From NCBI GenBank assembly GCA_014650475.1, contig BMVA01000002.1:186001-250000 (forward strand): DNA of 64,000 bases, read 5' to 3'. Positions 1 through 64,000 of the stretch are shown here, in pieces. The translations under genes were made by a program, and so were the position numbers. The number at the start of each line of letters is the position of its first letter. Positions within the stretch are counted from its first letter, which is position 1. The stretch is from Streptomyces albogriseolus. Lineage in GTDB: Bacteria; Actinomycetota; Actinomycetes; Streptomycetales; Streptomycetaceae. The notes under the pieces were generated by a model, which was not told the origin of the DNA, made no database searches, and saw only the letters and a list, made by a program, of their open reading frames with translations.

Positions 1-576
1 ATCCCGCTGTCGCTGTGGGTGGGCGCGATGGTGGCGTACATGCTGATCGCGCCGATGAACAGGCGGGCGCTCGCCGCGGGCGCCTCCGCCTGGCGGATCG
101 CGCTGGCGGGCTGGCTGCCGGTGGCGGCGATCGGGGTGCTGCAGACGGTGGCGCTGATGTCCGTGCTGCACTGGGGGCTCGGCCTGCGGATGGCCCGGGC
201 GGCCGGGACGGTGGGCTTCCTGTTCCTGGTGACGGCGTGCTTCGCGGCGCTCGTGCAGTGGCTGAACGCCCGCTTCGGCGCCGCCGGCCGGATCCTCGTC
301 CTGGCGCTGCTGATGCTCCAGCTCACCTCGGCGGGCGGCACGTACCCCGTGCAGACCAGTCCGGACTTCTTCAACGCGCTGCACCCGTTCCTGCCGATGA
401 CCCACGTCGTGGAGGCGCTGCGGCGGCTGATCTCGGGCGGCGGGCTCGGGCCCGTGTGGACGGCCTGCGCGGTGCTGGCGGCGTTCACGGCCGGCGCGCT
501 CGCGCTGACGGCGCTGTCGGCCCGCCGCCGGCAGGTCTGGACGCTCGACCGCCTGCATCCGGAGCTGAGCCTGTGA
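1..576 (+). CDS. YhgE/Pip-like membrane protein, 3' part
   Basis: This frame is open from base 1 and ends at the TGA at 574-576, so only the last ~190 residues are present and the true start lies outside the window. What remains is hydrophobic, with several membrane segments. It carries an HPFLPMTHVVEALR stretch, which resembles the C-terminal membrane domain of YhgE/Pip-type proteins and related ABC-2 type permeases. The family sits in the cytoplasmic membrane and its substrates are poorly known. A TetR regulator starts 35 bases downstream on the same strand, a common arrangement for a self-regulated transporter. Family assignment is from recognisable motifs only. Confidence 0.7.
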   Translation: MPLSLWVGAMVAYMLIAPMNRRALAAGASAWRIALAGWLPVAAIGVLQTVALMSVLHWGLGLRMARAAGTVGFLFLVTACFAALVQWLNARFGAAGRILVLALLMLQLTSAGGTYPVQTSPDFFNALHPFLPMTHVVEALRRLISGGGLGPVWTACAVLAAFTAGALALTALSARRRQVWTLDRLHPELSL

Positions 577-611
577 ACCGGCCGGCCGGAGCTCCTGTGA
601 GAATCAGGGCC

Positions 612-1241
612 ATGGAACGCAGCAGCACCACGCCGGGCGGCAGCGCCCGCCGCGAGGCCACCCGGCAGAAGCTCTACGAGGCGGCCGTCACTCTCATCGC
701 CGAACAGGGGTTCTCCGCCACCACCGTGGACGAGATCGCCGAGCGGGCGGGCGTCGCGAAGGGCACCGTCTACTACAACTTCGCGAGCAAGTCGGTCCTC
801 TTCGAGGAGCTGCTGCGGCACGGGGTCGGCCTGCTGACCGCTTCGCTGCGGGAGGCGGCCGAGCGGACGGCCCGGGAGGGCGGGACCAAGGTCGACGCCC
901 TGGACGCCATGATCAGGGCGGGGCTGGTGTTCATCGACCGCTACCCGGCCTTCACCCAGCTGTACGTGGCGGAGCTGTGGCGCACCAACCGGGCCTGGCA
1001 GTCCACGCTGATGGTGGTGCGGCAGCAGGCCGTGGCGGTGGTCGAGGGCGTGCTGCGCGAGGGTGTGGCGGCGGGGGAGTTCAGCGAGGAGATCGACGTG
1101 CCGCTGACGGCGGCGGCGCTGGTGGGCATGGTGCTGGTGGCGGCGCTGGACTGGAAGTCGTTCCAGCCGGAGCGGTCCCTGGACGACGTGCACGCGGCGC
1201 TGTCGCGGCTGCTGCAGGGCCGGGTCAGCGGCCGCGGCTGA
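612..1241 (+). CDS. TetR/AcrR family transcriptional regulator
   Basis: This is a 209-residue protein of normal TetR length. The N-terminal helix-turn-helix is clear at about residues 38-57 (TVDEIAERAGVAKGTVYYNF), followed by the K-S-x-L-F-E-E-L segment typical of helix 4. The remainder is a helical ligand-binding and dimerisation domain with no recognisable ligand signature. The ATG at 612 is the first start that gives a normal TetR N-terminus. The gene lies 35 bases after the membrane protein and is probably co-transcribed with it and acts as its local repressor. That target is inferred from adjacency, not shown by an operator I could identify. Confidence 0.9.
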   Translation: MERSSTTPGGSARREATRQKLYEAAVTLIAEQGFSATTVDEIAERAGVAKGTVYYNFASKSVLFEELLRHGVGLLTASLREAAERTAREGGTKVDALDAMIRAGLVFIDRYPAFTQLYVAELWRTNRAWQSTLMVVRQQAVAVVEGVLREGVAAGEFSEEIDVPLTAAALVGMVLVAALDWKSFQPERSLDDVHAALSRLLQGRVSGRG

Positions 1242-1331
1242 AGAGCCTCCAGGCGCCGCGCACGCGAAGGCGCCGGTCCGCCGGTGGCCGCGTCCCCCGC
1301 GGGCCACCGGCCGGGCCGGCGCCTCCCTGTT

Positions 1332-1396
1332 CCCCCGTGATCCCCCGTACGTCCCCCCGTGGAACCCCCGTGACGGTCGTTCCCCCGGGTTCCCCC
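1332..1396 (-). repeat. Cluster of six C5/C6 tracts (G tracts on minus strand)
   Basis: Six runs of five or six C occur within 65 bases, at 1332-1336, 1342-1346, 1353-1358, 1365-1369, 1382-1386 and 1392-1396. Most are followed by GT, so the unit CCCCCGT recurs. Read on the minus strand these are G tracts separated by about 5 to 12 bases, a pattern that could fold as a G-quadruplex. They lie in the 442-base gene-free gap between the TetR gene and the flavoprotein gene. I see no open reading frame worth calling in that gap. Confidence 0.6.
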
Positions 1397-1562
1397 GTGC
1401 CTCGCTCCCGCCGACGGCGTCGGCGGAAGGAGCGGATCGCGGGCCGGTCCCCGTTCCGGCGCCCCGTGTCGCCGGTCCCGTGGCCCGGGCCCCTCTCCGT
1501 GGTCTCCACTCTCCCGTTCCGGCTGGTCCGGCCCCATCCGCCGCCGTACTCATCTCGCCGGC

Positions 1563-1578
1563 TAGGTACTTGTACTCA
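1563..1578. promoter_or_regulatory. MacR-like inverted repeat
   Basis: The 16-base sequence TAGGTACTTGTACTCA is an imperfect inverted repeat around a 2-base centre. From memory, the Streptomyces coelicolor response regulator MacR recognises TGAGTACnnGTACTCA. This site matches the right half exactly and the left half except for two bases. A further GTACTCA half-site lies just upstream at 1546-1552. A MacRS-type system is encoded in this window at 20.2-22.1 kb. The site is about 105 bases upstream of the flavoprotein start. Confidence 0.45.
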
Positions 1579-1683
1579 CTCCTGCGCATCCGGGCCCACC
1601 ACGGCACGCGTCCGCTCGGTCACGCTGCGGGGGCGCGGATACTCGGGGAGGGGCCCTGACCGGCGGCGGATAAAGTCCCTGCC

Positions 1684-3168
1684 ATGGCACGGATTGCGGT
1701 GATCGGCGCCGGCGCGGGCGCGCTGGCGGCCGCCGCCCGGCTGGCCGTCGCGGGCCACCGGGTGGCGGTGTACGAGCGGACGGAGACGTACGGCGGTGCG
1801 CTGCGCCGCCGGGAGCGGGACGGGTTCGCCTTCGACACGGGCCCGGGGCTGCTGCCGCTGCCCGCCGTCTACCGGGACCTGTTCGTGAAGACGGGGCGGG
1901 AGCCGCTGGAGGAGTGCGTCGAGCTGGTGCAGGCCGACCCGTCGTCGCACCACGTCTTCGCGGACGGCACCCGGGTGTCCCTGCCGAACGCCTCCCGCGC
2001 GGGCGTGGTCTCCGCGGTGGAGGAGGCGCTGGGCGCGGACGCGGCGCGGCGCTGGGGCGACTTCCTGGTGCGGGCCCGTGAGGCCTGGGACCGGGCGCGC
2101 CGCCCGCTGCTGGAGGAGCCGCTGTGGCCCAACTGGGAGGTGCTGGCCGAACGCGAGCCCTACCCGGCGGTCCCGCACCGGCGGCTGCTGCGGCTGCGCA
2201 AGGCGGCCACGCTGGCGGAGGTCGGTGCGTGGGAGCTGCGCGATCCGCGGCTGCGGGCGCTGCTGGAGAGCCACGCACTGGCGTTCGGCCTGGATCCGCG
2301 GACCACCCCGGCGAGCGCGGCGGTGCTGCCGTACATGGAGCACGCCTTCGGCACCTGGTACGTGCGCGGCGGGCTGCGGGAGCTGGCGCGGGCGATGTAC
2401 GAGCGGTGCCTGGCCCGCCGGGTGGAGTTCCACTTCGGCGCGGAGGTCACCGCGGTGCGGGAGAAGGACGGCCGGGCGGCGGGCGTGGAACTCGCCGACG
2501 GCACGGGGGCGGAGGCGGACCTGGTGGTCGCGGGGGTCGGCCCCGGCGTGCTGGAGCGGATGTGCGGCACACGGCTGCGCGCGGAGGGCGAGGTGCCCGC
2601 CCGGAGGGAGGGGGCGAGCCGGACCACGGTGCTGCTGGCGCTGCGCGGCGCCCGCCCGGAGGGCGCCCCGCACCGGACGGTGGTGCACACCCGGGACCGT
2701 GAGGCGGAGCTGGACGCGCTGGCCGGCGGCCGGCTGCCCGCCGAGCCGACGGTGACGGTGCTGCGGCCGGACGACCCGGCGCTGGTCCCGGACCCGGGGC
2801 ACGAGGCGGTCACGGTGACGGCGGTGACGCCCGCAGGGGCGGACGGCGTCGGGGAGTACGCGGAGCGGATGGTGACGGCCGCCGCGCGGACGGTGCCGGA
2901 TCTGCGGGACCGGCTGCTGTGGCACGAGGTGCGCACGCCCGAGGACGTCGCGCGGGAGACGGGCGCGGAGGGCGGCGCGGTGCCGGCGCCTGCGCTCGCC
3001 GCCGCGGACGGCCGGTTCCTGCACGCGTCCAACAGCACGCGGCTGCCGGGGCTGTTCACCGTCGGCGGCTGGTCGCACCCCGGCGGCGGGCTGCCGCACG
3101 CCGGGATGTCGGGGGCGCTGGTCGCCGGACTCGTCGTCGAGGGGCCGGACTTCCGCGGCTCGCAGTGA
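1684..3168 (+). CDS. Phytoene desaturase-like FAD-dependent oxidoreductase
   Basis: This 494-residue protein has the CrtI/phytoene dehydrogenase architecture. An N-terminal FAD-binding Rossmann motif (VIGAGAGALAAAARLAVAG, residues 6-24) is followed by YGGALRR and a D-T-G-P-G-L segment. It ends in the family's C-terminal FAD-contact region, GLFTVGGWSHPGGGLPHAGM. Such enzymes desaturate, isomerise or oxidise hydrophobic isoprenoids or other lipids. No phytoene synthase, GGPP synthase or cyclase is nearby, so a carotenoid role is not supported and the substrate is unknown. A possible -10 (TAAAGT, 1671-1676) lies seven bases before the ATG and no ribosome-binding site is visible, so the message may be leaderless. 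It converges on the next gene. Confidence 0.85.
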   Translation: MARIAVIGAGAGALAAAARLAVAGHRVAVYERTETYGGALRRRERDGFAFDTGPGLLPLPAVYRDLFVKTGREPLEECVELVQADPSSHHVFADGTRVSLPNASRAGVVSAVEEALGADAARRWGDFLVRAREAWDRARRPLLEEPLWPNWEVLAEREPYPAVPHRRLLRLRKAATLAEVGAWELRDPRLRALLESHALAFGLDPRTTPASAAVLPYMEHAFGTWYVRGGLRELARAMYERCLARRVEFHFGAEVTAVREKDGRAAGVELADGTGAEADLVVAGVGPGVLERMCGTRLRAEGEVPARREGASRTTVLLALRGARPEGAPHRTVVHTRDREAELDALAGGRLPAEPTVTVLRPDDPALVPDPGHEAVTVTAVTPAGADGVGEYAERMVTAAARTVPDLRDRLLWHEVRTPEDVARETGAEGGAVPAPALAAADGRFLHASNSTRLPGLFTVGGWSHPGGGLPHAGMSGALVAGLVVEGPDFRGSQ

Positions 3169-3213
3169 ACGCGGGCCGCGGCGCGGACGGTTGAGGGAGA
3201 AGCGCGGCCGCTC

Positions 3214-4152
3214 TCAGAAGCGGTACTGCTCGTCGTACCCGTTGCCCTGGGTGCCCTGCTGCCGGCCGTCGTCCTGGTACGGGTACTGCTGCTCCGGCGG
3301 GAGTTCGCCGCCGTACGGGTCGTCGGCGCTGCGCTGCTGCGGCACCCACAGGCCGCCGGCCGGGGCCTCGCCGCCGTAGCCGCCCGTCGCGTACGGATCC
3401 GGGGCCGCGTAGCCCTGCTGGGCGTACTGCTGGTCCGTGTAGCCCGTGTCGTACGTGCCGCCGTCGTAGGTGGCGTTGCCGATGTACGGGTCGGAGTACG
3501 CGGCGTACTGCTGGCCCGTGTCGTAGCCCTGCTGCTGCCCGTAACCGGAGTAGTCGTAGGCGTAGTTGGGGTCGGCGGTCTGCGCGGTCGCGGCGTACTG
3601 ATCCGCGTACTGGTCCTGGCCCGCGTAGCCCTGGTCGCCGTAGACGCCGTAGGAGCCGGTGTCGTCGGGCAGGGGCTGCGGCTCGTAGACGGCGGTGGTC
3701 TCCGCGGCCGTCTGGCGGTCGGCGGCGGGTGTGAAGACGTCGTCGCGGTCGTAGTCGTCGTCGGCGCCGTAACCGGCCGTCGCGGAGCCGGTGTCGAACG
3801 CGTCGGCGCGGTCGCCGGACGCCTCGAGGTCGGTGACCTCCAGCGCCGGCTCCTCGCGTCCGCGTCCCCGTCCGCGGCCCTTGGCGGCGGACAGCAGCGG
3901 CGCGTTGACCGCCCAGCCGGCCTGGAAGCCGCGTCGGAACGACAGCGTGACGTAGGTCTGCCCCACGGCGAAGGCCGCGGCGCCCAGTCCGATCACCACC
4001 ACGGACGGGATGAGCACGCCGAACACGACGCCGAGGAACCCGACGAAGGCGAGCAGCCGCCAGCGCAGGCGCGCCTTGTACTGCAGCAGCACCTCACCCA
4101 GCAACCACAGCGCGACGATGCCGAACGCGATGTAGAGGACCGTCCAGCCCAT
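3214..4152 (-). CDS. Small membrane protein with long Tyr/Gln/Gly-rich tail
   Basis: The first ~75 of 312 residues form about three membrane segments with a basic loop (KARLRWR). A short basic stretch (KGRGRGRGR) follows. From about residue 95 to the end there is an acidic, low-complexity tail dominated by Tyr, Gln, Gly, Asp and Ala, with recurring QQYA, GYA, DPY and TGQQY units. No catalytic motif is visible. The tail resembles intrinsically disordered, prion-like segments. The gene is 56 bases downstream of metF on the same strand, but a functional link is not evident. I do not recognise the function. Confidence 0.8.
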   Translation of the reverse strand: MGWTVLYIAFGIVALWLLGEVLLQYKARLRWRLLAFVGFLGVVFGVLIPSVVVIGLGAAAFAVGQTYVTLSFRRGFQAGWAVNAPLLSAAKGRGRGRGREEPALEVTDLEASGDRADAFDTGSATAGYGADDDYDRDDVFTPAADRQTAAETTAVYEPQPLPDDTGSYGVYGDQGYAGQDQYADQYAATAQTADPNYAYDYSGYGQQQGYDTGQQYAAYSDPYIGNATYDGGTYDTGYTDQQYAQQGYAAPDPYATGGYGGEAPAGGLWVPQQRSADDPYGGELPPEQQYPYQDDGRQQGTQGNGYDEQYRF

Positions 4153-4208
4153 GTACGCCCCTCTCCCAGTGGTCGCTACGCAGTGTGTCGTATGCGCGTG
4201 CGACCGGT

Positions 4209-5910
<1,702 letters not shown>

Positions 5911-6014
5911 GGGGTCCCCCCGGAATCGTCTCGTCGGCACGGGCCCGGCAGGCCCGCGAGGTGCGGATCGGCGCCCCGGCCCCACCACGGACCGGCCCGC
6001 CCGCCGGAACCCTA

Positions 6015-6700
6015 TGCGGTACGAGACGTCCCTCGGGCCCCGGGAGCACACCCGCGGGTCCCGCCCGGGAGCGGGGCGCCCCGGCGCGCGGACTCGCCGG
6101 AACACGGTGCCGCCTGGCGTGCGGTCCCGCACGGCACTCCGCCCCCCGGGGAGCACGGCCTTGGACCGACGCGACGCTCCAGCCCCGCGCGGGCGGGCGG
6201 CGGTGTGGCGCCGCGCACACCGGCACGGGATGCCGGCCGCCGTGCGGTCTCGCATGACACTCCATGAGCGCGGCCTCGGGTCGGCCCGGCTCGGCACGGG
6301 CGGCAGTGCGGCGCGGGGCGCCCCGGCGCGCGCACCAGCACAAGGCGCCGGCCACCGCGCGATCCCGCACGGCACCGCGGCCCTCGGAGGCGCCGGCCCA
6401 GGCCGACCGGCGCCGCGCGTCCCGGACCGGCGTCCACTCACCCGCGCGAGGTGCGGGCACGGGCGCGGTACCGCATGGCGCTCCTCGGGAGCGCGACACG
6501 TCGACGCGGCACGTCCCGGACCGGCGTGTGGGGAGTACGGCGCGCGAGCACCCCGGCGGGCGGGCGCCGCGCGAGAGGTGCGGGCAGGCATCGGGCGCGG
6601 GCGTCGGCCGCAGCGAGGCCGCGGCCTGGCAGCCCCGGCTCAGGGACCGGCGACTGCGCCCGCCTGGCGCCGGGCCGTACGAGACCCCGGCAGTCCTCGG
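6015..6700. repeat. Degenerate ~110-base-period repeat array in a gene-free gap
   Basis: The gap 5911-6828 (918 bases) holds no gene I can support. A core like GCGGTCCCGCACGGCACTCC recurs at 6015, 6121, 6244, 6359, 6465 and, more diverged, 6674. Spacings are 106, 123, 115, 106 and about 2 x 105 bases. Several cores are palindromic, for example CGTGCGG-TC-CCGCACG around 6119-6134 and GCGGTACCGC at 6465-6474. Outside the core, a 20-base stretch is identical at 6071-6090 and 6313-6332, and TCCCGGACCGGCGT recurs near 6419 and 6513. This looks like an old, decayed tandem duplication, possibly of a protein-binding site. Confidence 0.6.
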
Positions 6701-6828
6701 CCGCAAGGGTCGGGGGCCGGCCTGTGCGCCGTCAGGCGGCCGGCGCCGCGTCCCGGCGTGGGCCGGGTCGGCCCGGGGCCGGGGCGCGTGCCCCGGCCGG
6801 GGGCGTTGTTCGGACAGGGTGGGCGCGG

Positions 6829-7194
6829 TCAGACCGCGAGGGCCTGGGCCCGGCGCTTCACCTCCGTGCCGCGGTTCTCCGCGAGGGCCTGTGCGGGCGT
6901 GCCCGGCAGGCTGGGGTCGGGGGTGAAGAGCCACTCCAGCATCTCTTCGACCGTGAAGCCGTCGTCCCGCAGGAGCGTCAGGGTCCCGGTCAGGCCCTTG
7001 ACGACCTTGTCCCCGTCGATGAAGGCGGCGGGGACGTGCAGCGCGCGGTTCTCACCCCGGCGCACGGCGATGAGCTGGCCCTCCTTGACCAGCTGCCGGA
7101 CGCGCGTCACCTCGACGCCGAACTTCTCGGCGATGTCGGGGAGGGTGAGCCAGGCGGGGACGAGAGCATCGATCTTTGCGTCAATCTCGGTCAC
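6829..7194 (-). CDS. Rv2175c-family DNA-binding protein
   Basis: This 121-residue protein has an N-terminal winged-helix-like region (LTLPDIAEKFGVEVTRVRQL) followed by a small domain with the VPAAFIDG and LRDDGFTVEEMLEWLF segments typical of the actinobacterial Rv2175c family. The mycobacterial member binds DNA and is a substrate of the Ser/Thr kinase PknL, encoded next to it. Here a Ser/Thr kinase gene lies about 3.9 kb away, beyond the reductase and thi genes. The protein probably acts in the cytosol as a small DNA-binding factor. Its target sites are unknown, though the repeat array starts just past its 3' end. Confidence 0.85.
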   Translation of the reverse strand: MTEIDAKIDALVPAWLTLPDIAEKFGVEVTRVRQLVKEGQLIAVRRGENRALHVPAAFIDGDKVVKGLTGTLTLLRDDGFTVEEMLEWLFTPDPSLPGTPAQALAENRGTEVKRRAQALAV

Positions 7195-7285
7195 GGGACA
7201 AGCCTGCCACCTGCCACCGACAGTCGGAAGTCAGCCCCGTCCCACCGGGCGGGCGCGTCGCCCGGGGACCCCGCCGGCCGGGCGG

Positions 7286-8521
7286 TCAGGCCGTCGCCGA
7301 CTTCAGCGGCCGCGCCGGGTCCGCCACCCGCTCCGGGTCCATCGCGGCGCCCGACTCGATCAGCCGCCGCCCCTGCGCCAGATCCCGGGGCCGCCCCACC
7401 GCGAGCAGCGCGACCAGCCGGTCGCCGCTCAGCCAGCAGACGCTCCACGCCGGGCCGGCCGGGTCCCCGCGCCACACCGTGCGGTCCGCGCCCGCGTGGT
7501 GCCCGGCGTACTGCACGAACCGCCCGAACTGCTCGGACCAGAAGTACGGCACCGGGTCGTACACCTCGCGGCCCTCCGCCCCGCCGACGATGTTCGCGGC
7601 GACCGTGCGCGGCCCCTGGAGGGCGTTGTCCCAGTGGTGGACGAGGAGGCGCTCGCCGTAGCGGGCGGACGGGAAGGAGGCGCAGTCGCCGACGGCGTAC
7701 ACGTCGGGCAGGGAGGTCGCCAGGTGCGCGTCGGCGACGACCTCGCCGTGCGTGCCGAGGACGATCCCGGACCCGGCCAGCCAGGCCGTGGCGGGGCGGG
7801 CGCCGATGCCGACGACGACCGCGCCGGCGGGCAGCCGGGCTCCGTCGTCGAGGAGCACGGCGCCGGGCTCGACGCGCGCCACGCGCGCGTGGGTGCGCAG
7901 CGTGACACCGGCCTCCGCGTACCAGGCGGTCATCGGGTCGGCCACCTCGGCGGGCAGCACGCCCGCCAGCGGCCGTTCCTCGGCCTCCACGACGGTGACC
8001 GCGCAGCCCGCCTCACGCGCGGCCGTGGCGAACTCCGCGCCGATCCAGCCCGCGCCCACGACCACGATGTCGTGCCGCTCGGCGAGCACCGGCCGCAGCC
8101 GTTCGGCGTCGTCCAGGGTGCGCAGCAGGTGCACGCCGGGCACGCCCTCCGCGCCGGGCAGCCGCAGCGGTTCCGCGCCGGTCGCGACCACCAGCACGTC
8201 GTACGGGACGGGCCCGGCCTCCGTGTCCAGCTCGTGGTCGCCGGGGCGCAGGCCGGTCACCTCGCAGCCCAGCCGCAGCTCGACCCCGAGCTCCTCGAAG
8301 TCCACGTCGAAGGCGGAGCTCTCGGCGGTGCCCAGCAGCACCGCCTTGGACAACGGCGGCCGGTCGTACGGCTGGTGGGGCTCCGCCCCGATCAGCGTCA
8401 CCTCTCCGGTGAAGCCCCGCTCCCGCAGCGCCGCCGCGGTCTGCACGCCCGCCATGCCCGCGCCGGCCACGACGACCCGGCGCGGCGCGGCCCCTCCCCG
8501 TTCCTGCGTCTGCTCGCTCAC
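7286..8521 (-). CDS. FAD/NAD(P)-dependent ferredoxin-reductase-like oxidoreductase
   Basis: This 411-residue protein has two Rossmann folds: FAD-binding near the N-terminus (VVVAGAGMAGVQTAAALRERG) and NAD(P)-binding in the middle (IVVVGAGWIGAEFATAA). The VYAVGDCASFPS FAD motif is near residue 280, and a C-terminal reductase dimerisation-type domain follows. This matches rhodocoxin/putidaredoxin-reductase-type enzymes that pass electrons from NAD(P)H to a ferredoxin. No ferredoxin or P450 gene is close by, so the partner is unknown. The GTG at 8521 (VSEQTQERGG) starts immediately before the first beta strand. The gene diverges from thiO. Confidence 0.88.
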   Translation of the reverse strand: MSEQTQERGGAAPRRVVVAGAGMAGVQTAAALRERGFTGEVTLIGAEPHQPYDRPPLSKAVLLGTAESSAFDVDFEELGVELRLGCEVTGLRPGDHELDTEAGPVPYDVLVVATGAEPLRLPGAEGVPGVHLLRTLDDAERLRPVLAERHDIVVVGAGWIGAEFATAAREAGCAVTVVEAEERPLAGVLPAEVADPMTAWYAEAGVTLRTHARVARVEPGAVLLDDGARLPAGAVVVGIGARPATAWLAGSGIVLGTHGEVVADAHLATSLPDVYAVGDCASFPSARYGERLLVHHWDNALQGPRTVAANIVGGAEGREVYDPVPYFWSEQFGRFVQYAGHHAGADRTVWRGDPAGPAWSVCWLSGDRLVALLAVGRPRDLAQGRRLIESGAAMDPERVADPARPLKSATA

Positions 8522-8577
8522 CCGCTCACCATAGACACCCGTGCCCGCCGCGCCGGACCGCTGCCGCGCGGGGTCCC

Positions 8578-8607
8578 TTACGGGTGCGGCGCGGCGCGGG
8601 CTAGGGT
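8578..8607 (+). promoter_or_regulatory. Probable promoter of the thiOSG operon
   Basis: A TTACGG at 8578-8583 and a TAGGGT at 8602-8607 are separated by 18 bases. They resemble the -35 and -10 of a Streptomyces vegetative promoter. Transcription would begin about ten bases later, just ahead of the TPP riboswitch. Confidence 0.5.
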
Positions 8608-8621
8608 GGCCCGCGTACACG

Positions 8622-8715
8622 CACTCGCGGGAGCCCGGACGCACCGGGCTGAGAGGGAGGCTGGCGGCCTCCGACCGTACGAACCTGATCCGGGTCATGC
8701 CGGCGAAGGGAGGGG
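8622..8715 (+). promoter_or_regulatory. TPP riboswitch (THI box)
   Basis: The conserved thi-box core is plainly present: GGGCTGAGAGGGAGGCTGG at 8646-8664, then GACCGTACGAACCTGATC at 8673-8690, then the CCGG-GTCATGCCGGCGAAGGGA segment. These correspond to the pyrimidine-sensing and pyrophosphate-sensing helices of the TPP aptamer. The aptamer ends about ten bases before the thiO start, so control is most likely at translation initiation through masking of the GGGAGGGG purine stretch at 8708-8715. The outer limits given are approximate. Confidence 0.95.
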
Positions 8716-8725
8716 CTGGACGCCC

Positions 8726-10907
<2,182 letters not shown>

Positions 10908-11027
10908 CTGCGGACCGGCCGCGTTCCGGCCCGCGGGCCGTCGGCGGTTCGGACGCGGTCGGGTAACACAGGTCACAGGTCCGCTCCAACGGCGGTTGAA
11001 CGGGCCGGGGCTGTCGTCGCGGACTCG

Positions 11028-11033
11028 TAGACT
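11028..11033 (+). promoter_or_regulatory. Probable -10 element of the kinase gene (leaderless)
   Basis: TAGACT lies six bases before the GTG start of the kinase gene. With normal spacing the transcript would begin at or next to the GTG, so the message is probably leaderless. No Shine-Dalgarno sequence is visible. Confidence 0.45.
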
Positions 11034-11039
11034 CGCTGC

Positions 11040-12968
11040 GTGGACACGACCCTTCAGGACCCGCTGGTCGGGCAGGTGCTCGACGGCCGCTACCGCGTCG
11101 AGGCGCGGATCGCCGTCGGCGGGATGGCCACGGTCTACCGGGCCCTGGACACCCGTCTCGACCGCATCCTCGCGCTCAAGGTGATGCACCCCTCGCTGGC
11201 GTCCGACGCCACGTTCGTGGAGCGCTTCATCCGCGAGGCCAAGTCCGTCGCCCGGCTGGCCCATCCCAACGTCGTGCAGGTCTTCGACCAGGGCGCCGAC
11301 GGGGGGTACGTCTACCTGGCGATGGAGTACATCCCGGGCTGCACCCTGCGGGACGTGCTGCGGGAGCGCGGGGCGCTGCAGGCGCGGGCCGCGCTGGACA
11401 TCCTGGAGCCGGTGCTGGCCGCGCTGGGCGCCGCCCACCGGGCGGGGTTCGTGCACCGCGACATGAAGCCGGAGAACGTGCTGATCGGGGACGACGGCCG
11501 GGTCAAGGTCGCCGACTTCGGACTGGTCCGCTCGGTGGACACGGTCACCAACAGCACGGGCACGGTGCTGGGCACGGTGTCCTACCTGGCCCCGGAGCAG
11601 ATAGAGCACGGCACCGCCGACCCCCGCGTCGACGTGTACGCCTGCGGCATCCTGCTCTACGAGATGCTGACCGGGGAGAAGCCGCACGACGGCGACTCCC
11701 CCGCGATCGTCCTCTACAAGCATCTGCACGACGACGTGCCGCCGCCCTCCGCGGTGGTGCCCGGTCTGGCGCCCGCGCTGGACGCGCTGGTCGCGGCGGC
11801 GACCGCGCGCGACGCGCAGGCCCGCCCGGCCGACGCGGTGGCGCTGTTCGCCCTGGCCCGCGAGGCGCGCGGCCGGCTCACCGACGAGCAGCTCGACGCG
11901 ATGCCCCCGCAGGCGCTGTCCGCGGAGCACGACAACGCCGGCGACCGCACCAGCGTCATCCCGCGCTCCCTCACCGTGCCGCGCCCGCTCCCCGTGAACG
12001 AGGACGACGACGGCGCGGACCGCGTGCACCGCACCAGCCGCTTCCAGTCGCCTCCCCCGCTGCCGCCGCGGCGCCGCACGGCGCTGCGCCGCGGCCCCGC
12101 GGCGATCGTCGTGGCCGTGCTGCTGGTGCTGGGGCTGGGCGCGGGCGTCTGGTACATCAACTCCGGGCAGTTCACCAAGGTCCCGCCGGTGCTGTCGAAG
12201 ACCGAGCAGGAGGCCCGCGACCGGCTCACCGCGGCCGGGCTCGAGGTCGGCGACGTCACGGAGGAGTACAGCGACACCGTCGAGCGGGGCAAGGTGATCA
12301 GCACCGACCCGGCGGCGGGGGCCCGCGTCCGCGGCAGCGCCCCGGTGGCGCTGACCGTGTCCAAGGGCCCGGAGACCGTGCGCGTGCCCGACCTGGACGG
12401 CTACCGGCTGGACAAGGCGCGGTCGCTGCTGGAGGACGAGGGCCTGGAGCCGGGCATGGTGACCCGTGAGTTCAGCGACTTCGTGCCCAGGGGCGCGGTG
12501 ATCTCCACCGAGCCGGGCAAGGGCACCAAGGTCCGCGCGGGCGGCGCGGTGGCGCTGACGGTGAGCAAGGGCAGCCCGGTGGACATGCCCGACGTCACCG
12601 GCGACGACCCGGAGGACGCGCGCGCCGAGCTGGAGGAGGCCGGGCTCAAGGTGGAGATCGCCGACGGGCGGGTCCACTCCGAGCACGACGCGGGCCGGGT
12701 CGCCCGGCAGTCCCCGGGCGCCGGCGGGCAGGCCGCCGAGGGCGACACGGTCACCCTCACCCTGTCCAAGGGCCCGGAGATGGCCGAGGTGCCGGACGTG
12801 GTCGGCGACAAGGTGGACGAGGCCCGGCGGAAGCTGGAGGAGGCCGGGTTCGCGGTGAAGGAGGACCGCGGCCTGCTGGGCCTGTTCCGCGACACGGTCG
12901 CGGACCAGTCGGTAGACGGCGGCGACACCGCGCCCAAGGGCTCGACGATCACGATCGAGATCGGCTGA
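11040..12968 (+). CDS. pkaF: PASTA-domain Ser/Thr protein kinase
   Basis: This 642-residue PknB-type membrane kinase senses peptidoglycan or cell-wall fragments and phosphorylates cell-division and envelope proteins. The kinase domain (about residues 12-275) has the glycine loop GGMATVYRA, the catalytic Lys in ALKVMHP, HRDMKPENVL, DFGLVRS and the APE motif. A Pro/Arg-rich linker leads to one membrane helix (about 355-378), then four extracellular PASTA repeats to the C-terminus, each opening with a P-x-V/L and closing with LTVSKG-like segments. The start is GTG. From memory the S. coelicolor orthologue in this position is called PkaF. The nearby Rv2175c-like protein is a possible substrate. 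Confidence 0.93.
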   Translation: MDTTLQDPLVGQVLDGRYRVEARIAVGGMATVYRALDTRLDRILALKVMHPSLASDATFVERFIREAKSVARLAHPNVVQVFDQGADGGYVYLAMEYIPGCTLRDVLRERGALQARAALDILEPVLAALGAAHRAGFVHRDMKPENVLIGDDGRVKVADFGLVRSVDTVTNSTGTVLGTVSYLAPEQIEHGTADPRVDVYACGILLYEMLTGEKPHDGDSPAIVLYKHLHDDVPPPSAVVPGLAPALDALVAAATARDAQARPADAVALFALAREARGRLTDEQLDAMPPQALSAEHDNAGDRTSVIPRSLTVPRPLPVNEDDDGADRVHRTSRFQSPPPLPPRRRTALRRGPAAIVVAVLLVLGLGAGVWYINSGQFTKVPPVLSKTEQEARDRLTAAGLEVGDVTEEYSDTVERGKVISTDPAAGARVRGSAPVALTVSKGPETVRVPDLDGYRLDKARSLLEDEGLEPGMVTREFSDFVPRGAVISTEPGKGTKVRAGGAVALTVSKGSPVDMPDVTGDDPEDARAELEEAGLKVEIADGRVHSEHDAGRVARQSPGAGGQAAEGDTVTLTLSKGPEMAEVPDVVGDKVDEARRKLEEAGFAVKEDRGLLGLFRDTVADQSVDGGDTAPKGSTITIEIG

Positions 12969-13016
12969 CGGCGGGGGCCGTCCGGGTGACACGCGCGTCC
13001 GTGACACCCTTGACGG

Positions 13017-13895
13017 GTGAAGAGTCACCCGTCCGGCCCCGTCCGCAACCCGATCGGCAGTCACGTCCCCGTGGCCGGCGGTCTGCATTCCGTCGGTCTG
13101 TCCTACGCCCGTGACCTGGGGGCGGAGACCGTGCAGGTCTTCGTCGCCAACCCGCGCGGCTGGGCCACCCCGGCCGGCAACCCGCTGCAGGACGAGGCGT
13201 TCCGCTCGGCCTGCGCCGAGGCGTCGGTCCCGGCGTACGTGCACGCCCCCTACCTGATCAACTTCGGGTCCCACACCCCGGCGACCGTGGAGCGGTCGGT
13301 GGAGTCCCTGCGGCACTCGCTGCGCCGCGGCCGGGAGATCGGCGCGCTGGGCGTGGTGGTGCACACCGGCAGCGCGACCGGCGGGCGCGAGCGCGCGGCG
13401 GCGCTGAGGCAGGTGCGGGAGCACCTGCTGCCGCTGCTGGACGAGCTGACCCACGACGACGACCCGTACCTGCTGCTGGAGCCGACCGCGGGCCAGGGCG
13501 CCTCGCTGTGCTCGCTGGTGGAGGACCTGGGCCCGTACTTCCGGGAGCTGGACGCCCATCCGAGGCTCGGGGTGTGCCTGGACACCTGCCATGTCTTCGC
13601 CGCCGGGCACGATCTGGCCGGGCCCCAGGGCGCGTACCGCACGCTGGACGAGCTGGTGGCGACCGTCGGCGAGGGGCGGCTGCGGCTGATCCACGCCAAC
13701 GACTCCAAGGACGTCGTCGGCGCGCACAAGGACCGGCACGCCAACATCGGCGCGGGACACATCGGCGAGGACCCGTTCCGGGCACTGATGACGCACCCGG
13801 CGACCGCGGGCGTGCCGCTGGTGATCGAGACGCCCGGCGGCAAGGAGGGGCACGCGGCGGACGTGGAGCGGCTGAAGAAGCTCCGCGACGGCTGA
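13017..13895 (+). CDS. nfo: Deoxyribonuclease IV (AP endonuclease family 2)
   Basis: Endonuclease IV cuts DNA at abasic sites and damaged 3' ends in base-excision repair, using a cluster of metal ions. The 292-residue TIM barrel has the ligand-bearing motifs YVHAPYLINFGS, VVHTGSATG, LLLEPTAGQG, VCLDTCHVFAAGHD, LIHANDSKD, HANIGAGHIG and VIETPG in the right order. The GTG at 13017 gives MKSHPSGPVRNPIGSHV. It follows the kinase by 48 bases on the same strand and converges on the molybdoenzyme gene with an 8-base gap. Confidence 0.93.
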   Translation: MKSHPSGPVRNPIGSHVPVAGGLHSVGLSYARDLGAETVQVFVANPRGWATPAGNPLQDEAFRSACAEASVPAYVHAPYLINFGSHTPATVERSVESLRHSLRRGREIGALGVVVHTGSATGGRERAAALRQVREHLLPLLDELTHDDDPYLLLEPTAGQGASLCSLVEDLGPYFRELDAHPRLGVCLDTCHVFAAGHDLAGPQGAYRTLDELVATVGEGRLRLIHANDSKDVVGAHKDRHANIGAGHIGEDPFRALMTHPATAGVPLVIETPGGKEGHAADVERLKKLRDG

Positions 13896-13903
13896 GCCGT
13901 ACG

Positions 13904-14551
13904 TCAGAGCTCGGGGCCCTCCCCGGGCTCCTCCTGGTAGGAGTAGCGCTGCTCCTTCCAGGGGTCGCCGACGTTGTGGTAGCCGCGCTCCTCCCAGAAG
14001 CCCCGGCGGTCGGCGGTCATGTACTCCACGCCGCGGACCCATTTGGGGCCCTTCCACGCGTACAGGTGGGGCACGATCAGGCGCAGCGGGAAGCCGTGCT
14101 CGGCGGTGAGCAGCTCGCCGTCCTTGTGGGTGGCGAAGAGGGTGCGGTCGGACGTGAAGTCCGCGAGCCGCAGGTTGGAGCTGAAGCCGTACTCGGCCCA
14201 CACCATCACATGGGTGACGTCCGGGGCGGGCGGGGCGATCTCCACGACGGTGCGCGCCGGGATCCCGCCCCACTCCGCGCCGACCATGCTGAACTTGGTC
14301 ACGCAGTGCAGATCGGCCTCGACGGTGGTGTACGGCAGCGCCGTGAACTCCTCGTGGTTCCAGCAGTGCTTCTCGCCGTCGGCGGTGGCGCCGAAGACCC
14401 GGAACTCCCAGCGCTCCGGGCGGAACTTGGGGACCGGCCCGTAGTGCGTGACCGGCCAGCCCTTCTGGAGCCGCTGTCCCGGCGGGAGCTGGAGATCCGC
14501 CGCTCCTCGTGTCGCGCGCTCCCCCGATTCGCGTTCCGCCGGCTGACCCAT
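13904..14551 (-). CDS. Molybdopterin-dependent oxidoreductase (sulfite-oxidase fold)
   Basis: This 215-residue protein consists almost entirely of the Oxidored_molyb (sulfite oxidase/YedY catalytic) domain. The molybdenum-ligating Cys lies in DLHCVTKFSMVG, followed by RTVVEIAPPAP, HVMVWAEYGFSSNL, LRLIVPHLYAWKGPKWVRGV and the C-terminal WEERGYHNVGDPW. Neither a heme nor a dimerisation domain is present and no twin-arginine signal is seen, so it is probably cytosolic. Substrate and partner are unknown. The ATG at 14551 is the first start before the conserved region. Confidence 0.85.
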   Translation of the reverse strand: MGQPAERESGERATRGAADLQLPPGQRLQKGWPVTHYGPVPKFRPERWEFRVFGATADGEKHCWNHEEFTALPYTTVEADLHCVTKFSMVGAEWGGIPARTVVEIAPPAPDVTHVMVWAEYGFSSNLRLADFTSDRTLFATHKDGELLTAEHGFPLRLIVPHLYAWKGPKWVRGVEYMTADRRGFWEERGYHNVGDPWKEQRYSYQEEPGEGPEL

Positions 14552-14647
14552 GTCTCCATCCTGACAGACCGGTGGCCATGCCCATGAACCGGGCCCCGCA
14601 GATTCGGTCATTCGGTGGCGAAACAGACCAAGTGGCGTGTTACCTAC

Positions 14648-14661
14648 TAAGTCAAGACTTA
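14648..14661. promoter_or_regulatory. Inverted repeat upstream of bfr
   Basis: TAAGTC-AA-GACTTA is a perfect 6-base-arm inverted repeat in an AT-richer island, 76 bases before the bfr start. Its position suits an operator. It does not match the DmdR/IdeR iron box or a Zur box as I remember them, so the regulator is unknown. Confidence 0.4.
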
Positions 14662-14737
14662 CTGGACGATCTTCCGCACCGGTGCAATCATGCGCCCCGA
14701 CCCGCACATTTCCCCCCACGCGGAAGGAGCCCGTGCC

Positions 14738-15256
14738 ATGCAGGGCGATCCCGAGGTCATCGAGTTCCTCAACGAGCAGCTGACCGCCGAGCTGACGGCG
14801 ATCAACCAGTACTTCCTGCACTCCAAGCTCCAGGACCACAAGGGCTGGCACAAGCTCGCCCGGTACACCCGCGCCGAGTCCTTCGACGAGATGAACCACG
14901 CCGAGCTGCTCACCGACCGCATCCTGCTGCTGGACGGCCTGCCGAACTACCAGCGGCTGTTCCACGTCCGCGTCGGGCAGACCGTCACCGAGATGTTCCA
15001 GGCCGACCGCGAGATCGAGCTCGAGGCGATCGACCGGCTCCGCCGCGGCGTCGAGGTCATGCGCAACAAGAACGACATCACCTCGGCCAACATCTTCGAG
15101 GCCATCCTGGCCGACGAGGAGCACCACATCGACTACCTGGACACCCAGCTGGAGCTGATCGACAAACTGGGTGAGGCGCTCTACCTGTCGACGGTCGTCG
15201 AGCAGACCCAGCCGGACCCGTCGGGCCCCGGGACGCACGGCTTCAAGACGCCCTGA
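14738..15256 (+). CDS. bfr: Bacterioferritin
   Basis: Bfr forms a 24-subunit heme-containing shell that oxidises and stores iron. The 172-residue sequence has the ferroxidase ligands E18, E51 and H54 and the heme-ligating M52 (AESFDEMNHAEL), with the same spacing as E. coli Bfr. A further site Glu and His lie in LADEEHHIDYLD. It is about a dozen residues longer than E. coli Bfr at the C-terminus. The ATG at 14738 follows a GGAAGGA ribosome-binding site. It converges on bfd, leaving only 17 bases between the stops. Confidence 0.95.
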   Translation: MQGDPEVIEFLNEQLTAELTAINQYFLHSKLQDHKGWHKLARYTRAESFDEMNHAELLTDRILLLDGLPNYQRLFHVRVGQTVTEMFQADREIELEAIDRLRRGVEVMRNKNDITSANIFEAILADEEHHIDYLDTQLELIDKLGEALYLSTVVEQTQPDPSGPGTHGFKTP

Positions 15257-15273
15257 CGGCGTCGGGGAACCGC

Positions 15274-15510
15274 CTAGGCGGCGTCCGGGACCTCTGCCAC
15301 GAGCGGCTGTCCGCCCTGGTCGACGAGCTGCCGCCGGGGGCAGGCGCCGCGGCCGAGCAGCGCCTGGATGCGCCGGACGCAGCCGCCGCAGTCCGTGCCG
15401 GCCTTGCAGGCGGAGGCGATCTGCCGGGGCGTGCAGGCGCCGGCTTCCGCGTGGCTCCTCACCTGTTCCTCGGTCACGCCGAAGCAGCTGCAGACGAACA
15501 CGCGGGTCAC
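15274..15510 (-). CDS. bfd: Bacterioferritin-associated ferredoxin (Bfd-like, 2Fe-2S)
   Basis: This 78-residue protein has the Bfd [2Fe-2S] ligand pattern: C7 and C9 (VCSCFGVTE) and C41 and C44 (GTDCGGC), plus IASACKAG. Bfd passes electrons to bacterioferritin to release stored Fe3+ as Fe2+. The start is GTG at 15510, with a GGGAG ribosome-binding site. An iron box lies about 45 bases upstream, so expression should rise under iron limitation. Its partner bfr is encoded convergently. Confidence 0.92.
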   Translation of the reverse strand: MTRVFVCSCFGVTEEQVRSHAEAGACTPRQIASACKAGTDCGGCVRRIQALLGRGACPRRQLVDQGGQPLVAEVPDAA

Positions 15511-15554
15511 CTCCCGACGAAGATCTGGGTCGTGCCGTACCGACCCTCCGTCGG

Positions 15555-15573
15555 TGAGGCAAACCTAACCTTA
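15555..15573. promoter_or_regulatory. Iron box (DmdR1/IdeR-type operator) of bfd
   Basis: TGAGGCAAACCTAACCTTA matches 14 of 19 positions of the Streptomyces DmdR1 iron-box consensus TTAGGTGAGCCTAACCTAA as I remember it. The ACCTAACCT half is intact. It lies 45-63 bases upstream of the bfd start, where a repressor would block the promoter when iron is plentiful. Confidence 0.75.
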
Positions 15574-15597
15574 CCTGCGCCCTTCGGGGCACAAAAG

Positions 15598-15638
15598 GGG
15601 GGTGGGGCGTCATCCCGTGTGAGACACGCCCCACCCCC
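15598..15638 (-). terminator. Intrinsic terminator of the DAHP synthase gene
   Basis: GGGGGTGGGGCGT (15598-15610) pairs perfectly with ACGCCCCACCCCC (15626-15638). On the minus strand the stem is followed by CTTTTG, the T run expected of an intrinsic terminator. It ends the transcript from 15665 before the bfd promoter. Confidence 0.85.
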
Positions 15639-15664
15639 GACGGCTGCCGGCCGGACCGGCCGGG

Positions 15665-17017
15665 TCACTGGTCCCGGTACATCTCCGCGACCAGGAACGC
15701 CAGGTCGAGCGACTGGCTGCGGTTCAGCCGCGGGTCGCACGCCGTCTCGTAGCGCTGGTGCAGATCGTCGACGAAGATCTCGTCGCCGCCGCCCACGCAC
15801 TCCGTGACGTCGTCGCCCGTGAGCTCCACATGGATGCCGCCCGGGTGGGTGCCCAGTTCCTTGTGGACCTCGAAGAAGCCCTTCACCTCGTCGAGCACGT
15901 CGTCGAAGCGGCGGGTCTTGTGCCCGGAGGCGGCCTCGAAGGTGTTGCCGTGCATCGGGTCCGTCACCCACGCCACGGTCGCGCCGGACGCGGTGACCTT
16001 CTCCACCAGCTCGGGGAGCTTGTCGCGGATCTTGTCCGCGCCCATCCGGACGATGAACGTCAGCCGGCCGGGCTCCCGCTCCGGGTCGAGACGGTCGATG
16101 TACTGCAGCGCCTCCTCGGCCGTCGTGCTCGGGCCGAGCTTGATGCCGATCGGGTTGCGGATCCGCGAGGCGAACTCGATGTGCGCGTGGTCCAGCTGCC
16201 GGGTGCGCTCGCCGATCCACACCATGTGCGCGGACACGTCGTACAGCTGTCCCGTGCGGGAGTCCACGCGGGTGAGCGCCGACTCGTAGTCGAGCAGCAG
16301 CGCCTCGTGCGACGAGAAGAACTCGACGGTCTTGAACTCCTCCGGCTCCGCGCCGCAGGCCCGCATGAAGTTCAGCGCCTGGTCGATCTCCCGCGCCAGC
16401 TGCTCGTAGCGCTGGCCGGACGGCGACGACTTCACGAAGTCCTGGTTCCAGGCGTGCACCTGACGCAGGTCGGCGTAACCGCCGGTGGTGAAGGCGCGGA
16501 CCAGGTTCAGCGTGGACGCCGACGCGTGGTACATCCGCTTCAGCCGCTCGGGGTCCGGGACCCGGGCCTCCTCGGTGAACTCGAAGCCGTTGACCGAGTC
16601 GCCCCGGTACGTCGGCAGCGTCACACCGTCACGGGTCTCGGTCGGCTTGGAGCGCGGCTTGGAGTACTGCCCGGCGATCCGCCCGACCTTCACCACGGGC
16701 ACGGAGGCCGCGTAGGTGAGGACGGCGCCCATCTGCAGGAGCGTCTTGAGTTTGTTGCGGATGTGGTCGGCGGACACGGCGTCGAAGGCCTCGGCGCAGT
16801 CGCCGCCCTGGAGGAGGAACGCCTCTCCCTTGGCGACGGACGCCATCCGGGCGCGCAGCTGGTCGCACTCGCCCGCGAAGACGAGCGGCGGATACGACTC
16901 GAGGTCCGCGATCGCTGCGCGCAGAGCCTCGGGGTCGGGGTACTCGGGCTGCTGCGCCGCGGGCAGGTCTCGCCAGGTGTTGCCAGCGCTCGCGCTGGTC
17001 TTAGCGTTCACGGTCAC
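15665..17017 (-). CDS. aroH: 3-deoxy-7-phosphoheptulonate (DAHP) synthase, class II
   Basis: This enzyme condenses phosphoenolpyruvate and erythrose-4-phosphate in the first step of the shikimate pathway. The 450-residue sequence is a plant-type class II enzyme with PPLVFAGECDQLR, LLQGGDCAEAF, KVGRIAGQYSKPRS, VWIGERTRQLD, GIKLGPST, AWVTDPMHGNT and GIHVELTGDDVTECVGG. Three GTG codons (17026, 17017, 17011) are possible starts; 17017 (MTVNAKTSAS) is preferred from memory of homologues. It diverges from the tryptophan leader with only 96 bases between them, so two genes feeding tryptophan synthesis share one control region. Confidence 0.93.
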   Translation of the reverse strand: MTVNAKTSASAGNTWRDLPAAQQPEYPDPEALRAAIADLESYPPLVFAGECDQLRARMASVAKGEAFLLQGGDCAEAFDAVSADHIRNKLKTLLQMGAVLTYAASVPVVKVGRIAGQYSKPRSKPTETRDGVTLPTYRGDSVNGFEFTEEARVPDPERLKRMYHASASTLNLVRAFTTGGYADLRQVHAWNQDFVKSSPSGQRYEQLAREIDQALNFMRACGAEPEEFKTVEFFSSHEALLLDYESALTRVDSRTGQLYDVSAHMVWIGERTRQLDHAHIEFASRIRNPIGIKLGPSTTAEEALQYIDRLDPEREPGRLTFIVRMGADKIRDKLPELVEKVTASGATVAWVTDPMHGNTFEAASGHKTRRFDDVLDEVKGFFEVHKELGTHPGGIHVELTGDDVTECVGGGDEIFVDDLHQRYETACDPRLNRSQSLDLAFLVAEMYRDQ

Positions 17018-17100
17018 GCATCCCACATTACGGGGTCAGAACGGTCGTCCATTCCGACGCCCACCAACTGAGACAGGGTCCGCACCGATGCGCGATGCGC

Positions 17101-17106
17101 TAAGGT
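17101..17106 (+). promoter_or_regulatory. Probable -10 element of the trpL-trpE(G) transcript
   Basis: TAAGGT lies seven bases before the leader-peptide ATG, a spacing that suggests transcription starts at or just before that ATG. No convincing -35 is visible at 17-18 bases. Confidence 0.45.
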
Positions 17107-17113
17107 CGGGGCC

Positions 17114-17170
17114 ATGTTCGCGCACTCGACCCGCACCTGGTGGTGGACCGCTCATCCGGCGGCCCACTGA
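17114..17170 (+). CDS. trpL: Tryptophan leader peptide
   Basis: This is an 18-residue leader peptide, MFAHSTRTWWWTAHPAAH, with three consecutive Trp codons at positions 9-11. It is followed 24 bases after its stop by a strong terminator hairpin and then the trpE(G) gene. When charged tRNA-Trp is scarce the ribosome should stall on the Trp codons and prevent terminator formation. This type of transcription attenuation is known for Streptomyces trpE(G). Confidence 0.92.
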   Translation: MFAHSTRTWWWTAHPAAH

Positions 17171-17193
17171 CTGCGCGTACGCACCGACTTCGC

Positions 17194-17218
17194 GAAGGCC
17201 GCCCGAGGGGCGGCCTTC
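17194..17218 (+). terminator. trp attenuator (terminator hairpin)
   Basis: GAAGGCCGCC (17194-17203) pairs with GGCGGCCTTC (17209-17218) around a CGAGG loop. It lies between the leader-peptide stop and the trpE(G) start, at the position of an attenuator. The following GGTGGTTTCC has only a short T stretch, as is common in GC-rich genomes. Confidence 0.85.
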
Positions 17219-17276
17219 GGTGGTTTCCGGGGCCGTTCCTCACCGCTCACGACAGTGACGAAACGAGGAACGCCCC

Positions 17277-19157
17277 ATGGACCTGACACGGCTCCCGCAC
17301 GACGACCGCCCCTTCGCCCTGCTGCGCCGCCGCACCCCCGGCCACGACCACGACATGGTGGAACTGCTGATCGGCCCGGTCGCCTCCCGCGAACGCCTGG
17401 CCGACCTGCCCGACGAGGGCCTGGCCCTGGTGCCGTTCCGGCAGATCCGCGAGCGCGGCTTCGACGTCCGCGACGACGGCACCCCGCTGCTGGTGCTGAC
17501 CCCCGAGGAGTGTCACGAGTTCCCCCTCGCCGAGGCTCTGGCGGCGCTCCCCGCGCACGACGTGCGGGTCGAGGGAGGCGGCTTCGACGTCGGCGACGAG
17601 GAGTACGCGCGGACCGTCGGCCGGGTCCTCGACGAGGAGATCGGGCGCGGCGAGGGCGCCAACTTCGTGATCCGCAGAACGTACGAGGGCCGGATCCCCG
17701 GGTTCGGGCGGGCCGACGCGCTCGCGCTGTTCCGGCGGCTGCTGGAGGGCGAGCGGGGCGCGTACTGGACGTTCGTGGTGCACACCGGGGAGCGGACGCT
17801 CGTCGGCGCGAGCCCGGAGGTGCACGTACGCGCGTCCGGCGGGACCGTCGTGATGAACCCGATCAGCGGCACCTACCGCTACCCCGCCGGGGGCCCCACC
17901 CCTGAGCACCTGCTCCGCTTCCTCGCCGACGGCAAGGAGATCGAGGAGCTGTCGATGGTCGTCGACGAGGAGCTCAAGATGATGTGCACGGTCGGCGACC
18001 GGGGCGGCGTGGTGATCGGGCCCCGGCTGAAGGAGATGGCGCACCTCGCGCACACCGAGTACGAGCTGCGCGGCCGGTCCTCGCTGGACGTGCGCGAGGT
18101 GCTGCGGGAGACGATGTTCGCGGCGACCGTCACCGGCTCGCCGGTGCAGAACGCCTGCCGGGTGATCGAGCGGCACGAGGCCGGCGGACGCGGCTACTAC
18201 GCGGGCGCGCTGGCCCTGCTCGGACGCGACGAGGGCGGCGCCCAGACGCTGGACTCCCCCATCCTGATCCGCACCGCCGACATCGACGCCGCCGGACGGC
18301 TGCGGGTGCCGGTCGGCGCCACGCTGGTGCGCGGCTCGGACCCGGCCGGGGAGGTCGCGGAGACCCATGCCAAGGCGGCCGGGGTGCTGGCCGCGCTGGG
18401 CGTGCGGCCCGGGCGGCCGCGCGCCGAGGCGGTGCGGCCGAAGCTGGCGGACGACCCTCGGGTGCGGGCCGCGCTGGACGGGCGCCGGGCGTCGCTGGCG
18501 CCGTTCTGGCTGCGGATGCAGGAGCGGTCGGACGCGCTCACCGGGCACGCGCTGGTCGTGGACGCGGAGGACACCTTCACCGCGATGCTCGCGCATGTGC
18601 TGCGGGCGGCCGGCCTCGAGGTCACCGTGCGCCGCTACGACGAGCCCGGACTGCGGGAGGCGGCGCTGACGCACGAGGGCCCGCTGGTGCTGGGCCCCGG
18701 TCCGGGCGACCCGTCGGACACGGCCGACCCGAAGATGCGGTTCCTGCGTGAGCTGACCGCCGAGGTGATCGCCGGCCACCGGCACGGCGTGCTCGGCGTC
18801 TGTCTCGGCCACGAGCTGATCGCGGCCGAGCTGGGCCTGGACATCGTCCGCAAGGAGGTGCCGTACCAGGGGGCGCAGACCGGGATCGACCTGTTCGGGC
18901 GGCCGGAGACGGTGGGCTTCTACAACAGCTTCGTGGCGCACTGCGACGAGGAGGCCGCGCGGGAGCTGGCCGCCCACGGCGTCGAGGTGAGCCGCGCGGC
19001 GAACGGCGAGGTGCACGCGGTGCGGGGTCCCGGTTTCGCCGGGGTGCAGTTCCACCCCGAGTCGGTGCTCAGCCTGAACGGCGCGGCCGTGGTGCGGGAG
19101 CTGATGGGTCAGCTGCGCGGCACCAGCACGTTCTCGGAGCGGCGGCCCGCCGTGTAG
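17277..19157 (+). CDS. trpE: Fused anthranilate synthase (TrpE-TrpG)
   Basis: This 626-residue fusion converts chorismate and glutamine to anthranilate. The N-terminal chorismate-binding half has NPISGTYRYPAGG, EELSMVVDEELKMM, TVTGSPVQNACRVIE and GRGYYAGALALLGRDE. The C-terminal class I glutamine amidotransferase (about 420-620) has LGPGPGDPSD, the nucleophile Cys in GVCLGHE and the His-Glu pair in VQFHPES. The layout resembles PhzE, but the Trp-codon leader, attenuator and neighbouring DAHP synthase mark it as the tryptophan-pathway enzyme. The start follows a GAGGA ribosome-binding site. Its 3' end overlaps the convergent dehydrogenase gene by 49 bases. Confidence 0.93.
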   Translation: MDLTRLPHDDRPFALLRRRTPGHDHDMVELLIGPVASRERLADLPDEGLALVPFRQIRERGFDVRDDGTPLLVLTPEECHEFPLAEALAALPAHDVRVEGGGFDVGDEEYARTVGRVLDEEIGRGEGANFVIRRTYEGRIPGFGRADALALFRRLLEGERGAYWTFVVHTGERTLVGASPEVHVRASGGTVVMNPISGTYRYPAGGPTPEHLLRFLADGKEIEELSMVVDEELKMMCTVGDRGGVVIGPRLKEMAHLAHTEYELRGRSSLDVREVLRETMFAATVTGSPVQNACRVIERHEAGGRGYYAGALALLGRDEGGAQTLDSPILIRTADIDAAGRLRVPVGATLVRGSDPAGEVAETHAKAAGVLAALGVRPGRPRAEAVRPKLADDPRVRAALDGRRASLAPFWLRMQERSDALTGHALVVDAEDTFTAMLAHVLRAAGLEVTVRRYDEPGLREAALTHEGPLVLGPGPGDPSDTADPKMRFLRELTAEVIAGHRHGVLGVCLGHELIAAELGLDIVRKEVPYQGAQTGIDLFGRPETVGFYNSFVAHCDEEAARELAAHGVEVSRAANGEVHAVRGPGFAGVQFHPESVLSLNGAAVVRELMGQLRGTSTFSERRPAV

Positions 19158-20104
19158 TCGAGGACGTTGTCCAGCGTCGTCCCGACGATCTGCGTGACCG
19201 CGTCCTCGGTGTAGTACGCCTGGTGGGACGTGACCAGGACGTTGGGGAAGGTGACGAGGCGGGCCAGCGTGTCGTCGTCGACGGCCTCCAGGGACTTGTC
19301 GAGGAAGAACAGGCCCGCCTCCGCCTCGTACACGTCCAGGCCGACGCCGGTGAAGCGTCCGGCGCGCAGTTCGTCGACGAGGGCGGCGGTGTCGACCAGG
19401 CCGCCCCGGCTGGAGTTCACCAGGATCGCGTCGTCCCGCATGGTCTTCAGAGCGGTCGCGTCGATGAGGTGCCGGGTCTCCGGCAGCAGCGGCACGTGCA
19501 GGCTGACCAGGTCGGACTCGGCGAGCAGCTGCTCCTTCGGGACGTACGTCATGCCCAGCTCCCGGCAGGCCGGGTTCTCGGCGACGTCCCAGCCGAGCAG
19601 CCGCATGCCGAAGCCGCGGGCGATGCGGGCGAACGCCTCGCCGATCTTCCCGGTGCCGAGCACGCCGGCGGTGCGGCCGTGCAGGTCGCGGCCCATCAGC
19701 CCGTCGAGGCGGAAGTCGAAGTCGCGGGTGCGGGTGGAGGCGCGGACGATGCGGCGGTTGACCGCCATGGCGAGGGTCCAGGCGAACTCGGCGACGGAGT
19801 ACGGGGAGTAGGAGGAGACGCGGGCGACGCTGATGCCGAGGCGCTCGGCGACGTCCAGGTCGATGTTGTTGAAGCCGGTGGAGCGCTGGGCGACCATCCG
19901 GGTGCCGCCGGCGGCGAGGCCGGAGAGGACGTCGGCGCCGAGGTCGCAGTTGACGCTGGTGGAGATGATCTCGTGGCCGGCGGCGATGGGGGCGGTGTCC
20001 GTGTTGAGGAAGACGTCCAGGGGGCGGACGGGGTGGTGGGGGGCGAAGGCCCGCTCGATGAGGGGCCTTTCGTCGGCCTGTACGCCGAAGACGAGGATTT
20101 CCAC
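19109..20104 (-). CDS. D-isomer-specific 2-hydroxyacid dehydrogenase (LdhA-like)
   Basis: This 331-residue protein has the D-2-hydroxyacid dehydrogenase fold: the NAD site GVLGTGKIGEAFARIARGFG, the substrate Arg in LVNSSRGGLVD, the catalytic Glu in VGLDVYEAEAGLFF and the catalytic His in VLVTSHQAYYTEDA. The F-x-D-K-S segment and length fit D-lactate dehydrogenase, which reduces pyruvate to D-lactate, but substrate specificity cannot be read from sequence alone. The start is GTG at 20104 behind a GGAAGGG ribosome-binding site. Its last 16 codons overlap the end of trpE(G) on the other strand. Confidence 0.88.
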   Translation of the reverse strand: MEILVFGVQADERPLIERAFAPHHPVRPLDVFLNTDTAPIAAGHEIISTSVNCDLGADVLSGLAAGGTRMVAQRSTGFNNIDLDVAERLGISVARVSSYSPYSVAEFAWTLAMAVNRRIVRASTRTRDFDFRLDGLMGRDLHGRTAGVLGTGKIGEAFARIARGFGMRLLGWDVAENPACRELGMTYVPKEQLLAESDLVSLHVPLLPETRHLIDATALKTMRDDAILVNSSRGGLVDTAALVDELRAGRFTGVGLDVYEAEAGLFFLDKSLEAVDDDTLARLVTFPNVLVTSHQAYYTEDAVTQIVGTTLDNVLDYTAGRRSENVLVPRS

Positions 20105-20214
20105 GGGGCCCTTCCGGGTGTCCAGGGGTCTGGTGCGGTGCCGTTGGCGAATATACGGGGTGCGGAGGGGCGTGCCTGGGCCGGACGGGCCGGATGTTCC
20201 GGGTGCCGGGACGG

Positions 20215-20892
20215 CTAGGCGTCGTCGAGGCCGCGCTCGATGGCGTACCGGACGAGTTCCACGCGGTTGTGGAGCTGGAGTTTGCCGAGGGTGTTCTGGA
20301 CGTGGTTCTGCACGGTGCGGTGCGAGATGACGAGGCGTTCGGCGATCTGCTTGTAGCTGAGGCCCTTGGCGACCAAGCGCAGCACCTCGGTCTCGCGCTC
20401 GGTGAGCCGGGGCGCCTTCTGCTCCTCGCCGCCGGCGGCGGGCGCGGCCGGTTCGGAGGCGAGGCGGCGGTACTCGCCGAGGACGAGTCCGGCGAGGCCC
20501 GGGGTGAACACCGGGTCGCCGTCGGCGGTGCGGCGCACGGCGTCCCGCAGGTCCTCTGTGGAGGCGGACTTGAGCAGGTAGCCGGTGGCGCCGGACTTGA
20601 CGGCCTCCAGGACGTCGGCGTGCTCGCCGCTGGCGGAGAGCACCAGCACCCGGACGGCAGGGTCGGCGGCGACGACCTCCTTGCAGACCTGCACGCCGGG
20701 CTTGCCGGGCAGGTTGAGGTCGAGGACGAGGACGTCGGGCGCGGCGGCCTTGGCGCGGCGCACCGCCTGGTCGCCGTCGCCGGCCGTGGCGACGACCTCG
20801 AAGCCTGACTCGGAGAGGTCGCGGGCGACGGCGTCGCGCCACATCGGGTGGTCGTCGACCACCATCACCCTGATCGGTGTCGTCCCGGTCAT
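20215..20892 (-). CDS. macR: NarL/LuxR-family response regulator (MacR-type)
   Basis: This 225-residue regulator has a receiver domain with the acid pair D13-D14, the phosphoacceptor D58 (VLVLDLNLPG) and the Lys in GYLLKSAS. A linker leads to a C-terminal LuxR helix-turn-helix (LTERETEVLRLVAKGLSYKQ). It overlaps the kinase gene by four bases (ATGA) and forms a two-component system with it. From memory, the S. coelicolor pair at this position is MacRS, which controls morphogenesis and actinorhodin-related genes through TGAGTACnnGTACTCA sites. The orthology is inferred from gene order and sequence type. Confidence 0.9.
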   Translation of the reverse strand: MTGTTPIRVMVVDDHPMWRDAVARDLSESGFEVVATAGDGDQAVRRAKAAAPDVLVLDLNLPGKPGVQVCKEVVAADPAVRVLVLSASGEHADVLEAVKSGATGYLLKSASTEDLRDAVRRTADGDPVFTPGLAGLVLGEYRRLASEPAAPAAGGEEQKAPRLTERETEVLRLVAKGLSYKQIAERLVISHRTVQNHVQNTLGKLQLHNRVELVRYAIERGLDDA

Positions 20893-22127
20893 CGCTGTTC
20901 CGCCTTCCCCCGCGGGTGGTTCGTCTGCTGATGGTGCTTCGGCACCCGGAGTTCGACCTCCGTGCCCTGGCCGGGCACCGAGATCACCTCGGCGCTGCCG
21001 CCGAGGTCGCGCAGCCGGCCCCGGATGGACAGGGCCACGCCGAGCCGCCCCTCCCCCTCGGCCTGGGCGAGCCGTCCCTCCGGGATGCCGGGGCCGTCGT
21101 CGCGGACGGTGACGATCACCTCGTCCGGCTCGTCCTCGACCAGGATCCAGGCGCGGGCCCGCTCCCCTGCGTGCCGGCGGACGTTGTCGAGGGCGGCGCC
21201 GACGGCGGCGGCCACCTCGCGCGCGGCCTCCGGGGCGAGCCGCACGGGCGCGCCGGGTTCGGCGAGGCTGACCCGGGACCCGGCGTGCGGGGCGAGCAGG
21301 GACCGCAGGTCCAGCGGCCCGTCGTCCCCCGGCTCGGTCTCCTCCACGGTCCGTACGACGGCGCCCTGGGCGGCGTCCTCGGAGGCGCGGGAGACGGGGA
21401 CGAGGCCGCCGGAGACCAGGGTGCGCAGCGCCACCTCCTGCTCGCCGGCCATCCGGCCCAGCTCGGCCGCCTCGCCGCCGAGGACGGCGCCGCGCCGCTG
21501 CACCATCGCGAGCACCTGGAGCACGCCGTCGTGGATGTCCCGGGCGAGGCGTTCCCGTTCCCGGGTGGCGGCCTCGATCTCCAGGGCGCGGGCGAGGGTG
21601 CGCTCGGAGGCGCGGGCGACCTCGACGACGTAGCCGATGGCGATGGAGGCGACCCAGACGAGGACGACGTTGTGCACGGTGTCGCGGGCGGGGGTGCCGC
21701 GCTCGACCAGGTTGGCGACGGCGACCAGGGTGGAGGCGAGGGCAGCCCAGCGCCAGCCGCCCTTGACGGCGAACGCGAGCACGGATCCCGCGGTCCATAT
21801 GGACGGCAGGGTGGGTCCGCCGTCGAGGACCCGTTCGGCGGCGTCGGCGACCGGGGTGATCAGGATGCCGGTGAGCGCGACGGCGAGGTCGACGGCGAGG
21901 AACGGCTTGGTGCAGGCGGCGGCGCTCGCGACCTTGGGGAGGGTGGCGAGGGTCCACGCGCCGAGGACGGTGAAGTAGGCGACGGCGAGCCAGGGGCGGG
22001 TGAACCCGTCGTGGGCGGCGGCGAACAGGCCGATCGCGTAGATCATGGCCAGGACGCGGTAGCCGGCGAGCGCGCGCCACAGCGGCTGCTCGACCGACAT
22101 GCGCATGACTCTGTCGCGCTGGGCCAT
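20889..22127 (-). CDS. macS: Two-component sensor histidine kinase (MacS-type)
   Basis: This 412-residue sensor has about five membrane segments in the first ~170 residues (DUF5931-type sensor region), then a HisKA_3 dimerisation domain with the phosphorylated His in RERLARDIHDGVLQVLAMV. An HATPase domain follows, with ALDNVRRHAG and VRDDGPGIPEGRL. It is the partner of the response regulator encoded immediately downstream with a four-base overlap. The signal is unknown; there is little extracytoplasmic loop, which suggests sensing within the membrane. Confidence 0.9.
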   Translation of the reverse strand: MAQRDRVMRMSVEQPLWRALAGYRVLAMIYAIGLFAAAHDGFTRPWLAVAYFTVLGAWTLATLPKVASAAACTKPFLAVDLAVALTGILITPVADAAERVLDGGPTLPSIWTAGSVLAFAVKGGWRWAALASTLVAVANLVERGTPARDTVHNVVLVWVASIAIGYVVEVARASERTLARALEIEAATRERERLARDIHDGVLQVLAMVQRRGAVLGGEAAELGRMAGEQEVALRTLVSGGLVPVSRASEDAAQGAVVRTVEETEPGDDGPLDLRSLLAPHAGSRVSLAEPGAPVRLAPEAAREVAAAVGAALDNVRRHAGERARAWILVEDEPDEVIVTVRDDGPGIPEGRLAQAEGEGRLGVALSIRGRLRDLGGSAEVISVPGQGTEVELRVPKHHQQTNHPRGKAEQR

Positions 22128-22161
22128 GTTCCCCCCACTCCCCCGGTGCGTGCCGGGCCCC

Positions 22162-22980
22162 CTACCGCTCGGACGGTCCCCCGGCCTGTCCCCGGTCCGC
22201 CTGCTCCATGGCCGCCCTGAGCTTCTCCGCCTGCTCCTTGTCGGCCCGGGCGACGGCGGCCCTGGCGGCCTTCTCCGCTTCCCTCTCGGCCTTGGCCGCC
22301 TCGGCGAGCTGCCGCTTCATGGCGGTGGCGTACATGTCGACGTACTCCTGGCCGGACAGCTTCATGATCTCGTACATGACCTCGTCCGTCACCGCGCGGA
22401 GCACGAAGCGGTCGTGCTCCATGCCCTGGTAGCGGGAGAAGTCGAGGGGCTTGCCGATCCGGATGCCCGGGCGCATCAGCTTGGGCACGACCTGCCCCGG
22501 GGGCTGGATCTTCTCCGTGTCGATCATGGCGACCGGGACGACCGGCGCCCCGGTGGCCAGCGCCACGCGCGCCAGGCCGCCCGGCTTGCCGCGGTAGAGG
22601 CGGCCGTCGGGCGAGCGGGTGCCCTCGGGGTAGATCCCGAACAGCTCGCCGCGCTCCAGCACCTCTATGCCGCTCTTGATCGCCGCCTCGCCGGCGCCGC
22701 GCGCGCCGGAGCGGTCCACGGGGAGCTGGCCGACGCCCTTGAAGAAGGCCGCCGTCATCCTGCCCTTGACGCCCGGGGTGGTGAAGTACTCCGCCTTCGC
22801 GATGAAGGTGACCTTGCGGTCGAGCACCGCGGGCAGGAAGAAGGAGTCCGAGAACGACAGGTGGTTGCTGGCCAGAATGGCGGGGCCCTCGGCGGGGACG
22901 TTCTCCAGGCCCTCCACCCAGGGCCTGAAAGCGAGCTTCAGCGGCCCTCCGATGGCGACCTTCATCGTGCCGTACAACAA
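22162..22980 (-). CDS. plsC: 1-acyl-sn-glycerol-3-phosphate acyltransferase family protein
   Basis: PlsC-type enzymes add a second acyl chain to lysophosphatidate in phospholipid synthesis at the inner face of the membrane. The 272-residue protein has the catalytic H-x4-D motif (SNHLSFSDSFFLP), FIAKAEYF, the substrate-binding YPEGTRSPDG and VPVAMIDTEK. An Ala/Glu/Lys-rich helical tail follows from about residue 225. The best start is an unusual TTG at 22980 (MLYGTMK), seven bases after an AGGAGG. The gene is 34 bases upstream of macS on the map but transcribed towards it on the same strand. Confidence 0.9.
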   Translation of the reverse strand: MLYGTMKVAIGGPLKLAFRPWVEGLENVPAEGPAILASNHLSFSDSFFLPAVLDRKVTFIAKAEYFTTPGVKGRMTAAFFKGVGQLPVDRSGARGAGEAAIKSGIEVLERGELFGIYPEGTRSPDGRLYRGKPGGLARVALATGAPVVPVAMIDTEKIQPPGQVVPKLMRPGIRIGKPLDFSRYQGMEHDRFVLRAVTDEVMYEIMKLSGQEYVDMYATAMKRQLAEAAKAEREAEKAARAAVARADKEQAEKLRAAMEQADRGQAGGPSER

Positions 22981-23173
22981 CCGAGTGCCTCCTGTGCGTG
23001 TTGGTCAGACCATATCCCGGAGCGGCGCGGAAGGCCCCGACGGCCCTGGTCGGTGTCAGTGCGGTCGCGTACGGTGAAGGTCCTGCAATCCCCGTGCCGG
23101 CTCCGCGCCGGCCGAGACGACGTGCCGGACCGTCCACGAGTCCCAGGAAAGTCCCAGGAACAGGAGGCCGAAG

Positions 23174-23971
23174 GTGCCGCTCCTGACCGGAGCCGAGCCG
23201 TTCCGCCACGAGGGCGGGGAGACCGCCGTCCTCCTCTGCCACGGCTTCACCGGTTCGCCGCAGTCCTTGCGCCCGTGGGCGCAGCATCTCGCCGAGCGCG
23301 GGCTGACCGTGTCGCTGCCGCTGCTGCCCGGGCACGGCACCCGCTGGGAGGACCTGGGGGTGACCGGCTGGCAGGACTGGTACGCGGAGGTGGACCGTGA
23401 GCTGCGGCTGCTGCGGGACCGCTCCGCGCGGGTGTTCGTGGCCGGGCTGTCGATGGGCGGCGCGCTGGCGCTGCGGCTGGCGGCGCTCCACGGCGACGCG
23501 GTGAGCGGGGTGATGGTGGTCAACCCGGCGAACAAGGTGCACGGGGTGGCCGCGCACGCCCTTCCGGTGCTGCGCCATCTCGTCCCGGCGACCAAGGGCA
23601 TCGCGAGCGACATCGCCAAGCCGGTGACCCGGGAGCTGGGGTACGACCGGGTGCCGCTGCACGCGGCGCACTCGCTGCGGAACTTCTTCCGGCTGGTCGA
23701 CCGTGAGCTGCCGCAGGTCACGCAGCCGCTGCTGCTGATGCGCAGCCCGCAGGACCATGTGGTGCCGCCGGCCGACTCGGCGCGGATCCTCTCCCGGGTG
23801 TCGTCGGCGGACGTCACGGAGGTCCTGCTGGAACAGAGCTACCACGTGGCGACGTTGGACCATGACGCGGAGCTGATCTTCCGGGAGAGCACCGCGTTCA
23901 TCGGCCGGCTCGCACCCGGCGCCGTCAGGGAGCCCGGTCTCGGCAAGGAAGGGACGACCGCAGGTGGCTGA
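23174..23971 (+). CDS. Alpha/beta hydrolase (carboxylesterase-like)
   Basis: This 265-residue hydrolase has the oxyanion region LLCHGFTGSPQS, the nucleophile Ser in VAGLSMGGALALRL, the acid in MRSPQDHVVPP and the catalytic His in EQSYHVATLDHD. The arrangement is that of Est30-type carboxylesterases and monoacylglycerol lipases. No signal peptide is present, so it is cytosolic. The GTG at 23174 follows AGGAGG at 23162-23167. It overlaps the next gene by eight bases and diverges from plsC, with which a lipid-related role would fit. Confidence 0.88.
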   Translation: MPLLTGAEPFRHEGGETAVLLCHGFTGSPQSLRPWAQHLAERGLTVSLPLLPGHGTRWEDLGVTGWQDWYAEVDRELRLLRDRSARVFVAGLSMGGALALRLAALHGDAVSGVMVVNPANKVHGVAAHALPVLRHLVPATKGIASDIAKPVTRELGYDRVPLHAAHSLRNFFRLVDRELPQVTQPLLLMRSPQDHVVPPADSARILSRVSSADVTEVLLEQSYHVATLDHDAELIFRESTAFIGRLAPGAVREPGLGKEGTTAGG

Positions 23972-24548
23972 GCACGACTCGGACCGTGAGGGCCGCGAGC
24001 CGGAGGAGAAGGGCGTCCCCTTCGACGAGGCCGCCGCGTGGGAGGCGATCGTCGCCGGGTACGGCGAGGAACCGCCGGACCCGCCGGGCGCCAAGCCGTT
24101 CAAGTCGGTGGAGGACCTGGCGCTGCTGGAGTCCGAGACCAACGACGAGGACGGCGCCGGGACCAAGGCGCCGCCGCGGAAGGCGGAGGAGGAGCCGCCG
24201 GCCAGGCCGCTGGGCGGCTCGGTGGCGTTCGCGCCGGGTGTCGGCCCGCGGGACTACAGCGTGGCGGAGCCGGCGGAGGAGGACCTCGGCGAGAGCGACG
24301 AGGGCCACTTCGTGCCGCCGGAGCCGCCGCCGCTGCCGGAAGCGGACGTGACCTCCAGGTTCGCCTGGCTGGGGGTGCTGGGCGCCCCGGTGCTGCTTCT
24401 GCTGGCGATACTGCTGGGCTGGGAGATGACCTGGTGGCTGACCACCCTGTGCATCGGCGGCTTCCTGGGCGGCGCGGTCACGCTGGTGATGCGGATGCGC
24501 ACGGACGACGAGGACGACGAGGACCCGGGCCGGGGCGCGGTGGTCTGA
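23964..24548 (+). CDS. Actinobacterial small membrane protein of unknown function
   Basis: This 194-residue protein begins with about 125 acidic, Pro-rich, probably disordered residues, reaches a PEPPPLPEADVTSRFAWLG segment, and then has two membrane helices (about 131-150 and 154-172) before an acidic tail (TDDEDDEDPG). I recognise the pattern from other Streptomyces but no function. The GTG start lies inside the esterase gene (eight-base overlap), so the two are translationally coupled. It converges on the EEP gene with a six-base gap. Confidence 0.8.
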   Translation: MAEHDSDREGREPEEKGVPFDEAAAWEAIVAGYGEEPPDPPGAKPFKSVEDLALLESETNDEDGAGTKAPPRKAEEEPPARPLGGSVAFAPGVGPRDYSVAEPAEEDLGESDEGHFVPPEPPPLPEADVTSRFAWLGVLGAPVLLLLAILLGWEMTWWLTTLCIGGFLGGAVTLVMRMRTDDEDDEDPGRGAVV

Positions 24549-24554
24549 CCGCCC

Positions 24555-25313
24555 TCACGCGGCCGCCGGGACCTTGAGGGCGGCCAGGACGGGCAGGTGG
24601 TCGGTGGCCGCCCGCAGGTCCGCCTGCGTCACCCCGGGCTGGTCGTGGGGCACGCCGCAGCCCAGCACCTCGACGCCCTGGGTGACGAACAGGGCGTCGA
24701 TGCGTTGGGGCGGGTCGCTGTGCGTCCAGGTGTGCTCGCCGCCCCAGGGCGCGGCGGTGCGGCAGTCCGTCAGGGTGCCGGCCAGCCGCCGGAAGGTGCG
24801 CCCGGCCGGCTCGTCGTTGAGGTCGCCGCCCGCGACGGCGTGGTCCACGCCCATTCCGGCCACCCGGTCCAGCAGCATCCCGCCCTGCTCGTGGCGCTCG
24901 CCCTTCTCCAGTGACAGATGGCAGCTCAGCACGCCGAGCCGGGCCCCGCCGAACCGTACGACGGCGGTGGCGAAGCCGCGCCGGTGCTGCCCCGGGGTGA
25001 GCGGCAGCAGCACGTCCTCGGTGCGTTCGACGGTGGCGCGCAGGGAGCACAGCAGGGCGGGCCCGGCCGCGGTGGCGCCGCCGGACAGGATCACCAGTCC
25101 GGAGTCGGAGGCGAGCCGGGCGAGTTTCTTGCGCCAGCGGAAGAACCGCGGCGCCTCCTGGAGCAGCACCAGGTCGGGCTCGCAGGCGCCGATCACCCGG
25201 GCGAGGGCGGCGGTGTCGTCCTTCATCGAGCGGATGTTGTAGCTGAGCACCCGGACGACGGCCGAGCCGTCGGCGTCGGTGCGGGACCCTGGCAGCAGCT
25301 CGGTCGTCGCCAT
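24555..25313 (-). CDS. Endonuclease/exonuclease/phosphatase family protein
   Basis: The 252 residues carry the metal-dependent EEP-fold motifs in order: VRVLSYNIRSM, DLVLLQEAP, the catalytic D-x-N in VAGGDLNDEP, RIDALFV and the terminal ATDHLPVLAAL. Family members cleave phosphodiesters in nucleic acids, lipids or inositol phosphates; the substrate here cannot be assigned. The ATG at 25313 is preferred to an in-frame TTG nine bases upstream. No signal peptide is evident. It lies downstream of the glucokinase gene behind a probable terminator. Confidence 0.85.
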   Translation of the reverse strand: MATTELLPGSRTDADGSAVVRVLSYNIRSMKDDTAALARVIGACEPDLVLLQEAPRFFRWRKKLARLASDSGLVILSGGATAAGPALLCSLRATVERTEDVLLPLTPGQHRRGFATAVVRFGGARLGVLSCHLSLEKGERHEQGGMLLDRVAGMGVDHAVAGGDLNDEPAGRTFRRLAGTLTDCRTAAPWGGEHTWTHSDPPQRIDALFVTQGVEVLGCGVPHDQPGVTQADLRAATDHLPVLAALKVPAAA

Positions 25314-25354
25314 GCGGATCAAGATACGCCGCCGCGGCGTCCGGGAAACGGCGA

Positions 25355-25387
25355 CGCCCGCCGTTCCCCTCGGGGGTCGGGCGGGCG
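25355..25387 (-). terminator. Probable terminator after glkA
   Basis: CGCCCGCC (25355-25362) pairs with GGCGGGCG (25380-25387), with a further inner CCCC/GGGG pairing. It sits between the end of glkA and the start of the next gene on the same strand. Confidence 0.55.
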
Positions 25388-25409
25388 CCGGCCGGGTGCC
25401 GATGTGCCG

Positions 25410-26363
25410 TCACATGATCGGGTCGGGCTCGCGGGCGAGGTCGGCCGCGCCGACCAGGCCGGCCTTGTTGCCGAGCTGGGCGCCGAGGACGTCGGCGACG
25501 GGACGCCAGTTCCCGCCGACCAGCCAGCGGCGGTACGACTTGCGGATCGGGCCGAGGACCAGCTCGCCCTCGTCGGAGAGGCCGCCGCCGACGATGAAGG
25601 CGGACGGGTCGAACAGGGAGGCCAGGTCGGCCAGACCCGCGCCGACCCAGCGGGCCAGCTCGCGGTAGGAGTCGACGGCCACCCGGTCGCCCTGGCGGGC
25701 CGCCATGGAGACGTGCTTGCCCTCGATGCCGTCGGGGGTGCCGTCGCCGAGGGAGAGCAGGGTCTGGGCCTGCTCCGGGGTGGCGTTGGCGCGCTGCTTG
25801 GCGTAGCGGACGAGGGCGCGGCCGGAGGCGTACTGCTCCCAGCAGCCCTGCGAGCCGCAGCCGCACAGCAGGCCGTCCGGAACCATCCGGATGTGGCCGA
25901 ACTCGGCGGCCACGCCGAAGTGGCCGCGGCGCAGCTTGTTGCCGATGATCACGCCGCCGCCGAGGCCGGTGCCCAGGGTGATGCAGATGACGTTGCGGTG
26001 GCCCTTGCCCGCGCCGAACTTGTACTCGCCCCAGGCCGCCGCGTTGGCGTCGTTCTCCACGACGACCGGAAGGCCCACGCGGGCCTCGACCTTCTCCTTG
26101 AGCGGCTCGTTGCGCCAGTGGATGTTGGGGGCGAAGTAGACCTCGGAGCGCTGGCGGTTGACGTATCCGGCCGCGCCGATGCCCACGCCGACGATGTCGT
26201 GTCCGGCGCGTGCTCCTTCCACCGCGGAGGCGATGGCGTCCACGATCTCCTCGGGCGTGCCCGGGGTCGGCACCTTGTGGGTCGAGAGGATGGTGCCTTC
26301 CTCGTCGACCACGCCGGCCGCGATCTTGGTGCCGCCGATGTCGACGCCGATGGTGAGTCCCAT
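25410..26363 (-). CDS. glkA: ROK-family glucokinase
   Basis: GlkA phosphorylates glucose with ATP and in Streptomyces also mediates carbon catabolite repression. The 317-residue protein has the ATP motif GVDIGGTKIAAGVVD, the active-site VENDANAAAWGEY, LGTGLGGGVIIG, EFGHI and the ROK zinc motif CGCGSQGCWEQYASG. Length and gene order match S. coelicolor glkA. The ATG at 26363 begins directly at the ATP-binding strand. No sugar transporter is adjacent. Confidence 0.95.
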   Translation of the reverse strand: MGLTIGVDIGGTKIAAGVVDEEGTILSTHKVPTPGTPEEIVDAIASAVEGARAGHDIVGVGIGAAGYVNRQRSEVYFAPNIHWRNEPLKEKVEARVGLPVVVENDANAAAWGEYKFGAGKGHRNVICITLGTGLGGGVIIGNKLRRGHFGVAAEFGHIRMVPDGLLCGCGSQGCWEQYASGRALVRYAKQRANATPEQAQTLLSLGDGTPDGIEGKHVSMAARQGDRVAVDSYRELARWVGAGLADLASLFDPSAFIVGGGLSDEGELVLGPIRKSYRRWLVGGNWRPVADVLGAQLGNKAGLVGAADLAREPDPIM

Positions 26364-26480
26364 GAATCCCTCAGTTTCGGTCGAGCCCCGCTACGCCAAC
26401 GGTACCCGAGGTGACGGGCGCGCCGTCCCTGTGTCCGCAGGCCGGGCGGCCCGGCACGGCCGAGGGGGTCCGGGCGGTGC

Positions 26481-27179
26481 TCAGTCCAGGTCGATGCGCT
26501 CGCCGGGGCCGGGTTCGTCCCCGGGGTCGCGGCGCTCCCCGGGGTCGCGCGGCGGGGTGTCGCGCGCCGTCCAGCGGCGCTCCTGGTCCTGCACGGCGGA
26601 GCGGTAGGCGGCGAGGAGTTCGCTGCCCGCGGCGGCGAGGTGGTCGAAAACGTCCGGGTTGCGTTCGATGACGGGTTCGACGGCGGCCTTCGCCTGCTGC
26701 ACGACCTGGCGGACGACCTGCTGGGCGGCGGGTCCTGCGACCGCGCCGAGCAGCGGGGACTGCAGGTCGGAGAGTTTGCCGGCGACCGCGTCGACGAGCT
26801 TCCTGAACTCTTCGGCGGCGGAGCCGGGGGGCGTGCCGTGGCGGGCGCGGCGGCGGGCCCGCTCGGCCTCGAGGTCCTCGGCGGCCGCGGTGGCCCAGGC
26901 GTCGGCGTGGACCTCGGAGGGTGCTGCGGCGGGCGCGTCGGAGGGCGCGTCGGCGCGGTCCTCGGAGGGTGCTGCGGCAGGCACGTCGGCGTGGTCCTCG
27001 GCGGCCGCGGTGGCCCAGGCATCGGCATGGACCTCGGCGCTGTCCTCGGCGCGGTCCTCGGAGGGTGCCTTGGCGGGCGTCTCGGCGCGGTCCTCCCGGG
27101 CGTCGTCCGCCCGCTTGCCGAAGGTCTCGTCGCCGGCCTCGTTCCCGGTGTCGTCGGGCGGGGGGAGCTGTTCGCTCAT
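26481..27179 (-). CDS. DUF5304-like protein with internal repeats
   Basis: This 232-residue hydrophilic protein has an acidic N-terminal half built of imperfect repeats: VHADAWATAAAED occurs twice and APSED/APSEV several times. A conserved helical segment (about 125-190: EEFRKLVDAVAGKLSDLQSP and PAAQQVVRQVVQQAKAAVEP) follows, then a Pro/Arg/Asp-rich tail. I see no catalytic motif or signal peptide. The start at 27179 has an AAGGAG ribosome-binding site. It lies between the ArsA-like gene and glkA, all on the same strand. Confidence 0.75.
   Translation of the reverse strand: MSEQLPPPDDTGNEAGDETFGKRADDAREDRAETPAKAPSEDRAEDSAEVHADAWATAAAEDHADVPAAAPSEDRADAPSDAPAAAPSEVHADAWATAAAEDLEAERARRRARHGTPPGSAAEEFRKLVDAVAGKLSDLQSPLLGAVAGPAAQQVVRQVVQQAKAAVEPVIERNPDVFDHLAAAGSELLAAYRSAVQDQERRWTARDTPPRDPGERRDPGDEPGPGERIDLD
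26874..27037. repeat. Intragenic direct repeat, 120-base period
   Basis: A ~44-base segment at 26874-26917 recurs at 26994-27037 with two base differences. It encodes the repeated VHADAWATAAAED of the overlapping gene. A shorter repeat, CTCGGAGGGTGCTGCGGC, occurs between and beside them. This is a recent in-frame duplication, so copy number may vary between strains. Confidence 0.8.
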
Positions 27180-27237
27180 GACGGACTCCTTGACTGCGGG
27201 TGGCCCCCTCGACGGTACCCGAACGGCCGTCGCGGCT

Positions 27238-28389
27238 TCACCGGGTGCGCGGCCAGAGCTCCGGATCGGGCCGGAAGCGGATGCGCAGCTCGCCCTCACG
27301 CAGGGCGGCGCCGTCGACGGTGCAGCGGCGCAGCGCGGAGGGCAGCGGGACGACACGGCGGAACGGCCCGGCGGTGACGGTCAGTTCGTCGCCGCGGCGG
27401 ACGAGGTCGAGGGTCTCGCGGCGGGCGCCGGGCAGGGGGAGGTGCCAGACCAGGACGCCGTCCTCGGCGATCCGGTCGGCGAGCGGCCACCGGACCGGGC
27501 CGGTGGCCGCGGGGGCGGCGGGCACCGCGAGGGCGGCGAGGTCGTCGGCGCCGCGGGGGTCGCGGCCGAGGTGGGCGACGGGGTGCACGGGGTGCTCCGC
27601 ACGCCACTCGTCGAGCGCCTTGCGCTGCTGGGCGACGGGCCCGGCGAGCCAGTCGGCCGCCTCGTTCTCCGGCAGCACCCGGTTGGCGACGACCGTGTCC
27701 AGGCGCAGCCCGCGCAGGGCGACGCCGAGGGCGGCGGTGCGCAGGGCGTCGGCGCCGGCGGGTCCCGGTTCGGCGACCAGGCGTACGGCGGTGCCGCGGT
27801 CGGCGAGGAGGGCCTCGACGGCGGCGAGCTGGAGGTCGAGGCGGGCGGCCGTCTCGTAGATCCACTCCGCGGGCATCGGGACGCCCGCGAGCCGTCCGAG
27901 CACCGGGCGCAGCGCGCGGGCGGCCTGCCGCTCGGGCGGCAGCAGGCGGCGCAGGACGCGGCGCAGTTCCTCGGGCAGGGCGAGGAGGGCGAGCGCGCGC
28001 GGGGCGGCGGGAAGGTCGACGACGAGGAGGTCGTGGTCGTCCTCGGAGGCGGCGGCGTCCCGCAGGGCGCGCAGCACGGCGAGTTCCTCGGCGCCGGGAA
28101 GGGGGCCGGTCTCCTCGGGCGCCAGACGGGAGGCGCCGAGCAGGTCGAGCGCACCGCCCGCGCGCTCCTGCAGCGCGGCGAGGTCGGCGCGGAACCCCGC
28201 GTCGGGATCGACCCGCCGCACGGTGAGCCCGGGCACGTCCGCGTCCCCGAGCACCGGCCCCAGGGTGTCCCCCGGATCGGTGCCCACCAGCAGCGTGCGG
28301 GCGCCCTCGCGGGCGGCGGCGAACGCGGTGGCGGCCGCGACAGTGGTACGGCCGCTGCCACCGGGGCCCGTGATCAGGAGGGTACGCAT
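27238..28389 (-). CDS. ArsA-like ATPase with degenerate Walker A
   Basis: This 383-residue protein has the ArsA/GET3/ParA deviant-Walker fold: TGPGGSGRTTVAAA at residues 7-20, LLVGTDPGDTLG, and DLLVVDLPAAPRALALLALP as the Walker B/switch region. A C-terminal beta-rich domain (GVLVWHLPLPGARRETLDL) resembles the small HSP20-like domain of ArsA-type proteins. The usual GKGGVGKT is changed: the signature Lys is Pro and the phosphate-binding Lys is Arg. Nucleotide hydrolysis may be weak or absent. It is encoded beside a START-like protein, a pairing also conserved in mycobacteria. Function is unknown. Confidence 0.8.
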   Translation of the reverse strand: MRTLLITGPGGSGRTTVAAATAFAAAREGARTLLVGTDPGDTLGPVLGDADVPGLTVRRVDPDAGFRADLAALQERAGGALDLLGASRLAPEETGPLPGAEELAVLRALRDAAASEDDHDLLVVDLPAAPRALALLALPEELRRVLRRLLPPERQAARALRPVLGRLAGVPMPAEWIYETAARLDLQLAAVEALLADRGTAVRLVAEPGPAGADALRTAALGVALRGLRLDTVVANRVLPENEAADWLAGPVAQQRKALDEWRAEHPVHPVAHLGRDPRGADDLAALAVPAAPAATGPVRWPLADRIAEDGVLVWHLPLPGARRETLDLVRRGDELTVTAGPFRRVVPLPSALRRCTVDGAALREGELRIRFRPDPELWPRTR

Positions 28390-28471
28390 GAGGCTGAACG
28401 CTACCGGCCGCCCAGGCGCCCCGTATGCGCCCGCACCGGGGCGTGGCCGCGGAGGCGGGCGCCGGACGTGA

Positions 28472-28915
28472 CTACTTGCCGCCCGACTCCACGCGCTTCT
28501 TCAGGCCCGCCAGTGCGCGGTCGATGATGACCTTCTCCGCCTTGCGCTTGATCATGCCGAGCATCGGGATCTTGACGTCGACGGTCAGGCGGTAGGTGAC
28601 CTCGGTGGTGTCCGCGCCGACGGGGGTGAGGACGTAGGAGCCGTCCAGGGAGCGGAGCATCTGGGACTTCACCAGGGTCCAGGACACCTCGTGCGGGCCG
28701 CTCCAGGTGTACGCCAGGGTCTGGTCGTCCTTGATCGCGCCGGCGTCCATGACCAGGCGCACCTGCTCGGCGCGGCCCTCGGCGTCGGTCCCGAGGACCT
28801 CCGCCTCCTTCACCTCTCCCGTCCACTCGGGGTAGCGGGCGAAGTCGGCGATCACCCCCATCACGTCGGCCGGTGCCGCCTCGATGGTGATGCTCGAGCT
28901 GGTGTGTTCCGCCAT
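28472..28915 (-). CDS. SRPBCC (START/Bet v1-like) family protein
   Basis: This 147-residue protein has the polyketide cyclase/SRPBCC fold: SSSITIEAAPADVMGVIADF, YPEWTGEVKEAEVL, TWSGPHEVSWTLV and a long C-terminal helix (KVIIDRALAGLKKRVES). The fold forms a hydrophobic cavity that binds lipids or other apolar ligands. It is 82 bases upstream of the ArsA-like gene on the same strand and probably in one operon. The ligand is unknown; conserved pairing with an ArsA-like ATPase suggests a shared, perhaps membrane-lipid or protein-targeting, task. Confidence 0.85.
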   Translation of the reverse strand: MAEHTSSSITIEAAPADVMGVIADFARYPEWTGEVKEAEVLGTDAEGRAEQVRLVMDAGAIKDDQTLAYTWSGPHEVSWTLVKSQMLRSLDGSYVLTPVGADTTEVTYRLTVDVKIPMLGMIKRKAEKVIIDRALAGLKKRVESGGK

Positions 28916-29057
28916 CGCCGTGGCTCCTCCAGATGCGGGCCGGTAGGTCGTCCTCGCCGTGCGTGGGCCGGACAGCGCACGCACGTGCAGCGGAAGGCTA
29001 CCGCGCACCGTCGGTGCCGAGATCACCCGACCTGGGGCGTCGGCGCCCGGGGGCGTC

Positions 29058-29855
29058 TCAGAACTCCAGCGCCCAGGGCCGGCCGGTGCTCGCGAAGTGC
29101 CCCACGTTGACGCATTCGGTGGCGCCGATCCGCATCCGCCGCACCAGCGGCTGGTGGACGTGGCCGAACAGCGAGTAGCGGGGCCGGGTCCGGCGTATCG
29201 CGTCCAGCAGCGCCGTGCTGCCCCGTTCGAAGCGGCGGGCGACGGTGTCGTAGACCAGCTCGGGGACCTCCGGAGGGATGTGCGTGCACAGCACGTCGAC
29301 CTCGCCGACCGCCTCGATCTTCGCCGCGTACTCCTCTTCGTCGATCTCGTACGGCGTGCGCATCGGGGTGCGCAGGCCGCCGCCGACGAAGCCGAAGGTC
29401 CAGCCGCCGATCTCCACCCGCTGCCCGTCGAGCACGGTGGTGCCGGGCCCGGCGTACTCCCGCCACAGGGGCGGCACGTCGACGTTGCCGTAGGTGGCGT
29501 ACGTAGGAGTGGGGAAGGCGGAGAACAGCTCCGCGTACTGTTTCCGCACCGCCGTCTCGATCGCCGTCGCGCGGTCGACGCCGATGCCGGCCCACAGCCC
29601 GCGCTGGAAGTCCCGCGCCTCCTCGAAGCGGCGGGCGGTGCGCAGCTCCACGATGCGGTGGGCGTTCTCCGTGCCGAACAGGTCGGGGAAGATGCCGCGG
29701 GAGTGGTCGGCGTAGTCGAGGAACAGCACCAGGTCACCGAGGCAGACGAGGGCGTCGGCGCCCTCCTTGGCGCGGGCGAGGCCGGCCGCGTTGCCGTGAA
29801 CGTCGCTGACCACGTGGACGCGGGTGCGCGGGCCGCCGCCGGGTGAGGATGCCAT
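29058..29855 (-). CDS. Calcineurin-like metallophosphoesterase
   Basis: This 265-residue protein has the dimetal phosphoesterase motifs HVVSDVHGN, LVCLGDLV, YGNVD, LCTHIPPE and the terminal FGHVHQPLV. The third motif is GNVD rather than GN(H/C)(D/E), so the catalytic His/Asn site deviates. The large insert (about residues 45-110, ARRFEEARDFQRGLWAGI) suggests its own substrate pocket. No signal peptide is seen. The ATG at 29855 starts before the first motif. It diverges from the acyl-CoA ligase gene across a 297-base gap in which I recognise no other feature. Confidence 0.85.
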   Translation of the reverse strand: MASSPGGGPRTRVHVVSDVHGNAAGLARAKEGADALVCLGDLVLFLDYADHSRGIFPDLFGTENAHRIVELRTARRFEEARDFQRGLWAGIGVDRATAIETAVRKQYAELFSAFPTPTYATYGNVDVPPLWREYAGPGTTVLDGQRVEIGGWTFGFVGGGLRTPMRTPYEIDEEEYAAKIEAVGEVDVLCTHIPPEVPELVYDTVARRFERGSTALLDAIRRTRPRYSLFGHVHQPLVRRMRIGATECVNVGHFASTGRPWALEF

Positions 29856-30152
29856 GGCGATCAAGCGTAATCGGGCCCGGCGCACGGGAACAATGGCGGC
29901 CCTACCTGCGGTTACTGGCTCGCTGGTTCCGCTGTGGACTACTGTGCGCAATGAAACACCAACCTGTGTGACGCAGCGAACATCTGGCAGGGCCCCCCTG
30001 TCGTGACAGCCATACCGGCGGGTAACGTCCGGGCAGTCCAGTCGTGCTCGGGATTTCAACCAGTGAATTTCGCGAGCACCCGCCCGAGCCTTGGACCGCA
30101 CCGTCGCATCGCACAACGTCGTGGCGCCGGCGCCCTAAGAGGAGCAGCAGTC

Positions 30153-31949
30153 TTGCGCGAGTTCAGCCTTCCGGCCCTGTACGAGGTCCCCGCGGACGGC
30201 AATCTGACCGACATCGTCCGCAGAAACGCCGCGCAGCATCCCGATGTCGCCGTCATGGCCCGCAAGGCCGGCGGGACGTGGCAGGACGTGACGGCCACCA
30301 CCTTCCTCGCGGAGGTGCGGGCCGCCGCCAAGGGTCTGATCGCGGCGGGCGTGCAGCCCGGCGACCGGGTCGGCCTGATGTCCCGCACCCGCTACGAGTG
30401 GACGCTGCTCGACTTCGCGATCTGGAGCGCCGGCGCGATCACCGTGCCGGTGTACGAGACCAGTTCGGCGGAGCAGGTGGCGTGGATCCTCGGCGACTCC
30501 GGCGCCACCGCCTGCCTGGTGGAGCTCGACGCCCACGCGGCGACCGTGGAGTCCGTGCGCGACCGGCTGCCCGCGCTGAAGAACGTCTGGCAGATCGAGG
30601 ACGGCGGCCTGGACGAGCTGGGCCGCCTCGGCGCGGACGTCGGCGACGAGACGGTCGAGGAGCGCTCCTCGGTCGCCAAGGCCGACGACCCGGCGACCAT
30701 CGTCTACACCTCCGGCACCACCGGCCGCCCCAAGGGCTGCGTGCTCACCCACCGCAGCTTCTTCGCCGAGTGCGGCAACATCGTGGAGCGGCTGCGTCCG
30801 CTGTTCCGCACCGGCGAGTGCTCGGTGCTGCTGTTCCTGCCGCTCGCCCACGTCTTCGGCCGGCTGGTGCAGATCGCGCCGATGATGGCGCCGATCAAGC
30901 TGGGCTGCGTCCCCGACATCAAGAACCTCACCGACGAGCTGGCCGCGTTCCGCCCGACGCTGATCCTCGGTGTGCCGCGGGTCTTCGAGAAGGTCTACAA
31001 CTCGGCGCGCGCCAAGGCGCAGGCGGACGGCAAGGGCAAGATCTTCGACAAGGCGGCGGACGCCGCGATCGCCTACAGCCAGGCGCTGGACTCCCCGTCG
31101 GGCCCGTCGTTCGGCCTGAGGGTCAAGCACAAGGTCTTCGACAAGCTGGTCTACGGCAAGCTCCGCGCGGTGCTGGGCGGCCGCGGCGAGTACGCCATCT
31201 CCGGCGGCGCCCCGCTCGGCGAGCGGCTGGGTCACTTCTTCCGCGGCATCGGCTTCAGCGTGCTGGAGGGCTACGGCCTGACCGAGTCCTGCGCGGCCAC
31301 CGCCTTCAACCCGTGGGACCGCCAGAAGATCGGCACGGTCGGCCAGCCGCTGCCCGGCTCGGTGGTGCGCATAGCGGACGACGGCGAGGTGCTGCTGCAC
31401 GGCGAGCACCTGTTCAAGGAGTACTGGAACAACCCCGGCGCGACCGCCGAGGCGCTGGCCGACGGCTGGTTCCACACCGGGGACATCGGCACCCTGGACG
31501 AGGACGGCTACCTGCGGATCACCGGCCGGAAGAAGGAGATCCTGGTGACGGCCGGCGGGAAGAACGTCGCCCCGGCGGTCATCGAGGACCGCATCCGGGC
31601 GCACGCGCTGGTCGCGGAGTGCATGGTGGTCGGCGACGGGCGGCCGTTCGTGGGCGCGCTCATCACCGTCGACGAGGAGTTCCTGGCCCGCTGGTGCGCC
31701 GAGCACGGCAAGCCGGAGGGGTCGACGGCGGCGTCGCTGTGCGAGGACCCGGATCTGCTGGCGGCGATTCAGCAGGCCGTGGACGACGGGAACGCGGCGG
31801 TGTCGAAGGCGGAGTCGGTGCGGAAGTTCCGGATTCTTCCGGCGCAGTTCACGGAGGAGTCGGGGCATCTGACGCCTTCGCTGAAGCTGAAGCGGAACGT
31901 CGTGGCGAAGGACTACGCCCACGAGATCGAGGCGATCTACGCCAAGTAG
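30153..31949 (+). CDS. Long-chain fatty acid-CoA ligase (AMP-binding)
   Basis: This 598-residue enzyme activates fatty acids with ATP and CoA through an acyl-adenylate. It has the AMP-binding motifs VYTSGTTGRPKGCVLTH, VLEGYGLTESCA, WFHTGDIGTLDEDGY and GRKKEILVTAGGKNVAP, with the C-terminal Lys in LTPSLKLKRN. It resembles mycobacterial FadD15, which has an equivalent position beside a PimB-like gene. The start is TTG at 30153, eight bases after a GGAG at 30141-30144; the longer frame upstream lacks conserved sequence. A strong bidirectional terminator follows. Confidence 0.93.
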   Translation: MREFSLPALYEVPADGNLTDIVRRNAAQHPDVAVMARKAGGTWQDVTATTFLAEVRAAAKGLIAAGVQPGDRVGLMSRTRYEWTLLDFAIWSAGAITVPVYETSSAEQVAWILGDSGATACLVELDAHAATVESVRDRLPALKNVWQIEDGGLDELGRLGADVGDETVEERSSVAKADDPATIVYTSGTTGRPKGCVLTHRSFFAECGNIVERLRPLFRTGECSVLLFLPLAHVFGRLVQIAPMMAPIKLGCVPDIKNLTDELAAFRPTLILGVPRVFEKVYNSARAKAQADGKGKIFDKAADAAIAYSQALDSPSGPSFGLRVKHKVFDKLVYGKLRAVLGGRGEYAISGGAPLGERLGHFFRGIGFSVLEGYGLTESCAATAFNPWDRQKIGTVGQPLPGSVVRIADDGEVLLHGEHLFKEYWNNPGATAEALADGWFHTGDIGTLDEDGYLRITGRKKEILVTAGGKNVAPAVIEDRIRAHALVAECMVVGDGRPFVGALITVDEEFLARWCAEHGKPEGSTAASLCEDPDLLAAIQQAVDDGNAAVSKAESVRKFRILPAQFTEESGHLTPSLKLKRNVVAKDYAHEIEAIYAK

Positions 31950-32003
31950 CGCCGACTGGGGTGGGGTGCTCGCCGTTGGCGGGTGCCGCGCCGTGGGGGT
32001 CGT

Positions 32004-32026
32004 TCGCGCAGTTCCCCGCGCCCCTT
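32004..32026 (-). repeat. Dispersed GC-rich element, copy 1
   Basis: Read on the minus strand this is AAGGGGCGCGGGGAACTGCG followed by CGA. The same element is found in this window near 34588, 53886 and 56665. It lies between two convergent genes, next to their terminator. Confidence 0.7.
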
Positions 32027-32035
32027 GCAAACGAG

Positions 32036-32060
32036 AAGCCGCCCTCTTCGAGGGCGGCTT
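32036..32060. terminator. Bidirectional terminator between acyl-CoA ligase and glycosyltransferase
   Basis: AAGCCGCCCTC (32036-32046) and GAGGGCGGCTT (32050-32060) form a perfect 11-base stem with a TTC loop. TTT follows on the plus strand. It serves both convergent genes. Confidence 0.85.
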
Positions 32061-32065
32061 TCGCG

Positions 32066-33208
32066 TTACAGCAGGGTTTTCAACTCGTCGGCGAGGAGGT
32101 CCCAGCGCCATTTCTCCTCGACCCATTCCCGGCCTCGGCGGCCCATGCTGCGGCGCAGTTCCTCGTCGGACAGGAGGGCGATGACGCGTTCCGCCGTCTC
32201 GGCGGGCGCGTCGCCGCGGACGACCCAGCCCGTTTCGCCGTCGAGGACGGCGTCCGGGGCGCCGCCGGAGTCGCCGGCGACGACGGGGAGGCCGGTCGCG
32301 GAGGCCTCCAGGTAGACGATGCCGAGGCCCTCCACGTCCAGGCCGCCGCGCCGGGTCCGGCAGGGCATCGCGAAGACGTCGCCTGCGCCGTAGTGGGCGG
32401 GCAGCTCGGACCAGGGGACGGCGCCGGTGAAGCGCACGGAGGCGGCGACGCCGGTGTCGGCGGCGAGGCGGCGCAGGTCCTTCTCGTAGGGGCCGCCGCC
32501 GACGATCAGCAGGACGGCGTCCGGCTCGGCGGCGAGGATCGCGGGCATGGCGCGGATCAGCGTGTCCTGGCCCTTGCGCGGCACGAGCCGCGAGACGCAC
32601 ACGACCACCGGGCGGTCGGTCAGCCCGAGCCGGGCGCGCACCTCGTCGCCGCCGGAGCCGGGGTGGAAGGTCTTCTCGTCGACCCCGGGCGGCAGCCGCA
32701 CCATGCGGGCGGCGGCCTCGGGGGTGAGGGCGCGGGCGATCCGGGAGCGGGTGTACTCGCCGAGGTAGGTGATCGTGTCCGTGGACTCCCCGATGCGGCG
32801 CAGCAGCTGCCGTGCGGCGGGCAGCTGGGCCCAGCCGGCCTCGTGGCCGTGGGTGGTGGCCACGATCCGCTCGGCCCCCGCGCGGCGCAGCGCCGGCGCC
32901 ATCAGGCCGAGCGGGGCCGCCGCCCCGAACCACACCGAGGTGCAGCCGTGCTCGCGCAGCAGGCCCACGGCCCGCCGGGTGGCGGCCGGGGTGGGCAGCA
33001 GCATCGTCGTACGGTCGCGGACGACGGTGAACGGCTGCTCGGCGTCGAAGGCGGCGGTCGCCTCGACGCCCTCCCGGGTGCGCTTCCAGGTGGAGGCGTA
33101 GACGACCACGCGCTCCGGGTCCAGGCGCAGGGCCATGTTGTGCAGGAAGGCCTGGATGCCGCCGGGCCGGGGCGGGAAGTCGTTGGTGACGATCAGGGTC
33201 TTGTGCAT
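32066..33208 (-). CDS. GT4-family glycosyltransferase (PimB-like mannosyltransferase)
   Basis: This 380-residue GT-B glycosyltransferase begins with KTLIVTNDFPPRPGGIQAFL and has the donor-binding SRLVPRKGQDTLIRAMP and the family E-x7-E motif in DVEGLGIVYLEASATGLP. It closely resembles PimB', which adds the second mannose to phosphatidylinositol mannoside at the inner membrane face; the adjacent FadD matches the mycobacterial neighbourhood. A GDP-mannose donor is therefore likely but inferred. It converges on the ligase gene and diverges from a membrane glycosyltransferase. Confidence 0.88.
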   Translation of the reverse strand: MHKTLIVTNDFPPRPGGIQAFLHNMALRLDPERVVVYASTWKRTREGVEATAAFDAEQPFTVVRDRTTMLLPTPAATRRAVGLLREHGCTSVWFGAAAPLGLMAPALRRAGAERIVATTHGHEAGWAQLPAARQLLRRIGESTDTITYLGEYTRSRIARALTPEAAARMVRLPPGVDEKTFHPGSGGDEVRARLGLTDRPVVVCVSRLVPRKGQDTLIRAMPAILAAEPDAVLLIVGGGPYEKDLRRLAADTGVAASVRFTGAVPWSELPAHYGAGDVFAMPCRTRRGGLDVEGLGIVYLEASATGLPVVAGDSGGAPDAVLDGETGWVVRGDAPAETAERVIALLSDEELRRSMGRRGREWVEEKWRWDLLADELKTLL

Positions 33209-33329
33209 CGCCGCCGACCCTACCGAACGGTTGTCGCGCCTCCGCCACGGCGCTGCTCGGTGGCATGCGCACCGGCTTCCGGGACATCATGGCCCCTCAT
33301 CGACCGCACACGCGACGGGCAGGAATCAC

Positions 33330-34565
33330 GTGGAACCGACGGCCGCACGGGGCTCCCTGGCAGGACTGCTGGGGATCTGGGGCGTGACGCGCGCGGCGCT
33401 GCTGCTGTGCGTGCTGAAGGTGGTGGTCTTCCCGGGCCCGGACGTCACCAGCGACGTGTCGGTCATCTACCGGGGCTGGTACGACGTCCTGGTCACCGGA
33501 ACGTTTCCGCAGGACGACGTGACCTGGCAGTACCCGCCCGCCGCGGCCCTGGCGGTGCTCTCCCCCGCCGTCCTGCCGTTCCTGGAGTACGCCACCGCCT
33601 TCTTCGTGCTGGCGTTCGTGGCCGACGCGGTGACGCTGGCGCTGCTGCTGCGCGGGGCGCGCGGCGCGGGCCGGTACCGGCGCGGGGCGTGGCTGTGGGT
33701 GGCGGGCGTGCCGCTGCTCGGTCCCACGGTGTACGCCCGCTACGACGTGATGGTGACCGCGGTGGCGGTGGCCGCGCTGCTGGCGGCCGGCCGGCACCCC
33801 CGGCTGGCGGGCGCGCTGATGGCGTTCGGGGCGCTGCTGAAGGTGTGGCCCGCGCTGCTGCTCCTCGCGGTGCGCAGACGGGCCGCGTGGGTGTCGGCGG
33901 CGGTGACCGGCGTGGTGGTGGCCGGGCTGTTCGCGGTGCTGATGCCGGGCGCGTTCGCGTTCCTGGGCTTCCAGCGGGACCGGGGCACGGAGGTGGAGTC
34001 GCTGGGGGCGCTGGTGTTCCACGTGGCCCGGCACCACGGCTGGGAAGGGGAGGTGCTGCTGAACTACGGCTCGGTGGAGTTCCTCGGGCCGTACGTGAGC
34101 TGGGTGTCCACCGGGGCGCTGTTCCTGACCGGGGCCGCGCTGGCCTGGCTGGTGCTGTGGCGGCTGCTGGCGACCCGGTTCGCGCCGCACACCGCGGCGG
34201 ACGCGGCGTTCACGGCGGTGCTGCTGTTCACGGTCACCAGCAGGGTGATCAGCCCGCAGTACATGGTGTGGCTGGTGGGGACGGCGGCCGTGTGCCTGTG
34301 CTTCCGGGAGAGCCGGATGGGGCGTCCCGCGGCGCTGGTGCTGGCCGCGTGCCCGGTGACGACGCTGGAGTTCCCCGTGTGGTTCGGGAGCGTGGTGGCG
34401 AGCGATGCGCTGGGCATCACGCTGCTGGCGGTCCGCAACGGCCTCTTGGTGGCGGCATCGCTCCTGGCAGCACGCGCCCTGTGGTGCGCGACGGTGCCGG
34501 GCCGGCGGGAGGTTCCCTCGGCTCCGGGCCCGTCGTGGGCGGAACGGACGACGGTGCCGTCGTAG
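33330..34565 (+). CDS. GT87-family integral membrane mannosyltransferase-like protein
   Basis: This 411-residue polytopic protein has about nine to eleven membrane helices and the GT87 (DUF2029) pattern: an early DVSVIYRGWYDVLVTG with the conserved Asp, W-Q-Y-P-P-A-A-A at about residue 68, and RVISPQYMVWL near the C-terminus. GT87 enzymes use polyprenyl-phosphate sugars to extend lipoglycans such as lipomannan on the outer face. The GTG at 33330 follows AGGAA; the longer frame upstream antisense to the glycosyltransferase is spurious. It diverges from the PimB-like gene. Confidence 0.82.
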   Translation: MEPTAARGSLAGLLGIWGVTRAALLLCVLKVVVFPGPDVTSDVSVIYRGWYDVLVTGTFPQDDVTWQYPPAAALAVLSPAVLPFLEYATAFFVLAFVADAVTLALLLRGARGAGRYRRGAWLWVAGVPLLGPTVYARYDVMVTAVAVAALLAAGRHPRLAGALMAFGALLKVWPALLLLAVRRRAAWVSAAVTGVVVAGLFAVLMPGAFAFLGFQRDRGTEVESLGALVFHVARHHGWEGEVLLNYGSVEFLGPYVSWVSTGALFLTGAALAWLVLWRLLATRFAPHTAADAAFTAVLLFTVTSRVISPQYMVWLVGTAAVCLCFRESRMGRPAALVLAACPVTTLEFPVWFGSVVASDALGITLLAVRNGLLVAASLLAARALWCATVPGRREVPSAPGPSWAERTTVPS

Positions 34566-34580
34566 CGCCCCTGACGGAAA

Positions 34581-34618
34581 CGCCCCGAAGGGGCGCGGGG
34601 AACCGCGCGCCCAGCCCA
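34581..34618 (+). repeat. Dispersed GC-rich element, copy 2, with hairpin
   Basis: CGCCCC-GAA-GGGGCG (34581-34595) forms a short hairpin that runs directly into the dispersed element GGGGCGCGGGGAACCGCGCG and then CCCAGCCC. It lies just after the GT87 stop in a convergent gap and may act as its terminator. Confidence 0.65.
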
Positions 34619-34655
34619 GGACGGCCCGCACCCGCCGACGAAACCCCACCCCACG

Positions 34656-35846
34656 TCACCGCAGCGCACCCCGCACGAAGTCCCGCCACTGCAAAGTGAA
34701 CTCCTCCGGCGTCACCCCGAGGACGCGGCTCATCGCGTCCTCGACGGCGCCCTCACGCTCCTCATGCGCCCCCACGGCGCGATAGAACGCCCCCAGCCGC
34801 TCCTCCCCCCACCGGTCCGCGATCATCCGGCACGCCAGCCAGCTCCCCTCGTACGCCCGCGCCAGCCCCTCCGCGTCCCCGGTGAAGCCGAAGTCCTCGT
34901 CCTCGGGGAGCGCGTCGGGCACCTCACCCCGCCCGACGGCGTGCGCGAGCTCCGGCGCGGCCTCGGCGGGGGTGCGGCCCGCGCCCCGGTAGCCGACCCA
35001 GTCGGCGTACCCCTCGGACAGCCACAGCGGGGTCGCGGCGGAGGTGTGGGCGCGCGTGGCGACGTGGGCGGCCTCGTGGGTGAGGACGACCTGCCGCCCG
35101 GAGTCGCCGAGCAGCGCGAAGGCGTCCGGGTTGACGATCACCCGGTCCGCGGGCGCCCGCGGACCGCCTCCGGTCGCCCCGGTGGTGACGGCCGCGATGC
35201 CCCGGTAGGAGGACGGGGGCGAGCCGAGCAGGCCCGCCATGTCCTCCAGGGTCTCCGGGACGAGGACGACGACGCTGCGGGCCCACCGCGGGCCCCAGGC
35301 GTCGGAGACGGCGGGCACCGCGCGGTCGGCGAGCTCGGCGTAGTCGCGCAGGGCCTCCTCGGACCGCCCCACGCCCAGCACCAGGCTGCGCTCGCCGCGT
35401 ACGGCCCGCGCGCGCCCCTGGTCCCAGAGCTGCTGGCTCGACTCCCCGGCCGGGCGGTCGGACTCCACCGACCAGCGGCCGTCGCGGTCCCGGCTGAGGC
35501 TCAGGGTGCGGGCGGTGACGACCGGGGAGCGGTCGTGGCCGTCGACGCGGTAGCTGAGGTCGGCGGCGGCGGTGGCCCGGTCGCCGGTGCGGTCCAGGGC
35601 GGTGAGGCGGTAGGACCAGTCCGCGAGGGGCACCGCGCGCAGGTTGTCGAAGCCGTCGCGGGTGCCGGTGCGGGCGTAGGCGGCGGCGTCACGGTCGAGG
35701 ACGGCCTCGGCGCGCCGGTCGAGCAGGGACTGCACCTCCGCGCGGGCGGTGTCCACGGCGGGCCCGCCGCCGCATCCCACGAGGGCGGCCAGCAGCAGGC
35801 ACAACGCCGCCACCGCCGCCTGCGACACCCGCGTTCGACCGGCCAC
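34656..35846 (-). CDS. Secreted lipoprotein with gluzincin metalloprotease motif
   Basis: A signal peptide ends in the lipobox LAALVGC (Cys at about residue 25), so the 396-residue protein should be a surface lipoprotein. The middle resembles an NTF2/SnoaL-like or immunity-type beta domain (SYRLTALDRTGDRATAAADL). Near residue 253 lies a zinc-binding HEAAH motif (VVLTHEAAHVATRA), and about 20 residues later WLSEGYADWV supplies the third ligand Glu. This is the gluzincin (peptidase MA) pattern. Target proteins are unknown. It is 33 bases downstream of an NlpC/P60 gene on the same strand, suggesting a cell-wall or secretion-stage role. Confidence 0.82.
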   Translation of the reverse strand: MAGRTRVSQAAVAALCLLLAALVGCGGGPAVDTARAEVQSLLDRRAEAVLDRDAAAYARTGTRDGFDNLRAVPLADWSYRLTALDRTGDRATAAADLSYRVDGHDRSPVVTARTLSLSRDRDGRWSVESDRPAGESSQQLWDQGRARAVRGERSLVLGVGRSEEALRDYAELADRAVPAVSDAWGPRWARSVVVLVPETLEDMAGLLGSPPSSYRGIAAVTTGATGGGPRAPADRVIVNPDAFALLGDSGRQVVLTHEAAHVATRAHTSAATPLWLSEGYADWVGYRGAGRTPAEAAPELAHAVGRGEVPDALPEDEDFGFTGDAEGLARAYEGSWLACRMIADRWGEERLGAFYRAVGAHEEREGAVEDAMSRVLGVTPEEFTLQWRDFVRGALR

Positions 35847-35879
35847 CTTTCCGAGGGTACGGGCGCGGGCCCGCGGGAG

Positions 35880-36893
35880 TCAGACCCTGGTGACCGAGGA
35901 GACCGGCATCATGCCGACCGGGTCGTAGCGCACGGGTGCGCCGGGGTACGGCGCGTGGATCACCTGGCCGTTGCCCATGTACATCGCCACATGGGAGGCG
36001 TCGGAGCGGTAGAGGACCAGGTCGCCGGGGCGGGCCTCGGACAGCGGGACCTGCCGGCCGGCGTACCGCTGGGCCTGCGAGGTGCGCGGCAGCGCGACCC
36101 CGGCCTGCCCGTACGCCCACTGGGTGAGCCCGGAGCAGTCGAAGCCGGACGGACCGTTGGCGCCCCACACGTAGGGCTTGCCGAGGGCGGAGCGGGCGGC
36201 GGCGACGGCGGCGGCCGCGCGGCCGGAGGCGGGGGCGCCGCCGGTGCCGAGCAGGTCGGTGCGGCCGGAGCGGGAGGCGCGGTCCCAGGCGGCGCGTTCG
36301 CCGGCCGGGAGGGAGCCCAGCAGCCGGCGCGCCTCGGCGAGCTTGCGCTGCACGGTCCGCTTGTGGGTGGCGGCGGCCTTGCGGCTGCGTTCGAGGGCGC
36401 CGAGCCGCCCCGCCGCCTCGGCGCGGTCCTGGGACAGCGAGCGCAGGGTGCCGCGGAGCCTCTTCAGTTCGGCGGTCTGGTGGACGCCGATCCGGTCGAG
36501 GACGGAGGCCTTGCGCAGATAGTCCTCCGGGTCCTCGGAGAGCAGCAGGGCGAGGGCGGGGTCGAGGCCGCCGGAGCGGTACTGGGAGCCGGCGAGCGAA
36601 CCCAGGGCCTCCCGCATGGTGTTGACCCGCTGCTGTTTGCGGGCGATGACGTCCTGGGCGTCGGCGATCTCCCGGCGCAGGGCGTCGGCGCGCTCGTCGG
36701 CCGCGTTGTAGGCCTCGGTGGCCTTCTCCGCCTCGCGGTAGAGGCGGTCGACCTCGGCCCGGGTGTCCTCCTGGGGCGCGGCCGTGGCCGGTACCGCGCC
36801 GAGGGCGGTGGCGGCCGCGGAGAGCAGGCCCAGGGCGAGGGCGGTGCTCCGCTCGGGCCCTGAGGACGGTGCGGTACGGCGATGGGACCCCAC
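35880..36893 (-). CDS. Secreted NlpC/P60 peptidoglycan endopeptidase (paralogue 1)
   Basis: This 337-residue protein has a signal peptide (to about residue 38, ALGAVPATA), a long coiled-coil region (about 45-200) and a C-terminal NlpC/P60 domain. The catalytic Cys is in GFDCSGLTQWAY and the His in SHVAMYMGNGQVIHAP. Such enzymes cleave peptide stems of peptidoglycan; the coiled coil often restrains activity until activated. The GTG at 36893 follows GGAAGGA. The next upstream gene is a paralogue with the same architecture, so the pair arose by tandem duplication. Confidence 0.92.
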   Translation of the reverse strand: MGSHRRTAPSSGPERSTALALGLLSAAATALGAVPATAAPQEDTRAEVDRLYREAEKATEAYNAADERADALRREIADAQDVIARKQQRVNTMREALGSLAGSQYRSGGLDPALALLLSEDPEDYLRKASVLDRIGVHQTAELKRLRGTLRSLSQDRAEAAGRLGALERSRKAAATHKRTVQRKLAEARRLLGSLPAGERAAWDRASRSGRTDLLGTGGAPASGRAAAAVAAARSALGKPYVWGANGPSGFDCSGLTQWAYGQAGVALPRTSQAQRYAGRQVPLSEARPGDLVLYRSDASHVAMYMGNGQVIHAPYPGAPVRYDPVGMMPVSSVTRV

Positions 36894-36991
36894 GGGAAGT
36901 CGCGCTCCTTCCGCTGGCGGACAGGGAAACGCGGCAGACAGTAGCCGTCGGGGCCGCCCGCGGAGCCACGGCCAGGGCGGCACACACGGTG

Positions 36992-37026
36992 ACGCCCCGC
37001 CGTTGACCTGGGTCGCGGCGGGGCGT
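36992..37026 (-). terminator. Terminator after the upstream NlpC/P60 gene
   Basis: ACGCCCCGCCG (36992-37002) pairs perfectly with CGGCGGGGCGT (37016-37026). It lies downstream of the gene ending at 37106 and separates the two paralogous transcripts. Confidence 0.7.
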
Positions 37027-37105
37027 GGAGGTGGTGCGGGGCCGCCGGGAATCCCCCGAACGGGGGCACCCGGGGCGGTGTCCGGTCAGGCGGACGCCGG
37101 TCAGG

Positions 37106-38146
37106 TCAGACGCGGACGCCGAACATGAAGGGGCCGCCGATGGTGTTCATCGACTCGTAGCGCACGACGGTGCCGGTGCGGGGGGCGTGGATGATCTGGC
37201 CGTTGCCCGCGTAGAGGCCCACGTGGTGCAGGTCGTTGAAGAAGAACACCAGGTCGCCGACCTTGAGCTGGTCCACCGAGTAGATCTTGGTGCCGGCGCC
37301 GGTCTGGGCCTCGGAGGTGCGCGGGATGCCGACACCGGCCTGCGCGTACGCCCAGGAGGTCAGGCCCGAGCAGTCGAAGGAGGACGGGCCGGTGGCGCCG
37401 TAGACGTAGGGGGTGCCGAGCTTGCTCTGCGCGGCGGCGAACGCGGCGGCGGCGCGGCCGGAGCCGGCCGGGACGTTGACCGAGAGGGCGTCGCGCTCGC
37501 TGGCGCGGGTGGCGCGGTTCTGCTCCTCGGCGAGCTGCGCCTTCTCCGCGGCGGTGAGGCTGTTGAGCAGCTTCTGCGCGGAGGCGAGCTTGCCCTGGAC
37601 CTCCTTCTTCTTCTTGCCCAGTTCGGCCCGGGTGGAGGAGAGGTCCTTGAGCTTCTCGGCGGCCTCGGCGCGCTGCTGGGCCAGTTCGCGCTGCTTCTCC
37701 TGGATCTTCTTCAGCGAGTCGACCTGCTGGGCGCTCAACTGGTCCAGGGTGGACGCCTTGTCGAGGTAGTCGTCCGGGTCGGCGGAGAGGAAGAGCTGGA
37801 CCGAGGGGTCGATGCCGCCGCTGCGGTACTGGGCGCTGGCCATCGAACCGAGGCCGTCGCGCAGGTCGTTGAGCTCCTGCTGACCCTTGGCGACGTTGTC
37901 CTGGATGGTGGAGATCTCCTTCTGGAGCTTCTCCTGCTTCTCCTTGGCCCCGTTGTACTTCTCGGTGGCCTGCTCCGCCTGCTCGTAGAGCTTGTCGACC
38001 TTGGCTTTGACCTCGTCCTTGCTCGGCTTCTCGCTGGGGGCCGCGTTGGCGGCCTGCGAGCTCATGACGACGGCGGCAGCAGCGGCGGTGGTGAGCACGG
38101 TCACGCGTGCGCGGCTCGGCTGCTTGGGACGACGGTGGGACGCCAC
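37106..38146 (-). CDS. Secreted NlpC/P60 peptidoglycan endopeptidase (paralogue 2)
   Basis: This 346-residue paralogue has a signal peptide (to about residue 36, SSQAANAA), a Lys/Glu-rich coiled coil (about 40-220) and a C-terminal NlpC/P60 domain. The catalytic Cys is in SFDCSGLTSWAY and the His in HHVGLYAGNGQIIHAP. It shares long identical stretches with the downstream paralogue (QYRSGG, DYL-KAS, RTSEAQ-like). The start is GTG. A 231-base, relatively AT-rich upstream region (38147-38377) probably holds its promoter; it includes a GACGG-AA-CCGTC inverted repeat. Confidence 0.92.
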   Translation of the reverse strand: MASHRRPKQPSRARVTVLTTAAAAAVVMSSQAANAAPSEKPSKDEVKAKVDKLYEQAEQATEKYNGAKEKQEKLQKEISTIQDNVAKGQQELNDLRDGLGSMASAQYRSGGIDPSVQLFLSADPDDYLDKASTLDQLSAQQVDSLKKIQEKQRELAQQRAEAAEKLKDLSSTRAELGKKKKEVQGKLASAQKLLNSLTAAEKAQLAEEQNRATRASERDALSVNVPAGSGRAAAAFAAAQSKLGTPYVYGATGPSSFDCSGLTSWAYAQAGVGIPRTSEAQTGAGTKIYSVDQLKVGDLVFFFNDLHHVGLYAGNGQIIHAPRTGTVVRYESMNTIGGPFMFGVRV

Positions 38147-38377
38147 GGAGACGAGCTCCTTCTCGAGAGTGATCGCGCGAGCGAGGGTTCGAGGGCTGAC
38201 CTTAGTGATTCTCTTGTGATCAGTTCAAATCCCCGGGCACAAAATCTCCGCTGCAGCGCGTTTATTACGTCCCAACTCACCTGCAGTGACGGCTTCTTGA
38301 CGCTACGTTGCGTGACGGTTCCGTCAATTCAGGCATTGATCCCGTACGTTGCACGAGGGACGGAAGTGCATCAGATA
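38147..38377 (-). promoter_or_regulatory. Upstream region of NlpC/P60 paralogue 2
   Basis: This 231-base stretch is noticeably richer in A and T than its surroundings. On the minus strand it holds a TTGACG that could be a -35, embedded in the 12-base inverted repeat GACGG-AA-CCGTC near 38315-38326, then a TAGCGT about 16 bases later. I looked for a ydaO/c-di-AMP riboswitch, which can precede such genes in actinobacteria, and did not find its conserved elements. Confidence 0.4.
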
Positions 38378-39721
38378 TTAGGAAAGCCTTTTGAGGAGCA
38401 CGGCGGAGGCGACGGGGCGCGCGCCGGCGCGTGCGACCCCGTCGGCGACCTCGCGGTCGGTGGAGGCGACGATGACCGGCCGCCCCGGAGGCTCGGCGCG
38501 CACGAGCTGGCGGATGAGCTCGTCGGCGGTGACGCCCGGCTTGGAGAACAGCACCCGCACCCCGCGCGGCGGCGCCAGCAGCACCGGCGCGGCCAGTTCG
38601 GCTCCGTCGAAGACGCAGGTGACCTCGGCGCCGGTCTGGGCGGCCAGCTGCGCGAGCTGGCCCAGCAGCCGCAGCCGCTGCTTCTCCAGCGGCATCTGCG
38701 GATAGCCGGTCTTGGTGACGTTGTAGCCGTCGACGACCAGATGCGCCTGCGGCAGGGCGAGGAGCTGGTCGAGGACGGCCGGGTCGTCCTCGGACAGCGC
38801 GCGGGCGGCGATGTCCTTGGGGGTCATCCGGCCCGGCTCCACGGCGTCCACCGTCTCCGCGGGCCGCATCGACACGGGCGGCAGCGCCAGTTCGCGCCGC
38901 AGCCCCTGGGCGGCGTCCAGCACGGTGTCGAGCAGCAGCCGTACGCGCATGTCCTCGACGCTGCGGCCCTCACGGGCGGCGCGGCGGGCGGCCTCCAGGG
39001 CGGCCTCGGTCTCCCCGAGCCGGGCCTTGAGGCGCCGGGTCTCGCTCTCGGCGGCGGACACCTGGGCCTGGCCCTCGGCGCGCACCGCCTCCATCTCGCC
39101 GCGCAGCTTGCGCAGGGCGGCCTCGCCGCGCTTGACGTCGGCGAGGGCGGACCGCAGCTTGCGGTGCAGGGAGTCGGTCTCCTTCTTCGCCGCGTCCAGC
39201 TCGGCGCGCAGCCGCTCGGTCTCGGCGCGGGTGTGCTCGCGGGCCCGGTCCAGTTCGGCGCGCAGGCGCTCCAGCTCGGCGCGGGTCTCCTCGTCGGCGC
39301 GCTCGGCGTCGGCGCGCTGGGCCTCCTCGCCGGCGGCGGTGACCAGCTTGACCCAGCCCGGCGGGCGGAGCACGTAGGCCGCGGCCGCCACGTCGAGCGG
39401 GTCCGCGGCCGGGGGCGGGGAGCCGGAGTCGAGGGCGCCGGTCAGTTCCGGCTCGGCCTCTCTGAGCTTCTCCCCGATCCGCTGGCGGAACAGCGGATCG
39501 GTCTCCAGCGCCGCCGCCATCGCGTTCCCGGCGAACTTGGCGCGGCGGCTCGGGGTGAACCGGGCGTACTGCCTCAGCTGCGCGGGCAGCTCGACGACGG
39601 TGAGTCCGCCGAAGCCGTCCGCGACGATCTGGACGACCTTGCGGCGCACCCCGTCGGGCAGCGGACGGTCGAGCACCTCGGCGGCGCCGTCCTGCGGCCC
39701 CCCGCCCGTGGTCTCCACCAT
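38378..39721 (-). CDS. Coiled-coil protein with C-terminal NYN (PIN-like) nuclease domain
   Basis: The 447 residues comprise an N-terminal helical domain (about 1-130), a long coiled coil rich in E-x-x-R-A-E-L heptads (about 135-255), and a C-terminal NYN/YacP-like domain beginning LVVDGYNVTKTGYP with acidic residues in VTCVFDGAEL and VIVASTDREVADGVA. NYN domains are PIN-like RNases; the key Asp residues are retained, so RNA cleavage is plausible. Targets are unknown. The protein is cytosolic. It is followed on the same strand by the NlpC/P60 genes, but behind a 231-base gap. Confidence 0.85.
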   Translation of the reverse strand: MVETTGGGPQDGAAEVLDRPLPDGVRRKVVQIVADGFGGLTVVELPAQLRQYARFTPSRRAKFAGNAMAAALETDPLFRQRIGEKLREAEPELTGALDSGSPPPAADPLDVAAAAYVLRPPGWVKLVTAAGEEAQRADAERADEETRAELERLRAELDRAREHTRAETERLRAELDAAKKETDSLHRKLRSALADVKRGEAALRKLRGEMEAVRAEGQAQVSAAESETRRLKARLGETEAALEAARRAAREGRSVEDMRVRLLLDTVLDAAQGLRRELALPPVSMRPAETVDAVEPGRMTPKDIAARALSEDDPAVLDQLLALPQAHLVVDGYNVTKTGYPQMPLEKQRLRLLGQLAQLAAQTGAEVTCVFDGAELAAPVLLAPPRGVRVLFSKPGVTADELIRQLVRAEPPGRPVIVASTDREVADGVARAGARPVASAVLLKRLS

Positions 39722-39744
39722 CCGTCACACCCCAATGCCTGTGT

Positions 39745-39766
39745 GCGGCCCCGTCCGCGGGGCCGC
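39745..39766 (-). terminator. Probable terminator after the zinc-ribbon gene
   Basis: GCGGCCCC (39745-39752) pairs with GGGGCCGC (39759-39766) around a GTCCGC loop, in the gap downstream of the gene ending at 39789. Confidence 0.5.
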
Positions 39767-39788
39767 CGTCAGCGGGGCCGTCTCCGTC

Positions 39789-40028
39789 TCAGGAGCCGGC
39801 GCCCGGCCTGTCCACGAGTTCCACCTGGTCCACGGCGTTGCACCAGCGGCACCGCACCGACTCGATCGTCTCATCGAGCACCTCGCGCTCCTCGACCTTG
39901 GGCTCTCCGGCCAGATCGAGGTGCACGTACTCGACGACCTTCGACGAGCGGGTGACGTCGAAGCGGGTGAGGTTGCCGCAGAGGGTGCAGCGCCACCGCG
40001 TCGAGTCGGTCGGCAGGGGAACCGTCAT
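39789..40028 (-). CDS. Small zinc-ribbon protein of unknown function
   Basis: The 79 residues include two CxxC pairs, CTLCGN near residue 14 and CRWCN near residue 60, which should bind one zinc ion. Between them is a charged stretch (VHLDLAGEPKVEEREVL). I recognise the type from Streptomyces but know no function. It could be a nucleic-acid or protein-interaction module. It diverges from the rhomboid gene across 155 bases. Confidence 0.8.
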   Translation of the reverse strand: MTVPLPTDSTRWRCTLCGNLTRFDVTRSSKVVEYVHLDLAGEPKVEEREVLDETIESVRCRWCNAVDQVELVDRPGAGS

Positions 40029-40183
40029 CGTGGCTGTTCGCCTTTCTCCAGTGTCCTTGACGCACCGGACGGCCGGTGCGTGTGGCTCGTAACCCTACGG
40101 CCTGCCGGGCCCGCGGCGCCCGCCCGTCCACGGCGGCGAGGCGATCCGCACGGTTGCGTCCGGTTACGTCATGCTCTGTACCC

Positions 40184-40921
40184 ATGATCCGTCACTGGAC
40201 CGCGGCGGCCGCCGGGGCGCTGAGGACCACGCCCGCCCCGGTCACCCGCACCCTGATCGTGCTGTGCTGTCTGGTCTTCCTGATCGGGCCGGCCTCGGGG
40301 CTGCACCCGGCGCACGGCTCCGGGGAGGAACTGCTGACCGCGCAGCGGGACTATTTCCGCCGCTGGGGCGTCATCCCCGCAGACCTGTTCGACGGGTCCC
40401 CCGCGGCCGCCCTCACCCCCGCCACGGCGCTCTTCGTGCACGGCAGCTGGGTGCACCTGCTGGGCAACATGCTGTTCCTCCACGTGTTCGGGCCGATGAC
40501 CGAGGCCCGGCTGGGCCGGGTGCGGTTCGCCCTCTGCTACGCGGGCTGCGGCTACCTCGCCCTGCTGGGGTACGCGGCGGCCAACGCCGGCTCGGAGCGC
40601 TCCCTCGTCGGGGCCTCGGGGGCGATCTCGGCGCTGCTCGGGGCGTTCCTCTTCCTGTTCCCCCGGGGGCGGGTCACCAGTCTGCTGCCGTTCGCGTTCT
40701 TCCTGCCGGTGCGGCTGCCCGCGTGGGCGGTGCTGCCGTTCTGGGCGGCGCTGCAGTGGGCGGCGGCCGGGCGCACGGCGGAGGGCGGGCCCGGGGTGGC
40801 CTATCTGGCGCACCTGGTGGGCTTCGCGCTGGGCTTCGGCTGCGCATGGGTGTGGCGCGGCGGGGCGACTACAGTGAAGTCCGCCCCTGCTCCGGCCCCC
40901 GAGGGAGAGAACCAGCCGTGA
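40184..40921 (+). CDS. Rhomboid-family intramembrane serine protease
   Basis: This 245-residue protein with about six membrane helices has the rhomboid hallmarks: WVHLLGNMLFLHVFGPMTE (the HxxxN-type oxyanion helix), the nucleophile Ser in LVGASGAISALLGAF and the catalytic His in AYLAHLVGFALGF. Rhomboids cleave other membrane proteins within or near the bilayer. No substrate is evident. The ATG at 40184 is the first start before the conserved core. Its stop overlaps the GTG of the following small gene, so the two are translationally coupled. Confidence 0.92.
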   Translation: MIRHWTAAAAGALRTTPAPVTRTLIVLCCLVFLIGPASGLHPAHGSGEELLTAQRDYFRRWGVIPADLFDGSPAAALTPATALFVHGSWVHLLGNMLFLHVFGPMTEARLGRVRFALCYAGCGYLALLGYAAANAGSERSLVGASGAISALLGAFLFLFPRGRVTSLLPFAFFLPVRLPAWAVLPFWAALQWAAAGRTAEGGPGVAYLAHLVGFALGFGCAWVWRGGATTVKSAPAPAPEGENQP

Positions 40922-41199
40922 TCACCGCGATCGTCCTCATCAAGACCAGCGTGGACCGGATCCCCGAGATCGCGGAACAGATCGCCGCGCTGGACAGCGT
41001 CAGCGAGGTCTTCTCCGTCACCGGCACGTACGACCTGATCGCCATGGTGCGGGTACGGGAGCACGAGGACCTGGCGGAGGTCATCCCCGGCCGCATCAGC
41101 AAGATCCCGGGCGTCGAGGGCACGGACACGCATGTGGCGTTCCGTACGTACTCCCAGCACGACCTGGAGGCGGCGTTCGCCATCGGGCTGGACAACTGA
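40918..41199 (+). CDS. Stand-alone Lrp/AsnC ligand-binding (RAM) domain protein
   Basis: This 93-residue protein consists only of the AsnC/Lrp effector domain (TAIVLIKTSVDRIPEIAEQI, SVTGTYDLIAMVRVREH, IPGVEGTDTHVAFRTYS) and lacks a DNA-binding helix-turn-helix. Such domains form dimers or octamers and bind amino acids. The GTG start overlaps the rhomboid stop by four bases, with GAGGGAGA as ribosome-binding site. The coupling to a rhomboid protease is unexplained. Confidence 0.88.
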   Translation: MITAIVLIKTSVDRIPEIAEQIAALDSVSEVFSVTGTYDLIAMVRVREHEDLAEVIPGRISKIPGVEGTDTHVAFRTYSQHDLEAAFAIGLDN

Positions 41200-41231
41200 C
41201 CTCCCGGGGCTCCGCCCTGGACCCCGCTCCT

Positions 41232-41270
41232 CACACGCCGGAGGGCTGTGTACAGCCCGTCCGGCGTGTG
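41232..41270. terminator. Bidirectional terminator
   Basis: CACACGCCGGA (41232-41242) pairs with TCCGGCGTGTG (41260-41270). An inner stem GGGCTGT/ACAGCCC extends it. It lies in the gap between convergent genes. Confidence 0.8.
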
Positions 41271-41300
41271 TGGACGTGACCCGTCAGGGCCGAAGAACGG

Positions 41301-42665
41301 TCAGGCGCGCCCCGACGTGTCCGGGACACAACGCCCGTCCACCGTCCGGTACTTCCACCGCGCCCCGTCCCGCACAAGCTCCCGCACCGCCCGCACGAAC
41401 CGCGAGACGTGTTCCTCCGGCGTGCCGACGCCGAAGCTGACGCGGATCGCGTTCAGCGCCCCCGCCTCCGGCGCCCCGCACTCCCCCGCGCCGCCCGCGT
41501 CGCCGTCCAGCAGCCTCCGGACCAGCGGGTGCGCGCAGAACAGGCCGTCCCGTACGCCGATGCCGTACTCGGCGGACAGCGCCGCCGCGAAGTGGGAGCT
41601 GTTCCAGCCGTCGACCACGAAGGACAGCACCCCGACGCGGGGCGCGTCGTCGCCGAACAGGGACAGGAACCGCACCTCCGGCACGTCCGCCAGCCCCTCC
41701 CGTATCGCGCGGACCAGCGCGTCCTCCCGCGCGGCCAGCGCGTCGAAGCCCGCCTCGGTGAGCGCCTTGCAGGCGGAGGCGATCGCGTAGGCGCCGATGA
41801 CGTTGGGCGAGCCGGCCTCGTGGCGGGCGGCGGTCTCGTGCCACTGCACGTCCACTCCCCCGTCCGCGCGCCGGGCCACCGTGCGGCTGGCGCCGCCGCC
41901 GGCGAGGTAGGGCTCGGCCTCGCGGAGCCAGTCGGCGCGGCCGGCCAGGACTCCGGAGCCGAAGGGCGCGTACAGCTTGTGGCCGGAGAAGGCGACCCAG
42001 TCGACGTCCAGGTCGCGCACGCTCACCGCGCGGTGCGGGGCGAGCTGGGCGGCGTCCAGCACGATCCGGGCGCCGTGCGCGTGCGCGGCGGCGGCGAGTT
42101 CGCGGACGGGCCACAGCTCGCCGGTGACGTTCGAGGCGCCGGTGACGCAGACCAGGGCCGGGCCGTAGGGGTCACGGTCGGCGAGGGCGCGCTCCAGGAT
42201 CTCGACGGCCTGCGCGGGGCTGCTGGGTGCGTCGAGGAAGGTCACCCGGCCCGCCCGCCGCCACGGCAGCAGCGCCGCGTGGTGCTCGGTCTCGAAGACG
42301 AAGACCTCGCAGCCGTCGGGCAGGGCGGCGGCGAGCAGGTTGAGGGAGTCGGTGGTGGAGCGGGTGAACACCACCTGGTCCTCGATGCGGCAGTCGAGGA
42401 ACTCGGCGACGGTACGGCGGGCGTTCTCGAACAGGTCGGTGGAGAGCTGCGAGAGATATCCGGCGCCACGGTGGACGCTGCCGTAGTAGGGGGCGTAGGC
42501 GGCCACGTCGTCCCAGACGCGCTGGAGGGCGGGGGCGCTGGCGGCGTGGTCGAGGGCGGCGTAGGCGACCTCGCCGCCGGTGACGAGGGGGACGGCGACG
42601 TCCCGGCCGAGGACGGGCAGCGGGGCGAGGACGGAAGGGTCGGCGGCGACGGTGGCGGCAGGCAT
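41301..42665 (-). CDS. Class V aminotransferase under SAM-riboswitch control
   Basis: This 454-residue PLP enzyme resembles cysteine desulfurases and isopenicillin-N-epimerase-like proteins. It has YGSVHRGAGYLSQLSTDLFE, TRSTTDSLNLLAAAL, LDAAQLAPHRAV and the PLP-binding Lys in VAFSGHKLYAPFGSGVLAG. A long C-terminal insert (GDAGGAGECGAPEAG) is low in complexity. Desulfurase activity is not assured, because the usual catalytic Cys loop is not clear. The ATG at 42665 lies 113 bases after a 6-codon ORF and downstream of a SAM-IV-type riboswitch, which places the enzyme in sulfur amino-acid or SAM metabolism. Exact reaction unknown. Confidence 0.85.
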   Translation of the reverse strand: MPAATVAADPSVLAPLPVLGRDVAVPLVTGGEVAYAALDHAASAPALQRVWDDVAAYAPYYGSVHRGAGYLSQLSTDLFENARRTVAEFLDCRIEDQVVFTRSTTDSLNLLAAALPDGCEVFVFETEHHAALLPWRRAGRVTFLDAPSSPAQAVEILERALADRDPYGPALVCVTGASNVTGELWPVRELAAAAHAHGARIVLDAAQLAPHRAVSVRDLDVDWVAFSGHKLYAPFGSGVLAGRADWLREAEPYLAGGGASRTVARRADGGVDVQWHETAARHEAGSPNVIGAYAIASACKALTEAGFDALAAREDALVRAIREGLADVPEVRFLSLFGDDAPRVGVLSFVVDGWNSSHFAAALSAEYGIGVRDGLFCAHPLVRRLLDGDAGGAGECGAPEAGALNAIRVSFGVGTPEEHVSRFVRAVRELVRDGARWKYRTVDGRCVPDTSGRA

Positions 42666-42777
42666 GACGGACTCCCGGAGGGCAGGGGGGATCCCCGCGC
42701 GGGCGGACGGCGCGACGGCGGCGCTCCAGCGCGAAGGAGAAAGTGACAAGGGGTGTGCGGAGGCGGGGCTCGACGCC

Positions 42778-42798
42778 CTAGCGCATTCGCTTGCTCAC
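42778..42798 (-). CDS. Possible 6-codon upstream ORF (MSKRMR)
   Basis: A GTG-initiated ORF, MSKRMR, ends in TAG and has a GAGGAG ribosome-binding site six bases before its start. It lies between the SAM riboswitch and the aminotransferase gene. The good ribosome-binding site in an otherwise untranslated leader suggests it is translated. It may help the riboswitch act on translation or link it to amino-acid supply. Only the sequence supports it. Confidence 0.4.
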   Translation of the reverse strand: MSKRMR

Positions 42799-42818
42799 AG
42801 AAGGCTCCTCGACGACCA

Positions 42819-42842
42819 GGACCCCTGGTGTGCGAGGGGTCC
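42819..42842 (-). terminator. Hairpin directly after the SAM aptamer
   Basis: GGACCCCT (42819-42826) pairs with AGGGGTCC (42835-42842) around an 8-base loop. It overlaps the 3' edge of the aptamer, so it could be the expression platform: a terminator or a structure exclusive with the aptamer. No clear T run follows. Confidence 0.45.
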
Positions 42843-42953
42843 GCGCTTGCCGTGAGCCCTGCTGCCCACGGCCTGGTCCTCACCCGGGGCACCCCGCCAC
42901 GGACGGAGGGTTGCCGGACAGCCGGCCGGGGCCTGATGGCTGTCACTCATGAC
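42835..42953 (-). promoter_or_regulatory. SAM-IV-type riboswitch
   Basis: On the minus strand the leader reads GGTCATGAGTGACAG, then CCCCGGCCGGCTGTCCGGCA, ACCCTCC, GGGGTGCCCCGGGTGA, GGACCAGG and GGCAAGCGCGGAC. These blocks, in this order, are the core of the SAM-I/SAM-IV aptamer superfamily as found in Streptomyces (SAM-IV). The aptamer lies about 170 to 290 bases ahead of the class V aminotransferase. High SAM should reduce expression of that gene. End points are approximate. Confidence 0.88.
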
Positions 42954-42977
42954 CTGAGAGGGAACGTACGTGAGGTG

Positions 42978-43019
42978 ACGGCCGTCCCGCAACCCGTATC
43001 CGGATGACGGGACGGCCGT
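42978..43019 (-). terminator. Terminator after trpD
   Basis: ACGGCCGTCCCG (42978-42989) and CGGGACGGCCGT (43008-43019) form a perfect 12-base stem with an 18-base loop. It separates trpD from the riboswitch leader on the same strand. Confidence 0.75.
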
Positions 43020-43046
43020 ACGGGGCCCGCATGTCGGCCCAGGCGT

Positions 43047-44111
43047 CTACGCGTTGGTGACGGCGACCCAGCGTTCGAGGACGCGCCTCGCGGCACCGGA
43101 GTCGATCGACTCGGCGGCCTTCTCCATCCCGGCGCGGAGCTGCTCGGTGAGGGTGCCGCCGCCGGGCTCCAGGGCCACCAGCGCCGCCGCGGAGTTCAGC
43201 AGCACCGCGTCCCGCACCGGGCCCCGCTCGCCGTCCAGCAGCCGGCGGGCGACCTCGGCGTTGTAGGAGGCGTCGGCGCCGCGCAGCGCCTCCACGGGGA
43301 CCAGCTCGATGCCGACGTCGCGCGGGTCGAAGGTCTCCTCGGTGACCTTGCCGTCGCGGACCACCCACACCCGGGAGGTGCCGGTGGTGGTCAGCTCGTC
43401 CAGGCCGTCGTCGCCGCGGAACACCAGGGAGGAGTGGCCGCGCCCGGCGAACACGCCGGCCATGATGGGCGCCATCCTCGGGTCGGCGACGCCGACCGCC
43501 TGGGCCTTGACCTTCGCCGGGTTGGCGAGCGGGCCGAGGAAGTTGAACACGGTGCGGACGCCGAGCTGGCCGCGGGCGGCGGCCACGTGGCGCAGCGCCG
43601 GGTGGAACTTCACCGCGAAGCAGAAGGTGATGCCGGCCTCCTCGGCGACCTCGGCGACCCGGCGCGGGGTGAGTTCGAGGTTGACGCCCAGCTTCTCCAG
43701 GACGTCGGAGGCGCCGGAGGCGGAGGACGCGGCGCGGTTGCCGTGCTTGACGACCTTCGCGCCGGTGCCGGCGACGACGATCGAGGACATGGTGGAGATG
43801 TTCACCGTCTTGGCACCGTCGCCGCCGGTGCCGACGATGTCGACGGTGGCGCCGGGCACCTCGATGACGTTGGCGTGGTCGTAGAGCGCCCGCACACAGC
43901 CGGTGATCTCGTCGACGGTCTCGCCCTTGGCCCGCAGGGACACCGCGAAGCCCGCGATCTGCGCGTCGGTCGCCTCGCCCCGCATGATCAGGTCCATCGC
44001 CCACGCGGCGTCGTCGGCGGACAGGTCCCGGCCGTCGAGGAGGGTGTTCAGCAGGGCGGGCCAGGAGCGGCCCGCCGCGGTGTCGCCTCCAGCGGGGGTC
44101 ACAGCGCTCAT
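43047..44111 (-). CDS. trpD: Anthranilate phosphoribosyltransferase
   Basis: TrpD transfers anthranilate to phosphoribosyl pyrophosphate, the second dedicated step to tryptophan. The 354-residue protein has the PRPP loop [37 protein letters not shown] and [10 protein letters not shown]. The ATG at 44111 has an AGGAG ribosome-binding site. It stands apart from trpE(G) (27 kb away) and next to the respiratory genes, the same placement as in mycobacteria. No tryptophan attenuator is seen in front of it. Confidence 0.95.
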
Positions 44112-44188
44112 GGTCGCTCCTGACGGTCGTAGCGGGTGTCGGGGACCGGACGGGTCCCGCACCCACCCTATCCAGCCGCGGGCACGGC

Positions 44189-44225
44189 GAAGGGCCCCCG
44201 TCCGCAGAACGGACGGGGGCCCTTC
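44189..44225 (-). terminator. Terminator of the ctaE-qcrCAB operon
   Basis: A 16-base perfect stem (44189-44204 with 44210-44225; arms start GAAGGGCCCCCG) with a CAGAA loop lies 33 bases beyond the qcrB stop. On the minus strand it ends the qcr transcript before trpD. Confidence 0.85.
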
Positions 44226-44258
44226 GCTGTCGTGTGGCGACGGGTGGAGCTTCGGGGA

Positions 44259-45896
44259 TCAGTGGTGGCCGTGGCCGCTCGTGATCTCCTTGTACTCCTC
44301 GACGGTCGGCTTCGGAATCTGCGACTCCTCGCCGTAGAAGCCCTTGCTGAGCTTCACGCGCAGCTTCTCGCCGGCCTTCACCTTGCGCCGGACGCCGTTC
44401 TCGTCGACCTCCGGGCCGAGCTCGAGCGGCTTGGGCTGCTCGTGCGCGGTGAGGGTGTACAGCTGCTCCTGGCTGAGCGGCTCGTGCACCTCGATGAACT
44501 CACCGTGCGGCAGGCGCTTGATGATGCCCGACTCGCGGCCGTGCAGCACCTTCTCCTTGTCCCGGCGCTGCAGGCCGAGGCAGATCCGCTTGGTGACGAT
44601 GAACGCCACGACCGGGGCGACGAAGAACGCGACCCGGACGAACCAGGTGATGGCGTTGATCGACAGGTGGAAGTGCGTGGCCCAGATGTCGTTGCCACCG
44701 CCGACGAGGAGCACGAAGTACAGCGTGATCCACGCGACGCCGAAGGCGGTGCGCGTCGGGGCGTTGCGCGGGCGGTCCAGGATGTGGTGCTCGCGCTTGT
44801 CGCCGGTGACCCAGGACTCGATGAACGGGTACACCGCGATGGCGACCAGGACCAGCGGGAAGATCAGCAGCGGGATGAACACACCCAGGACGAGCGTGTG
44901 ACCCCAGAAGTTGATCTCCCAGCCCGGCATGACACGGATCAGGCCCTCGGAGAAGCCCATGTACCAGTCGGGCTGGGCGCCGGTGGAGACCATGTCGGGC
45001 CGGTAGGGGCCGATGGACCAGATCGGGTTGATCGTGGCGATCGCCGAGACGGCCGCGAGCACACCGAAGACCAGGAAGAAGAAGCCTCCGGCCTTGGCCA
45101 TGTACACCGGCAGCAGCGGCATGCCGACCACGTTCTTGTTGGTCTTTCCGGGGCCCGCGAACTGCGTGTGCTTGTGGTAGAAGACCAGGATCAGGTGCGC
45201 CACCACGAGGCCGAGCATGATGCCCGGCAGCAGCAGGACGTGGATCGAGAAGAACCGGGCGACGAAGTCGTCGCCGGGGAACTCGCCGCCGAAGAGGAAG
45301 AACGAGATGTACGTGCCGACGATCGGCACGGACAGGATCGCGCCCTCCATGAAGCGGATACCGGTGCCCGAGAGCAGGTCGTCCGGGAGCGAGTAGCCGG
45401 TGAAACCGGTGAACATGCCGAGGACGAACAGCAGGAAGCCGAACAGCCAGTTGATCTCACGCGGCTTGCGGAACGCGCCGGTGAAGAACACGCGCATCAT
45501 GTGCACGAACATGCCGGCCAGGAAGACCAGCGCGGCCCAGTGGTGGATCTGCCGGATGAGCAGACCGCCACGGACGTCGAAGCTGATGTCCAGCGTCGAC
45601 TTGTAGGCCTCACTCATCAGCTGGCCCTGCAGCGGGACGTAGCTGCCGTGGTACTCCACCTCGTTCATCGAGGGGTGGAAGAACAGGGTCAGGTACACAC
45701 CCGTGAGGATGATGATGATGAAGCTGTAGAGGCAGATCTCGCCCAGCATGAACGACCAGTGGTCGGGGAAGATCTTGCGCATGTTGGCCTTGGCCAGGGA
45801 GTAGATCCCCAGTCGGCCGTCGGCCCAGTCGGCGACCCGCTCGCCGGCCGGCGCCTTCCCGCGGGCGCGGGAATCGGTGCTCGTCGTAGTACTCAT
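44259..45896 (-). CDS. qcrB: Cytochrome bc1 complex cytochrome b subunit
   Basis: QcrB is the quinol-oxidising diheme subunit of the bc1 complex in the cytoplasmic membrane. The 545-residue protein has the heme-ligand helices RQIHHWAALVFLAGMFVHMM and FFSIHVLLLPGIMLGLVVAH, and a P-D-W-Y quinol-oxidation segment in the form QPDWYMGFSEG. A C-terminal extension (about residues 430-545) is typical of the actinobacterial bc1-aa3 supercomplex. The ATG overlaps the qcrA stop (ATGA). It is the last gene of ctaE-qcrCAB. Confidence 0.97.
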   Translation of the reverse strand: MSTTTSTDSRARGKAPAGERVADWADGRLGIYSLAKANMRKIFPDHWSFMLGEICLYSFIIIILTGVYLTLFFHPSMNEVEYHGSYVPLQGQLMSEAYKSTLDISFDVRGGLLIRQIHHWAALVFLAGMFVHMMRVFFTGAFRKPREINWLFGFLLFVLGMFTGFTGYSLPDDLLSGTGIRFMEGAILSVPIVGTYISFFLFGGEFPGDDFVARFFSIHVLLLPGIMLGLVVAHLILVFYHKHTQFAGPGKTNKNVVGMPLLPVYMAKAGGFFFLVFGVLAAVSAIATINPIWSIGPYRPDMVSTGAQPDWYMGFSEGLIRVMPGWEINFWGHTLVLGVFIPLLIFPLVLVAIAVYPFIESWVTGDKREHHILDRPRNAPTRTAFGVAWITLYFVLLVGGGNDIWATHFHLSINAITWFVRVAFFVAPVVAFIVTKRICLGLQRRDKEKVLHGRESGIIKRLPHGEFIEVHEPLSQEQLYTLTAHEQPKPLELGPEVDENGVRRKVKAGEKLRVKLSKGFYGEESQIPKPTVEEYKEITSGHGHH

Positions 45897-46951
45897 CCGC
45901 GCTCCCAGAAGGCAGGACCGACGGGCTCGTCGAAGTCACCGAGCGCTTCGAGGTAGCCCTCGTCGTTCACGCCGATGCGCAGCTGCGGCAGGGCGTGGCC
46001 GGCGGGTCCGAAGATGACCTTGGCCCCGTCGGAAAGGTCGAAGGTGGACTGGTGGCAGGGGCACAGGGCGTGGTGCGTCTGCTGCTCGTACAGGGAGATC
46101 GGGCAACCGACGTGGGTGCAGATCTTCGAGTAGGCCAGGATGCCCTCGTGCGACCACTCGAGCGAACGCTTGTCCTTGATGTCGTCCGGCTGGATGCGGA
46201 CGAGCATCAGGGCGGCCTTGGCGATCTCCGTCTGGAACCCGTGGTCGTGCTCCTCCAGGCCCTCGGGCTTGGCGAAGGTCAGCGAACCCACGATCAGGTC
46301 CGACGGGCGCAGCGGCTCGTTGGTGTTCATGTTGACGAGCAGCTTGCCCTTGGACCACAGGGTGTGGCGCAGCTTCGTGCCGGGCAGCGGGCCGAGGTCG
46401 CGCAGCAGCACCACGCCGGAGAGCGGGAACAGGGCCAGCGCGCCGAACATGGTGTTGCGGATCAGCTTGCGGCGGCCGAGCACGGACTCCTTGGCGCCCT
46501 GGCGGAAGTCGTCCATGACCTTCGCGCGGACCTCGGGGGAGGCCTCGATCGGGTGACGCTCGTCGGCCAGCTCGTGGTCCGACATCAGCGTGCGGGCCCA
46601 GTGGACCGCGCCGGCGCCGATGCAGAACAGGGCGAGGCCGAGCGTCATGCCCAGCGCGAAGTTCAGCGCGCTGATGTGGCCGATCGGCCAGATGTAGACC
46701 GCCTTGTCGACCGGGATGGTCACGTACGAGGCGATGAAGCCGATGGTGGCCAGCATCGACACCGTGAACAGCAGGGCGACCGTGCGCTCGGACCGCTTGG
46801 CGGCCCGCTCGTCGATGTCCTGCACCCGCGGCTCGTGGGGCGGGAGGCCCGGGTCGGCGAACGGGTTCTGCTCGTCCGCGAGCTTCACCGCGCCGTGGCT
46901 GGTGTCCTGCGCTGCGGGCAGGTTCTCTTCGGGAATGTCTTGGCTACTCAT
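45893..46951 (-). CDS. qcrA: Rieske iron-sulfur subunit of cytochrome bc1
   Basis: QcrA carries the Rieske [2Fe-2S] centre that takes electrons from quinol to cytochrome c. The 352-residue protein has three N-terminal membrane helices, an actinobacterial feature, and the cluster motifs CTHVGCP and CPCHQSTFD. It is longer than classic Rieske proteins owing to the N-terminal acidic extension (about 60 residues). The ATG at 46951 overlaps the qcrC stop by four bases, and its own stop overlaps qcrB. Confidence 0.96.
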   Translation of the reverse strand: MSSQDIPEENLPAAQDTSHGAVKLADEQNPFADPGLPPHEPRVQDIDERAAKRSERTVALLFTVSMLATIGFIASYVTIPVDKAVYIWPIGHISALNFALGMTLGLALFCIGAGAVHWARTLMSDHELADERHPIEASPEVRAKVMDDFRQGAKESVLGRRKLIRNTMFGALALFPLSGVVLLRDLGPLPGTKLRHTLWSKGKLLVNMNTNEPLRPSDLIVGSLTFAKPEGLEEHDHGFQTEIAKAALMLVRIQPDDIKDKRSLEWSHEGILAYSKICTHVGCPISLYEQQTHHALCPCHQSTFDLSDGAKVIFGPAGHALPQLRIGVNDEGYLEALGDFDEPVGPAFWERG

Positions 46952-47760
46952 GACTTCTTGGCCTTTGCGGTCCGAGCGGCGACCCAGACGGCGACCGCGA
47001 TCAGCGCGCCCAGTCCGAAGACCCACGCGAACAGACCCTCGGAAACGGGGCCGAGGCCGCCCAGCGACAGGCCGCCCGGGCTCTCGGTGTCCTCGCCGTT
47101 GACCGCGTCGAGGTACGCGATGATGTCCTTCTTGTTCTGCTCCGACAGCGTGCTGTCGGGGAAGGAGGGCATGTTCTGCGGGCCGGTGAGCATGGCCTCG
47201 TAGATGTGCTTGGGCGTGACGCCCTCCAGGCTCGGGGCGTACTTGCCGTGCGTGAGCGCACCGCCCTTGCCGGTGAAGTTGTGGCACTGCGCGCAGTTGT
47301 TGCGGAACAGCTCGCCGCCCTTGGCCGCGTCGGCGCCTTCGGGGCCGTACTGCTCCTCGGTCGGGACGGCCGGGCCGGCGCCCAGGGAGGCGATGTACGC
47401 CGCCAGCTGGTCGATCTCGGCCTGGGAGTAGATGTTCTTCTTGCGCGGGACCTGCGCGCCCTGCGAGGTGGCGGCCGGCATACGGCCGGTGGCCACCTGG
47501 AAGTCGACCGCCGCGGCGCCCACGCCCACCAGGCTCGGGCCGTCGGACGTGCCCTGACCGCCGGTGCCGTGGCAGCTCGCGCAGCCGACGGTGTAAAGCT
47601 TCTTGCCCTCCTCGATGGTGAGGGACTGGGCGGTTTCGTCGGCCTGCGCCTTGTCCGCGGGTGCGAACACGGCGTACAGCCCCCCGGTGCATGCCAGCGC
47701 GAGGAGTAGGACGACGAGCGCCGCCAGCGGATGGCGTCGTCGTGCGGAGAGCTTTTTCAC
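46948..47760 (-). CDS. qcrC: Diheme cytochrome c subunit of bc1 complex
   Basis: QcrC is the membrane-anchored cytochrome cc of the actinobacterial bc1-aa3 supercomplex and replaces a soluble cytochrome c. The 270-residue protein has an N-terminal signal-anchor helix, two heme motifs (GCASCHGTGG and NCAQCHNFTG) and a C-terminal membrane helix ending in KAKKS. The start is GTG at 47760. An 81-base gap separates it from ctaE; its stop overlaps qcrA. Confidence 0.96.
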   Translation of the reverse strand: MKKLSARRRHPLAALVVLLLALACTGGLYAVFAPADKAQADETAQSLTIEEGKKLYTVGCASCHGTGGQGTSDGPSLVGVGAAAVDFQVATGRMPAATSQGAQVPRKKNIYSQAEIDQLAAYIASLGAGPAVPTEEQYGPEGADAAKGGELFRNNCAQCHNFTGKGGALTHGKYAPSLEGVTPKHIYEAMLTGPQNMPSFPDSTLSEQNKKDIIAYLDAVNGEDTESPGGLSLGGLGPVSEGLFAWVFGLGALIAVAVWVAARTAKAKKS

Positions 47761-47841
47761 GGATTACCCCGGTGTCAGGATCTTCTGCGTCGATGCTTCT
47801 GTTGGGTGCGCTGTGACCAGCGCGCGCGGATGAGGGCCCGC

Positions 47842-48453
47842 CTACTTGATCATGTAGATCGTGGCGAAGAGGCCGATCCAGACGACATCGACGAAGTGCC
47901 AGTAATAGGACACGACGATGGCCGCGGTCGCCTGCTCGTGAGTGAACCTCCGGGCCGCGTAGGTCCGGCCCAGGACCAGCAGGAAGGCGATCAGGCCGCC
48001 CGTCACGTGCAGGCCGTGGAAGCCGGTGGTCAGGTAGAAGGCCGAGCCGTACGGGTCGGAGGAGAGGGACAGGCCCTCGTGCTTGACCAGCTCGGTGTAC
48101 TCGAAGACCTGGCCGCCGATGAACACCGCGCCCATGATGAAGGTGACGATGAACCACATCCGGAGCTTCTTCACGTCACCGCGCTCGGCGGCGAAGACGC
48201 CGAGCTGGCAGGTGAGCGAGGAGAGCACCAGGATCGTGGTGTTCGTCGCCGAGAACGGGAAGTTCAGCAGGTCGGCCTTCTCCGACCAGAAGTCGGGTCC
48301 GGTCACCGATCGCAGGGTGAAGTACATCGCGAAGAGGGCCGCGAAGAACATCAGCTCGGAACTCAGCCAGATGATGGTTCCGACGCTGGTGAGGTTCGGT
48401 CGGTTGACCGACGGGTGCGCGTGCCCGGTGTCTACTGTCGTTGCTGTCGCCAC
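47842..48453 (-). CDS. ctaE: Cytochrome c oxidase subunit III
   Basis: CtaE is a membrane subunit of the aa3 oxidase. The 203-residue protein has five membrane helices and the family segments [33 protein letters not shown] and [20 protein letters not shown]. The GTG at 48453 ([10 protein letters not shown]) is preferred to a start at 48564: the upstream residues look random, and a CATAAT -10 candidate lies six bases before the GTG, so the message is probably leaderless. It is first in the ctaE-qcrCAB operon. Confidence 0.95.
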
Positions 48454-48454
48454 G

Positions 48455-48469
48455 CCGACATTATGTCGG
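48455..48469. promoter_or_regulatory. Perfect 15-base palindrome over the ctaE promoter
   Basis: CCGACAT-T-ATGTCGG has two perfect 7-base arms around one base. It contains the presumed -10 (CATAAT on the minus strand, 48460-48465) and abuts the ctaE GTG at 48453. An operator here would control the whole ctaE-qcrCAB operon. I do not recognise the cognate regulator. Confidence 0.6.
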
Positions 48470-48668
48470 TCGCTTATCCCGCCCTCACTCCCGGGGGTGC
48501 CGTTCGGTGTGTTCGCCCCTCCTGGACTGCCCGTATGGCCCAGGGGAGCCCCCTTCGAAGCCATGTCCGAACCGGTGTTGAGGGGCGGTCCGAAGGGGTA
48601 GCATCCGCGCCATCGGTACCCGAAGTTCCCGACAGAGCCGTGCCCTCTCTCTTACGCGTGGAGGAACA

Positions 48669-49070
48669 ATGCAGGCGACCGCCACGGTGCTGGTCTACAG
48701 CGACGACGCCAACACCCGGGAGCAGGTGCGGCTCGCCACCGGGCGGCGGCCGGCGCCGGACGTGCCCGTCGTGGAGTTCGTGGAGTGCGCGACGCCGGCG
48801 GCCGTGCTCATGGAGCTGGACCGGGGCGGCATCGACGTGTGCGTCCTGGACGGCGAGGCCGTGCCGATGGGCGGCATGGGCCTGTGCCGGCAGATCAAGG
48901 ACGAGGTCTTCAACTGCCCTCCGGTGCTGCTGCTGATCGGGCGCCCGCAGGACGCCTGGCTGGCGACCTGGAGCCGCGCGGAGGCCGCGGTGACGCTCCC
49001 GGTGGAGCCGGTGGAGTTCGCGAACGCCCTGGCCTCGCTGCTGCGCCGGAAGGCGCTGGCGGGCGCCTGA
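48669..49070 (+). CDS. Atypical receiver-domain protein
   Basis: This 133-residue single-domain protein resembles a response-regulator receiver. It has an acid pair D12-D13, a putative phosphoacceptor D61 (VCVLDGEAVP) and VLLLIG, but the conserved Lys near the end is missing (AAVTLPVEPVEF). No output domain follows. It may act by protein contact rather than phosphorylation-switched DNA binding. It lies alone on the plus strand between the two halves of the respiratory cluster and diverges from ctaE. The ATG at 48669 has a GGAGG ribosome-binding site. Confidence 0.8.
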   Translation: MQATATVLVYSDDANTREQVRLATGRRPAPDVPVVEFVECATPAAVLMELDRGGIDVCVLDGEAVPMGGMGLCRQIKDEVFNCPPVLLLIGRPQDAWLATWSRAEAAVTLPVEPVEFANALASLLRRKALAGA

Positions 49071-49145
49071 GGCCTCCGCGCCGGCCTTCGCCACCGACGG
49101 GGCCGCCGGCCGCCCGTGGGCGTGCGCGGCGGCCCTGGGCGCTTC

Positions 49146-50432
49146 TCACACGGCCGAGGGCCGCAGCCGTGCCGCCTCCTGGGCGGGGCCGGGGGTCTTC
49201 CCGCTGCCCGTGAGGGCGCTGCCCTCACGCCACTTGTCCCAGTTCAGGTTCCAGTCGCCGAAGCCGTTGCCGAACGGCTCCATGGTGTCGCCGTCCGAGT
49301 TCACGACCTCCACGAGGTCGCCCTCGCGGACGGTGTCGAAGAACCACTCGGCGTCGGCGGTGCTCATCCCCACGCAGCCGTGGCTGACGTTGGCGTAGCC
49401 CTGCGAGCCGACCGACCAGGGGGCGGCGTGCACGTACTCGCCGCTCCAGGTCACCCGGGTGGCGAAGTGCACGTCCAGGTCGTACGACTCGGCGGATCCC
49501 TCGGCGATGCCGACGGTGGTGCTGCGCATGCGTACGAAGCGTTCCTTGGCGAGCACCACCTTGACGCCGTTGCGGGTCTCGAAGCCGGGCTTGCCGGTGG
49601 TGACGGGGATCTGCTTGATCTCCTCGCCGTTCTTGTGGACCGTCAGCTGGTGCGCGGCCGCGTCCGTGACGGCTATCACACGGTCACCGGTGCGGATGGT
49701 GAGCGGCTTGGCCGCGTCGCCGCGCAGCCGGTCGCCGATCTTGATGCCCTCCAGGTTGCTGCGCACCTGGACGGTGGCGTGGGCCGGCCAGTACTCCTTG
49801 GGCCGGAAGTGCAGCTTCTTGTCGTCGACCCAGTACCAGGCGCCGGTGACGGAGGGCGTGGAGTCGACCTTCAGGCCGCGTTCCACGACGGCCCGCTGCG
49901 CCGGGTCCTCGACCGGCTCGCTGAGCTCCGCGACGAGCGGCTGGCCGACGCCGTACGTGCCCGCCTCGGGGCCGAAGGTGACGCCCAGGCGCTTGGCGGC
50001 GCCGGGCTTGCCGGTGGTGAAGGTGAGGACCTTGCGGCCGGGCCTGCCGTCCTCGTCCTCGGTGCTCACGCGGACCGTGTACTGCGCGGAGGCGGCCAGC
50101 GCGGTGGTGCTGTGCCAGCGGCTGCCGTCGGCGGCCAGTTCGCCTGCCAGGTGCCGTCCGGAGGCGTCCACGGCGACGACGTCGGTGATGCGCCCGTCGG
50201 AGTCCTCGGCGACGATCTCCAGGGGCTTGTCGGGGTCGGCGGGCTTCCCCTCGTCGAGGGAGCCGCTGAAGGAGATCTGGTCCGCCGCGTCGTACGGCTC
50301 GGCGGACAGCGGGCTGCCGTCTGAGGAGCAGGCGGTGACGCCCGCGCCGAGGGCCGCCACCAGCAGTGCGCAGCCGGCGAGGCGGAGCCGCGTGCCGCGG
50401 AGGCCGGTGCGGGGGGACTCTGTGTCTCTCAT
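49146..50432 (-). CDS. Lipoprotein L,D-transpeptidase
   Basis: This 428-residue protein has a signal peptide with lipobox (GVTAC, Cys near residue 35), two Ig-like domains (about 45-250) and a YkuD catalytic domain. The nucleophile Cys is in ANVSHGCVGMS, with the conserved His in VHAAPWSVG. The layout matches mycobacterial LdtMt2-type enzymes, which make 3-3 cross-links in peptidoglycan outside the membrane. It follows the ctaCDF operon on the same strand but is separated by a terminator. Confidence 0.93.
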   Translation of the reverse strand: MRDTESPRTGLRGTRLRLAGCALLVAALGAGVTACSSDGSPLSAEPYDAADQISFSGSLDEGKPADPDKPLEIVAEDSDGRITDVVAVDASGRHLAGELAADGSRWHSTTALAASAQYTVRVSTEDEDGRPGRKVLTFTTGKPGAAKRLGVTFGPEAGTYGVGQPLVAELSEPVEDPAQRAVVERGLKVDSTPSVTGAWYWVDDKKLHFRPKEYWPAHATVQVRSNLEGIKIGDRLRGDAAKPLTIRTGDRVIAVTDAAAHQLTVHKNGEEIKQIPVTTGKPGFETRNGVKVVLAKERFVRMRSTTVGIAEGSAESYDLDVHFATRVTWSGEYVHAAPWSVGSQGYANVSHGCVGMSTADAEWFFDTVREGDLVEVVNSDGDTMEPFGNGFGDWNLNWDKWREGSALTGSGKTPGPAQEAARLRPSAV

Positions 50433-50507
50433 GGCCTCACGCTAGGAAGCCGTGCGGGCCTCGGCTCATCGGACGGCCCGAACGGGTGAGGCGGATGCGC
50501 CGACAGC

Positions 50508-50545
50508 GGGAGCCCGGACCCTCCTGACGGAGTGTCCGGGCTCCC
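50508..50545 (-). terminator. Terminator of the ctaCDF operon
   Basis: GGGAGCCCGGAC (50508-50519) pairs perfectly with GTCCGGGCTCCC (50534-50545). It lies just beyond the ctaF stop on the minus strand. Confidence 0.85.
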
Positions 50546-50562
50546 GGGCGCCGTACGGCGTG

Positions 50563-50961
50563 CTACTGGGTGCGGTTCTCACCGCGGTAGTACTCGAAGA
50601 CCCAGCCCCACAGACCGATCAGCAGAAGCGGCGCGGAGAAGTACATCAGCCACCAGCCGATCGCCACGCCCATGAAGGCCAGGGCGGCGCCCGCGGCCAG
50701 GGACAGCGGCTGCCAGCTGTGCGGGCTGAAGAACCCGACCTCGCCGGCGTCGTCGGCGACGTCCGCCTCCTTGTTGTCCTGGGCGCCCACGTCGACCCGC
50801 CGGGCGGTGAAGCCCAGGTAGAAGCCGATCATGATGCTCAGGCCGAAGGCCAGGACGAGGGCGGTGGTGCCGACCGGCTCCTTCGACCAGACGCCGTAGA
50901 CCACGGCGACGGCCAGGAAGAAGACACTCAGCCAGATGAACATCTTGCCTTGGATCTTCAC
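50563..50961 (-). CDS. ctaF: Cytochrome c oxidase subunit IV (actinobacterial)
   Basis: CtaF is the small fourth subunit of actinobacterial aa3 oxidase. The 132-residue protein has about four membrane helices ([19 protein letters not shown] at the start) and the typical [15 protein letters not shown] loop. The GTG start at 50961 overlaps the ctaD stop by four bases. It closes the ctaC-ctaD-ctaF operon. Confidence 0.93.
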
Positions 50962-52694
50962 TTGCCGGCCTCCTTGCCGCCGGAGAGGGCCTTCTCGCCG
51001 TGACCGGCGTTCTCGAGCTCGTCGAGCGCGGCGATCTCCGGGTGGTGCAGGTCGAACGCCGGGGATTCACTGCGGATCCGCGGCAGGGTGAGGAAGTTGT
51101 GCCGGGGCGGCGGGCAGGAGGTCGCCCACTCCAGGGAGCGGCCGTAGCCCCACGGGTCGTCGACCTCGACCGGCTTGCCGTACTTGGCGGTCTTCCACAC
51201 GTTGTAGAAGAACGGCAGCAGCGACATGCCGAGGAGGAACGAGGCGATCGTCGAGACCGTGTTCAGGGCGGTGAAGCCGTCCGCGGCCAGGTAGTCCGCG
51301 TACCGGCGCGGCATGCCCTCGACGCCCAGCCAGTGCTGGACCAGGAAGGTGCCGTGGAAGCCGATGAACAGCGTCCAGAAGGTGATCTTGCCGAGCCGCT
51401 CGTCGAGCATCTTGCCGGTGAACTTCGGCCACCAGAAGTGGAAGCCGGCGAACATCGCGAACACCACGGTGCCGAACACCACGTAGTGGAAGTGCGCCAC
51501 CACGAAGTACGAGTCGGAGACGTGGAAGTCCAGCGGCGGCGAGGCCAGGATGACGCCGGTCAGACCGCCGAAGGTGAACGTGATGAGGAAGCCCAGCGTC
51601 CACAGCATCGGCGTCTCGAAGGACAGGCTGCCCTTCCACATGGTGCCGATCCAGTTGAAGAACTTCACACCGGTCGGGACCGCGATCAGGAAGGTCATGA
51701 AGGAGAAGAACGGCAGCAGCACACCGCCCGTGACGTACATGTGGTGCGCCCACACCGTCACCGACAGACCCGCGATCGCGATGGTCGCGCCGATGAGACC
51801 CATGTAGCCGAACATCGGCTTGCGGGAGAACACCGGGATGATCTCGGAGACGATGCCGAAGAACGGCAGCGCGATGATGTACACCTCGGGGTGACCGAAG
51901 AACCAGAAGAGGTGCTGCCACAGCAGCGCTCCGCCGTTCGTCGAGTCGAAGATGTGCGCCCCGAACTTGCGGTCCGCCTCCAGGGCGAACAGCGCGGCGG
52001 CGAGCACCGGGAAGGCGAGCAGCACCAGCACACCGGTGAGCAGGACGTTCCAGGTGAAGATCGGCATGCGGAACATCGTCATGCCGGGGGCGCGCATGCA
52101 GATGATGGTCGTGATGAAGTTGACCGCGCCGAGGATGGTGCCGAAGCCGGAGAGGGCGAGGCCCATGATCCACATGTCGGAGCCGATGCCCGGCGAGCGG
52201 ACCGCGTCCGACAGCGGCGCGTAGGCGAACCAGCCGAAGCTGGCGGCGCCGTCCGGCGTCAGGAAGCCGCCGACCGCGATGAGCGAGCCGAACGAGTAGA
52301 GCCAGTAGGCGAACATGTTCAGCCGCGGGAACGCCACGTCGGGCGCGCCGATCTGCAGCGGCATGATCCAGTTCGCGAAGCCGGCGAACAGCGGCGTCGC
52401 GAACATCAGCAGCATGATCGTGCCGTGCATCGTGAACGCCTGGTTGAACTGCTCGTTCGACACGATCTGCAGGCCCGGGCGGGCCAGCTCGGCGCGCATC
52501 ACCAGGGCCATCACGCCGCCGATGACGAAGAAGACGAACGACGTCACCAGGTACATCGTGCCGATCGTCTTGTGGTCCGTGGTCGTCAGCCACTTGACCA
52601 CGACGCTGCCACGGTTCTGGCGCCTGACCGGCAGTTCGTCCTCGTAGTGGGACCCAGCTGCCGCGGCACCCTTGGGTTCGTTGAGGATGCTCAC
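50958..52694 (-). CDS. ctaD: Cytochrome c oxidase subunit I
   Basis: CtaD is the catalytic heme a/heme a3-CuB subunit that reduces oxygen and pumps protons. The 578-residue protein has 12 membrane helices and the metal ligands in [41 protein letters not shown] and [13 protein letters not shown]; the K-channel Tyr is in the HPEVY motif. The GTG at 52694 overlaps the ctaC stop, which fixes the start; the longer frame upstream is inside ctaC. Confidence 0.97.
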
Positions 52695-53683
52695 AGGATG
52701 TTCGACTCCCGGTTCTTCTCGGGGCCGGACTGCTCGATGCCCGCGGGCACGTAGCCCTTCTGCCCCTTCTTCGCGAGGTCCTTCAGGTGCTGCTCGTACC
52801 GCTCGGGGGAGACGACCTTCACGTTGAACAGCATCCGGGAGTGGTCGACGCCGCAGAGTTCGGCGCACTTGCCGAGGAAGGTGCCCTCACGGTTGGGGGT
52901 CACCTCGAAGGCGTTGGTGTGGCCCGGGATGACGTCCTGCTTCATCAGGAACGGCACCACCCAGAAGGAGTGGATGACGTCACGCGAGGTCAGCACGAAG
53001 CGGACCCGCTTGCCCTCGGGCAGCCACAGGGTGGGGCCCGGGTTGTTGGTCTGCGGGTTCCGGGTTCCGGGGATGCCGCAGTCGTAGACACCGCCCGCGT
53101 CGGCCGGGAAGGCCTCCTTGTAGCGGTCCGGAATCGCGTCGAGTTCCTTGGACGTCTTGGCGTCGCCCGTGGAACCCTCGACGTTCTCGACGTAGTTGAA
53201 GCACCAGCTCCACTGGAAGCCGACCACGTTCACCGTGACGTCGGGCTTCTTCTCGAGCTTCAGCAGCTCGGATTCGTCGCGGGCGGTGAAGTAGAAGAAC
53301 ACCGAGACGATGATGAGGGGGACCACCGTGTACAACGCCTCGATGGGCATGTTGTACCGGGTCTGCGGAGGTACCTCGACCTTGGTGCGGCTGCGCCGGT
53401 GGAAGAAAGCACTCCACAGGATCAGGCCCCACACCAGCACGCCGACGGCGAGCGCGGCCGCCCAGGACCCCTGCCACAGGGAGAGGATCCGGGGAGCCTC
53501 TTCCGTCGTGGGGGTGGGCATGCCAAGGCGGGGGAAGTCCTCCCATGTGCAACCGGTGGCGGTCGCCAGGACCAGGCCCGCGGTCAGTGCCTGCAGCAGC
53601 TTCCGCCGCATCGGGCGCCGCGGCTTGGGGGTACCGCCCACGCCTTCCAGGCCGTGGGGGAGGTCGGAGCCGTTGGGACTCAC
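52691..53683 (-). CDS. ctaC: Cytochrome c oxidase subunit II
   Basis: CtaC accepts electrons from cytochrome cc through its CuA centre. The 330-residue lipoprotein has a lipobox (LATATGC), two membrane helices and an outer cupredoxin domain with the CuA ligands in VIHSFWV and [15 protein letters not shown] ~50-residue insert in the cupredoxin domain ([17 protein letters not shown] onward) is typical of high-GC Gram-positives. The start is GTG at 53683. It is first in the ctaCDF operon. Confidence 0.96.
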
Positions 53684-53885
53684 GTAGCGCCTTCCCGAGA
53701 GTCTCGCCCGCGCTGTTCGGCTGCGGCCTGGCCTTCTCGCTGGTCGGTCGCCGCCCTGCGTCGGGCAGGGGTTTGGATGTTTATGCGGACCAAACCCTAG
53801 CCGACGCTCTTCGAGGGGTCGCGGGGAGGGGTGCCTAGTGGGTCGGGGGGTTCGCCGGTTCGGCGGCTGCGGGTGCGTCGGAGCT

Positions 53886-53909
53886 GGTCGCGCAGTTCCC
53901 CGCGCCCCT
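53886..53909 (-). repeat. Dispersed GC-rich element, copy 3
   Basis: On the minus strand this reads AGGGGCGCGGGGAACTGCGC followed by GACC, nearly identical to the copy at 32004-32026. It lies in the 263-base gap between ctaC and the desulfurase gene, within 40 bases of the latter's start. Confidence 0.7.
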
Positions 53910-53946
53910 GGGGATGGTGCGGTTGCCGGGGTTCTAACGTTGGCGT

Positions 53947-55335
53947 ATGTCCTACTTCGATGCCGCCTCCGCGGCTCCCCTCCACCCTGTTGCCCGTCAG
54001 GCTCTGCTGGCGTCGCTGGACGAAGGGTGGGCCGATCCCGCGCGGTTGTACAAGGAGGGGCGGCGGGCCCGGCTGCTGCTGGACGCGGCGCGGGAGGCGG
54101 CCGCGGAGGCCGTGGGCTGCCGTCCCGACGAGCTGGTGTTCACCCCGTCCGGGACGGCCGCGGTGCACTCCGGGATCGCGGGGGCGCTGGCCGGGCGGCG
54201 GCGCACCGGGCGTCACCTGATCGTGTCAGCGGTCGAACACTCTTCTGTACTCCATACGGCGGAAGTTCACCGGGACGGCGGCGGCACGGTCACAGAAGTC
54301 CCGGTGGACCGCACGGGCGCCGTGCGCCCCGCGGAGTTCGCCGAGGCGCTGCGGCCGGACACCGCGCTGGCCTGCCTGCAGTCCGCCAACCACGAGGTGG
54401 GCACCCTCCAGCCGGTGGCGGAGGCGGCCGAGGCGTGCCGGGCCGCCGGTGTGCCGCTGCTGGTGGACGCGGCCCAGTCGCTGGGCTGGGGACCGGTCGA
54501 GGGCGACTGGTCGCTGCTCGCGGCGAGCGCCCACAAGTGGGGCGGGCCCTCGGGGGTGGGTCTGCTCGTGGTGCGCAAGGGCGTGCGGTTCGCGCCCCAG
54601 GGCCCGCGGGACGAGCGGGAGTCGGGACGGGCGCCCGGCTTCGAGAACCTCCCGGCGATCGTGGCCGCGGCGGCGTCGCTGCGGGCGGTGCGGGCGGAGG
54701 CCGTGCAGGAGGCGGCCCGGCTGCGGGAACTGACGGAGCGGATCCGGGCGCGGGTGCCGGCGCTGGTGCCGGACGTGGAGGTGGTCGGGGACCCGGAGCG
54801 GCGGCTGCCGGGCGTCGTCACCTTCTCGTGTCTCTATGTCGACGGGGAGACCGTGCTGCACGAGCTGGACCGGGCCGGCTTCTCCGTGTCGTCCGGCTCG
54901 TCCTGCACCAGCAGCACGCTGACGCCCAGCCATGTGCTGAGGGCGATGGGGGTGCTCAGCGAGGGCAACGTCCGCGTCTCGCTGCCGCCGGGCACGACGG
55001 AGGAGGACGTGGAGCGTTTCCTCGCCGTACTGCCGGGGGTGGTGGCCGGGGTGCGGGAGAAGCTCGGCGCGCCGGTGTCCCGGACGGAGACCGTCACCGA
55101 GGAGCGGGACGAGGCGCTGGTGGTGGACGCGCTGGGGCGGCGCTGCCCGATCCCGGTGATCGAGCTGGCCAAGGTGATCGGCGACGTGCCGGTGGGCGGC
55201 CTGGTGCGGGTCCTCGCCGACGACGAGGCGGCCCGGCTGGACATCCCCGCGTGGTGCGAGATGCGCGGCCAGGAGTACGTCGGCGAACAGCCGGCGGACC
55301 GGGGCGCGGCCTATGTGGTCCGCCGGCTGTCCTGA
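53947..55335 (+). CDS. Cysteine desulfurase-TusA fusion protein
   Basis: This 462-residue protein joins two sulfur-transfer modules. The N-terminal class V PLP domain (about 1-365) has SANHEVGTLQP, LVDAAQSLG, the PLP Lys in ASAHKWGGPSGVG and the persulfide Cys in SSGSSCTSSTLTPSHVL, so it is a NifS/IscS-type desulfurase. The C-terminal ~75 residues are a TusA domain with its conserved Cys in DALGRRCPIPVIELAK. The fusion would hand persulfide sulfur directly from desulfurase to carrier. It may serve tRNA thiolation, Fe-S or cofactor sulfuration. It diverges from ctaC. Confidence 0.9.
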   Translation: MSYFDAASAAPLHPVARQALLASLDEGWADPARLYKEGRRARLLLDAAREAAAEAVGCRPDELVFTPSGTAAVHSGIAGALAGRRRTGRHLIVSAVEHSSVLHTAEVHRDGGGTVTEVPVDRTGAVRPAEFAEALRPDTALACLQSANHEVGTLQPVAEAAEACRAAGVPLLVDAAQSLGWGPVEGDWSLLAASAHKWGGPSGVGLLVVRKGVRFAPQGPRDERESGRAPGFENLPAIVAAAASLRAVRAEAVQEAARLRELTERIRARVPALVPDVEVVGDPERRLPGVVTFSCLYVDGETVLHELDRAGFSVSSGSSCTSSTLTPSHVLRAMGVLSEGNVRVSLPPGTTEEDVERFLAVLPGVVAGVREKLGAPVSRTETVTEERDEALVVDALGRRCPIPVIELAKVIGDVPVGGLVRVLADDEAARLDIPAWCEMRGQEYVGEQPADRGAAYVVRRLS

Positions 55336-55347
55336 CGTGACCGGCGG

Positions 55348-56322
55348 TCAGCCCAGGTGCTCGCGCACCTCGGTGGCGGCGTCGTCGCCGTAGGCCTTGG
55401 TGAAGCGCTCCATGAAGTGGCCGCGGCGCAGCTGGTACTCCTGGGTGCCGACCGTCTCGATGACGAGGGTCGCCAGCATGCAGCCGACCTGCGCGGCGCG
55501 CTCCAGCGAGACGCCCCACGCCAGGCCGGACAGGAAGCCGGCGCGGAAGGCGTCGCCGACGCCGGTGGGGTCGGCCTTGCGCTCCTCGTCGGGGCAGGCG
55601 ACCTCGACGACCGGCTCGCCGGCCCGCTCGATGCGCACGCCGCGGGCGCCGAGGGTGGTGACGCGGTGGCCGACCTTGGCGAGGATCTCCTCGTCGGTCC
55701 AGCCGGTCTTCGTCTGGATGAGGCCCTTCTCGTACTCGTTGGAGAAGAGGTACGTGGCCCCCTCCAGCAGTATCCGGATCTCCTCCCCGTCCATGCGGGC
55801 GATCTGCTGGGAGAAGTCGGCGGCGAAGGGGATGCCCCGCGAGCGGCACTCCTCGGTGTGCCGGAGCATCGCCTCCGGGTCGTCGGCCCCGATGGACACC
55901 AGGTCGAGGCCGCCCACGCGGTCGGCGACGGTCTTCAGCTCGATCAGCCGGGCCTCGCTCATCGCGCCCGTGTAGAAGGAGCCGATCTGGTTGTGGTCGG
56001 AGTCCGTGGTGCACACGAAGCGGGCGGTGTGCAGCGTGTCCGAGATGCGGACGGAGTCGGTGTCGACGCCGTGCCGCTCCAGCCAGGCCCGGTACTCGTC
56101 GAAGTCGAAGCCGGCCGCGCCGACCAGGATCGGGCGGGTGCCGAGCTGGCCCATGCCGAAGGCGATGTTCGCGGCCACCCCGCCGCGACGCACGTCGAGG
56201 TTGTCGACCAGGAAGGACAGCGAGACCGTGTGCAGCTGGTCCGCGACGAGCTGGTCGGCGAACCGGCCGGGGAAGGTCATGAGGTGGTCGGTGGCGATGG
56301 AGCCGGTGACTGCGATGCGCAC
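55348..56322 (-). CDS. PfkB-family carbohydrate kinase, probable adenosine kinase
   Basis: This 324-residue ribokinase-fold enzyme has the substrate motif RRGGVAANIAFGMGQLG and the catalytic anion-hole motif DPTGVGDAFRAGFLSGL with its base Asp. It closely resembles mycobacterial adenosine kinase (AdoK), which holds the equivalent place near ctaC and an ErpA-like gene. It would salvage adenosine to AMP, for example after SAM-dependent methylation. The GTG at 56322 follows AGGAGA. Substrate is inferred from family and gene order. Confidence 0.85.
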   Translation of the reverse strand: MRIAVTGSIATDHLMTFPGRFADQLVADQLHTVSLSFLVDNLDVRRGGVAANIAFGMGQLGTRPILVGAAGFDFDEYRAWLERHGVDTDSVRISDTLHTARFVCTTDSDHNQIGSFYTGAMSEARLIELKTVADRVGGLDLVSIGADDPEAMLRHTEECRSRGIPFAADFSQQIARMDGEEIRILLEGATYLFSNEYEKGLIQTKTGWTDEEILAKVGHRVTTLGARGVRIERAGEPVVEVACPDEERKADPTGVGDAFRAGFLSGLAWGVSLERAAQVGCMLATLVIETVGTQEYQLRRGHFMERFTKAYGDDAATEVREHLG

Positions 56323-56439
56323 GGCGTGGATTCTCCTGAGGGAGGGGGCTTGACACTTCACGCTACCGGGTGGGAACGGCCCGTAGAAGCAGCCGAAACT
56401 ACCCGATAGTAGCTCTTTCTTCGCGGCTGTCGGCGTGCA

Positions 56440-56445
56440 TACGGT
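56440..56445 (+). promoter_or_regulatory. Probable -10 element of a leaderless small gene
   Basis: TACGGT lies six bases before the ATG at 56452, and no ribosome-binding site is visible. This is the usual geometry of a leaderless transcript. Confidence 0.4.
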
Positions 56446-56451
56446 GCGGAC

Positions 56452-56661
56452 ATGACGAACATCAAGGTCCACGCCTCCGCTCCGGTCGACCTCGAGGGCG
56501 ACTTGACCTCGCTGCGCGGCGACTGCGCCCGGATGGTCCCGCACTGGGCGGCGCCCGTGCGGACGGCGGCCCGGCCGGTGCCGCCCTCCCTGATCCACGG
56601 GGTGGACGTGCCGCCCGCCTCCGCGCGGATGCTGGACGCCATGTCCGACTACGGCGACTGA
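56452..56661 (+). CDS. Small conserved-looking protein of unknown function
   Basis: The 69-residue protein (MTNIKVHASAPVDLEGDL...) has no signal peptide, membrane segment or known motif. It ends PPASARMLDAMSDYGD. A good start, a -10 candidate at leaderless spacing and its separation from neighbours support it as a real gene. It diverges from the adenosine kinase gene across 129 bases. I do not recognise its function. Confidence 0.65.
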   Translation: MTNIKVHASAPVDLEGDLTSLRGDCARMVPHWAAPVRTAARPVPPSLIHGVDVPPASARMLDAMSDYGD

Positions 56662-56664
56662 GCG

Positions 56665-56687
56665 AGCGCGGGGAACCGCGCGCTCCC
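56665..56687 (+). repeat. Dispersed GC-rich element, copy 4 (shortened)
   Basis: GCGCGGGGAACCGCGCGCTC followed by CCC lies four bases after the stop of the small gene. It is a shorter version of the element at 32004, 34588 and 53886. It contains the inverted halves GCGCGG/CCGCGC and could form a hairpin that ends the transcript. Confidence 0.6.
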
Positions 56688-56804
56688 CCACTGCGTCCCA
56701 TCGCTGTCCCCCGTAGAGGGGATGCGGGACACGAACCCTCAGCAGCCCCGGCGCGACCGGGCAGGGTCCGCATGGGACAGCTGTGCAGGCGAAGGAGCGA
56801 TGCG

Positions 56805-58604
56805 GTGAACACCGAGCGACCCGACCACGACGACGAGCCGCGCCCCGTCTCGGGCGACGCGCCCGACACGGGGGGCGCACGGCCGCGCACCACCTCCTCC
56901 CCGGAGGCGGCCGCCTCCGACGCCACGCGGACGCGTGGCGCGGACGAGGACGCGGGGGCGTCGGGGTGCGAGGGCGCCGAGGGCGCCGAGGGCGCGGACG
57001 CGGGGACGACGGACGCCGGAGCGGGTGACGCGGAAGCGGCAGGCCCGCAGGCCGACGCGCCTTCCGACGCCCCCGGCGACGGGGACGGCGACGGCGACCA
57101 CGCGTACGCCGGGTCCGAACCGGTGGTCGGCGCCGGCCACGACGGGGACCGTGGGCCGGAGGGACCCGCGCGGCGGCGGTCGCCGGCGTTGATCGCCTCC
57201 GTCGCCGCCGCCGTGCTGCTGGCCGGCGGCGGCGGGGCGTATCTCGCGGCCGGGGCGGCCGGGGACTCCGGGGGCGGTACGGCACCGGGGGCGAACGGCG
57301 ACGCCACTCCCCCGCCGCTCGCCCTGGACGGCTACTCCGAGAACGGCCCGAACGGCGTCGCGCCGGGCGAGCCCAACCCGTACGGCGCGACCTACCGCGC
57401 CGAGGGCGCGCTCCCCGAGGGTCCGGACACGGCGCCCGTGTTCCACGCGCGGGGCCAGGTCGGCGAGGACCGGGTGGTCGCGCTGGCCGAGGCGCTGGGG
57501 ATCGAGGGCAAGCCGGTCGCTGAGGGCGGCTCCTGGCGCATCGGCGGCCAGGACGGCTCCGGTCCGACCCTGCGCGTCGATCAGCAAGCCCCCGGCACCT
57601 GGACGTTCAGCCGGAACATCCCGGGCAGCGACAACTGCAAGGGCGCCACCTGCAAGGCCCCGACCGGCGGGGGGACGGCCGCGGTGAGCGAGGCCGCCGC
57701 GAAGAAGGCCGCCGCGCCGGTGCTGAAGGCGGTGGGCCAGGACGACGCCAAGCTGGACGCGAGCCAGGTGCTGGACGGCAGCCGTGTGGTGAACGCCGAC
57801 CCGGAGGTCGGCGGGCTGCCGACGTACGGCTGGACGACCGGGGTGGTCGTCGGGGCGAGCGGCGAGGTGGTCGGCGGCAGCGGCCGGCTCGCGGAACCGG
57901 TGAAGGGGGACACGTACCCGGTGGTCGGCGCCCGCGAGGCGCTGGACGCGATGAACGGCGCGCCCGGCGCCGGGGACCGGGTGGAGATCGGCGGCTGCGC
58001 CACCCCCGTGCCGCTGGACGAGGGGGAGCAGCAGGAGCCGTGCGCCCCGGTGACGAAGCAGCCGGCCGGCGACACGGTGTCGGTGGACGAGGCGGTGTTC
58101 GGGCTGGCCGCGCACTCGGTGGACGGGCGTCCCGCGCTGGTGCCGTCCTGGCTGTTCGAGGTGCGGCCCGCGGGCTCCGACACCCCGTTCACGGTGACGC
58201 ATCCGGCGGTGGAGCCGGAGTTCCTCGCCTCGCCGGCGGGGTCCGGGGAGCGCCCGGGCGAGGAGCCGTCGGGTCCCGGTGACGAGCCGACGTCCGCGCC
58301 GGCCACCCGCGAGGTCCAGGTGGAGGGCTACACGGCCCAGGGCGACGAGCTGACCGTGACGTTCACCGGCGGCGTCTGCGCCGACTACAAGGCGACGGCG
58401 AGCGAGAGCGCGGGCAAGGTCACCGTGCGGGTGACCGAGACGCCCTGGCCGGACAAGGTGTGCATCCTGATCGCCAAGCAGTACGAGCGGACGCTGCGGC
58501 TGGACGCCCCGCTCGGCGACCGCCAGGTGGTGACGGCGGACGGCGAGCCGGTGCCGCTGCACAAGGGCGGCGCCCGGCTGCCCGCGCCGCCCAGCGCCCG
58601 CTGA
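56805..58604 (+). CDS. Large secreted-domain membrane protein of unknown function
   Basis: This 599-residue protein has an acidic, low-complexity cytosolic region (about 1-125, rich in Gly, Ala, Asp and Thr), one membrane helix (about 129-150, ALIASVAAAVLLAGGGGAYL) and a ~450-residue outer domain with four to six Cys residues. An Asp/Gly/Pro-rich stretch precedes a C-terminal ~90-residue beta domain (VQVEGYTAQGDELTVTFTGG) with two Cys. I know the type from Streptomyces but not the function. The GTG at 56805 follows AAGGAG at 56792-56797. A strong terminator follows. Confidence 0.82.
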   Translation: MNTERPDHDDEPRPVSGDAPDTGGARPRTTSSPEAAASDATRTRGADEDAGASGCEGAEGAEGADAGTTDAGAGDAEAAGPQADAPSDAPGDGDGDGDHAYAGSEPVVGAGHDGDRGPEGPARRRSPALIASVAAAVLLAGGGGAYLAAGAAGDSGGGTAPGANGDATPPPLALDGYSENGPNGVAPGEPNPYGATYRAEGALPEGPDTAPVFHARGQVGEDRVVALAEALGIEGKPVAEGGSWRIGGQDGSGPTLRVDQQAPGTWTFSRNIPGSDNCKGATCKAPTGGGTAAVSEAAAKKAAAPVLKAVGQDDAKLDASQVLDGSRVVNADPEVGGLPTYGWTTGVVVGASGEVVGGSGRLAEPVKGDTYPVVGAREALDAMNGAPGAGDRVEIGGCATPVPLDEGEQQEPCAPVTKQPAGDTVSVDEAVFGLAAHSVDGRPALVPSWLFEVRPAGSDTPFTVTHPAVEPEFLASPAGSGERPGEEPSGPGDEPTSAPATREVQVEGYTAQGDELTVTFTGGVCADYKATASESAGKVTVRVTETPWPDKVCILIAKQYERTLRLDAPLGDRQVVTADGEPVPLHKGGARLPAPPSAR

Positions 58605-58620
58605 GCGCCGCACGCGCGCA

Positions 58621-58666
58621 CGACGAAGGCGGCGGTCCCGTGTTCACGGGGCCGCCGCCTTCGTCG
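58621..58666. terminator. Bidirectional terminator
   Basis: A 15-base perfect stem (58621-58635 with 58652-58666; arms start CGACGAAGGCGG) with an inner CCCGTG/CACGGG helix lies between two convergent genes. Confidence 0.88.
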
Positions 58667-58694
58667 GGTCGTCCGCCGGCCGGACCGGCGACGC

Positions 58695-59051
58695 TCAGCT
58701 GAAGGAGTCGCCGCAGGCGCAGGAACCCGTGGCGTTCGGGTTGTCGATCGTGAAGCCCTGCTTCTCGATGGTGTCGACGAAGTCGATGGTGGCGCCGCCC
58801 AGGTACGGGGCGCTCATGCGGTCGGTGACGACCTTGACGCCGCCGAAGTCCTTCACCACGTCGCCGTCGAGCGAGCGCTCGTCGAAGAAGAGCTGGTAGC
58901 GCAGGCCGGAGCAGCCGCCGGGCTGGACGGCGACGCGCAGGGCGAGGTCGTCACGGCCTTCCTGGTCGAGCAGGGCCTTGACCTTGGACGCGGCGGCGTC
59001 GGTCAGGACGATGCCGTCGGTGACGGTGGTGGTCTCGTCCGATACGGACAT
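58695..59051 (-). CDS. erpA: Iron-sulfur cluster insertion protein (ErpA/HesB family)
   Basis: This A-type carrier delivers Fe-S clusters to apo-proteins. The 118-residue protein has the three conserved Cys: one in QPGGCSGLRYQ and two in the C-terminal GSCACGDSF. The ATG at 59051 starts a short acidic N-terminus. Mycobacteria have the same gene close to ctaC and adenosine kinase. It diverges from nadA, whose product itself needs a [4Fe-4S] cluster. Confidence 0.93.
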   Translation of the reverse strand: MSVSDETTTVTDGIVLTDAAASKVKALLDQEGRDDLALRVAVQPGGCSGLRYQLFFDERSLDGDVVKDFGGVKVVTDRMSAPYLGGATIDFVDTIEKQGFTIDNPNATGSCACGDSFS

Positions 59052-59232
59052 CTACATCTCTCCCGGGTTGTACGGAGACTGCTTGCCGACGGTTGCAACC
59101 GGCGGGACCGCGGATTCATTCCGGGCCGGGCGCGTGATTTCCTCGCCTCGCTCTTCATGCTCGCACACGCCGTGCGGAGCGGAAAACGTCCCGTGCCGGG
59201 GTCTGCCGGGAATGAACGGGCGGCCGCCTAGA

Positions 59233-59276
59233 TTCACGTCACATGGACGCTATGGCCATCGTCAAAGTGACGTGAA
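59233..59276. promoter_or_regulatory. Inverted pair of 10-base sites between erpA and nadA
   Basis: TTCACGTCAC at 59233-59242 and its exact reverse complement GTGACGTGAA at 59267-59276 are 34 bases apart centre to centre. The second copy lies just upstream of a TATGAT -10 candidate for nadA (59282-59287). The 286-base gap 59052-59337 therefore looks like a shared divergent control region. I recognise no other element in it. Confidence 0.55.
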
Positions 59277-59337
59277 CCGGTTATGATAGATAGCGTCATT
59301 TCGACGAGAAGTCGCCAGAACAGAAAGGGTGCGTGTC

Positions 59338-60522
59338 GTGACCACCGCCCAGACCCGGGAGCTCGACGTCCAGCCGACGCCCCTCGCCCTGCTGCTCCTC
59401 GGCCGTGAGGCCGACCCGAAGAGCGAGCGCGGTGTGGAGTGTCCCGGCGACCTCCCCTCGCCGTCCGACCCGGATCTCGTGGAGCGCGCCCGCGCGGCCA
59501 AGGAGAAGCTCGGGGACAAGGTCTTCGTCCTCGGCCACCACTACCAGCGTGACGAGGTCATCCAGTTCGCCGACGTCACGGGCGACTCCTTCAAGCTGGC
59601 GCGGGACGCGGCCGCGCGGCCGCAGGCCGAGTACATCGTCTTCTGCGGTGTGCACTTCATGGCCGAGTCCGCCGACATCCTCACCGGCGACGACCAGAAG
59701 GTGGTCCTGCCGGACCTCGCGGCCGGGTGCTCCATGGCCGACATGGCCACCGCCGAGCAGGTCGCCGAGTGCTGGGACGTGCTGACCGAGGCCGGGGTCG
59801 CCGAGCAGGTCGTCCCCGTCTCGTACATGAACTCCTCCGCCGACATCAAGGCCTTCACCGGCAAGCACGGCGGCACGATCTGCACCTCGTCGAACGCGAA
59901 GCGCGCCCTGGACTGGGCGTTCCAGCAGGGCGAGAAGGTCCTCTTCCTCCCCGACCAGCACCTGGGCCGCAACACGGCGGTGCGGGACATGGGGATGTCC
60001 CTGGACGACTGCGTCGTCTACAACCCGCACCGGCCGAACGGCGGCCTGACCGCCGAGGAGCTGCGCGCCGCGAAGATGATCCTGTGGCGCGGCCACTGCT
60101 CGGTGCACGGCCGCTTCAGCCTGGACTCGGTGAACGAGGTACGTGAGCGCATCCCGGGCGTCAACGTCCTGGTGCACCCCGAGTGCCGTCACGAGGTCGT
60201 GGCCGCGGCGGATTACGTCGGCTCGACCGAGTACATCATCAAGACGCTGGAGGCGGCCCCGGCCGGCTCCAAGTGGGCCATCGGCACCGAGCTGAACCTG
60301 GTCCGCCGCCTGGCGAACCGTTTCGCTTCCGAGGACAAGGAGATCGTGTTCCTCGACCGCACGGTCTGCTTCTGCTCGACGATGAACCGCATCGACCTCC
60401 CCCACCTGGTCTGGGCCCTGGAGTCCCTCGCCGAGGGCACCCTGGTCAACCGCATCGAGGTGGACAAGGAGACCGAGGCGTTCGCCAAGCTGGCCCTGGA
60501 GCGCATGCTGGCGCTGCCGTAA
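59338..60522 (+). CDS. nadA: Quinolinate synthase
   Basis: NadA condenses iminoaspartate and dihydroxyacetone phosphate to quinolinate for NAD synthesis and uses a [4Fe-4S] cluster. The 394-residue protein has LGHHYQRDEVIQFADVTGDS, the first cluster Cys in FCGVHFMAE, SYMNSSADIKAF, CTSSNAKRAL, the second Cys in HPECRHEV and the third in CFCSTMNR. The GTG at 59338 (MTTAQTREL) is eight bases after GAAAGGG and so preferred to the GTG at 59329. NadB and NadC partners are not in the window. A very strong terminator follows. Confidence 0.95.
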   Translation: MTTAQTRELDVQPTPLALLLLGREADPKSERGVECPGDLPSPSDPDLVERARAAKEKLGDKVFVLGHHYQRDEVIQFADVTGDSFKLARDAAARPQAEYIVFCGVHFMAESADILTGDDQKVVLPDLAAGCSMADMATAEQVAECWDVLTEAGVAEQVVPVSYMNSSADIKAFTGKHGGTICTSSNAKRALDWAFQQGEKVLFLPDQHLGRNTAVRDMGMSLDDCVVYNPHRPNGGLTAEELRAAKMILWRGHCSVHGRFSLDSVNEVRERIPGVNVLVHPECRHEVVAAADYVGSTEYIIKTLEAAPAGSKWAIGTELNLVRRLANRFASEDKEIVFLDRTVCFCSTMNRIDLPHLVWALESLAEGTLVNRIEVDKETEAFAKLALERMLALP

Positions 60523-60540
60523 CGGCGCACGGCACACGGC

Positions 60541-60588
60541 GCGAAGGCCCCCGTCCGGCACCTGACGGTGCCGGACGGGGGCCTTCGC
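60541..60588. terminator. Bidirectional terminator after nadA
   Basis: A 22-base perfect stem (60541-60562 with 60567-60588; arms start GCGAAGGCCCCC) and a TGAC loop lie between nadA and the convergent RND gene. It is the longest perfect hairpin I found in the window. Confidence 0.9.
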
Positions 60589-60599
60589 CGTCGCGCGAA

Positions 60600-63500
60600 T
60601 CAGACCTGCGCCGGGGTCTCCTTGCCGGAGGCGGGCCGCGGCCCGCCGGGCGTCTCCCGCTTCGCCGCGCGCTTGAGGACGCGGCGTTCCTTGCGGAGTT
60701 CCAGCATCGCGTAGAGCGTCGGGACCAGGAGCAGGGTGAGCAGGGTCGACGTGATCAGGCCGCCGATCACCACCACCGCGAGCGGCTGGGCGATGAAGCC
60801 GCCCTCGCCGGTGACGCCGAGCGCCATCGGGAGCAGGGCGAAGATCGTCGCCAGGGCCGTCATCAGGATGGGCCGCAGCCGGTGCCGGCCACCCTCGAGG
60901 ACGGCGTCGATGACGCCGTAGCCCTGCCCGCGGTACTGGTTGATCAGGTCGATCAGCACGATCGCGTTGGTGACCACGATGCCGATCAGCATCAGCATGC
61001 CGATCATCGCCGGGACGCCCATCGGGGTGCCGGTGACCAGCAGCAGGCCGATCGCGCCGGTCGCCGCGAACGGCACGGACACCAGCAGGATCAGCGGCTG
61101 GGCCAGCGACCGGAAGGTGCCGACCAGCAGCATGAACACGATCGCGATGGCGGCCAGCATGGCCAGGCCCAGGTTGACGAAGGCCTCGTCCTGGTCCTCG
61201 GTCACGCCGCCGATCTCGGCCGTCGCGCCCGCGGGCAGCGTCAGCGCGTCGATCTTCGTCTGGAGCGCCGTGCCCACGGCGCCCGTGTTGTCGCCGACCG
61301 GGCGGGCGGTGACGGTGGCCGCGCGCTGGCCGTCGATGCGGGTCATGGAGACCGGGCCGTCCACCAGCCGGACGGTGGCGATGTCACCCAGCTTCACCGG
61401 GCCGAGACGCAGGGCGCGCAGCTGCTCGACGGTCGTGGCGGGCCGCGCCGAGCGGATCACGATGTCCCGCTCGGTGTCGTCGAGGACGGCCTTGGCGGCC
61501 GGGGTGCCCTTCACCGACTGGGTGACGGCCATCCCGAGGGTCTGGGCGTCGAAGCCGGCCGCGGCGGCCTTGTCGTTGGGCGTGACCGAGATACGGGGCA
61601 CGCTCTGCGCCAGGTCGCTGCTGACGTCGGTGACGTCGTCCAGGGAGGCCACCGCGTCGCGGACCTGCTCGGCCGCCTTGTTCAGCACCTGCGCGTCGGC
61701 CGCCTTCACGACCACGCTGAGGTCCTGGCTGCCGAAGCCGTCACCGGCCGCCACCGTGGTGGTGCCGATGCCGTCGAGCCCGGCGAGGCCCTTCTCGATG
61801 CTGTCCCGGACGTCGTCGGAGGACGCGGAGTCCTCCAGCATGATCTGGTAGGTCGCCTGGTTGGTGTCGGTGCCGCCGCCGAAGGCCGCCATGAAGCCGG
61901 ACGAGCCGACGGTCACCTGGTAGTCCTCGACGCCCTCGGTGTCCGCGAGCAGCTTCTCGACCTTCTTCGCCTGGGCGTCGGTCGTGGCCAGGGAGGCGCC
62001 GGGCTTCAGCTCCTGACGGACGGTCAGGACCTGCTGCTCGCCCGCGTCGAAGAAGTTGGTCTTCAGCAGCGGGGCCATGGCGAAGGTGGCGATCAGCACG
62101 ACGACGGCGATGGCGACGCTGGTCAGCCGGCGCCGGGTGGCGAAGCGCAGCACGGGCACATAGGCGCGCTGGAGGCGGCTCTTCGCCTCCTTCTCCTCGG
62201 CCTGCCTGCGGGCCTCCTCGGCGTCCTCCGGGGTGCCCTTCGGGGGCCGCAGGAACCAGTACGACAGCACCGGGACGACCGTCAGCGACACCAGCAGGGA
62301 CGCCAGCAGCGCCGCGGTGACGGTGAGGCTGAAGGAGCCGAACAGCTCGCCCACCATGCCGCCGACCAGGCCGATCGGCAGGAACACGGCGACGGTGGTG
62401 AGGGTGGAGGAGGTGACCGCTCCGGCCACCTCGCGCACCGCGTTCATGATCGCGGAGTGGCGTTCCTCGCCGTAGCCGAGGTGCCGCTTGATGTTCTCCA
62501 GGACGACGATGGAGTCGTCGACGACCCGGCCGATGGCGATGGTCAGACCGCCCAGGGTCAGCATGTTGAGGGACAGGTCGCGGGTCCACAGCACGATCAG
62601 CGCGAGCACCACCGACAGCGGGATGGACACCGCCGTGACGAGGGTGGAGCGAACCGACGCGAGGAAGACGAGGATCACCAGCACGGCGAAGAGCAGGCCG
62701 AGCGCGCCCTCGGTGGTGAGGCCGTCGATGGCCTTCGAGACCGCGGGGCCCTGGTCGCTGACCACGGTGAGGGTGGCGCCGTCGCCGAGGTCCTCGCGCA
62801 GTCCGGGCAGCTTCTTCTCGACGGCCTCGGAGATGGCGACGGCGCTGCCGTCGTGGTCCATGGTGGCCATGACGGCGAGGCTGGGCCGGCCGTTGGTGCG
62901 GGTGAGGGAGTCGGAGCGCGCCTCCTCCTGCCGGACGGCGGCCACGTCGCCGAGGCGGACGGGCTTGCCCTCGCCGGGGGCGGCCGTGACCATCAGGTCC
63001 TGGATCTGCCGCAGGGAGGTGAAGCCGCCGCCGACCTGGACGGTGCGGTTGGCGCCGTTCTCCTCGAAGGAGCCGGCCGGGACGGTCGCGCCGCCGGCCT
63101 GGAGGGCCTGGGCGACCGACGCGCCGGTCAGGCCCGCCCTGGCGAGCTTCGCCTCGTCGGGGACGACGGTGACCTGGAGGTCCCGTCCGCCGTCCACCAG
63201 GACCTGGCCTACGCCGTCGATGCTCTTCAGCGCGGGCACCACCGTGCGGTCCAGCTGGTCGGCGAGCGCCTGCTGGTCCTTGTCGGAGGTGACGGCGAGC
63301 ACCACGGTCGGGATGTCGTCCGTGGATCCTGCGACGACCTGCGGGTCCACCCCGGACGGCAGCCGGGCGCCGGCCCGGTTGACGGCCTGCTGCACGTCGG
63401 CGACGAGCTGCTGGGTGTTGTTGCCGTAGTCGAAGGACGCCATGATCACGGCGTTGCCCTCGCTCGCCTTCGAGGTGACGCCGGAGATGCCGTCGACGGC

Positions 63501-63719
63501 CTCCAGGCTGTCCTCGATGGGTTCGACGACCTGCTTCTCCACCACGTCCGGCGAGGCGCCCTGGTAGGGGGCGATCACGGAGACCATGGGCAGTTCGATG
63601 GTGGGCAGGAGCTGCTGTTTGAGCTGGGGTATCGCGATCGCCCCGAAGACGAGCGCGATGATCGACATCAGTCCGATCAGCGCCCGTTGCGCGAGGCTGA
63701 ATCTGGACAGCCAGGACAT
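60600..63719 (-). CDS. RND-family efflux permease (AcrB/SwrC-like)
   Basis: This 1039-residue proton-driven exporter has 12 membrane helices and two large outer loops, the HAE1/AcrB layout. The helix 4 proton-relay pair is present (GRVVDDSIVVLEN); the helix 10 Lys of AcrB is replaced (LIGIVVTNAIVLIDL), as in Gram-positive SwrC/YerP-type pumps. The large loops should face the cell exterior. No membrane-fusion protein gene is in view. Substrate unknown. The ATG at 63719 follows AAAAGAG. A response-regulator gene lies upstream on the same strand, so two-component control is likely. Confidence 0.92.
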   Translation of the reverse strand: MSWLSRFSLAQRALIGLMSIIALVFGAIAIPQLKQQLLPTIELPMVSVIAPYQGASPDVVEKQVVEPIEDSLEAVDGISGVTSKASEGNAVIMASFDYGNNTQQLVADVQQAVNRAGARLPSGVDPQVVAGSTDDIPTVVLAVTSDKDQQALADQLDRTVVPALKSIDGVGQVLVDGGRDLQVTVVPDEAKLARAGLTGASVAQALQAGGATVPAGSFEENGANRTVQVGGGFTSLRQIQDLMVTAAPGEGKPVRLGDVAAVRQEEARSDSLTRTNGRPSLAVMATMDHDGSAVAISEAVEKKLPGLREDLGDGATLTVVSDQGPAVSKAIDGLTTEGALGLLFAVLVILVFLASVRSTLVTAVSIPLSVVLALIVLWTRDLSLNMLTLGGLTIAIGRVVDDSIVVLENIKRHLGYGEERHSAIMNAVREVAGAVTSSTLTTVAVFLPIGLVGGMVGELFGSFSLTVTAALLASLLVSLTVVPVLSYWFLRPPKGTPEDAEEARRQAEEKEAKSRLQRAYVPVLRFATRRRLTSVAIAVVVLIATFAMAPLLKTNFFDAGEQQVLTVRQELKPGASLATTDAQAKKVEKLLADTEGVEDYQVTVGSSGFMAAFGGGTDTNQATYQIMLEDSASSDDVRDSIEKGLAGLDGIGTTTVAAGDGFGSQDLSVVVKAADAQVLNKAAEQVRDAVASLDDVTDVSSDLAQSVPRISVTPNDKAAAAGFDAQTLGMAVTQSVKGTPAAKAVLDDTERDIVIRSARPATTVEQLRALRLGPVKLGDIATVRLVDGPVSMTRIDGQRAATVTARPVGDNTGAVGTALQTKIDALTLPAGATAEIGGVTEDQDEAFVNLGLAMLAAIAIVFMLLVGTFRSLAQPLILLVSVPFAATGAIGLLLVTGTPMGVPAMIGMLMLIGIVVTNAIVLIDLINQYRGQGYGVIDAVLEGGRHRLRPILMTALATIFALLPMALGVTGEGGFIAQPLAVVVIGGLITSTLLTLLLVPTLYAMLELRKERRVLKRAAKRETPGGPRPASGKETPAQV

Positions 63720-63795
63720 GGGTCAGGGTCTCTTTTCCGTGGAGCGGCGAAGGTCCGGCAGACGGGCGCGCGCACAGTGGGCGGCCCACTCCACA

Positions 63796-63815
63796 CCCTG
63801 GGCCATGGCCCAGGG
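63796..63815. promoter_or_regulatory. Perfect 20-base palindrome upstream of the RND gene
   Basis: CCCTGGGCCATGGCCCAGGG is identical to its own reverse complement over 20 bases. It lies 77-96 bases before the RND start, in the 160-base gap after the response-regulator gene. An operator is the likeliest role. As a hairpin its loop would be very tight, which argues against a plain terminator. Confidence 0.55.
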
Positions 63816-63879
63816 CCGATCCGTGGTCCCGAGGTCCGATTCTTCACGCGGCGCCTACTCCCGCCGCAGTACTCGCGGC

Positions 63880-64000
63880 TACGCCTGGTCCGTCCTCGGA
63901 CGGACCAGGCCCGACTCGTAGGCGATGACCACGAGCTGGGCCCGGTCGCGGGCGCCCAGCTTGGCCATGGCACGGTTGACGTGGGTCTTGACGGTGAGCG
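63880..64000 (-). CDS. LuxR-type response regulator, C-terminal end (partial)
   Basis: The minus-strand frame entering from the right edge reads LTVKTHVNRAMAKLGARDRA and QLVVIAYESGLVRPRTDQA, then TAG. This is the recognition-helix half of a LuxR/NarL helix-turn-helix and the usual C-terminal tail. The rest of the gene lies beyond the window. It is transcribed towards the RND pump gene and probably regulates it. Confidence 0.85.
63884..63911 (-). terminator. Hairpin formed by the last codons of the response regulator
   Basis: GCCTGGTCCGTCC (63884-63896) pairs perfectly with GGACGGACCAGGC (63899-63911) around two bases. The stem lies inside the coding sequence, immediately before the stop codon. 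It could end or attenuate the transcript before the RND gene. Confidence 0.5.

Follow-up and report, generated by a model that had tools for sequence, protein, structure and literature searches.

A conserved six-codon open reading frame as probable first target of a SAM-IV riboswitch ahead of a SufS-like enzyme gene in Streptomyces

Introduction

In the tnaC-Rho leader of Escherichia coli, tryptophan induces ribosome arrest on a leader peptide that is longer than the one described here. A ribosome standing at the stop codon of the present leader frame would likewise shield an adjoining Rho site, but no inducer is known for its six codons.

Closer systems are found among the actinobacteria. In Mycobacterium tuberculosis, the conserved small ORF rv1805A, located before the structural gene, is the translational output of the Mbox riboswitch, whose leader also undergoes Rho-dependent termination; rv1805A is an annotated gene whose peptide is possibly active itself (PMC12810186). 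In the B12 riboswitch leader of the same species, the downstream gene needs translation of the riboswitch-controlled ORF uPPE2, mostly by reinitiation at overlapping stop and start codons (PMC11260477). In Streptomyces lividans, a SAM-IV riboswitch precedes SLIV_26975, reannotated as 'cysteine desulfurase' (PMC8079986, Table 3). Hence both the riboswitch-enzyme pair and the principle of a riboswitch-controlled leader ORF (Mbox and B12 leaders of M. tuberculosis) are already known.

The locus analysed here lies in a stretch of 64,000 nucleotides of Streptomyces albogriseolus (hereafter the window). It shares with the Mbox leader an actinobacterial riboswitch and a conserved small ORF with a ribosome-binding site, directly behind the aptamer and ahead of a structural gene, and possibly Rho-dependent termination as well; in contrast to the Mg-type Mbox, the switch is of the SAM-IV type, and the ORF is limited to six codons, among them an invariant CGA-AUG. 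Unlike the overlapping codons of uPPE2, 53-292 bases separate the small ORF from the gene in Streptomyces leaders. SAM-IV leaders before the same enzyme family in other actinomycetes have the same aptamer and the same type of alternative hairpins, but no CGA-AUG ORF, and the enzyme start is close behind the switch. In the literature searched, no mention was found of a conserved ORF of six codons serving a SAM-IV switch as its first output, and MSKRMR is not among the eight leader peptides in the consulted part of PMC8079986.

The reading favoured here, with somewhat more confidence than doubt, is that the SAM-IV switch controls the first ORF behind it and that the six-codon ORF relays the signal to the enzyme gene, probably by preventing Rho-type termination.

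Table 1. Features of the leader and of the gene behind it (window positions)
Feature	Positions	Strand	Remarks
Inverted repeat ACGGCCGTCCCG...CGGGACGGCCGT	42978..43019	minus	between upstream gene and aptamer
Candidate -10 element TACGTT	42963..42968	minus	first base 14 bases upstream of aptamer
SAM-IV riboswitch aptamer (RF00634)	42838..42954	minus	covariance model, 109.4 bits
GCGCGGA, last conserved aptamer strand	42840..42846	minus	final three bases also open hairpin H1
Hairpin H1 GGACCCCT...AGGGGTCC, 8 bp	42819..42842	minus	arms 42842-42835/42826-42819
Hairpin H2 ACCAGG-GGT-CCTGGT	42815..42829	minus	alternative to H1
GAGGAG ribosome-binding site of small ORF	42805..42810	minus	
Six-codon leader ORF GTG AGC AAG CGA ATG CGC TAG (MSKRMR)	42778..42798	minus	
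Short hairpin GGGC-GTCGA-GCCC	42766..42778	minus	first base is last base of the TAG stop
C-rich, G-poorer spacer	42678..42765	minus	candidate Rho-loading stretch; role of Rho putative
CGGGAG ribosome-binding site of enzyme gene	42672..42677	minus	
SufS-like class V PLP enzyme, 454 aa	41301..42665	minus	K230, H129, C377, R408

Riboswitch aptamer and upstream region

An earlier note, made from the letters of the DNA, had proposed a SAM-IV-type aptamer, an 8-bp hairpin overlapping its 3' edge, and an MSKRMR ORF with a GAGGAG site followed by 112 bases before the gene. The covariance-model search that it called for gave a match to RF00634 at 42954-42838, scoring 109.4 bits (cut-off 38; E 2.8e-19) over model positions 1-116, i.e. 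a whole-model match above the gathering score, by which the element is assigned to the SAM-IV riboswitches. The hairpin and aptamer do overlap, at 42842-42840, and all elements were located on the minus strand, with 112 bases from the ORF stop to the enzyme ATG (42665). The aptamer is the only SAM-IV element in a scan of the source genome, and it is predicted to bind SAM. Its strand GCGCGGA is presumably the 3' strand of the second SAM-IV pseudoknot. Elsewhere in the window, a TPP riboswitch (61.5 bits) is present on the plus strand at 8617-8728.

A strict sigma-70 promoter scan of the leader region gave no match. In 65 of 80 named Streptomyces loci, the first base of a TANNNT box lies 13-15 bases ahead of the aptamer, and since this box stands directly before the aptamer, the transcript probably begins at the aptamer. 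The same-strand neighbour upstream (43047-44162), beside cytochrome bc1 genes, is presumably an anthranilate phosphoribosyltransferase gene (trpD), and the strong inverted repeat between it and the aptamer is probably the end of its transcript.

Alternative hairpins behind the aptamer

Hairpin H1, sharing 42842-42840 with GCGCGGA, is mutually exclusive with both the pseudoknot strand and the overlapping hairpin H2. Both H1 and H2 are possible in 99 of 104 Streptomyces leaders (34% of shuffles) and in 34 of 38 leaders lacking the small ORF (39% of shuffles); H1 alone is found in 50% and 54% of the respective shuffles. H1 is absent from five Streptomyces leaders, and H2 is positioned before or at the ribosome site. 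Such mutually exclusive hairpins fit a switch that turns off translation of the first ORF behind it, be it the small ORF or the enzyme frame.

The energy model, however, shows no closing of the small ORF's ribosome site when the pseudoknot strand is occupied (unpaired 0.264 vs 0.243); just 52 of 99 leaders have a less accessible site with the strand taken. Strong pairing between this site and the 5' arm of H1 can be drawn (-11.6 kcal/mol), but it has no predicted effect and no covariation (129 of 300 permutations are equally good), and a role as an anti-Shine-Dalgarno element is no more than possible. Folding of the whole leader of the window was uninformative (z 0.52).

The six-codon ORF in Streptomyces

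Among 121 Streptomyces genomes, SAM-IV and the enzyme are both present in the same 118 and both absent from the same three, two of which are incomplete assemblies. Leaders were taken from 111 of the 118 genomes (31 plus 80 loci, seven genomes being left out; in L108 and L111 the contig stops short of the gene). The small ORF is present behind SAM-IV in 110 of the 111 leaders, namely in 104 of 105 parsed by script, L107 being the sole exception, and in all six checked by pattern; the two-layer design of riboswitch and leader ORF proposed in the earlier note is thus supported.

The ORF starts with GTG, as in the window, in 99 of the 104 parsed leaders and with ATG in five, and it ends with TAG in all of them. 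Codon 4 is CGA and codon 5 AUG in 104/104; these counts are to be read knowing that the search expression itself required a start codon, CGN as codon 4, NTG as codon 5 and a stop, which one of the 105 leaders failed. Codons 2 and 3 are variable, and codon 6 is CGA in 57 leaders, CGC in 22, CGT in 17, CGG in two and another codon in six. GGAG, GAGG, AGGG or AGGA lies within 16 bases upstream of the ORF in every parsed leader. The ORF was also found in 79 of the 80 named Streptomyces loci, a set overlapping the 105 parsed leaders, with CGA in 79/79. Across 102 distinct contexts, conservation is 100% for CGAATG and TAGG, 50-99% for the remaining ORF positions (the minimum being the third base of codon 6) and 30-80% for the sequence upstream of the ORF. 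A stricter pattern matched exactly once in each of 36 of 60 genomes of the order (36/45 Streptomyces, 0/15 from other families), and its reversed control gave no match in these 60 genomes.

CGA makes up only 36 of 1188 arginine codons (3%) in 33 ORFs of the window, as against its invariance in the small ORF. Since codon 4 is not changed even synonymously, selection does not act on the peptide alone; the invariant CGA thus argues for a function beyond that of the peptide, and ribosome pausing at this codon is proposed. Base pairing does not account for the CGA-AUG core: with the aptamer, the hairpin region and the leader further downstream as partners, it paired no better than shuffles, and often more weakly.

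Distribution of the ORF and of leaders without it

Within the family, a looser pattern matched in 68 of 121 genomes and 12 of 17 genera. The g118 match, with neither aptamer nor enzyme, was rejected as chance, as were L246 and L247, where neither SAM-IV nor an enzyme homologue is found. Eleven genera remain, Streptomyces and ten others, each with at least one match behind a SAM-IV. Seven g116 loci carry MQKRMR or MSKRMR behind diverged SAM-IV aptamers of 79-90 bits, with the enzyme present, and CGAATG is retained in the variants MSKRM with a TGA stop (L216), MKRMR (L248) and MSNRMR (L257). In g118, the loci L253 and L254 share another tiny frame, GTG ATG GCG TGA, at the place of the small ORF.

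Other loci of the family, namely those of g115 (L228, and L232 by eye), g127 (L249-L252) and two of five g120 loci (L225, L229), lack the ORF and have an in-frame enzyme start shortly behind the aptamer. The single g123 locus (L256) also looks ORF-less, but its contig stops before the enzyme could be confirmed. Of 32 loci outside the family, placement succeeded for 31. CGAATG is absent from these 31 leaders, and in each of them the enzyme frame has an in-frame start at most 98 bases behind the aptamer's AAGCG, the small-ORF start of Streptomyces lying about 23-96 bases behind the same motif. Thus, the expectation in the earlier note that relatives with the same aptamer would share the ORF held for Streptomyces and ten further genera, and failed outside the family and in some of its genera. 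Some other short ORF stands behind a purine run in seven of the 31 outside leaders, these ORFs being mutually unlike, so that direct control of the enzyme is not a clean description in all of them. One of the seven, the leader L140 of a homologue in another family, has behind its aptamer an ORF of 13 codons that runs across the start codon of the enzyme and is possibly an independent leader ORF.

Two Streptomyces, L317 (S. flaveus) and L107, have neither small ORF nor spacer, and the enzyme starts in frame directly behind the riboswitch hairpin; in S. flaveus the enzyme ATG occupies the place of the ORF. As the enzyme start of ORF-less relatives stands where the small ORF starts elsewhere, the aptamer most likely controls the small ORF directly; and since the same switch would drive the enzyme directly in the ORF-less layout, translation of the ORF should promote expression. 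Leaders with the ORF, leaders without it and the two ORF-less Streptomyces constitute a natural experiment on signal transfer from a riboswitch to a leader ORF.

Leader ORFs behind other SAM-IV riboswitches

Twenty other SAM-IV loci of the group were surveyed (L112-L130 and L255), and 11 aptamers were located in them by expression. Behind nine of these 11 aptamers (L113, L114, L115, L117, L118, L120, L121, L128 and L255) there is a leader ORF whose peptide contains (I/V)DL, and cysteine-type leader peptides such as AVDLLRVNSALC and RRHIDLKR occur behind SAM-IV in Streptomycetaceae. One of four (I/V)DL peptides tested scored above the NCBIfam NF042934 'putative leader peptide' cut-off and three below. 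The two genes tested behind such leaders encode transporter parts (an ABC permease and a family 5 solute-binding protein), and a third SAM-IV gene, without the (I/V)DL peptide, encodes a carboxymuconolactone-decarboxylase-type protein. Since cysteine-type leader ORFs stand behind other SAM-IV elements, the combination is not limited to the six-codon case, and the arrangement of riboswitch and then leader ORF may be general among the SAM-IV of the group. Back-to-back SAM-IV pairs on opposite strands, 130-220 bases apart, were also seen (L128 4921-5305 in G040; G436, G426 and G446).

From the small ORF to the enzyme gene

The weakest point of the model is the relay from the small ORF to the gene. 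Two features lie between them. Firstly, a hairpin begins at the stop codon, with a stem of at least 4 bp in 76/76 distinct Streptomyces segments and at least 5 bp in 57, and of at least 5 bp in 16/16 segments from other genera, against a shuffle background of 53-55% (at least 4 bp) and 20% (at least 5 bp); it is kept with changed letters (GGGC/GCCC, AGGCC/GGCCT, GGCC/GGCC). As an intrinsic terminator it was rejected, its stem being only 4-5 bp in 78 of 104 leaders and followed by no U run, and no terminator with a GC-rich stem and U-tract was found in 42640-43060. Secondly, C exceeds G in all 104 spacers examined (mean skew 0.36). With 53-292 bases of spacer, a ribosome on the six codons would cover only its beginning, which counts against the favoured reading; the long and variable distance also speaks against simple reinitiation and for a termination relay.

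A premature transcript has been published for one relative. For the class V gene CRV15_21540 of Streptomyces clavuligerus, a premature transcription unit is predicted as SAM-IV, and the drop in read count into the gene is among the most extreme, the 3' end not being placed relative to the ORF in the consulted parts of that article (PMC8269248). The premature termination would most likely be Rho-dependent.

The favoured mechanism would be as follows. The first ORF behind SAM-IV would be the translational target, which in most other actinomycete leaders would be the SufS-like enzyme itself, and in Streptomyces and ten close genera the six-codon relay. At high SAM, the aptamer would fold with its 3' strand in the pseudoknot, ribosomes would be kept off the small ORF, and the untranslated C-rich leader would be terminated early, most likely by Rho, leaving the enzyme off. 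At low SAM, the small ORF would be translated by a ribosome that lingers at CGA-AUG and again at the UAG codon, and this ribosome would open the stop-codon hairpin and shield the start of the C-rich stretch, so that transcription could reach the gene. If true, a riboswitch would here control a regulatory ORF of very small size, with conservation at codon level in a large genus and ten related genera. A more specific version, put forward tentatively, makes ribosome timing the relay: the ORF would be the direct output of the SAM switch, CGA-AUG-NNN-UAG together with the stop hairpin would delay the ribosome for just the time needed to block termination, the gene would read both SAM and translation or methionyl-tRNA supply, and a cysteine-peptide version would run other SAM-IV genes of the group.

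Of the alternatives, a purely translational relay survives best, and is considered unlikely. Here, the start of the small ORF (CCGUGAG) would pair with CUCACGG beside the ribosome site of the enzyme gene, and a translating ribosome would open the duplex. Control of erm genes by leader peptides is an analogy. For 79 of the 104 Streptomyces leaders, this pairing has an energy of -10.9 kcal/mol (other offsets: -1.8 to -6.4), and 3 of 300 permuted pairings are as good; in addition, the Shine-Dalgarno sequence of the gene pairs with the leader better than in shuffles (-15.7 vs -13.1). However, the pairing is weaker in the other 25 leaders, the class of the window (-8.0, with 22 of 300 permutations as good), 13 of 300 permutations are as good over all 104 leaders, no such pairing was seen by eye in the ORF-bearing L209, L210, L218, L220 and L233 from other genera, and the premature transcript is left unexplained.

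An attenuator that senses charged methionyl-tRNA at the invariant AUG and so forms an AND gate with SAM is improbable. The AUG is codon 5 in 104/104 leaders by an expression that included the TG and in 79 of 80 loci by one that included the whole AUG, and the cysteine-type peptides of some other SAM-IV leaders of the group also accord with such sensing. Against it, there is a single internal methionine codon instead of a run, initiation requires methionine as well, the invariant CGA is unexplained, and the terminator with a U run that belongs to a classical amino-acid attenuator is missing.

That the small ORF is a brake lowering enzyme expression is very improbable: there is a precedent in the metE leader ORF of M. 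tuberculosis, reported to lower expression (PMC11260477), but the ORF-less layout of relatives suggests that the polarity is retained, and since the switch should allow the ORF at low SAM, a brake would work against it. Least probable of all is that CGAAUG...UAG is an untranslated RNA element bound by a protein or RNA, for although codon 4 is never altered, synonymous changes included, the expression of start, six codons and stop failed in only one of 105 leaders, GTG, ATG and TTG starts all occur, the Shine-Dalgarno core is present in 104/104, codon 6 changes chiefly at its third base, and the variants of L216 and L248 are still ORFs.

The enzyme behind the leader

The best matches of the enzyme are SufS/CsdA cysteine desulfurases, and among solved structures the top scores go to cysteine desulfurases and to one entry named aminotransferase. 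Its best curated family match is SufS TIGR01979, with 254.4 bits against a cut-off of 475.1; as this is below the cut-off, the protein is classed here as a relative and not as SufS itself. Its nearest named relatives (94-95%) are from S. werraensis, S. griseoincarnatus and S. cellulosae. Of 39 aligned sequences, including that of the window, 37 cover K230, H129, C377 and R408, and all four residues are the same in each of these; by analogy with SufS, we take these to be the PLP lysine, an active-site histidine, the catalytic cysteine and the substrate-binding arginine, respectively. The enzyme thus shares with SufS the fold family and these four residues, and differs from it in its score and in the DG(L/K/R)FCAHP motif around the cysteine. 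The same genome has a separate canonical SufS match of 617 bits, so the SAM-IV-linked gene encodes, by its sequence, a second, probably SAM-controlled, desulfurase-like protein. The view that the product is not a recognised cysteine enzyme was therefore not upheld, given these matches, the invariant catalytic residues and the published reannotation as cysteine desulfurase; nor is the new reaction suggested in the earlier note indicated, as a SufS-like protein has kept its catalytic residues.

Of 84 non-Streptomyces genomes of the class that have a homologue at E <= 1e-70, at least 51, counted by eye, carry it beside a listed SAM-IV on the same strand, and an uncharacterised SufS-like enzyme would thereby be tied to SAM control across many families of the class. 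Some genomes, e.g. G135, have a homologue with no SAM-IV shown, and the aptamer listed for G164 faces away from the gene. No recurrent downstream operon partner was widespread, by eye, in 19 outgroup loci; a downstream partner is common to a few near relatives (L192/L195, L203/L206 and L189/L191).
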